This document shows positions 1 to 26,857 of a stretch of 26,857 bases of DNA, piece after piece (position 1 is the stretch's first letter; every line of letters starts with the position of its first letter). The notes under the pieces were generated by a model. The model had not been told where the DNA came from. It worked only from the letters and a program-made list of their open reading frames with translations, and did not search any database. Where the stretch lies: the IMG/VR virus record IMGVR_UViG_3300025294_000025, positions 1 to 26,857 of that record, one strand, 5' to 3'. Made by a program: the position numbers and the translations under genes. Source of the DNA: a virus.

Positions 1-234
1 TACCGTCGATACCGAGGTCGACCCACCAAGGACCATTTTTTGTTCTTTTGAAGAGGTGCATGCGGCCCGTTCCCCGTACCTTTTACGAATCCAATCTATC
101 ACATCGACATCGACCAGCACCCAGGCTCTGCCGACCTTGGCGGCCGGCAGACCATGGCACCGGATGCATTCCGAGACCGTGTCCGGCGTGGTGAACAGCC
201 ACGCTGCGGCCTGCTCCAGGCTAAGCGTCTTCAC
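1..234 (-). CDS. Excisionase-like helix-turn-helix protein (partial, runs off left edge)
   Basis: A reading frame starts at GTG (232-234) and stays open through base 1, giving 78 visible residues. The N-terminal 50 residues have the shape of the small MerR/excisionase-type DNA-binding domain (HTH_17): LSLEQAAAWL, then TPDTVSECIR as recognition helix, then GLPAAKVGRAWV as the wing, followed by DVIDWIRKRY. The start is chosen because AAAGGG lies 6 bases upstream; no ATG fits. In temperate phages such proteins usually bend att-site DNA for excision or act as Cox-like regulators, and they often sit beside the integrase, which would lie just left of this window. It is the last visible gene of the leftward early operon. 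The DNA-binding fold is fairly sure; the excision role is inferred. Confidence 0.7.
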   Translation of the reverse strand, partial: MKTLSLEQAAAWLFTTPDTVSECIRCHGLPAAKVGRAWVLVDVDVIDWIRKRYGERAACTSSKEQKMVLGGSTSVSTV

Positions 235-318
235 TGATGGCCCTTTAATTGCTTGTGGTTTAGCTTTCTCCCATCCCAACAGAACCGCCTGTCCGGCGGT
301 GCGTCTTTCGGAGTTCTC

Positions 319-525
319 ATGCGTTGCGCCGCCTGCCTTGCCCTCTCCGGGAAGCCTGCCATCTGCGCCCCCCACGGGGCACTACGACGCGACCACCGAG
401 CCGAAAAGGCGCTGGCGGATCTAGCCGGCGACACAATCACGGAGCTGCCTTGGATGTATCGCTGCAACGACTGCGGCGAAGGTCTCTGCATCGACGATGC
501 CGACCACTGGGAGCTGATCCACTAG
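319..525 (+). CDS. Small putative zinc-ribbon protein on the opposite strand
   Basis: A 68-residue frame runs against the surrounding operon. It starts at ATG 319 with a good GGAG site 5 bases upstream and ends at TAG. It has two CxxC pairs, CAAC at residues 3-6 and CNDC near residues 49-52, plus a further Cys and His between them, the pattern of a small zinc-ribbon. The third codon positions are strongly G/C, as in real genes of this window, and the C-terminus is acidic (DDADHWELIH). A competing minus-strand frame over 231-491 is Arg/Ser/Pro-rich and would overlap the excisionase-like start. I do not recognise the family. It converges with the membrane-protein gene ending at 562. Confidence 0.5.
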   Translation: MRCAACLALSGKPAICAPHGALRRDHRAEKALADLAGDTITELPWMYRCNDCGEGLCIDDADHWELIH

Positions 526-561
526 TCCCGACGAGCCGTCGCTCAACCCAGGCATACCGCG

Positions 562-1569
562 TCATACGGCACCTCCAGGCGCATCCGGCTCGATTCCAGC
601 CGCGAGTAACCGGCGACGGATCGCCATCGCGCGAGACTGCGAGCAGCCGACGAATTGCCGGATGGCACTGACAGTCGGTTTAAGTTCGCCGCGCCGTACC
701 GCCGCCGCGACCTCGCTATCCTCCGCGTGACCGGTGCCGTGACTGGCACCGTTACCCGTCTGCGCAGGCACAGTCACGGCAGCGGTCTGCGTGGCTGGGC
801 TAGGTAACGCCCGCTCGATGGGAACGTTACGCAGTACCGCCACGCGCAGCCACAGCACACACCCGACCAGCTCCAGACAGATCGCCGCGCCCAGCTGGGT
901 GACCAGCATCACCGCGTCCGCAGGCGCGCCGATGGCTGCGGCGAGCAGACGCGCGGCGGGATCGTGCCGCGCCTGGTCGACGCCTGCCACATGGCGCTGC
1001 GCTGCGGCACGCGCGCTCTCGTCCTGCCGGATGGCCCGGCGCGCTTCCTGTTCTTCCACGTCGAGCGACTCCGCGCGTTGCTGCAGCGCGCTGATCCGCG
1101 CCGCTCCGAGCGGGCAATTCCGGCAACTGGCGGCTGTGGCCTGCAGCCGTGCGATATCGCCGCGCACCGTCGCCCGTTCCGCACTCACCACGGCGAGGGG
1201 ACGTGCCACCGCCCGCACCTCCACCGGCATCGATGCCGTGGCTTCGCTCTGACGAAGTGCGCGCGCCTCGCCGGCATGGCCATTGGCCGCTGCGAAGAAA
1301 GCGAGATGACCCCACACCACGGAGGCCAGGCAAGCGCACCAGAGCGACCAGCCAGCGACGGGCATGCGCCTGCCACTGGTCAGCGCGGCGGGCAGCTGGT
1401 GGACCGCGAGCGTCAGCAGGACGGCCACCGCAGCGAGCAGCGCACGCTCGCCGAGCGTGCCGCCCCGGCTCCAGGCGCCGGCTGCCGACAGCCACGCGGC
1501 GACCAGAGAACACGCTACCGCCAACCCCGTTGTGCAGACAAACGCTGCACGCTGTTCGTGCTGGATCAT
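562..1569 (-). CDS. Membrane protein with C-terminal helix-turn-helix segment
   Basis: 335 residues, starting at ATG 1567-1569, which overlaps the upstream stop as ATGA. Hydrophobic segments at about 9-31, 43-64, 72-94 and 218-246 predict four membrane passes. Residues 128-205 between passes 3 and 4 are Ala/Arg/Glu/Gln-rich and probably coiled coil, with a CRNC pair near 149-152. After a Pro/Thr/Ala linker (255-285) the tail holds a helix-turn-helix-like stretch (KPTVSAIRQFVGCSQSRAMA, 297-316), reminiscent of winged helices that act on DNA. A longer reading to 2082 only translates the neighbouring gene out of frame. The family is not recognised by name. A membrane-anchored DNA-binding protein, perhaps tethering phage DNA or sensing the envelope, is an inference. 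Confidence 0.8.
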   Translation of the reverse strand: MIQHEQRAAFVCTTGLAVACSLVAAWLSAAGAWSRGGTLGERALLAAVAVLLTLAVHQLPAALTSGRRMPVAGWSLWCACLASVVWGHLAFFAAANGHAGEARALRQSEATASMPVEVRAVARPLAVVSAERATVRGDIARLQATAASCRNCPLGAARISALQQRAESLDVEEQEARRAIRQDESARAAAQRHVAGVDQARHDPAARLLAAAIGAPADAVMLVTQLGAAICLELVGCVLWLRVAVLRNVPIERALPSPATQTAAVTVPAQTGNGASHGTGHAEDSEVAAAVRRGELKPTVSAIRQFVGCSQSRAMAIRRRLLAAGIEPDAPGGAV

Positions 1570-2222
1570 CGTGCGGCCTCCATGGATTGCGTATCCGGCC
1601 GGGGCTTGGCAACACTGGCGGCCATGGAAATAAGCAGGTCGCGAAATTCGGGGGGTGTGGCATTGCGGATCCTCGTTTTGTCCTTGCCCCCGACCATCGC
1701 CATCATGCCGATCCTCCGTGCCTTTTCGTATCCATAGCGCGCCAACGCCACCGGGTGAATGCGCTGTCCGCTGGTGCCCCATCTCAATTCCTGTCGCTCT
1801 ATGCCGACTGCGTAGAGCCACGTGGCCTTGCGGCTCATGTGGCCGTAGTGACCCTGTTCGACGTGACACGTCCAGCCACCGTATTCGTCGGACTTCACCC
1901 ATCCGCCTGACTTCGGTGGCGTCGTCAGTCCGAAGAACCGCCAGGCATGCGAATGGGCAGGATGCTCGATGACGCCGCCATAGTTGCGCACAGCGGTCAA
2001 CGCGGCTGCGAAGCAACCTCCATCCTCTCCAAGACGATACTGGTTCGGCTTGTTGGGCGCGCCATGCCAGTAGCGTCCCCATCGCTGACAGGGAGGGTGG
2101 GCCACCACGGGCCGGCTGCCAGCGTATCGCCTGGCGTCTCTTGCCTCATCCCACGGGTCAATACCGAGCACTCCGAAATAGGCGCCATCCGTTTCGACGT
2201 ACAGGGCAGCGATGTCAGCCAC
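1566..2222 (-). CDS. C5-cytosine-methylase-like PPCQ protein (SAM motif not seen)
   Basis: 218 residues starting at GTG (2220-2222), preceded by a GGGGGCGA purine run and overlapping the previous gene by 8 bases. Residues 38-50 read RPVVAHPPCQRWG, matching the motif IV PPCQ active-site loop of C5-cytosine methyltransferases, and GGVIEHPAHSHAW follows near 82-94. Many phages carry such proteins, often annotated as DNA methylase. I do not see the N-terminal glycine-rich SAM loop (FxGxG), and 218 residues is short, so activity is uncertain. Self-methylation against host restriction is the usual guess. It is coupled by ATGA to the membrane protein downstream. Confidence 0.75.
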   Translation of the reverse strand: MADIAALYVETDGAYFGVLGIDPWDEARDARRYAGSRPVVAHPPCQRWGRYWHGAPNKPNQYRLGEDGGCFAAALTAVRNYGGVIEHPAHSHAWRFFGLTTPPKSGGWVKSDEYGGWTCHVEQGHYGHMSRKATWLYAVGIERQELRWGTSGQRIHPVALARYGYEKARRIGMMAMVGGKDKTRIRNATPPEFRDLLISMAASVAKPRPDTQSMEAAR

Positions 2223-2661
2223 GCTCGCCCCCTATCGCTGGCCCGGCCATGGAGGTGCCCATTGCCATCCTCCGGTCGGCCCATTGCAATGCGTAGATCA
2301 GCATCGACAGCCGCGCGCGCCACGGCTTCTCGAGATGCGCGGCCTGGTGCGCTTCGATATCGATAGGCGCGCCCGTCGACGTATCGAGCGGCTGGCCGGC
2401 GATTAGCTGCGCCGGGGCCAGATCGTCCAGCACGGGCGAATTGGAGACCCACCAGGCATATTCCAGCGCGGGGTGCTCCACGCGTGGCCCCTCGACAAGA
2501 ATGGCCTCGGCAATCGTCAGCAGGTTCTGCCGTGTGGTCGCCGGGAAGTCCGCCAGCGTGGTGCCTTTGGCTGCCTCTTCGGGATAGAGGCCGTTGCAGA
2601 TGATCTGCGCCACGCGTTCGGCGTAGGGCGAAGCGAAAGGGGACATGTGGCTCGTGGTCAT
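2215..2661 (-). CDS. Hypothetical early protein, 148 aa
   Basis: 148 residues from ATG 2661, overlapping the upstream gene by ATGA and the downstream gene by 8 bases, so it is well supported as a member of the tightly packed early operon. The sequence is soluble, acidic and rich in Ala, with no Cys pairs or membrane segments. A Trp-Trp pair (EYAWWVSNSP) lies near the middle, and a Leu-rich helix with Arg pairs (RLSMLIYALQWADRR) near residues 115-130. I do not recognise the family. A role in early phage replication or host takeover is suggested by position only. Confidence 0.75.
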   Translation of the reverse strand: MTTSHMSPFASPYAERVAQIICNGLYPEEAAKGTTLADFPATTRQNLLTIAEAILVEGPRVEHPALEYAWWVSNSPVLDDLAPAQLIAGQPLDTSTGAPIDIEAHQAAHLEKPWRARLSMLIYALQWADRRMAMGTSMAGPAIGGERG

Positions 2662-3143
2662 GCTTTTTGCTCGATGTAGGCGATATCGCCGGTCTGAACC
2701 GGGCCAGTGGCGGTAGCGGTGTCATGCACCTGCAACGTGGCGGCCAGCAACTGACGGCGCGTGCAGGCTTTCTGCATGTCGTCGGTCAGATTGAGGCCAT
2801 GGCCGATGACACGGAATTCGTCGCCGGTCACGCCCATGCGACCACGTGAGCGGAAGCGCTTGCCGACGTCCGCGACGGCAATGACGGCGGCATCCATCGC
2901 GTCGCGCAGCGCGTCGTTGTCGGTGAAGAAGAGGGTGGCGACGGCTTGGCCGACGTTGATGCGGAACGCGAGGGTGTGCCACGCGGACTCCGTAGCCGTG
3001 CCATCGAGGATCTTGCTCAGCTCGCTGTGGGGCAGCAGCTGCAGATCCGTCTCGGCCTTGCTGCTGAAGCGGAAGCAGGAGGGCAGGCATTTCTCGCGCG
3101 GCTGATGCACACGGCGATTCTTGCGGTGTTTGCTTGCGGGCAT
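2658..3143 (-). CDS. Hypothetical early protein, about 161 aa
   Basis: The frame begins at ATG 3143, which sits about 7 bases after GGAA; an in-frame TTG four codons upstream (3155) is a weaker alternative. The N-terminus is very basic (MPASKHRKNRRVHQPREK), followed by a mixed alpha/beta body with FRINVGQAVATLFF near residues 64-77 and a C-terminal helix (CTRRQLLAATLQVHD). It overlaps the next gene by ATGA. The layout resembles small phage proteins of unknown function in betaproteobacterial P2-like phages. The basic tail could bind nucleic acid, but I claim no function. Confidence 0.75.
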   Translation of the reverse strand: MPASKHRKNRRVHQPREKCLPSCFRFSSKAETDLQLLPHSELSKILDGTATESAWHTLAFRINVGQAVATLFFTDNDALRDAMDAAVIAVADVGKRFRSRGRMGVTGDEFRVIGHGLNLTDDMQKACTRRQLLAATLQVHDTATATGPVQTGDIAYIEQKA

Positions 3144-3158
3144 GGTGTGTTCCAAGTG

Positions 3159-3365
3159 TCAGTCTTCGAAGTCGCCGGCTGCCCGACGCTTCAGGTCAGT
3201 GGAAGGGACATGCGGGCGTTTCTGCTCGCGCGTTGCCATCGCGCGTGCTGCGGCCGCAACTGCGGCGCGCAACATGTCCGACATGGCGTCAAACGGGGTG
3301 GCGATTCGCAAGGCGCGATGGGTGTGCCGCAACTGCGCATCCGTAACAACAGGCTTACTGGACAT
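3159..3365 (-). CDS. Small hypothetical protein, 68 aa
   Basis: 68 residues, starting at ATG 3363-3365 just two bases after the primase stop. An AGGAG site lies 8 bases upstream, inside the end of the primase gene, so translation is probably coupled. The middle is Ala-rich and helical (DMLRAAVAAAARAMATREQK) and the C-terminus ends in acidic residues. A longer reading to 3410 lacks such a ribosome site. The family is not recognised. Confidence 0.65.
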   Translation of the reverse strand: MSSKPVVTDAQLRHTHRALRIATPFDAMSDMLRAAVAAAARAMATREQKRPHVPSTDLKRRAAGDFED

Positions 3366-3367
3366 GC

Positions 3368-6097
3368 TCAAGCTCCTGCGTTGCGCGAGCGATCCTCGAA
3401 GACCCAGCACTTGACGGTGTCGGGGCGCTTCGGGGCATGGGTGTGCTCGGCGTTGAATCGCGCGTTGATCGCGCTGTTGACGACCCGCAGATCGAGGAAC
3501 TTGCGTGCGCGCGAGGTCTTGAGGACGCGCTTCAGTTCGGTCAGCGGGGGAAGGTTCAGGCGGCGGTCATTGGCCACCTGCTCGAAATGGCGCAGGCTGA
3601 TGGCGATGACGCCATCCGAGCGGGCGTGGTTGAGCACCGCGTGATCGTCTTCGGCAGACTCGATGTGGTCGTACAGTTCCCAGAATTCCTGCACGAGCGG
3701 GTGATCGGCGCCGATGGCCTGCTGGCGCTCCACCGCCATGCGCACGAGCTGCGCCTGCGCCGCGTCGCGGTATGCCATGGGTAGCGGCATCACACTGGGC
3801 AGGCAGTCCACCAGGGCCATGATCTGCGCATGGTTCTTGACCAGGCGCTGGTGCTTCACCTCAGGGTGAGCCGCCAGCTTCTCCTGGTAGAGCGGCATGC
3901 GCTCCGCGAACAACCGCAGGATGTCCTTCTCTTTGAGAATCGCTGACAGCAGGAAGCCCGACACATCTTCGACGGCCATCTGTTCGAGTGCCCGCGCTGC
4001 GGCGAAGGTGTCAGGACTCTGGCCCGAGCGGTCGAAGTACAGGTGGACGATCCGCTGCAGCACGGCTTCGCTCGCGTTGACTTCGGCGTTCTGGCTGATG
4101 ACCACGCTGCCACGGAAGGGCGGCTCGTACGTTTCGTTGCCAGCGTTCTTGACGCCACGTGCTCGCGTGCTGCGGCCGTTGTAGGCCGTCTTCAGTTCGT
4201 TCCAGTCGAAGCCCTTCACCTTGGCGCCGTCTTCACCACGGTCGCCCTCGATCAGGACCACGGGCAGGTTCGACACCTGCGCAAAGTTCCGCGCACGCGC
4301 TGCGAGCGACGACTTGGACGGATCGAAGCCTTCATAGTCACGCCGGCCGCACAGCTTCCATAGAAACTCGATCAGCGTGGATTTGCCGGCGCCCGGCTCG
4401 CCCACCACTTCGAGGAAGGGGAAGCTCTTCTGCTTGATGCCTTCGCCTTCGCGGATCTGTTCGGCAAACAGGCTGCCCAGCCAGAACGCGAGTGCCACGA
4501 TGGCCTTGGCACCAAATGCGCGCCACAGCAGCTCCAGCCAGTCGTAGTTCAGGCTCTTCAGGTCCGTGTTGATGGACAGGCCGGCCGATCCGCCGATGGT
4601 CTTGATGGACAGACGGCCGACATCGAAGAAATCTTCATCGTTGAGGGAATGGAGCTTGCCGTCCTTGACGGCGACATCGGCATAGACGTAGCAGCCGTGT
4701 TCCTTCGAGTAGCCTACAAAGTCGATGGTCTGCACGCTCTTGATGCGGTGCATCTGCTCCTTCAGATACGCATCGAGCTGGCCATTGGAGCCGGTGTAGA
4801 ACGCACCCGGCGCAACGGCGAGCAGGCGCTTCTTGAACTCGCCGGCCGAGGCGATCTGCGAGCTGGTGAAGGTGTTCTTCGCCGGATCGGAATCGTGCGG
4901 GAACGCCACACGGAAGTAGTACCAGGCTTCGTCAGTGGCAGCGTTTGCCTGGTAGTACAGGACGCTGGGCAGGCAGGTGGCGATGTTGGTGATGGTGCCG
5001 GCCTTGAGCATGGCCTCGTCGCGTATGTCGCCTTCTTCCATGTCCGGGTGCGCATGCCGTACCGCGTCCATTTCCTTCGTCAGCGCGTCCAGATCCACCT
5101 TGAACCAGTAGAGCTTGCTGTCGAAGTCAAAAGCGAACTGGCTCATGCTGGTGCGCCCATAGATCAGGCGCGCCTTCTCTGCCGGCGTCGGAGCGGCGAT
5201 CAGGTCGCCGAAATAGCGGTAGTCGCTGATGTCGTGGTCGGACAGCTTGGCGAGCTGGTGCAGGTCGTTCCAGTCGCGCTTCTTCGCGCCGACCTGCTTT
5301 GGCACTGCAAGCGACGCCTCCCAGCCTTCCTCGCGACTCCGCTTGAGCCATTGCTTGCCGTAGCGAATGCCCGCCTTGTCGCCATCGAGCGCCCACACCA
5401 GCTTTGGCCGTTCCTTGCCGTTGGCCGCACATTGCTCGGCGAGTCCACGCAGCGCGAGTCCCGGATAGTTGTTGCAGGACATGGCCGACACTGCAGCGAT
5501 GCCGTGGTGGAGCAGGGCGATGTTGTCGAAGATGCCCTCGACGACCCACAGTTCCGTGACATCGGTGAAGGTGCTACCGGGCGGCTGCCACCACATGCCG
5601 CCGTAGCTGCCGTGGAAGGTGGCCTTGCGGTCGCCGAAGCGGTGCGCCTGGTCGATGATGCGTTCCCAATAGACACCGGGGGCGAGCTGGAAGCGCACGG
5701 TGGCGCTGCCGATCTTCAGCTCGTGGCTGTAATAGCTCTCCTGCGTGTACCAGTCGCGCACCTTGGCGAGGTCGAAGCCTCGGGCGTCACGCATGTACGC
5801 ATTCACCGATGCCTTGGGATCTTCCGGTGTCGGCTGGAATCGGTCCGACCAGCTCTCGAAAAGATCGGGGTACAGATCCTTGATGTGAAGCTCTGCACCG
5901 CAATGATTCAGGCGATTGCAGCGCACCACCCAAGGCGCTTCACCATAGGCCCACAGCGTCTTCTTGCCGCAGGACGGGCACACGCCGTTCTCCAGCTTCT
6001 CTCCGCCGCGCTTCGCTTTGAAGCTGTAGTCACGGAGCAGGCGGGTGGCAGCCTCGCGCAGGATTGCATCCGTGTTGTCGCTACGGGATGGGTTCAT
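3368..6097 (-). CDS. Phage replication protein: zinc-finger/toprim primase fused to helicase
   Basis: A 909-residue multidomain replication protein. Residues 40-66 hold a CPSC...RCNRLNHC zinc finger (C40, C43, C60, C66) of the DNA-primase type. A toprim domain follows, with the acidic signature VVEGIFDN (E187) and ALDGDKAG (D238, D240). The C-terminal half is an ATPase with Walker A GEPGAGKST at 566-574 and a Walker B-like VVLIEGDRGED (E617, D619). This layout is that of primase-helicase proteins such as the P4 alpha family and replaces the rolling-circle initiator gpA of P2. It should make primers and unwind DNA at the phage origin. It starts at ATG 6097 without a strong ribosome site, behind an 82-base leader with a strong hairpin. 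No frameshift or missing motif is seen. Confidence 0.92.
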   Translation of the reverse strand: MNPSRSDNTDAILREAATRLLRDYSFKAKRGGEKLENGVCPSCGKKTLWAYGEAPWVVRCNRLNHCGAELHIKDLYPDLFESWSDRFQPTPEDPKASVNAYMRDARGFDLAKVRDWYTQESYYSHELKIGSATVRFQLAPGVYWERIIDQAHRFGDRKATFHGSYGGMWWQPPGSTFTDVTELWVVEGIFDNIALLHHGIAAVSAMSCNNYPGLALRGLAEQCAANGKERPKLVWALDGDKAGIRYGKQWLKRSREEGWEASLAVPKQVGAKKRDWNDLHQLAKLSDHDISDYRYFGDLIAAPTPAEKARLIYGRTSMSQFAFDFDSKLYWFKVDLDALTKEMDAVRHAHPDMEEGDIRDEAMLKAGTITNIATCLPSVLYYQANAATDEAWYYFRVAFPHDSDPAKNTFTSSQIASAGEFKKRLLAVAPGAFYTGSNGQLDAYLKEQMHRIKSVQTIDFVGYSKEHGCYVYADVAVKDGKLHSLNDEDFFDVGRLSIKTIGGSAGLSINTDLKSLNYDWLELLWRAFGAKAIVALAFWLGSLFAEQIREGEGIKQKSFPFLEVVGEPGAGKSTLIEFLWKLCGRRDYEGFDPSKSSLAARARNFAQVSNLPVVLIEGDRGEDGAKVKGFDWNELKTAYNGRSTRARGVKNAGNETYEPPFRGSVVISQNAEVNASEAVLQRIVHLYFDRSGQSPDTFAAARALEQMAVEDVSGFLLSAILKEKDILRLFAERMPLYQEKLAAHPEVKHQRLVKNHAQIMALVDCLPSVMPLPMAYRDAAQAQLVRMAVERQQAIGADHPLVQEFWELYDHIESAEDDHAVLNHARSDGVIAISLRHFEQVANDRRLNLPPLTELKRVLKTSRARKFLDLRVVNSAINARFNAEHTHAPKRPDTVKCWVFEDRSRNAGA

Positions 6098-6124
6098 GAA
6101 TCTTCAGGCGAAAGGAATCCCGCA

Positions 6125-6142
6125 CGCCCCGAAAACGGGGCG
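6125..6142 (-). other. Perfect GC hairpin in the ogr-primase gap
   Basis: CGCCCCG and CGGGGCG form a perfect 7-bp stem around a four-base loop (AAAA on plus, TTTT in the minus-strand transcript). It lies between the ogr stop and the primase start. No U-run follows, so a classical intrinsic terminator is not supported. It could be an attenuator, an RNA-processing site or a translation control element for the long primase gene. Confidence 0.5.
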
Positions 6143-6170
6143 CGTCGGTATGAATCAGTCGAATGGGGGG

Positions 6171-6187
6171 AGACCTAGATCAGGTCT
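6171..6187 (-). repeat. Inverted repeat over the ogr stop codon
   Basis: AGACCT and AGGTCT flank five bases and overlap the ogr stop codon. In the transcript the stem is followed by six C residues instead of U, so its termination strength is doubtful. Together with the hairpin at 6125-6142 it may reduce read-through from ogr into the primase. Confidence 0.35.
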
Positions 6188-6428
6188 TCAGCAGGTCCAG
6201 CTGCCGGTCATCGATGGCAGTGGCGCGAGCACGGCTGACGGGCAGATATGCCTGGGGATTGGGCTTTATGCTCGGCGCAATCGTCGTCGTAACGGACGTA
6301 ATGGCTTTGCAGGTATAGGCGCAGTCGACGTTGGGGCATTGCCAGTAGCTCTCTTTCGAGAGCAGCGACACCACGCGGCTGGTGCGGGTCTTCATGCGCG
6401 ACTCGCAATGTGGGCAGGTCAGTTTCAC
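6180..6428 (-). CDS. ogr: Ogr/Delta-type zinc-finger activator of late promoters
   Basis: 82 residues with the family's metal site CPHC-x22-CPNVDC (C5, C8, C31, C36), spaced exactly as in P2 Ogr (CX2CX22CX4C), with the shared TRTSR and SYWQCPNVDC stretches around it. Ogr-type proteins bind a dyad upstream of late promoters and recruit RNA polymerase through the alpha subunit. Two long dyads in front of V and FI in this window are the likely targets. The gene overlaps the upstream 64-aa gene by ATGA and belongs to the repressor-controlled early operon; in P2 it stands alone after D. The basic/polar tail after residue 60 is a little longer than in P2. Confidence 0.92.
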   Translation of the reverse strand: MKLTCPHCESRMKTRTSRVVSLLSKESYWQCPNVDCAYTCKAITSVTTTIAPSIKPNPQAYLPVSRARATAIDDRQLDLLKT

Positions 6429-6619
6429 AGCGATTTCCCCGGAGATACAACCAAATTAAAAGCACGGCGTTTGCCCGTCATGCGCTCTGCGGTGCGCCGG
6501 ATCCGGGCTTTGGCCAGCCATTCGGCGGCCTGTTCTAACGTCGCCAGTCCTTGCTGCTGACGAACGTCTTCCAGCACTGCCTCCAGTTGCTCGGTCAATT
6601 GGATTTCGATGTCCGGCAT
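6425..6619 (-). CDS. Small helical protein, 64 aa, coupled to ogr
   Basis: 64 residues from ATG 6619, ending in an ATGA overlap with ogr. It is predicted to be mostly helical: an acidic first half (MPDIEIQLTEQLEAVLEDVR) and a basic second half (KARIRRTAERMTGKRR). The opening beta-strand-like IEIQL followed by two helices could be a ribbon-helix-helix fold, but the match is weak. Its tight coupling suggests dosage linkage with Ogr. The function is unknown. Confidence 0.7.
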   Translation of the reverse strand: MPDIEIQLTEQLEAVLEDVRQQQGLATLEQAAEWLAKARIRRTAERMTGKRRAFNLVVSPGKSL

Positions 6620-6647
6620 CTTCTCGGCAGCTCAAAAGTGACTTCGT

Positions 6648-6839
6648 TCAAGCGCTACGCGCCTCTACATTCGAACCCAGCGCCAGAACTTCTTCGGCCT
6701 CACGGAAGATGATCTGACGCAGCAGCGTGGCAGGCTGCTCGCCCTGATAGTTGGCCAGGGCGGTGATCAGATCGAACTCGTAGTCGTTGAAGCGGAGCAC
6801 CACGCGGTTGTCGCGCACTCGTTTCGGATCGGGATACAT
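6648..6839 (-). CDS. Ribbon-helix-helix (CopG/Arc-like) small regulator, 63 aa
   Basis: 63 residues starting at ATG 6839, with GAGG about 5 bases upstream. Residues 8-52 have the RHH order: strand (RDNRVVLRFND), helix 1 (YEFDLITALANYQG), turn, helix 2 (QPATLLRQIIFREAEEVL). Such proteins dimerise and bind operator DNA through the strand pair. Placed second after the early promoter, it could be the Cox-like antirepressor or tune early transcription. The exact role is not shown by sequence. Confidence 0.75.
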   Translation of the reverse strand: MYPDPKRVRDNRVVLRFNDYEFDLITALANYQGEQPATLLRQIIFREAEEVLALGSNVEARSA

Positions 6840-6874
6840 GCTGTCCTCGATTGAAATGTGAATGGTGACGACGC

Positions 6875-7069
6875 TCAGGACGAGCGGCTTTCGTAGACGG
6901 CAAGGCCCTCAAGCAGCACCAGACGGGCCAGGCTCGACACGGAACGGTTCTCCTTGACGGCGAGTCGCTCCAACTTCTGCCGCTCTGCCGGGAGAAGGCG
7001 AACACAAACCGGCTTGTCGCTGAGCACGCCGCGAGGGGACCGGGTCCGGGGCGTTTTGGCTTGAGTCAT
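6875..7069 (-). CDS. Ribbon-helix-helix small regulator, 64 aa, first early gene
   Basis: 64 residues from ATG 7069, the first gene after the early promoter. A basic N-terminus (KTPRTRSPRG) precedes an RHH-like core: strand KPVCVRLLP, helix AERQKLERLAVKEN, helix SVSSLARLVLLEGL. No good ribosome site is visible before the ATG; with a start point near 7100 the leader is only about 30 bases. The first gene opposite the repressor in P2 is cox, so this is the positional candidate for the repressor antagonist, although P2 Cox has a different fold. Confidence 0.75.
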   Translation of the reverse strand: MTQAKTPRTRSPRGVLSDKPVCVRLLPAERQKLERLAVKENRSVSSLARLVLLEGLAVYESRSS

Positions 7070-7107
7070 GGCGGATATACTTGTGTGAGTTAGCGTTGCA
7101 CAAACAA

Positions 7108-7136
7108 ATTATCTGCACAAACGTGCAATTGGTCAA
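7108..7136 (-). promoter_or_regulatory. Early leftward sigma70 promoter
   Basis: On the minus strand a -35 box TTGACC (bases 7131-7136) and a -10 box GATAAT (7108-7113) are separated by exactly 17 bases. Each matches the sigma70 consensus at 5 of 6 positions, the best promoter seen in the window. It would start transcription near 7100 and read into the small regulators, ogr and the replication genes. Its spacer is a palindromic operator. Confidence 0.85.
7114..7127. promoter_or_regulatory. Palindromic operator in the early promoter spacer
   Basis: TGCACAAACGTGCA is a perfect TGCAC-N4-GTGCA dyad filling most of the 17-base spacer of the early promoter. The half-site with its flank, TGCACAAAC, is repeated directly at 7097-7105, 17 bases away, next to the predicted start point. 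A looser TTGTG...CACAA pair spans 7081-7103. This is the expected binding region for the divergently encoded repressor; that the repressor binds here is inferred. Confidence 0.7.
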
Positions 7137-7145
7137 GGATTTTGC

Positions 7146-7607
7146 ATGGATGTGGTTATCTTGGGAGTTGCAGGCCGGCTCGAAGAAGAGCGTGTGCGGC
7201 TTGGCCTGAAGAAGGGAGAGATGGCGCAGGCTGGAAACGTGTCCGCGTCGGCCTACGGCAATTACCTGCGTGGCGAGCGCATTCCCGATCTGGCGGCCCT
7301 CGCTGCGTGGGCTGGTGCTGGCGTTGATCCGCTGTATGTAGCCATAGGCAAACGGATGCCTGGACTGCTTTCCCCCGACGAGGAAATGATCCTCGGCGGA
7401 TATCGCCAGCTCGACGCGCGCGGACGAGCTGGCGTGCTAGCGCTGATCGGTGGCATGCAGCCCACAGCGGAGACTAAGCATCGTACGGAGATGGTTTTCA
7501 AAGGCGCTGTGGGCAGCGTCAATCAAGGCGACTATCACCAGAATGACGCGCTGACACTCAAAGTGGGCAGCAAGCCAAAGCGCAAGGCGAAAGTCAAAGC
7601 GGGATAA
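7146..7607 (+). CDS. XRE-type phage repressor
   Basis: 153 residues from ATG 7146, divergent from the early operon across a 76-base regulatory gap. Residues 9-60 form an XRE/Cro-CI helix-turn-helix: RLEEERVRLGLKKGEMAQ, recognition helix around SASAYGNYLRGER, then DLAALAAWAGAG. There is no C-terminal LexA-type peptidase domain, so RecA-driven self-cleavage is not expected, which fits P2-like, non-SOS repressors. The C-terminal 40 residues carry a motif FKGAVGSVNQGDY (118-130) and a basic tail (KPKRKAKVKAG). The same motif type recurs at the N-terminus of the next gene's product. A TATACT box at 7076-7081 could serve its own promoter, but the -35 is poor. Confidence 0.88.
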   Translation: MDVVILGVAGRLEEERVRLGLKKGEMAQAGNVSASAYGNYLRGERIPDLAALAAWAGAGVDPLYVAIGKRMPGLLSPDEEMILGGYRQLDARGRAGVLALIGGMQPTAETKHRTEMVFKGAVGSVNQGDYHQNDALTLKVGSKPKRKAKVKAG

Positions 7608-7755
7608 CGCGCCCGTCGCTAAGCAATACCCCTCATGTGGCACTTACAGGCGAGCTTCCCTGCCGTTGAATAGTGGCCTCTATTGCAATAACCAGAAGGC
7701 GACGGTTGCGTAGAGGTACGCACAACCGATCCCGCGCGACCGTCTCAGAACGAGC
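7608..7755 (+). other. Intergenic stretch after the repressor, with stem-loop
   Basis: 148 bases without a convincing gene. It contains a 10-bp palindrome TATTGCAATA (7681-7690) and a stem-loop at 7703-7728 (CGGTTGCGT pairing with ACGCACAACCG, with a two-base bulge and a six-base loop). No U-run follows the stem. A TTGAAT box at 7666-7671 has no well-spaced -10. It may hold the promoter of the next two genes, but I cannot point to it. Confidence 0.4.
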
Positions 7756-8325
7756 ATGGATACGCGTTTTAAATTCGACGGGGAAGTCGGTCAGGTCATC
7801 AGTGGGAGCGCCACATTCACAGCGCCACAAACGTTTCATCAAGTCAACAACGTGACACTGAACACGCAAGTAGCGGAACAACAGTTGTCGATGCGCGAGC
7901 GCGCCGGTTTTGCCAAGCGGGTGGTAGACGTGGCGGCAGCAGAAGGCATTAAGCCCGACGCGGTGTGTCGCATTCTGCTCGAAGACTACGGCGGCACTGG
8001 CGGCGGCCGTATCCGGCAATGGATACACGGCCGTCGCAGATGGTTAGCGCTTATCAGCGTCGCCATCGCCGCCTCCGTCATGGCGCTGGCCACCAATGCA
8101 ATTTCGAAGGAAGAGCCGTACCTGCACTGTCGCTGGGAAAGCAAAGACTTCTCGGTAGGGGCCGTATCCAGCATGGGGACCCATGACGTCTATGAATGCG
8201 TACACGATCCAAATGCTCATGCGTATCCCTACTGGGTCCCCGCGCGTAGCTTTGGTGGGCAAAGGTCGGGCAGATCGAGAGCGATGATCGGTCCGCTGCG
8301 ATTTAACGGAACCTCGAGAAGCTGA
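7756..8325 (+). CDS. One-pass membrane protein, unknown, first gene of accessory cassette
   Basis: 189 residues from ATG 7756; the ribosome site is weak. The order is: an N-terminal strand-rich motif (FKFDGEVGQVISGSATF, residues 5-21, then QVNNVTLN); a soluble helical part (46-80) ending in a Gly-rich turn; a basic HGRRR at 91-95; one membrane segment at 96-116 (ALISVAIAASVMALATNAI); and an outer domain of about 70 residues with two cysteines (C125, C148) that could form a disulfide. The positive-inside rule puts the N-terminus in the cytoplasm. It is followed after only three bases by the nuclease-like gene, so the two form an operon. The family is not recognised. Confidence 0.75.
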   Translation: MDTRFKFDGEVGQVISGSATFTAPQTFHQVNNVTLNTQVAEQQLSMRERAGFAKRVVDVAAAEGIKPDAVCRILLEDYGGTGGGRIRQWIHGRRRWLALISVAIAASVMALATNAISKEEPYLHCRWESKDFSVGAVSSMGTHDVYECVHDPNAHAYPYWVPARSFGGQRSGRSRAMIGPLRFNGTSRS

Positions 8326-8328
8326 ATC

Positions 8329-10128
8329 ATGACCGACTTACCCGCTCAAGCATTTAGGGAACTGGCCGAAACTCACCTCGCAGCAGTCCAAAAACGACTT
8401 CCCAATGGAACCCTGGAACGGTTCGTACTGTTCGTCGAAGTCGTCCGCGCTATGGACTATTGGGGCATACATGGCTCCCTCGCAGGAGAGAGCCAGGAAG
8501 GTGCAGGGGAATCGCTCGATCTCATGTATTGGGGTTGGAACAGGGCAGTCGCGGAACTTTTTGAGCCGCTAGAGCAGCGTGGTGCCTTTCCTCTCATGGA
8601 GAGCACACAAGGCTCGCGTGCGCTCGCGGTCGGACTGATGCAGGAGTTTGGCAAGGTTTCGCTGCTTCAGAGGCTGGCCGACATGAGTGAAAAGGGTATC
8701 GCAGAACTCACCAGGGATGGAGACGAATTCCACGTCCGTACCGGCGCGGATGTGCGGGCGCTCTTCGCCGATGCTACTGAGCTGGACCGCCTAAAAGCCG
8801 CAGAAGTGCATTTACCGTCCTCGAACGCAGGCTGGGAAATGACATCGACAAGAAACGCAGAGCGCTTCCCAGGCATGCCCGGCAACTACATGGCCTTGGC
8901 CAATACGCCGGCGAAGCGTTGGCTCAGATCCGACATCGAGGAACTCATTAAACCCCTTGTAAGGCCATGGGACACCGGTCGCGGTGTCATGGTGGCCTAC
9001 GACGCTCGTAGTGAGGTAGACCAACACTACATGGCCGAGGCGCTCGCACTGGCCACATCTTGGCGCGAGGCCTCCGGCATCCACCCCAACGCAAAGCTCG
9101 GTACCATCACAGGGGCCGATGTTGCAGGAGTCAGTGCCGCGCTTATTTGCCTTCATTCCAAGCATTTTGCCTGCGTATCGGTGGCCAAGAAGCATTTCAG
9201 CCAAGTGTCTGTCCCTCAAAGCCTAACTATCTGGGGGCCAAGGACAGCGCTGGAGGAATCAATATCCATTGTGAGTGGTCGCGCGCTGCCAGTCGTCCAT
9301 GCAGCATTCAATGCTCTAGCGATGACCTCGGAGCAAGCAAAGAAATTGGCGAACCACTCGATGCCTCTGATTCCCCTGCTGTTTGACTTGGGTAACGGTT
9401 TCATCCTGCGCCCAGTTTCCTGCCTAACTCGAAATCCCTTCACCGCAGTCAAGACCCAACATCAATGGCTGGATTCGCGCACTGAACATGCCGTGGCCGC
9501 CGACCGTGAAGACTGGATGCGGTCGCATCTCTACGCCATGTTCAGTGGTCGCCGATATTCATGCTTTCCTGGCAACCTCAAGTTGCGCCATGCGGGCACA
9601 ACCCTCACTGACATCGACGCGATCGTATATGACAGGCTTACCGGAGACGTCGGACTCTTCCAACTGAAGTGGCAAGACTACTCGACGAACGATATTCGAC
9701 AGCTCCGAAGCAAAGCCGCAAACCTCGCAGCAGAGCTATTTGACTGGTCCGGCAAGGTGAGGTCTTGGATTCAAGAGTACGGAGTGTCCGCGCTAGACAA
9801 GTCGCTACGGCTAAAGAAAAAGCGGCGCGAGACAGTGAGGAATGTGTTCCTCTTTGCCATTTCAAAAGCGGCTGTCCGCACGCAAGGTTATGGCGTCGTC
9901 GTGGATGCACCTGATCTGGCCATGGCCGTCTGGCCGCAGTTTGCACGCGCACGAATGGAAATCGGCCCCTCGGACCGCACCCTGCGAGATATACACACCC
10001 AGCTTCTCGCGGAGTATGGGCAAGTGCCAAAAATTACGCCCATACCGACTTCGCTCGACGTAGCTGGGACCAAGGTTCACATCCACAATCTTTGGAACCG
10101 AATCGACCAACCCGAGGTTATGGCATAA
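8329..10128 (+). CDS. 599-aa protein with PD-(D/E)XK-like nuclease motif; candidate defence effector
   Basis: Starts at ATG 8329, three bases after the previous stop, with GAGAAG about 9 bases upstream. Residues 1-400 have no motif I can name and no membrane segment. Near the C-terminus, TDIDAIVYDRLTGD-VGLFQLKW (427-448) has the form of a PD-(D/E)XK nuclease core: hydrophobic strand with D428/D430, then Q445-x-K447 on the next strand, as in the QxK variant of Mrr-like enzymes. A helix follows (QLRSKAANLAAEL). GC content is visibly lower than in the flanking late genes, it faces the other way, and it lies between repressor and gene D, a usual place for cargo. Cleavage of foreign or host DNA is inferred, not shown. 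It converges on D across 29 bases. Confidence 0.85.
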   Translation: MTDLPAQAFRELAETHLAAVQKRLPNGTLERFVLFVEVVRAMDYWGIHGSLAGESQEGAGESLDLMYWGWNRAVAELFEPLEQRGAFPLMESTQGSRALAVGLMQEFGKVSLLQRLADMSEKGIAELTRDGDEFHVRTGADVRALFADATELDRLKAAEVHLPSSNAGWEMTSTRNAERFPGMPGNYMALANTPAKRWLRSDIEELIKPLVRPWDTGRGVMVAYDARSEVDQHYMAEALALATSWREASGIHPNAKLGTITGADVAGVSAALICLHSKHFACVSVAKKHFSQVSVPQSLTIWGPRTALEESISIVSGRALPVVHAAFNALAMTSEQAKKLANHSMPLIPLLFDLGNGFILRPVSCLTRNPFTAVKTQHQWLDSRTEHAVAADREDWMRSHLYAMFSGRRYSCFPGNLKLRHAGTTLTDIDAIVYDRLTGDVGLFQLKWQDYSTNDIRQLRSKAANLAAELFDWSGKVRSWIQEYGVSALDKSLRLKKKRRETVRNVFLFAISKAAVRTQGYGVVVDAPDLAMAVWPQFARARMEIGPSDRTLRDIHTQLLAEYGQVPKITPIPTSLDVAGTKVHIHNLWNRIDQPEVMA

Positions 10129-10157
10129 GACGGGGATGTGCTGTTCCCGAAGATTGG

Positions 10158-11291
10158 TTAGGCATCGCCTGTTAGCTCCTCAGGCTTTATTTCTAGTTCC
10201 AGCGTCGTGATGTAGCCGTGGTCCGACAGGTTGTGCGTGACTCGTGTGATGATCCAGCGCGTACTGTCGATTTGCGGCTTCCAGCCACGCACCACGGCGG
10301 GCAACTCGGGAAACAGTTCCGGCCGACCGCGTGCGAGCGTCATGCGGAACGATGCCACGCCGCGCTGGATGCGCTGCCATTCGGCACGCGCCGCGCGCTC
10401 GGCATTGGTCTTCGACGCGTAGGTGTGGCGTAACACCTTAACGTTGTCCGGGTTGGGGTTGGCCATCACATCGGCCACCGTCTTCTTCTGCCCCTTCTTG
10501 CGCTTCTTCGTCGGTGCTGGCTTCGTGACCACCTTCACGGCGTTGGACGCATCGATCACCACCTCGCCCTTCACCGCACGTCGCGCGTCCTGGTAGTACG
10601 CTTTCACTCCGTTGTAGTTCTCCCGGTCGGCGATCAGGAAACTGTGGGTATCGCCACTGGCGCGCGTGATTTCCACCGTGGGCAGCTTGATCCCCGTCGC
10701 ACTCTGCGCGCCCCCCGTCTTGATGAACAGCAGCCTTCCGCCCTTCACCGTGGCGATAGCATCGTGGTCCTTGGCCAGGCGAGTCAGGAAGCTGGCATCG
10801 GATTCCCCGGTCTGGTCGATGTGGTCAATCACCAGACCCAGCAGCGATGGCGACACCACATGCGTCAGCGCATTCTTGGCCGCGATGCCGCCGACGATGG
10901 CGCCGATAGTCTGGCCACGGAACGAGCGTTCCTTGCGGGTGGACATGCCGCTGGCCAGGTCAACGCTGCGCGCACGGATGGTCAGCCTGTCGGGCGGCCC
11001 GGAGTGCTCCAACTCGTCCACCTTGTACTGGCCCTTGTCGACCACGCCCGTGTCCTGCCAGCCGATCCCGAGCGAGAGTGTGGTGCCCTTGTCAGGTAGC
11101 GCAAGCATGCCGTCCGCATCGTCCAGTTCGATATCGAGCTGGTCGGCTTCGAAGCCACGATTGTCGGTGAGCGTCAGCGAAATGAGCCGGCCCGCGAAGC
11201 GGTTGGTGATGTCTTTCGGGCCTTGCCGCAGCCGATACACCGGCACCACGGCTTTGCCGACAATGGACTCCAGTACGGTGGATATGTCCAT
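10158..11291 (-). CDS. D: Tail protein D (baseplate hub / late control protein)
   Basis: 377 residues, close to P2 gpD (387). The N-terminal half has the phage late-control D fold of baseplate hubs (PVYRLRQGPKDIT, then SLTLTDNRGFEADQLDIELD near 38-57). A Lys-rich linker (TKKRKKGQKK) lies near 255-270, and the C-terminus has the conserved WIITRVTHNLSDHGYITTLE stretch. GpD caps the tail tube at the baseplate and joins it to the spike V. It is the last gene of the FI-D late operon, with a five-base gap after U. Confidence 0.93.
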   Translation of the reverse strand: MDISTVLESIVGKAVVPVYRLRQGPKDITNRFAGRLISLTLTDNRGFEADQLDIELDDADGMLALPDKGTTLSLGIGWQDTGVVDKGQYKVDELEHSGPPDRLTIRARSVDLASGMSTRKERSFRGQTIGAIVGGIAAKNALTHVVSPSLLGLVIDHIDQTGESDASFLTRLAKDHDAIATVKGGRLLFIKTGGAQSATGIKLPTVEITRASGDTHSFLIADRENYNGVKAYYQDARRAVKGEVVIDASNAVKVVTKPAPTKKRKKGQKKTVADVMANPNPDNVKVLRHTYASKTNAERAARAEWQRIQRGVASFRMTLARGRPELFPELPAVVRGWKPQIDSTRWIITRVTHNLSDHGYITTLELEIKPEELTGDA

Positions 11292-11296
11292 GGTGC

Positions 11297-11740
11297 TTAG
11301 AGAAAGCTGGAAACGACGCTGGAGGCCAAGTTCATGACCGCCTCACCAATAATCTGTTCGAGCTTGCTGTCCACGCGTGTGAGCTTCAACAAGAACTCGA
11401 TGCGGCGAGCCTTGCCGTCCTTGAAGAATAGGGTACGGGTCACCGCCAGCGAATCGATTTCGAACATGCCGTAGTAGTGCCCCGTGCCCTCGATCAGCAC
11501 ATAGGACAGGCCGAGGTTGCCCATCATGCGCAGCACTTCGATGGTGTTGTCGCCACCGCTGATTTCCGGCAGCAGCACACCCGACAGCGTGATGGTTTCG
11601 TCGTCGGGGCCCATGAACTGCCGCGAGGGGCGTTGGCCCACTCGATTGTTCGACGGGTGGCGCCAGCCAATCTGGTGCTGGAATTCCTGATAAGGCGCCG
11701 TCTCCAGTGCGAAGACGAACAGCCCGAGGGCCATCATCAT
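11297..11740 (-). CDS. U: Tail protein U
   Basis: 147 residues (P2 gpU about 159). Family landmarks are the N-terminal MALGLFVFAL, WRHPSNNRVGQRPSRQF, the DDETITLSGVLLPE strand pair and YVLIEGTGHYYGMFEI. GpU-type proteins belong to the tail terminator/LysM-associated baseplate parts and are needed for P2 tail assembly. The start is one of three consecutive ATG codons; the first (11740) is used here. It begins three bases after the stop of the frame that carries the normal C-terminus of T, which shows where T should end. Confidence 0.92.
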   Translation of the reverse strand: MMMALGLFVFALETAPYQEFQHQIGWRHPSNNRVGQRPSRQFMGPDDETITLSGVLLPEISGGDNTIEVLRMMGNLGLSYVLIEGTGHYYGMFEIDSLAVTRTLFFKDGKARRIEFLLKLTRVDSKLEQIIGEAVMNLASSVVSSFL

Positions 11741-11743
11741 GGG

Positions 11744-11878
11744 TCAATCCTTGTCGGTAAGTCGCGAGCGGGAACGGGCGCTCTTCTGTGCCTCCAGCCG
11801 ATCGAGGCGCTCGGCGACCAAGCGGGCAATCAGCTTCTCGTCTGCACCGGCCGGCGGGTAAATATTGATGACGGTAGG
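11744..11878 (-). pseudogene. T: Out-of-frame C-terminus of tape-measure gene T
   Basis: The last 44 codons of a normal gpT lie in the -1 frame relative to the T gene. They read PTVINIYPPAGADEKLIARL, then a charged helix ending SRSRLTDKD, the usual end of P2-like tape measures (INVHAAPG-like strand, then a Leu/Arg helix). The frame ends three bases before U, the expected spacing. One extra C in the CCC run at 11877-11879 would join the frames cleanly (AAL becomes AAPTVIN) and give 866 residues. It is either a real one-base deletion or a sequence error in a homopolymer. Confidence 0.8.
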
Positions 11879-14343
11879 GCAGCGGGCGCAGCCATCGGGG
11901 CACCGCCCGAGCGAGAGGCGGACGAGATGGGTGACCGGTTGTCGATGCTGACGCCGGCAGCAGCCGAGCCGGTGCCGATGGCAATGCCGGCACCGATGCC
12001 CGCCATGGAGCTGGCCACCTTCGATACCACGTCGAGCGGGCCGCGCTGGTTCTGCGAAAGGCCCTGTTCCAGCCCGCTCATGGTGTATCCGCCCAGGTCG
12101 GCGAATACCCGGCTTGGCGAGTGGATCCCGAGCTTCTCCTTGAACCACCCCACAACGCTATCGCCCACCGATACGATGGCCTCGCGCACAGCGCCTACAC
12201 GGCTCGTGATGCCGTTCACCAGTCCCTGCAGAAGGTTGGCGCCAAACTCGCTGAATTTTTCCGGCAGATCCAAGCCGAACCACCGCAACACCGGCGCGAC
12301 GACGTTATAAAGCGCTCCCATCAGCGACCAGTTGGCGATCAACGATAGGATGCCGCCCAGCCCGCCCTGAAACGCCGTCGTCACCTGCGCCCACAGGCCG
12401 GTGAAGAAGTTGCGGATGGGATCCCAATACTTGATCAGCAGGAATGCGGCCACGCCAATGGCCGTCACGGCCAGCCCGATGGGATTCAGCAGGAACACCC
12501 GCCCCACGAAGCTGAAGACCGACATCAGGAAATTGAAGGCGCCGGCCAGCCGCGCGACGATGCCCACCCCGCCACCGAGCTGGATGCCGAGCATGGCCAT
12601 GCCATAGCGGGCAATCACCATCGGGCCGAAGACGGCCGCGAGCGCCAGCGTCAGGCCGCCCATCACCGTCAGCAGCACGCCGACCGCCGCTGCGCCCTTG
12701 ATGAGCCAGCCCACCAGCTGCGGATGTGCCTCCGCGAACGCATTGAAGCGGTCCACCAAGCGGCCCACCGTGTTCATCAGGTCGACCAGTGTCGAGCGTA
12801 GGACTTCCCCGCCCGCGCTGCTGGTGTTAAAGATCTGGTTCTGCAGGCGCTGCCAGCGCGCCGAGATGGTGTCTTGACGGGCAGAAAACTCGCGCGACAT
12901 CGAGCCCTCGGCCTTCGAGCCGTTGGCAAGATCGATCTGGCGCTTCAATTCGTCGGGCTTGTCGACCAGCTTGGCCAAGGTGTCCGAATGCTCCATGCCC
13001 ACCAGCTCGACCATGACGCCAATGCGCTTGTCTGCCGGCAGCTTGCGCACCGCCTCGATTACCTTGAACAGCGTACCCGTGGCGTTCGTCGCCATGCCCT
13101 TCTGGATCTCGGTGGTGGTCAGCCCGATTTCGGACACCGCCGCGTGGAACTTCTTCGTGCCCTTCTCGGCAGCAGCGAACTTCTGGACGATGGCGTTGAT
13201 GGCGGTACCGGCCGTCTCCGTGCGCTCACCCAGCGTCAGCAGTGTGGAGGCCAGGGCGGCGGCATCCTTCGCCGGCATGGCCACGCCTGACACGACGCCA
13301 GAGATGCGGTTCAGGACATTGATGATGTCATTGCCCTTGCTGATCGCGTTGTCGTCCAGATAGTTGATCGTGTCGGCCAGCCCCATGATCGCGTTGGTCG
13401 GGATCCGGAAGTTCTTGGCCACCTTGCCCATGCTCTCGGCGATCTCGTCCGGCACCGCGTCAAAGGCGGTGGCCATCATCGCCACGGTGCGCGTGTACTC
13501 GATCAGCTCGTTCCGGGGCACTTCCATACGGGCACCGGCCGTCACCATTTCGGCGATCTGCGCCGTGGGGATCGGCAGCTCCTTTCCGAGCTGACGGATC
13601 TGCCGCGCCATGTCGTAGTAGATGTCCGTCAGCTTGCCGCTTGGCTCCCGTGCGCCCTCCACCTGACGGGCAATGCCGAGCATGGCGTCCTCGAACGTGA
13701 CGTAATCCTTGACCGCCTTGGCAATCGGCGCCAGCACAATGCCGCCAGCCGCCGCAGTCGACGCGCCGGCATTGAGCATGGCATTCCGGGTGGCCATGCC
13801 CTTCTGGTATTGGGATTGCGCGGCGGCAAGTGCGCGGTGCCGCTCTCCCACAGCTCTCAGTTGGGCCTGCTGTTGCGCCAGCGCTTGCGATGTGGTGTCG
13901 ATGCGCCCGCGCAGGTCACGCTGTGCCTGGCCAAGGTTCATCGTGCTGATACCAGCCGCATCGAGCCGGCCGCGCACGCCCACAAGGCTCTGCTGCAGCT
14001 CGCCGCCGCGCTGCTTTAGCGCCTGTGCCTCCCGCACTGCCGTCTGGAAGGCCCGTGACATGGCGGCCGTGGGCTTGTCGGCCGCCGCGATCTCCTGCGC
14101 CAGTGCCTTCACGCGCGCCTGCGTGGCGCCCAACTGGTTCTCGGTGATCGCGGCATCTTTGGACAGCTTGCGGAAGCTGTCGATGTTGGCCTGTGCCCGG
14201 TTCAGGTCTTTGAGCTGGTCGCGGGTGGCCTTCACGGCCTTGGCCAGGTCAGAGCTGCTGCCCATGATGGCGCGGAACGGGCGTGTCACGCGGTCGACGG
14301 CCTGCAGCACGACTTCCAGCCTGAGGTTACGGGGTGTGCTCAT
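11830..14343 (-). CDS. T: Tail tape-measure protein T (C-terminus frameshifted)
   Basis: 837 residues as read, comparable to P2 gpT (815). It starts at ATG 14343 in an ATGA overlap with the end of E'. Residues 1-190 are Gln/Ala/Arg-rich coiled coil, as expected for a length ruler. The central TP901-type tape-measure domain (about 215-500) includes FEDAMLGIARQVEG. Hydrophobic segments between about 545 and 640 can enter the host inner membrane during DNA ejection. The C-terminal part has GIHSPSRVFADLGGYTMSGL (740-759). From residue 823 the reading leaves the family sequence and ends in SSIFTRRPVQTRS, while the proper tail continues in another frame. The protein probably still spans the tail, but lacks its last helix. 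Confidence 0.9.
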   Translation of the reverse strand: MSTPRNLRLEVVLQAVDRVTRPFRAIMGSSSDLAKAVKATRDQLKDLNRAQANIDSFRKLSKDAAITENQLGATQARVKALAQEIAAADKPTAAMSRAFQTAVREAQALKQRGGELQQSLVGVRGRLDAAGISTMNLGQAQRDLRGRIDTTSQALAQQQAQLRAVGERHRALAAAQSQYQKGMATRNAMLNAGASTAAAGGIVLAPIAKAVKDYVTFEDAMLGIARQVEGAREPSGKLTDIYYDMARQIRQLGKELPIPTAQIAEMVTAGARMEVPRNELIEYTRTVAMMATAFDAVPDEIAESMGKVAKNFRIPTNAIMGLADTINYLDDNAISKGNDIINVLNRISGVVSGVAMPAKDAAALASTLLTLGERTETAGTAINAIVQKFAAAEKGTKKFHAAVSEIGLTTTEIQKGMATNATGTLFKVIEAVRKLPADKRIGVMVELVGMEHSDTLAKLVDKPDELKRQIDLANGSKAEGSMSREFSARQDTISARWQRLQNQIFNTSSAGGEVLRSTLVDLMNTVGRLVDRFNAFAEAHPQLVGWLIKGAAAVGVLLTVMGGLTLALAAVFGPMVIARYGMAMLGIQLGGGVGIVARLAGAFNFLMSVFSFVGRVFLLNPIGLAVTAIGVAAFLLIKYWDPIRNFFTGLWAQVTTAFQGGLGGILSLIANWSLMGALYNVVAPVLRWFGLDLPEKFSEFGANLLQGLVNGITSRVGAVREAIVSVGDSVVGWFKEKLGIHSPSRVFADLGGYTMSGLEQGLSQNQRGPLDVVSKVASSMAGIGAGIAIGTGSAAAGVSIDNRSPISSASRSGGAPMAAPAALPSSIFTRRPVQTRS

Positions 14344-14767
14344 TCGTCAGATCCGCTACGTTCGTATGCGCGCTCGCGCCACTCCATCAGCTCTGCGACC
14401 CCCATGGCGTACATCACCTCTGGGGGCCAGTGGAAAATTACTGCAACGTCTGCGATGGCGTGCTCGACTCGGTCTGGAAGCTTTCCTCCTTGGCCGACTT
14501 CGGCAGCAAAAAACCGGTCACCGCCGTTCCCAACTGGGTCAGGTCCGCCGGATCCAGCTTGCTCACATCGTGCTGGGTGAGCGTGGGGGAGGTGATGCGC
14601 GGCAACACGGTGTGCAGGGCGGTCACGTCCATACGCATCAGGTCGACCAAGCTGCAGCCGCGCAGCTCGCCCGATCCGGGCTTGCGCACGGTGATGGACG
14701 TAATGGTCTGCTCGCCGCGCTTGATCGGTTGGTCGAGGGTGATATCGGTGGAGGTCGATTGGGTCAT
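14340..14767 (-). CDS. E': E+E' tail assembly fusion made by -1 frameshift
   Basis: Reading E to the slippery heptamer at 14507-14513 and then shifting by -1 gives 87 + 55 = 142 residues. The E' half reads FFAAEVGQGGKLPDRVEHAI, then ADVAVIFHWPPEVM, which is the conserved P2 E' signature, and ends RSGSDE. E' has no start of its own before the overlap with E. The fusion and E correspond to the G/GT tail chaperones of lambda, which keep the tape measure soluble while the tube grows. Its stop overlaps the T start as ATGA. Confidence 0.88.
14438..14767 (-). CDS. E: Tail assembly chaperone E
   Basis: 109 residues from ATG 14767 (P2 gpE is 91). It matches the family in the KRGEQTITSITVRKPGSGEL strand region and the helical part TLTQHDVSKLDPADLTQLGT. 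Most ribosomes should end here (stop at 14438), and a minority shift into E' at TTTTTTG. No strong ribosome site precedes the ATG; a stable hairpin stands just upstream. The role is as a tail assembly chaperone for the tape measure T, by homology of position and sequence. Confidence 0.9.
   Translation of the reverse strand: MTQSTSTDITLDQPIKRGEQTITSITVRKPGSGELRGCSLVDLMRMDVTALHTVLPRITSPTLTQHDVSKLDPADLTQLGTAVTGFLLPKSAKEESFQTESSTPSQTLQ
14507..14513 (-). promoter_or_regulatory. Programmed -1 slippery heptamer T-TTT-TTG
   Basis: In the E frame the codons are GGT TTT TTG CTG, giving T TTT TTG, a canonical X-XXY-YYZ slippery site of the type used for E/E' in P2-like phages. After slippage by one base the frame runs on into the conserved E' sequence. 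I did not find an obvious close downstream stem-loop. Confidence 0.88.
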
Positions 14768-14802
14768 GGCGTCGGAATGGAAGAAAAGAGGTATGCAGGA
14801 AT

Positions 14803-14824
14803 GGGCCAGCCCGAAGGCGGGCCC
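14803..14824 (-). other. Stable UUCG-loop hairpin between FII and E
   Basis: In the minus-strand RNA, GGGCC-c-GCC pairs with GGC-t-GGCCC around a C(UUCG)G tetraloop, an exceptionally stable loop. It sits in the 69-base gap between FII and E. No clear U-run follows directly, so it may act as a processing or mRNA-stability element that sets the high FII/FI level relative to E and T, or as a weak terminator. Confidence 0.6.
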
Positions 14825-14836
14825 GCATGTGGCCCG

Positions 14837-15346
14837 TTACAGGCCCATGGCGCGGCGCTGGCCGGCCAGTCGATCCACACCGAAGATCACTTCGATGAAG
14901 TTCTCGTGGTCGATCTCACACCAGACCTCGCCGTTGACACTGAGCTTGTAGTAGCTGAGCGAAGTCTTGACCTTGAATTGGCTGTTGTCGCCGGCCTTGG
15001 CGCTGCCCATGTCCAGTTCGGTGTGACGGCCGCGAACGATGACCTCGACGGAGTCAGTGTCGCTATCGGCGTCACGCTGGAATGCGCCGGCGAAGCGCAG
15101 CAGCACGCCAGAGATAGAGGTGATGCCCCATTCCTTGAAGATCGCGCGCAAGATGCCGCCGTAGGTGGCTTCCAGCTCCATCTTCTCGGCGCCCAGGTCG
15201 ATATCGACCGGACCGTTCATGCCACCCGCCCGATACTCTTCGAGCTTGCGGGTCAGCTTGGGTAGCGTCATTTCTTCGCATTCCCCCACAAAGCTCTCGC
15301 CGTTGTGGAAGACGTTGAAGTTCTTGAGTTTCCGTGGCATTGCCAT
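14837..15346 (-). CDS. FII: Major tail tube protein FII
   Basis: 169 residues (P2 gpFII 172). It starts at ATG 15346 with AAGGAA about 6 bases upstream; a second ATG two codons later is less well placed. Family landmarks are the N-terminal MPRKLKNFNVFHNGESF, LPKLTRKLEEYRAGGMNGPV and the C-terminal YYKLSVNGEVWCEIDHENF. It polymerises into the inner tube of the contractile tail. It follows the sheath gene by 35 bases, as in P2, and no irregularity is seen. Confidence 0.95.
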   Translation of the reverse strand: MAMPRKLKNFNVFHNGESFVGECEEMTLPKLTRKLEEYRAGGMNGPVDIDLGAEKMELEATYGGILRAIFKEWGITSISGVLLRFAGAFQRDADSDTDSVEVIVRGRHTELDMGSAKAGDNSQFKVKTSLSYYKLSVNGEVWCEIDHENFIEVIFGVDRLAGQRRAMGL

Positions 15347-15381
15347 GGCAGTTCCTTTTCAGGTGTTGGCAGCTCGCACGC

Positions 15382-16554
15382 TTACGCGTTGACGGCTTCC
15401 GCGAATTGCATGAGATATCGGTCGGTGATGCGCTGACGCAGCGTCAGGTTTTCCAGCGGCGGTACCGGCGTGTAGTCGTAGTCGATGCCGAGCTGGCCAC
15501 CCTTGAGCGAGTCCTTGGGGTTGAACTCCGGGTCGTACCAGGCGGAGCCGCCGAGCAGATAGCCGTTGCGCGTCAGCGAGCGCATCTTTCCGTTGATGCC
15601 TTCCACAAGGTCGCGCACGAGCGAAGGCGTCATAGGCAGGTCCATGGCCCACGCGTGCGCCTCGGCCATGGTGTCCGCCAGCACCTGTGCCGTGCGGGTG
15701 TAGTTCTCGAACTGGAAGAGCGGATCGGAGCTGCAGGTGCGCGAACCCCAGAAGCGGAACCCTTGGAAGTTGATCAGCGTGGTGACGTCGTTCTGGTTCA
15801 GGTAGCCCGCGTCGGTGGCCGGATCCTGCAGATCCCAGAAGACGTCCTTGGACAGCCCGGTCACGCCGTTGATGGCCACGTTCGACAGCGTCTTGTGCCA
15901 GCCCACCTCGTTGTCGAGCTTCGCGCGCAGGCCCAGCGCGCGCGCCGTTGCAAACAGCGTGGTCTCGGCGTTGGACACAGTGTCCCAGCCGATGAAGTCG
16001 GGCCAAATGGTCATCAGCTCGCGCTGGCCGAAGTTGTCGCGGTACGCCACCGCTTCTTCCTTGGTCTCACAGCCGAACGCCGACACATAGGCGAAGGCGC
16101 GCAGCTTCTGCGCGATGCTGGCCAGCTCCGTGGCCACCGGCAGGCTGTCCATGCCCGGAATGCCGAGAATGCGCGGCGTGACGCCCAGGCTGTTCTTGGC
16201 CGACAGCAGCGCCTTCATGCCCGTGAAGCGGCCGTTGGCATCGGTGCCGCCGATCAGGTTGCTGGTGGTCTCGGCGTCGGTGGCGCCCTTGGCTACGCGC
16301 ACCACCACGGTCATCGGGTTGGCCTGGTCGGTGATGGCGTCTAGCGTCTTGGCAAGCGTGCCCGTGTCGCCGGCTTTGCCCAGCGACGACATAGGGCTGG
16401 TCAGCAGTACCGGCTTGTTGAGGGGAAAGACCGCCGCGTCCGCGTCTTCAGCGATACAGACGATGCCGGGCACGGCGGTCGCGATGGTACGAATGGGGCG
16501 AGTGCCTTCGTTGATTTCAACGACACGTACGCCGTGGTGGTATTCAGATGGCAT
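15382..16554 (-). CDS. FI: Contractile tail sheath protein FI
   Basis: 390 residues (P2 gpFI 396). ATG 16554 is the start because GGAGG stands 5 bases upstream and the protein begins with the family's [19 protein letters not shown]. Longer readings to 16806 run antisense-like through the neighbouring gene. Conserved stretches include [20 protein letters not shown] and the C-terminal [20 protein letters not shown] with [12 protein letters not shown]. It forms the contractile sheath around tube FII. It is the first gene after a 107-base gap that holds a long dyad, so it probably opens the FI-D operon. Confidence 0.96.
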
Positions 16555-16633
16555 GCAGTCCTCCGGGAGTGATCCTGACGATGGTGGGATCGTCCCGAAA
16601 GGATGCTGCGCACGCGCGAGGCTGTCTCTCGAA

Positions 16634-16664
16634 TGATGTTGTACGCCAGCGGCGCACAACATCA
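16634..16664 (-). promoter_or_regulatory. Long dyad upstream of FI: likely Ogr binding site
   Basis: TGATGTTGT-N13-ACAACATCA is a perfect 9-bp inverted repeat, with an inner CGCC/GGCG arm as well. Its centre (16649) is 95 bases before the FI start, and it overlaps the stop codon of the amidase-like gene. The core TGTTGT-N13-ACAACA recurs only before V, the other expected P2 late promoter. P2-family late promoters carry an Ogr/Delta dyad centred near -55, which would put the FI transcript start near 16594. As RNA the same sequence could fold into a strong hairpin, so a terminator role for the upstream operon is a second possibility. Confidence 0.7.
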
Positions 16665-17123
16665 GGCGCGTAGGGGGCGGGGAATTGACGCTGTGGGCGG
16701 CAGCATCCAGAGGTGTTGCGGGTACACGCGGCGGCGGAATTCTGGACGCACAAGTGGCTGGCCGGCAGCATCGAACGCCCATGCCACCAGCTCGGAACAG
16801 AACCATGCGTCGTCGGATTGCCAGTCGCGGCGTAGCGCGAGGCCGGCGAGCGCCGAGTAGTCGTATGGCTTTCCGAGCTGGGATGCAGCAGCGTCAATGA
16901 CAGCTTGCGGATTACGCGCGGGCAGATCCGCTATCGCGAAGTCTGCACTACGAGACAGCGCATCGGCCAGCGGCGCACGGCGCACGCCGTGAAGCGCCAC
17001 GGCTTCGATCACGCTGTCACCGTCCACCACGGCAACGTGTGACCAACGCGACCACGTGAAGGCACGGATGGCCACCGAGAGTGGCAGTCTCGTGGTGGAA
17101 AAGAGAACGCGCACGCTCGACAT
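16662..17123 (-). CDS. Permuted papain-like (YiiX/NlpC-type) amidase, accessory gene at the Z/fun position
   Basis: 153 residues from ATG 17123, two bases after the G-like stop. The order His (H29 in [11 protein letters not shown]) then Cys (C109 in [12 protein letters not shown]) is that of the circularly permuted YiiX/YaeF branch of NlpC/P60-like peptidases, and [12 protein letters not shown] precedes the Cys. Such enzymes cut amide or ester bonds in peptidoglycan or lipids. In P2 the same slot between G and FI carries lysogenic-conversion genes (Z/fun), so this may be cargo; alternatively it is a virion enzyme. It has no signal peptide. The upstream GGCGGG is a weak ribosome site. Confidence 0.8.
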
Positions 17124-17125
17124 GG

Positions 17126-17725
17126 TCAGCCCGCCGCGTTGCCGAGGTTTGCCACCTTGGCGTTGATGCCAGCGATAGCAGCATCCGCAATCGCAGTGGC
17201 GGCGTCGGCCATACTGGCGTTGCGCACGGCTTCCTTGGCCTTCAGGCGGGCGTCGCGAATCGCGTAGAGACCAGCATTCCATGCTGCGGCCTCGGCAAGG
17301 ATGTTCTCCGCCGCCTGCTTCGCTGTCCAGTTTTTGGCTTCGGCCCAGCTTCTGATGCTCGGTGGGCAATCGCCCGTGAATCCTGTCGCCTGGTAGCCCT
17401 TTGCCTCCGCCTCGGCGAGTTGGTACTCGGCGGCGCGCAGAGGGTCACCAGCGACAGCCAGGCGCGCTGCGTCGGCTGCGTCGTCGATGCGCTTGCACTG
17501 CGTCGCGCAGACTGTGGCAAGTGGCGGCGGCGGAAGTTCGACGTTGGCGCACGTGCCGTCGGCGAACACCTTCATCTGAGTGGTAGGGCGTTGCCCGGCG
17601 CGCAGTGCCTTGTAGTCTTCGGCCTTGATCTCGATGGAGCCGGCCGGCACCTCGGCATAGACGTCGCTCGGATAGAAGCCGATCACAACGTCGTTCGCGT
17701 CAGTGGTGACAAATACTTTCGACAT
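17126..17725 (-). CDS. Tail-fibre-associated protein in the G position
   Basis: 199 residues directly after the tail fibre gene, where P2 has the fibre chaperone G. The N-terminal 55 residues (KVFVTTDANDVVIGFYPSDV, then AEDYKALRAGQRP) look like the first domain of many tail fibre assembly proteins. A PPPP linker follows near 66-69. The rest is Ala-rich helix (ADAARLAVAGDPLRAAEYQL and later repeats of AxxA). This is unlike P2 gpG itself, so the call rests on position and the N-terminal style. A helper in fibre trimerisation or attachment is likely. GAGAGAG lies before the ATG. Confidence 0.75.
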   Translation of the reverse strand: MSKVFVTTDANDVVIGFYPSDVYAEVPAGSIEIKAEDYKALRAGQRPTTQMKVFADGTCANVELPPPPLATVCATQCKRIDDAADAARLAVAGDPLRAAEYQLAEAEAKGYQATGFTGDCPPSIRSWAEAKNWTAKQAAENILAEAAAWNAGLYAIRDARLKAKEAVRNASMADAATAIADAAIAGINAKVANLGNAAG

Positions 17726-17758
17726 GACTCGTACTCTCTCTAAAGGGGGGGTGGGGCG

Positions 17759-19216
17759 TTAGTAGCCGATCGACCAAATAAGCGTTCGGGTGCTACCGCT
17801 TCCATTGGTGTAGATATTCGCGCCGGATGTGGAGTACACAGACGTCGACCAGGTGAAGTTGCCGAAGCCAGTGTTCATGTTGCAGATCTGCATTCCGAAG
17901 CAACCACGTGGGAAAACCATGGCCCACGTCACGCCGTAGACGGTGTTAGGAACAACGCCGGTCCACGGGCCAGTGTCGATCCACTGAACAATGAGTCCGC
18001 CCATCCAGTCCGGGAATTTGATATAGCCGGCAGCGTTGAAAACGAACCCGCTACGCAGCTTCCTGGGCGTAACGATAGTGTTGTCATCGGTGCCGGCGTT
18101 CGTTTGTGCTTGAGTGGCGAGCTTTGCCCATCCGAAGACCGTCTCCGTGGCTTGCACCAGAAGCGCACCGAGCCATGCGGACATGCGCGTCTTGAGCTTC
18201 TTCGGCGTGACAATATGGCTGTCTTCGTCGCCGGCCGTGACCTCGGCGTCGGTGGCCACCATGGCGGGCGCTGCGACCGACTCAGTCGGCGTCGGGTTCG
18301 TGCCACCTGTCACGCGGCCGCGCACGTCCACGCTCACGCGGCTGTACGTCCCTGCGGTGACGCCGGTTCTGCCGCCGAGCATCTCAAACACGAGCGCGGT
18401 AGTGCCGAGCGTAATCGGGGCATCGGTAGCGAGTTGCCACACGGAGTCCGCGTTCACGTTGCCCTGCTCGACGGTCAAGAACAGACCGGGCGTGACCTCG
18501 ATGCTGACATCGGCGTCGGCCGAGCGCGCCCAGGCGCCGGCGGCTGCAATGTAGATCCCGTTGTCCTTGCCGACGGCCTGGTCTTTCACCAGCACGCGGG
18601 CACCAGCGGTCAGTACGACGCCGTCGACGGTAAGCAGACCCGACAGGGCGGCAACAGGGCCGATAGTGGCGACCAGAACGGATTGCTTGCCGTCTTGCTT
18701 TGCCAGCTCGGCTGCAATCTGCGCGTCGGTATATGCGCGGCCCTGCGCAGCCAGCGTGTCGGCGTAGCCGCGCGTGGCGAGTACGATGGCAGGGTCGACC
18801 TTCAATTCAACCGTTGCGCCGCTGGTGTTCAGACAGACGAGGCGGACCACTTGAGTGCGCGCTGACCCTTCGGACAACACCGGCTTGTAGGTCTCGGGGA
18901 TGTTCGAGTAGTAGCACAGGGTGCCGTCCTCGGAATGGATGCCGGCCTCGCGGATCCACCAGCCGCCTTCCGTCTCTGGGATGACCTGCTCGGCAATGAA
19001 CTGGCTCGCATTGTCCGGGTCTTGCGTGAGCGCATTAATCGGTGCGCGGCGTTGTTCGTTGATGAGCGCCGTACGCAAACGGTTCGGGATAGGCAGGGCG
19101 CCATTTCCATCGCCCACAGACATGTGCGTGAACTTGAGTGGTACGCCGAGTGCCTGAGCGTTGGCGAGCTTCGCCTCGCCGGCAGCGGTAGGGATGAGGA
19201 AGTAGGTTTGCGCCAT
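17759..19216 (-). CDS. H: Tail fibre protein H
   Basis: 485 residues. The N-terminus (AQTYFLIPTAAGEAKLANAQ, then GVPLKFTHMSVGDGNG) is the conserved P2-type baseplate-attachment domain (DUF3751-like), with GGWWIREAGIHSEDGTLCYY near 84-103. A middle strand-rich shaft includes GARVLVKDQAVGKDNGIYIA. Two copies of a fibre repeat ending IVTPKKLKTRM / IVTPRKLRSGF sit at 322-345 and 368-391. The Trp/Gly/Asn-rich tip (406-485, with GLIVQW and ending LIWSIGY) is the Gp53-like receptor-binding end. It decides host range. It is shorter than P2 gpH (669) and starts at ATG three bases after I. Confidence 0.93.
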   Translation of the reverse strand: MAQTYFLIPTAAGEAKLANAQALGVPLKFTHMSVGDGNGALPIPNRLRTALINEQRRAPINALTQDPDNASQFIAEQVIPETEGGWWIREAGIHSEDGTLCYYSNIPETYKPVLSEGSARTQVVRLVCLNTSGATVELKVDPAIVLATRGYADTLAAQGRAYTDAQIAAELAKQDGKQSVLVATIGPVAALSGLLTVDGVVLTAGARVLVKDQAVGKDNGIYIAAAGAWARSADADVSIEVTPGLFLTVEQGNVNADSVWQLATDAPITLGTTALVFEMLGGRTGVTAGTYSRVSVDVRGRVTGGTNPTPTESVAAPAMVATDAEVTAGDEDSHIVTPKKLKTRMSAWLGALLVQATETVFGWAKLATQAQTNAGTDDNTIVTPRKLRSGFVFNAAGYIKFPDWMGGLIVQWIDTGPWTGVVPNTVYGVTWAMVFPRGCFGMQICNMNTGFGNFTWSTSVYSTSGANIYTNGSGSTRTLIWSIGY

Positions 19217-19219
19217 GGC

Positions 19220-19855
19220 TCACAGGGGGTTGACGGTGATCGTGTCGACCAGGTGAACGGCGCCTGCGTAGAGCGATGCGCCGGCCACCTCGACGGGTTC
19301 GGGGGAATACGGGTAGACGGTGATGACGTCGCCAAGCAGCGGCGCGCCTGTATAGCGGACAGCGCCACGCGTCTCCACGCTGATAGCCAGGCCGGTCAGG
19401 TGCCTGGAAAGCGGCTTGGCGTCGTCGATGAGGCGCTCCAACTCCGCGTACATCTGTTCGGTAATGCCGGTATCCAGCACGCCCACATCCAGATGGAACG
19501 TGCCGCGCGGGCCTTCCGGCACCATGTCGTACCAGGGCACCACACGGATCAGGTAGCCCAGCGGCTCGATGGCCCGGCGGATGGCCCCGACAGTGCCCTT
19601 GCGCTGGTGGACAAAAAACGATGCATCGATCACGGCACGCTTGGTGCCTTCCGGCCAGCTCGGATCCCAACGGTCTACCGACCTCTCCCACGCGAGGAAG
19701 GGCAGCACACTGGCCGGGCATCGTGCACCATCGCCTAGATCCCGGATCGGCACCGGGATACGCTCAATGGCGGCGCCGGCCATTGCGATGTTTCGCTCAA
19801 TGGCCGTGGCATTGGGCGGCAGGATCCTAGTCACGGGCGCCACCATCCATGACAT
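19220..19855 (-). CDS. I: Baseplate protein I
   Basis: 211 residues (P2 gpI 176). Landmarks: RILPPNATAIERNIAMAG at the N-terminus, LPFLAWERSVDRWDPSWPEG near 70-89, and RRAIEPLGYLIRVVPWYD. These match the phage tail protein I family, which makes the outer baseplate wedge beside J. The first ATG (19855) overlaps the end of J by 29 bases; an ATG three codons later is an equal candidate, since neither has a clear ribosome site. Confidence 0.93.
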   Translation of the reverse strand: MSWMVAPVTRILPPNATAIERNIAMAGAAIERIPVPIRDLGDGARCPASVLPFLAWERSVDRWDPSWPEGTKRAVIDASFFVHQRKGTVGAIRRAIEPLGYLIRVVPWYDMVPEGPRGTFHLDVGVLDTGITEQMYAELERLIDDAKPLSRHLTGLAISVETRGAVRYTGAPLLGDVITVYPYSPEPVEVAGASLYAGAVHLVDTITVNPL

Positions 19856-20741
19856 TCACGGCGGTGCAGTACGCCGCCTGAGTTTCGTCAAGCACCACAT
19901 CCTCCGGAGGCGAGCGGACCTCTACGCGCGACACGCCTTCAGCAAACAGGGCACTGTTGATGGCTGAGCGGTCGATGTCCCGCCCGAGTCTCCGGCTTTC
20001 CCGACGGTAGGCATCAATACGCTTGGCGGCCTCGGCCAATACAAGCTCGCGCTCGGGTCCGTTGCTCTTCGTAAAGACAGTGGCGTCGATCTCGTAGTGC
20101 GTGATGCGGGCGGACTGAACGGTCAGGCGGTCTGCCAGTGGCCGCACGTCTTCATCGCTGAGCGCCACCTCCACATTGTCCAGCACGTCCCTTTCGACGC
20201 TGCCGTCGCCATCGATGCCGAGAACGGTGATGACGACTTCGCATGGATCCGGGCTGATCGCACTGACATCGGCAATGCGACCGTCCGCGCTGCGTGCGTG
20301 GAACTTGTAGCCTTCGCGCGGCCCAGCAGTGGACAGCCCCTCGAAGGCGAGCTGCGTGCGCTCGGTCAGCGAGGCGTCCTCTTCCATCAACGCAGCTGTG
20401 GGCGGCTCGGTGGTGGTGTCCTCGGGCGTCACGACCAGCCGCTCCACGTTGTAGTTCGCGGCGACGTGTTCAAGGTCATTGCCCTTGGCATAAGCCAGCA
20501 TGCGCGCACGCGAGGCATCGTTCACGCGCTGACGCAGGATGGTCTCGCGGTAGGCGTTCTCCTGAATCAGCTTGACCACGGGTTCGGATTCCAGCTGCAG
20601 CGTCTTGGCCACGTCGGCTTGCTGATCGACCGGATAGAGGCCGATGTAGTACGCCTTGCGCTCCGCAACAATGGTCTCGTAGTCGATGTTCTCGACCACA
20701 TCGGGAACCGGAAGGCGCGTCAAATCAATGGGCGTCGTCAT
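19827..20741 (-). CDS. J: Baseplate protein J
   Basis: 304 residues, the same size as P2 gpJ (302). The N-terminus (IDLTRLPVPDVVENIDYETI) and the motif ARMLAYAKGNDLEHVAANYN near 85-104 are typical of baseplate J proteins, as are the later DPCEVVITVLGIDGDGS and the ALFAEGVSRVEVRSP end. It forms the edge of the baseplate with I and W and links to the fibres. It overlaps W by ATGA. Confidence 0.95.
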   Translation of the reverse strand: MTTPIDLTRLPVPDVVENIDYETIVAERKAYYIGLYPVDQQADVAKTLQLESEPVVKLIQENAYRETILRQRVNDASRARMLAYAKGNDLEHVAANYNVERLVVTPEDTTTEPPTAALMEEDASLTERTQLAFEGLSTAGPREGYKFHARSADGRIADVSAISPDPCEVVITVLGIDGDGSVERDVLDNVEVALSDEDVRPLADRLTVQSARITHYEIDATVFTKSNGPERELVLAEAAKRIDAYRRESRRLGRDIDRSAINSALFAEGVSRVEVRSPPEDVVLDETQAAYCTAVNVMDGGARD

Positions 20742-21100
20742 ACATTGGCCTCACGTAGGGGGATGGACAGCGTGCCGAGCGGTGTGCTGCGCGCGCCGTC
20801 GACGCGATCCGCATCGAGATCCACCGTCATGGCACCTTCGCCATTTATCAAAAAGGAGGCGGAGTTGACCTGGACGCGCGGCTCCCATTTCACGATGGCG
20901 GCAACTGCCGCCGACATGACTCGCAGCCGCGTGATCTCGTTCAGTGGCTGATCGATCAGCGTCGGGATTTGGGAGCCGTAGGTGCGCCGCATGACACGCG
21001 CGCCTTCCTGCGTGGTCAGAATGTCGCGGACGGACTGCCAGATGTGAGCCAGATCGCTGATGGCGCGGCCACTCGCACTGTTGAGGCCGAGGTAGGTCAT
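20738..21100 (-). CDS. W: Baseplate protein W (gp25-like)
   Basis: 120 residues (P2 gpW 115). The start ATG 21100 overlaps the V stop as ATGA; a reading from 21118 adds six residues without reason. It belongs to the gp25/lysozyme-like baseplate family: DLAHIWQSVRDILTTQEGAR, then RRTYGSQIPTLIDQPLNE near 42-59, the conserved stretch that contacts the sheath. It initiates sheath assembly at the baseplate. Confidence 0.94.
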   Translation of the reverse strand: MTYLGLNSASGRAISDLAHIWQSVRDILTTQEGARVMRRTYGSQIPTLIDQPLNEITRLRVMSAAVAAIVKWEPRVQVNSASFLINGEGAMTVDLDADRVDGARSTPLGTLSIPLREANV

Positions 21101-21714
21101 CGCGTGCCTTCCGTCCAAACGCCACCGCGCTGCACGCCGCCGTGGCCGTGGTCATCAACCACCACGCCATTGGACGAAAGCTTGCCGCCCTGGTGGTTGA
21201 AGTCCCCCGTGATGACGTTGCCGTTCGCGCCGCCCTTGCCCGCGATGCCGTTCTGGTAGGAAAGCAACCCCTTGACGGTCACATCGCCATCGAACGTGGT
21301 GTCCGGGCACTTCACCAGCACGCTGGTGGCGGCCTCGACAATCACTTTCTGAATGCCCGCCAGCGACAGGGTGCCGGAGGAGTGGTTGTAGGTCGTCGTC
21401 GCGCCATCCGGATACAGCGTGACCGTTTCGTCCGCGCTATGGCTCGGGGTGTCGTTAGCGTCAGAGGGGATGCCGCACAGCACGATGCCGTTGCGTGTCT
21501 CGCCGCTGGGGCAGAAGAGCAACACCTGCTCACCAACGGTCGGCGGACTCCACGTGCGCGTGCTGCCTGCACGGTGCTCTGCCCACGGGAGCCAGTCGGT
21601 ATCCAGACCGCCCGACGTGATGCGCACACGCGGCGGCTTGCCATGCTGGATCTCGGCAACGGTGCCGGTGCGCAGCAGGTTCTCGATCAGTCGGAGGATT
21701 TCAGCGGTGTCCAT
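21097..21714 (-). CDS. V: Baseplate spike protein V
   Basis: 205 residues (P2 gpV 211). The N-terminal helix and OB-fold part reads LRTGTVAEIQHGKPPRVRIT and WAEHRAGSTRTWSPPTVGEQ. A beta-helix with short repeats spans about 95-180, and the tip DDHGHGG (H189, H191) is the His-x-His iron-binding apex known from P2 and phi92 spikes. A trimer pierces the outer membrane. It starts at ATG 21714 with no good ribosome site. It opens the V-W-J-I-H-G operon, with a long dyad centred only 56 bases upstream. Confidence 0.95.
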   Translation of the reverse strand: MDTAEILRLIENLLRTGTVAEIQHGKPPRVRITSGGLDTDWLPWAEHRAGSTRTWSPPTVGEQVLLFCPSGETRNGIVLCGIPSDANDTPSHSADETVTLYPDGATTTYNHSSGTLSLAGIQKVIVEAATSVLVKCPDTTFDGDVTVKGLLSYQNGIAGKGGANGNVITGDFNHQGGKLSSNGVVVDDHGHGGVQRGGVWTEGTR

Positions 21715-21756
21715 ACCGCTAGCGTGCGCTGCGCGCGCGCGGCGGTCATGCGATTC

Positions 21757-21783
21757 CTGTTGTGAAACTCCGCATCACAACAG
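21757..21783 (-). promoter_or_regulatory. Dyad upstream of V: likely Ogr binding site
   Basis: CTGTTGT-N13-ACAACAG is a perfect 7-bp inverted repeat with the same core and spacing as the dyad before FI. Its centre is 21770. If the centre sits at -55 as in P2-family late promoters, the transcript would begin at about 21715, right at the V start codon, leaving almost no leader. Either the geometry differs here or the V message is nearly leaderless. Confidence 0.68.
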
Positions 21784-21891
21784 ATGATAAGCAAGATAGT
21801 TGGCTAGGGGGATTGGCGGAGTCATTCTCGAGATACTGGCTTGTCGTCGGCCAGAAACTTTCCTCCCTTGCTCCGCCTCTCCCGCAAACGG

Positions 21892-22530
21892 TCAAGCTAC
21901 AAAAATGCCGCCTTGATAGGTTCCGAGTTCCACAAGCACAGTCGTCTTGCGGCACTCTTTGAACTCGAACTCATCGCTATCGACTGGACCTCGCGCCATC
22001 ACAAACTCTTCCTTTTCAAGGTCGTATTCTTCTGTTACGAACTTGTGCGCCTCTACTCCAGCGAAAGTCCGCTTGGACAAGCACCACTTTCCATCGATGT
22101 TTTTCCAGATGTGCCGTGTGTGCCCGCGCACGTGCTGCTCGCTGACATTCACTCCCCCGTCATCTTCGATTTCGAGTGCCGCGTCGGTCGGGTTAAATGA
22201 GTCAGAGTATCTGAGTGCATCTGCGCTAACCTGCGTAGAGAAACATCCGGGTGAACGTTCGCTTGCAATGCACAGCAAACGAACGACACCCCTGGTATCT
22301 ACATCTTCAACTTCGAAAATGGCGGCGATCACTCCATCTTTTGTGGCGGACATCACGCTACGCGCACCTGGTGGAAGCTGACCGCCGAAAAGGCCGCGGC
22401 ACTGCCTTTCGAGTGAAGCCGCGGCCCAATCCGGCAACCCAGTAGCGGCTGCGGCCGAGACAGTCGGTGCTATGAAACTCGCTAGCGTCCAGCTAATAAA
22501 TTGGCGACGCGATGGGCCTGCAGTTTCCAT
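21892..22530 (-). CDS. Exported protein with twin-arginine signal, accessory gene between S and V
   Basis: 212 residues from ATG 22530, with GGAG 9 bases upstream. The N-terminus SRRQFISWTLASFIAPTVSA is a twin-arginine signal (RR at about 8-9, hydrophobic core, then AxA-type cleavage site near 28-32). The mature part is acidic, with three or four cysteines, and includes GHTRHIWKNIDGKWCLSKRT and VTEEYDLEKEEFVMARGPVD. I do not recognise the family. GC is lower than in neighbouring tail genes. It interrupts the late region at the slot of P2 orf30 and so is probable lysogenic-conversion cargo. A TACACT box about 30 bases upstream might be its own -10, without a good -35. Confidence 0.8.
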   Translation of the reverse strand: METAGPSRRQFISWTLASFIAPTVSAAAATGLPDWAAASLERQCRGLFGGQLPPGARSVMSATKDGVIAAIFEVEDVDTRGVVRLLCIASERSPGCFSTQVSADALRYSDSFNPTDAALEIEDDGGVNVSEQHVRGHTRHIWKNIDGKWCLSKRTFAGVEAHKFVTEEYDLEKEEFVMARGPVDSDEFEFKECRKTTVLVELGTYQGGIFVA

Positions 22531-22590
22531 GCTCAGTGCTCCGTTAAGTGTCGAAGCGCAGTGTAGCTTGAAACCCAAAAAGCCAGAGTC

Positions 22591-23037
22591 CTACGCGGTA
22601 ACATGTCCAAATACAAGATCCCCAAGTATCTTGAGGTCGGCATTGCTGATTCCCAGAAGTTCCCGCTTTGCGTACTGCACTTCGAGTCCGCCCTTGTTCA
22701 CTCGGTCGCGGAGGCCAAATTGATGGATGGCCGCGATGCGCTCGGCGCGCCCAATGAAACTCACCAAAGCGCTATTCGGATCGGACTGCGCCTTCATGAA
22801 GCGCGAAGTGCGCAGGCGCATGAACATCGCGCGGCGGACTCGGCCTGCCTGTTGCCGGAGGCGCGGCTTGCGCGGCTCGTAGGCTGAGCCATCTGGATTG
22901 CGCTGCTCTGCGATCCGAACCGTCTGCCGGCGCCGCAGTTCACTAGCGACGGCACGCAGCAGGGTGCGGCGCTCGCCGGCATCGAGTTTGTGCAGCAGGG
23001 CACTTGCCCAGGCGGTCAGGTCTTCGAGACTGTTCAC
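22591..23037 (-). CDS. S: Tail completion protein S
   Basis: 148 residues (P2 gpS 150) from GTG 23037, overlapping the R stop as GTGA. It matches the virion morphogenesis (gpS) family: RTLLRAVASELRRRQTVRIA at 24-43, NPDGSAYEPRKPRLR near 47-61 and RAERIAAIHQFGLRDRVNKG near 96-115. It is needed for tail completion or joining to the head. It is the last gene of this operon before the accessory gene; no clear terminator follows, only a T5 run without a good stem. Confidence 0.93.
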   Translation of the reverse strand: MNSLEDLTAWASALLHKLDAGERRTLLRAVASELRRRQTVRIAEQRNPDGSAYEPRKPRLRQQAGRVRRAMFMRLRTSRFMKAQSDPNSALVSFIGRAERIAAIHQFGLRDRVNKGGLEVQYAKRELLGISNADLKILGDLVFGHVTA

Positions 23038-23474
23038 GACGCAGGCAGCTTCCAGCCGGATGGGTCGTCGTACTCGTTCGCGGGTTCCGGGGCATGCGTC
23101 ACGTCGTAGCGCCCAGCGGCCACCTTGACGATCACCCTCTCGGTCAGCGGGATCCGCATGAGCAGGTCAACGCAGTTGTGGCTCAGGATGTCCGTCTCGA
23201 ACTTGAAACCATCCGGTTGCCTGTCGGGGTTCGTGAACAGTTCCGGCTGGTTCGCGCGCAGCCACGCCATCACCGGCACCGTGATAGCGTCCGCGCTTTC
23301 CGCAAAGTCGGTCACGAGCAGCGTAAGCGTGTACTGATACTCGAATGAGATCGTCTTCGCACCAGTGGCCACCACGCGGCCTTCCTCCACGAACAGGTGC
23401 AGTTTTTCAGGGTTGCGCTTCAGGTCCGCCACGGCGGCGGTGATCGCGGCACGCAGTTCTACGGGCTTTCTCAT
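23034..23474 (-). CDS. R: Tail completion protein R
   Basis: 146 residues (P2 gpR 155). It has the family's N-terminal helix (RKPVELRAAITAAVADLKRN), then EYQYTLTLLVTDFAESADAI near 45-64 and LRANQPELFTNPDRQPDGFK. It acts as the tail terminator/completion protein at the head-proximal end together with S. It starts at ATG 23474 in an ATGA overlap with the Rz-type spanin gene. Confidence 0.93.
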   Translation of the reverse strand: MRKPVELRAAITAAVADLKRNPEKLHLFVEEGRVVATGAKTISFEYQYTLTLLVTDFAESADAITVPVMAWLRANQPELFTNPDRQPDGFKFETDILSHNCVDLLMRIPLTERVIVKVAAGRYDVTHAPEPANEYDDPSGWKLPAS

Positions 23475-23980
23475 TGCACTGGCTCCCCGATGATCGTCAC
23501 GCCTTGCGCGCGCAGGGTGTCCTGCAGCGCTGTCAGCCGAGCGGCGTTGACGTGGCCGGTGGTGTAGTTGTCGGTGACGGTGCCGGCGACGGCAGAGAGT
23601 GGAAGCCCTGAGGGGGCCGCATCAGCAGCTCCGGGATTCGGATCGAGCACGCTACCGGTGGCGGCGGCGTCGTGCAGGCGGACAAAGCCACCAGGCACAG
23701 TGCAAGCGGCATCAGCTTCGAGCGTGACATAACGGGGAATCTCCTTGACGATGGTGTCGCCCTTCACGCGGATGGTCTGCACGCGGTCGACGTACTTGGT
23801 GACTTCGACAACACCGGCATCGGTGCTGTCGAGCTGGGCGCGCAGCGACGCCACCATGGCTTCCGATGCGTCGGCACGGCGCACGGCTTCCCGGTACCGG
23901 TCGGTGAACCAGGCACCGGCACCGGCCGCCGCCAGCAGGGTGACGACGGTGCCCAGCGCGATAGCGAGCGGCCGGTTCAT
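23471..23980 (-). CDS. lysB: Inner-membrane spanin (Rz/LysB type)
   Basis: 169 residues from ATG 23980, overlapping the endolysin stop as ATGA. One membrane anchor at about 5-25 (LAIALGTVVTLLAAAGAGAW) precedes a periplasmic coiled-coil part (REAVRRADASEAMVASLRAQ, 30-49) and a C-terminal helix (TALQDTLRAQGV). This is the type II, signal-anchor inner spanin, which joins an outer-membrane lipoprotein partner to fuse the two membranes at the end of lysis. The partner is encoded inside this same gene in another frame. Confidence 0.88.
   Translation of the reverse strand: MNRPLAIALGTVVTLLAAAGAGAWFTDRYREAVRRADASEAMVASLRAQLDSTDAGVVEVTKYVDRVQTIRVKGDTIVKEIPRYVTLEADAACTVPGGFVRLHDAAATGSVLDPNPGAADAAPSGLPLSAVAGTVTDNYTTGHVNAARLTALQDTLRAQGVTIIGEPVQ
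23533..23730 (-). CDS. lysC: Outer-membrane spanin lipoprotein (Rz1/LysC type), nested in lysB
   Basis: 65 residues wholly inside the Rz-type gene in a different frame. It has a short lipoprotein signal (MSRSKLMPLALCLVALSAC) with lipobox LSAC and lipidated C19, then a Pro-rich mature chain (TTPPPPVAC at the start; PSPAPSPTTTPPATSTPLG at the end). AAGGAG lies 10 bases before its ATG. Rz1 proteins are small, Pro-rich, outer-membrane lipoproteins that bind Rz. The nested layout is the classical one of lambda Rz/Rz1 and P2 lysB/lysC. Confidence 0.88.
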   Translation of the reverse strand: MSRSKLMPLALCLVALSACTTPPPPVACSIRIPELLMRPPQGFHSLPSPAPSPTTTPPATSTPLG

Positions 23981-24783
23981 GCGGGCACCTGTTCTTCGGC
24001 CTCGTAGCGCGAGAAAGCGCGGGCCAGCTTCACGTCGTAGAGGTTTTCCTTGTACGCCGCGCCGTTGTAGCCAGAGGCAAACGCTGCCCACTTCAGACCC
24101 TTCAGCGCCTTGTGAAGCGTGGGATCCGTTGCAATGAACTGTACGAAGGCGTCGAGCTGCTGGGATTCGCCGCTGCGCATGGCATCGGCAAAGGCATGCA
24201 CGTTGGCATAGCCAAGGCGTTCCCAGTGGTAGCCCATGATCTGAAACAGGCCCCAGCTCGCCGAGGCGAGTGCGCATGCCTGGTCAAGCCCAGCGGCCTG
24301 CGCCAGTCGCATATGCTCCGCGGCCTTACCCATGTATCCGCCGCGTGCCGAGTTGACGATGTTCGGATACTGGCGGGCGAGCTGGTCCGCGTCATGGCCG
24401 GCTGCGCGCAGTTGCCGGTACATGATGTGGCGCTCGAAGAGGATCACCGGCCGGCCGTCAGGCAGGAAGCCCGATCCTTGGCTCTCCACTTCGTTGACCG
24501 CACGGACGGCGGCCAGCTTCACGTCCAGCGTTCTCGCCGCCCGGCGCAGATCCTCGGCGCCGAGGTGGCCGAGGCTGCGCCCGTCGAGCTGCAGGGCCAG
24601 CAGCGTCTTCGGGCCGGCCACGCCATCCATCACCAAGCCGTAGCGAGCCTGCGCCATCACTACGGCAGCGACTGTTGCGTCATCGAATGCACCCGTCAGG
24701 TCGATGCGGGCGCCACGCACGCGCAGCAGGCGCTGCAGCTCGCGTACCTCGGCGCCTACGTCACCGCGTCGCAGTAGCGTCAT
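23977..24783 (-). CDS. Endolysin: peptidoglycan-binding domain plus N-acetylmuramidase
   Basis: 268 residues from ATG 24783 (GGAG 8 bases upstream); a reading to 24894 adds 37 unlikely residues. Residues 4-68 are a PG_binding_1 domain (RRGDVGAEVRELQRLLRVRG, then DGVAGPKTLLALQ). Residues 75-265 are the DUF3380-type muramidase with NEVESQGSGF (catalytic Glu candidates E98 and E100) and SASWGLFQIMGYHWERLGY. It cuts the glycan backbone at lysis. There is no signal peptide or anchor, so it needs a holin. It overlaps the holin-like gene by 23 bases. Confidence 0.92.
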   Translation of the reverse strand: MTLLRRGDVGAEVRELQRLLRVRGARIDLTGAFDDATVAAVVMAQARYGLVMDGVAGPKTLLALQLDGRSLGHLGAEDLRRAARTLDVKLAAVRAVNEVESQGSGFLPDGRPVILFERHIMYRQLRAAGHDADQLARQYPNIVNSARGGYMGKAAEHMRLAQAAGLDQACALASASWGLFQIMGYHWERLGYANVHAFADAMRSGESQQLDAFVQFIATDPTLHKALKGLKWAAFASGYNGAAYKENLYDVKLARAFSRYEAEEQVPA

Positions 24784-25108
24784 GATTGGATCTCCGAAGC
24801 AGGCGCACCAGCAGGGACTCGCCATCACCATCCGGATCGAGGCCGGTAATGCGGAACAGCTCGACCACGTTGCCGCGCACGGCATAGATGGCAATGCAGA
24901 GGACAGCGGTGATGCCGTTCAGCGCCGTCAGTGCCCATTCATAGCGTTCGAACGCTACGCCGATGGCGACGGCACCGGCCATGACGATCAGGGCGTAGGC
25001 CAGCCGTGCGGCCCATGGGCGATGTGCGGCACCGTTGCGGCGGAAGAACAGCAGACGGATGGCGATCAGGGCGCACAGCAGCGCCTGAAACACGTAGAGC
25101 ATCTTCAC
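24761..25108 (-). CDS. Small three-pass membrane protein, holin type
   Basis: 115 residues if started at GTG 25108, which forms a GTGA overlap with the upstream stop and has GGAGG 6 bases before it; ATG 25102 is the alternative (113 residues). Three membrane segments at about 6-22, 36-56 and 60-78, then a charged C-terminus (LLVRLLRRSNHDATATR). It resembles the Phage_holin_3 (three-pass) group. Two membrane proteins in tandem before the endolysin suggest a holin/antiholin pair; which is which cannot be told. Confidence 0.8.
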   Translation of the reverse strand: MKMLYVFQALLCALIAIRLLFFRRNGAAHRPWAARLAYALIVMAGAVAIGVAFERYEWALTALNGITAVLCIAIYAVRGNVVELFRITGLDPDGDGESLLVRLLRRSNHDATATR

Positions 25109-25494
25109 TTCGCACCTCCGTCGCTGTTGCCCCGGAAGAGCGCCACCAGACGGTCGCCGTTGTCGGCAAGCCGAATCAGCGCCAGCAGCAGCTTCACCAG
25201 CACGGCCGAGGCGACCAGCGCACCCACGCCATGGCTGACTTCGGTGTCGGCCGGCAGGATGCGGGCGATCAACGATGCGGCCAGCGGCGCGGCGAGCCAG
25301 CCCATCACGATAGACAGCATGAGGAAGGCAATCTTCTTGCCGGTGGTCAGCTCGTCCGAATTCAGGGCGAAGACTGCGGCGCCAGCGAACGCGCCCAGCA
25401 CTGTGGCCGCGTCGACGCCTGGCACCAGCGTGATCGCCCCGATGCCCGTCACGGCGAGGGCGGCGGTCGAGCTGGCGGAGATGGGTTCTGCCAT
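25105..25494 (-). CDS. Putative phage holin
   Basis: 129 residues from ATG 25494. Hydrophobic segments at about 29-46, 55-78 and 88-109, with the beta-turn-like charged loops NSDELTTGKK and LPADTEVS between them and an R/D/K-rich C-terminus. This is the pattern of the second holin-like protein of betaproteobacterial P2-like phages. It would open the inner membrane and release the muramidase. It follows X by 16 bases. Confidence 0.82.
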   Translation of the reverse strand: MAEPISASSTAALAVTGIGAITLVPGVDAATVLGAFAGAAVFALNSDELTTGKKIAFLMLSIVMGWLAAPLAASLIARILPADTEVSHGVGALVASAVLVKLLLALIRLADNGDRLVALFRGNSDGGAK

Positions 25495-25510
25495 GATTCA
25501 TTCCTTGGGG

Positions 25511-25714
25511 TCAATCCCAGAGCTGGACGCGCTGCACGTCAGCCTGCTGGGGTAGGTCGGGCAGGTCTACGACCGTGCCGTGGGGAAGAACCGGGCCGAG
25601 TTCGGCCAGGCCCCTGTTTGCTTCGAGAACCGCTTCGGTGATGCCGGCGGTCTGGCCGTAGATGCGATGACAGATCGCATCTACGGTGTCGCCCTGCGTG
25701 GCTATTACACGCAT
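25511..25714 (-). CDS. X: Tail protein X (LysM-like)
   Basis: 67 residues, the same length as P2 gpX. ATG 25714 overlaps the L stop by one base (TGATG). The sequence MRVIATQGDTVDAICHRIYG, then ITEAVLEANRGLAELGPVLP and VVDLPDLP is the LysM-like tail X signature. It is thought to attach the tail hub to tape measure or tube parts. Longer in-frame readings upstream only translate L in another frame. Confidence 0.93.
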   Translation of the reverse strand: MRVIATQGDTVDAICHRIYGQTAGITEAVLEANRGLAELGPVLPHGTVVDLPDLPQQADVQRVQLWD

Positions 25715-26181
25715 CAGATCAGCTCCACGGTGCTGCGCGGCCGGCCCACGATGTCGCTTGCGGCCCAGCGCGCGTCGCGCCGCAGATCCTCCACCGCCTG
25801 CATCAGCGCCTCCGCCTTGCGGTCGCCAGCCGCCGTGGCGTCGTAGTCGCGATACCGCTCGATCAGGCCCGCCCGCGCTTCGCAGTACACCGCCCGCAGG
25901 TAGCGATGCGCGTGCGCAGACTTGCCGTCGATCTGCGCCGCCGGCACTGCCACCAGCGTTGCGTAGCCGGCCGCTTGTTGCTCGGCCCGCCACATGGCCA
26001 GATCCGCATTCACGGACAGCGCCGCTTCGACCAGGGCGCCCCGCAGGCGCTCGGCCGTCACTGTGCCGTCCTGCCGCATGGCCTCGGTTGCCGTGTCGAC
26101 ATCGATGTCGGGGAAAAAGCCATCGTTGACGATCTGGCTCTGATCGGATGCGGCCGGCTCGGATGCAAAGAATGAGGACAT
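25714..26181 (-). CDS. L: Head completion/stabilisation protein L
   Basis: 155 residues (P2 gpL 169). Landmarks are FFPDIDVDTATEAMRQDGTV near 23-42, ALSVNADLAMWRAEQ, and the C-terminal AVYCEARAGLIERYRDYDAT with DDLRRD-like helices. It binds the filled head at the connector after DNA packaging. The N-terminus MSSFFASEP has no strong ribosome site. It is separated from M by 111 bases, unusually long for this operon. Confidence 0.92.
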   Translation of the reverse strand: MSSFFASEPAASDQSQIVNDGFFPDIDVDTATEAMRQDGTVTAERLRGALVEAALSVNADLAMWRAEQQAAGYATLVAVPAAQIDGKSAHAHRYLRAVYCEARAGLIERYRDYDATAAGDRKAEALMQAVEDLRRDARWAASDIVGRPRSTVELI

Positions 26182-26292
26182 GGGTACGCAGTCGCTATGT
26201 GGAGGCGGTGGACGGGGTGACCGTTCGGGTTAGCCTTGCGGCGCGCCCTTGGGGCACCCCGTGCCGCCTGATGCGCGGGGTCACGCTCGGTG
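26182..26292 (-). other. GC-rich gap between M and L
   Basis: 111 bases with no gene. The only clear structure is a small stem GGCAC-CCC-GTGCC at 26253-26265 next to other GC-rich runs. There is no TGTTGT-N13-ACAACA dyad, no recognisable promoter and no U-run, so the operon probably reads through. Confidence 0.4.
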
Positions 26293-26857
26293 TCAGCCCT
26301 TGCCTTCCTCCTGAGAGGTGGCGGGGCCGGCATTCTTGATGTCACGCTCCAGGCGTTCGATATCCTTCTTCACGCCCACCTTGTCGTGGAGCTGCAGGGC
26401 ACGCTGGAGCTGGTCGAGTGCAAAGCGCCTGCACGCCTGCTGCTGCACTGCCGTCGGCTGGCTGTCGACCTGACCCAGCGCCACATAGCCCAGCGCCTTG
26501 TGGAGCTTGGCGCGCACTTCGTCGGGCATGTCTTGCCCCTCTACGAGCTGCATCACCTCGGCCAGCGCTTCGGCGTCGACCGGCTGGCCGGCCTCGGCCG
26601 CCTTGATGGCCATCGCGGCGTATTCCTCCGCGATCAGGCACGCTGTGGTGCGCTGGTATTGGTCGGGCATGACCAGGCCGTGACGGATGCCGTAACGCGC
26701 AAGAGGCAGCGCACCGGCAAAGTCGCCGATATCGATGTGCCACACCATGACGGTCATGAACACTTCGTCCTGCACGCCCGTATCCGCGTCCAACGTGCCC
26801 TGCACCCAATCGGCGTACTCGGGCAGCATCTTGCGCTTGGCCTCGGCCTTGCGTTCG
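26293..26857 (-). CDS. M: Terminase endonuclease subunit M (partial, start beyond right edge)
   Basis: The visible 187 codons include all of the conserved body of P2 gpM: DEVFMTVMVWHIDIGDFAGA near the start, ALPLARYGIRHGLVMPDQYQ, MPDEVRAKLHKALGY and the C-terminal GVKKDIERLERDIKNAGP. The frame is open to the window edge (ERKAEAKRKMLPEYADW), in line with the roughly 40-60 N-terminal residues of P2 gpM that are missing here. An ATG at 26829 is internal and not the start. The subunit cuts cos ends together with large subunit P, which lies to the right. Confidence 0.93.
   Translation of the reverse strand, partial: ERKAEAKRKMLPEYADWVQGTLDADTGVQDEVFMTVMVWHIDIGDFAGALPLARYGIRHGLVMPDQYQRTTACLIAEEYAAMAIKAAEAGQPVDAEALAEVMQLVEGQDMPDEVRAKLHKALGYVALGQVDSQPTAVQQQACRRFALDQLQRALQLHDKVGVKKDIERLERDIKNAGPATSQEEGKG

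Follow-up and report, generated by a model that had tools for sequence, protein, structure and literature searches.

Two TGTTGT-N13-ACAACA dyads as probable Ogr operators of the F and V late promoters in a fragment of a P2-like prophage

Introduction

The Ogr protein of phage P2 is known to contact the host RNA polymerase. The consensus of the P2 late promoters is TGT-N12-ACA, and sites of this form have also been proposed for the Stenotrophomonas phage Smp131, in which PP' and PO' are placed on one site, the tail operons are rearranged, and Ogr carries a CX2CX22CX4C motif (PMC3931495). A longer version of the motif, TGTTGT-(X)13-ACAACA, was found in all four late promoter regions of phage phiRSY1 as an exact match to that of phiRSA1 (Fujiwara et al. 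2008, as cited in PMC5694545). In these phages the motif occupies positions −50 to −90 relative to the start codons and the Ogr homologue is encoded away from the F operon, and for phiRSY1 the authors report no sigma-70-type promoter (PMC5694545). In the annotated record of P2, the dyad is centered at −55 to −57, one activator site serves both pO and pP, the transcript of V starts at the first base of its coding sequence, and the P mRNA has a 22-nt leader.

In this work we analysed a stretch of 26,857 bases (the window), which is the entire public record of a fragment of a P2-like prophage; the closest named hosts of its relatives are Cupriavidus and a 'Ralstonia' sp. The window contains the same genes as P2 and the phiRSA1/phiRSY1 motif in identical form. 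Its dyads differ from the P2 sites, which have N12 and a weak right half-site, in having 13 bases between the innermost TGT and ACA, and Smp131 differs from the window in the same spacing. The sites therefore lie outside the P2 consensus; we regard the N13 spacing as a branch difference among P2-type promoters and assign the sites to the phiRSA1/phiRSY1-type motif. The ogr gene is located in the early region, unlike that of P2, which follows D. The Burkholderia phage KS5 (Kisquinquevirus), whose Ogr is 49% identical to that of the window, shares the core-promoter geometry and has N13 sites that are symmetric as well, at V, F, and O/P, but differs in the outermost base (GGTTGT/ACAACC at F and O/P, CGTTGT/ACAACC at V).

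Results

A scan of the window for TGTTGT-N13-ACAACA revealed two exact copies and no third one. As read on the plus strand, these are TGTTGTACGCCAGCGGCGCACAACA at 16637–16661 and TGTTGTGAAACTCCGCATCACAACA at 21758–21782, corresponding to putative operators, on the minus strand, of the F promoter (PF) and the V promoter (PV), respectively. The symmetry extends beyond the 6-bp core in both cases, to GATGTTGT/ACAACATC at the F site (16635–16663; 12 of 13 positions paired if extended inwards) and to 9-bp arms, CTGTTGTGA/TCACAACAG, at the V site (21757–21783). A preliminary description of this DNA had proposed two matched dyads with the same core and spacer before FI and V, and both proved exact; the outer limits it gave (16634–16664 and 21757–21783) agree to within one base, the error being one base at most. 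About 0.0004 chance copies of the exact pattern are expected per window from base composition, and with up to two mismatches there were two matches vs 0.39 expected in shuffled sequences. Perfect palindromes with 6-bp arms and a 13-base gap are not enriched as a class (12 vs 9.7 expected), and TGTTGT is the only arm seen twice; the signal thus resides in the repetition of the same arm.

The late genes are encoded on the minus strand, in groups comprising M (cut off), L, X, holin, endolysin, Rz, R, and S; V, W, J, I, H, and G; and FI, FII, E, T, U, and D. Gene order and protein families identify the gene directly downstream of each dyad, as had been anticipated: V, the baseplate spike (21097–21714, minus strand), heads the operon V-W-J-I-H-G, with its start at 21714, 56 bp from the dyad, and FI, the tail sheath (15382–16554, minus strand), heads the operon FI-FII-E-T-U-D, with its start at 16554, 95 bp from the dyad. 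The presence of an ogr gene was borne out as well. The gene at 6180–6428 (minus strand) matched the Ogr/Delta family PF04606 with 56.4 bits against a cut-off of 26.3, and its translation contains the complete late-activator zinc finger C-x2-C-x22-C-x4-C, formed by C5, C8, C31, and C36.

Three further genes were observed in this setting. A YiiX-type amidase (PF05708, C92) is encoded at 16662–17150 (minus strand) between G and the FI promoter, with a stop codon that overlaps the start of the F dyad. Between S and V, a gene at 21892–22533 (minus strand) encodes a protein with a twin-arginine-type signal, SRRQFISWTLA; it had no match in Pfam or PHROG and is likely a cargo gene. A 599-aa gene lies on the opposite strand (8329–10128, plus strand) between the repressor region and D.

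To get insight into the conservation of the V site, V loci were taken from IMG/VR and GTDB genomes, yielding 40 upstream regions that are mutually less than 75% identical. A perfect GTTGT-N13-ACAAC, centered 55.5 or 56.5 bp before V, was present in 30 of them, when about four perfect 5-bp-arm palindromes of any sequence with that gap would be expected anywhere in the set. Outside the dyad, the DNA upstream of V varies freely among relatives. In other lineages the arms are changed and still symmetric, as in CTTGT/ACAAG (L075), TTTGT/ACAAA (L101), and CTTCT/AGAAG (L099), and this covariation with maintenance of symmetry is the behavior of a two-fold symmetric protein site. Across relatives the site is kept 55.5–57.5 bp before V; some of them (L006, L008) have an imperfect V dyad. 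The F site is also kept in relatives, and an F dyad was not recognizable by pattern in L010 and L012.

The window stops within M, so that the O/P/Q region is outside the contig. In the relatives, the O-P intergenic region contains a single dyad that is common to the divergent O and P genes, with a −10 element on both sides. Its distance to the start of P is 55.5 bp in most relatives (69.5–73.5 bp for P starts that had been extrapolated to a point before the ATG at the matching position), and that to O is 75–119 bp. The third copy predicted before O and near P/Q was accordingly found, in relatives and as one dyad for both promoters. The set of late-promoter sites hence consists of F and V in the window and O/P in relatives only; as the O/P site serves two promoters, it completes, together with the two window sites, the four-promoter arrangement of phiRSA1 and phiRSY1.

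We then aligned 48 distinct promoters of the V, F, O, and P types on the dyad center. An A at +45 and a T at +49 from the center were found in 40 of them. For the F and O promoters, where the dyad is the sole anchor of the alignment, this combination occurred in 20 of 23, the best value at any offset in 2000 shuffles being 6. A −10 element is therefore located at +44 to +49 at all four late promoter types. When each of the four promoter types was considered on its own, a weak TTGACA-like −35 element peaked at +21 (+21 to +26), at P in a tie with a second offset, resulting in a 17-bp spacer between both elements. On the minus strand of the window, the corresponding hexamers are ATGACC (21744–21749) and CACGCT (21721–21726, with A at −11 and T at −7) for PV, and GAGACA (16623–16628) and CATCCT (16600–16605) for PF. 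If this T is taken as −7 and this A as −11, transcription would start at +56, which sets the dyad at −56, in keeping with a center about 55 bp before a transcript start placed via the −10. The activator sites and starts annotated in P2 follow this geometry too. From this geometry the FI mRNA is predicted to begin at 16593 (minus strand) with a 39-nt leader containing GGAGG. A standard sigma-70 scan detected no promoter at the window sites, as expected for activator-dependent promoters and in agreement with the phiRSY1 result. Alignment on the dyad nevertheless suggests that the core promoters are weak and of sigma-70 type, nnGACn-17 bp-nAnnnT, in contrast with the phiRSY1 report. The fixed distance from dyad to −10 at the four late promoters and the conservation in relatives support the earlier proposal that the two dyads mark the FI and V late promoters.

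A Shine-Dalgarno-like sequence precedes 40 of 41 F genes, and was found before only 1 of 22 V genes in the beta-proteobacterial set and before none of 26 in the enterobacterial one. P starts 56–57 bases from the dyad center in this branch, and no Shine-Dalgarno sequence was found in four of its five distinct cases. We predict that the transcripts of V, and of P in this branch, begin with the A of the start codon and are thus leaderless, the V mRNA of the window beginning at 21714 (minus strand); this prediction rests on the promoter geometry, the lack of a Shine-Dalgarno sequence, and the P2 annotation of V, and differs from P2 with regard to the P leader. The reference list of a paper on leaderless genes includes Christie and Calendar (1985).

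The DNA just before V showed an additional trait. A small GC-rich inverted repeat, with arms that differ among phages, encloses the −10 in many of them, including the window (21676–21755), L069, L075, L105, L120, and KS5, and also in P2, and enterobacterial P2-like phages have a TGCCG/CGGCA hairpin at about −22 before V. This second repeat was considered as a folding element and rejected: in this branch, folding of the last 24–40 bases before V was on average only weakly more stable than that of shuffled sequences (mean z −0.5), and in the beta group it did not exceed that before F. The enterobacterial V set showed a clearer hairpin (mean z −1.65).

Regarding the activator, Ogr proteins with RTSR (those of the window, KS5, P2, and most relatives) go with GTTGT half-sites, and those with RTSE or RSTE (L075, L077, L099, L101, L105, L122, L263) with half-sites that mostly begin with C or T. 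In one Pseudomonas-type group with 42 RTSE sites, the first base was C in 58 half-sites, G in 18, and T in 8, counts that ignore kinship. This mixture rules out a strict code in which R reads G and E reads C, and indicates a bias rather than a rule; we propose a loose link between the RTSR/RTSE residue and the base with which the half-site begins.

Discussion

Altogether, the data point, with a probability of about 94%, to the two dyads being operators of the zinc-finger activator Ogr at late promoters of the P2 type. Ogr, produced from the early region, would bind the two-fold symmetric TGTTGT-N13-ACAACA centered at around −55/−56, contact the host RNA polymerase, and activate the weak core promoters. 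The V-W-J-I-H-G and FI-FII-E-T-U-D tail operons would thereby be switched on late in infection, and the third site, identified in relatives and outside the contig, would drive P-Q and O-N-M-L-lysis-R-S in opposite directions.

A dyad by itself names no protein, and the same symmetry could serve another dimeric regulator, either a phage repressor or a host factor. We consider this very improbable, as the dyads occur at late promoters only, in the position of the P2 Ogr site and always 44–49 bp from the −10, and as the type of dyad shifts with the type of Ogr, from GTTGT with RTSR to a first base that is mostly C or T with RTSE/RSTE. Slightly less credible still is that the repeats act as RNA hairpins, for instance as terminators that close the preceding operons and stand before V and FI by coincidence. 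The F dyad, which starts at the stop codon of the preceding gene, can indeed fold as a 14-bp hairpin (z −3.67), but there is no T-run, and a terminator scan was empty at both sites. Furthermore, the single site between P and O in relatives separates divergent genes and is not at the end of any operon, and the spacers differ among sites with no consistent pairing, in contrast to the TGTTGT arms and their distance to the −10, which are kept.

The remaining alternative, that the dyads are chance or inherited sequence devoid of function, draws on the F site, whose spacer is identical in five close relatives; because they share it, their agreement at F is not independent. The V site argues otherwise, being retained in three quarters of regions that differ by more than a quarter of their sequence when the exact pattern would hardly ever arise by chance, and we regard this explanation as refuted by the conservation data.

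The assignment of the dyads to Ogr being the preferred reading, a broader one can be put forward tentatively, at somewhat short of even odds. In the beta-proteobacterial P2-like branch, the V and P operons would be leaderless because the Ogr site sets the start of transcription right at their start codon, with F and O keeping leaders, and the Ogr residue after RTS (R or E) would bias which base comes first in the half-site (G vs mostly C or T), making operator specificity predictable from the protein.

Since this motif is known from published work on phiRSA1 and phiRSY1, the window represents a further, well-supported example of a known switch, and no new kind of system is opened up. What is new here is the −35/17-bp/−10 anatomy, the sequence evidence for leaderless V and, in this branch, P, and the loose link between Ogr residue and half-site base. 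A motif proposed from few genomes is now backed by a comparison of dozens of phage genomes. With the full promoter anatomy at hand (operator, −35, −10, and start), late operons can be recognized directly in P2-like prophages that lack annotation, in Cupriavidus, Ralstonia, Burkholderia, and their relatives.

Additional dyads were observed in two relatives. In G003, an extra exact copy with a correctly placed −10 lies directly upstream of gene R (L010:6082–6106), where it may form a fifth promoter for Ogr within the lysis-R-S region. A copy with one mismatch, TGTAGT-N13-ACAACA, is present about 3 kb from ogr in both G003 (32188–32212) and G004 (49903–49927).
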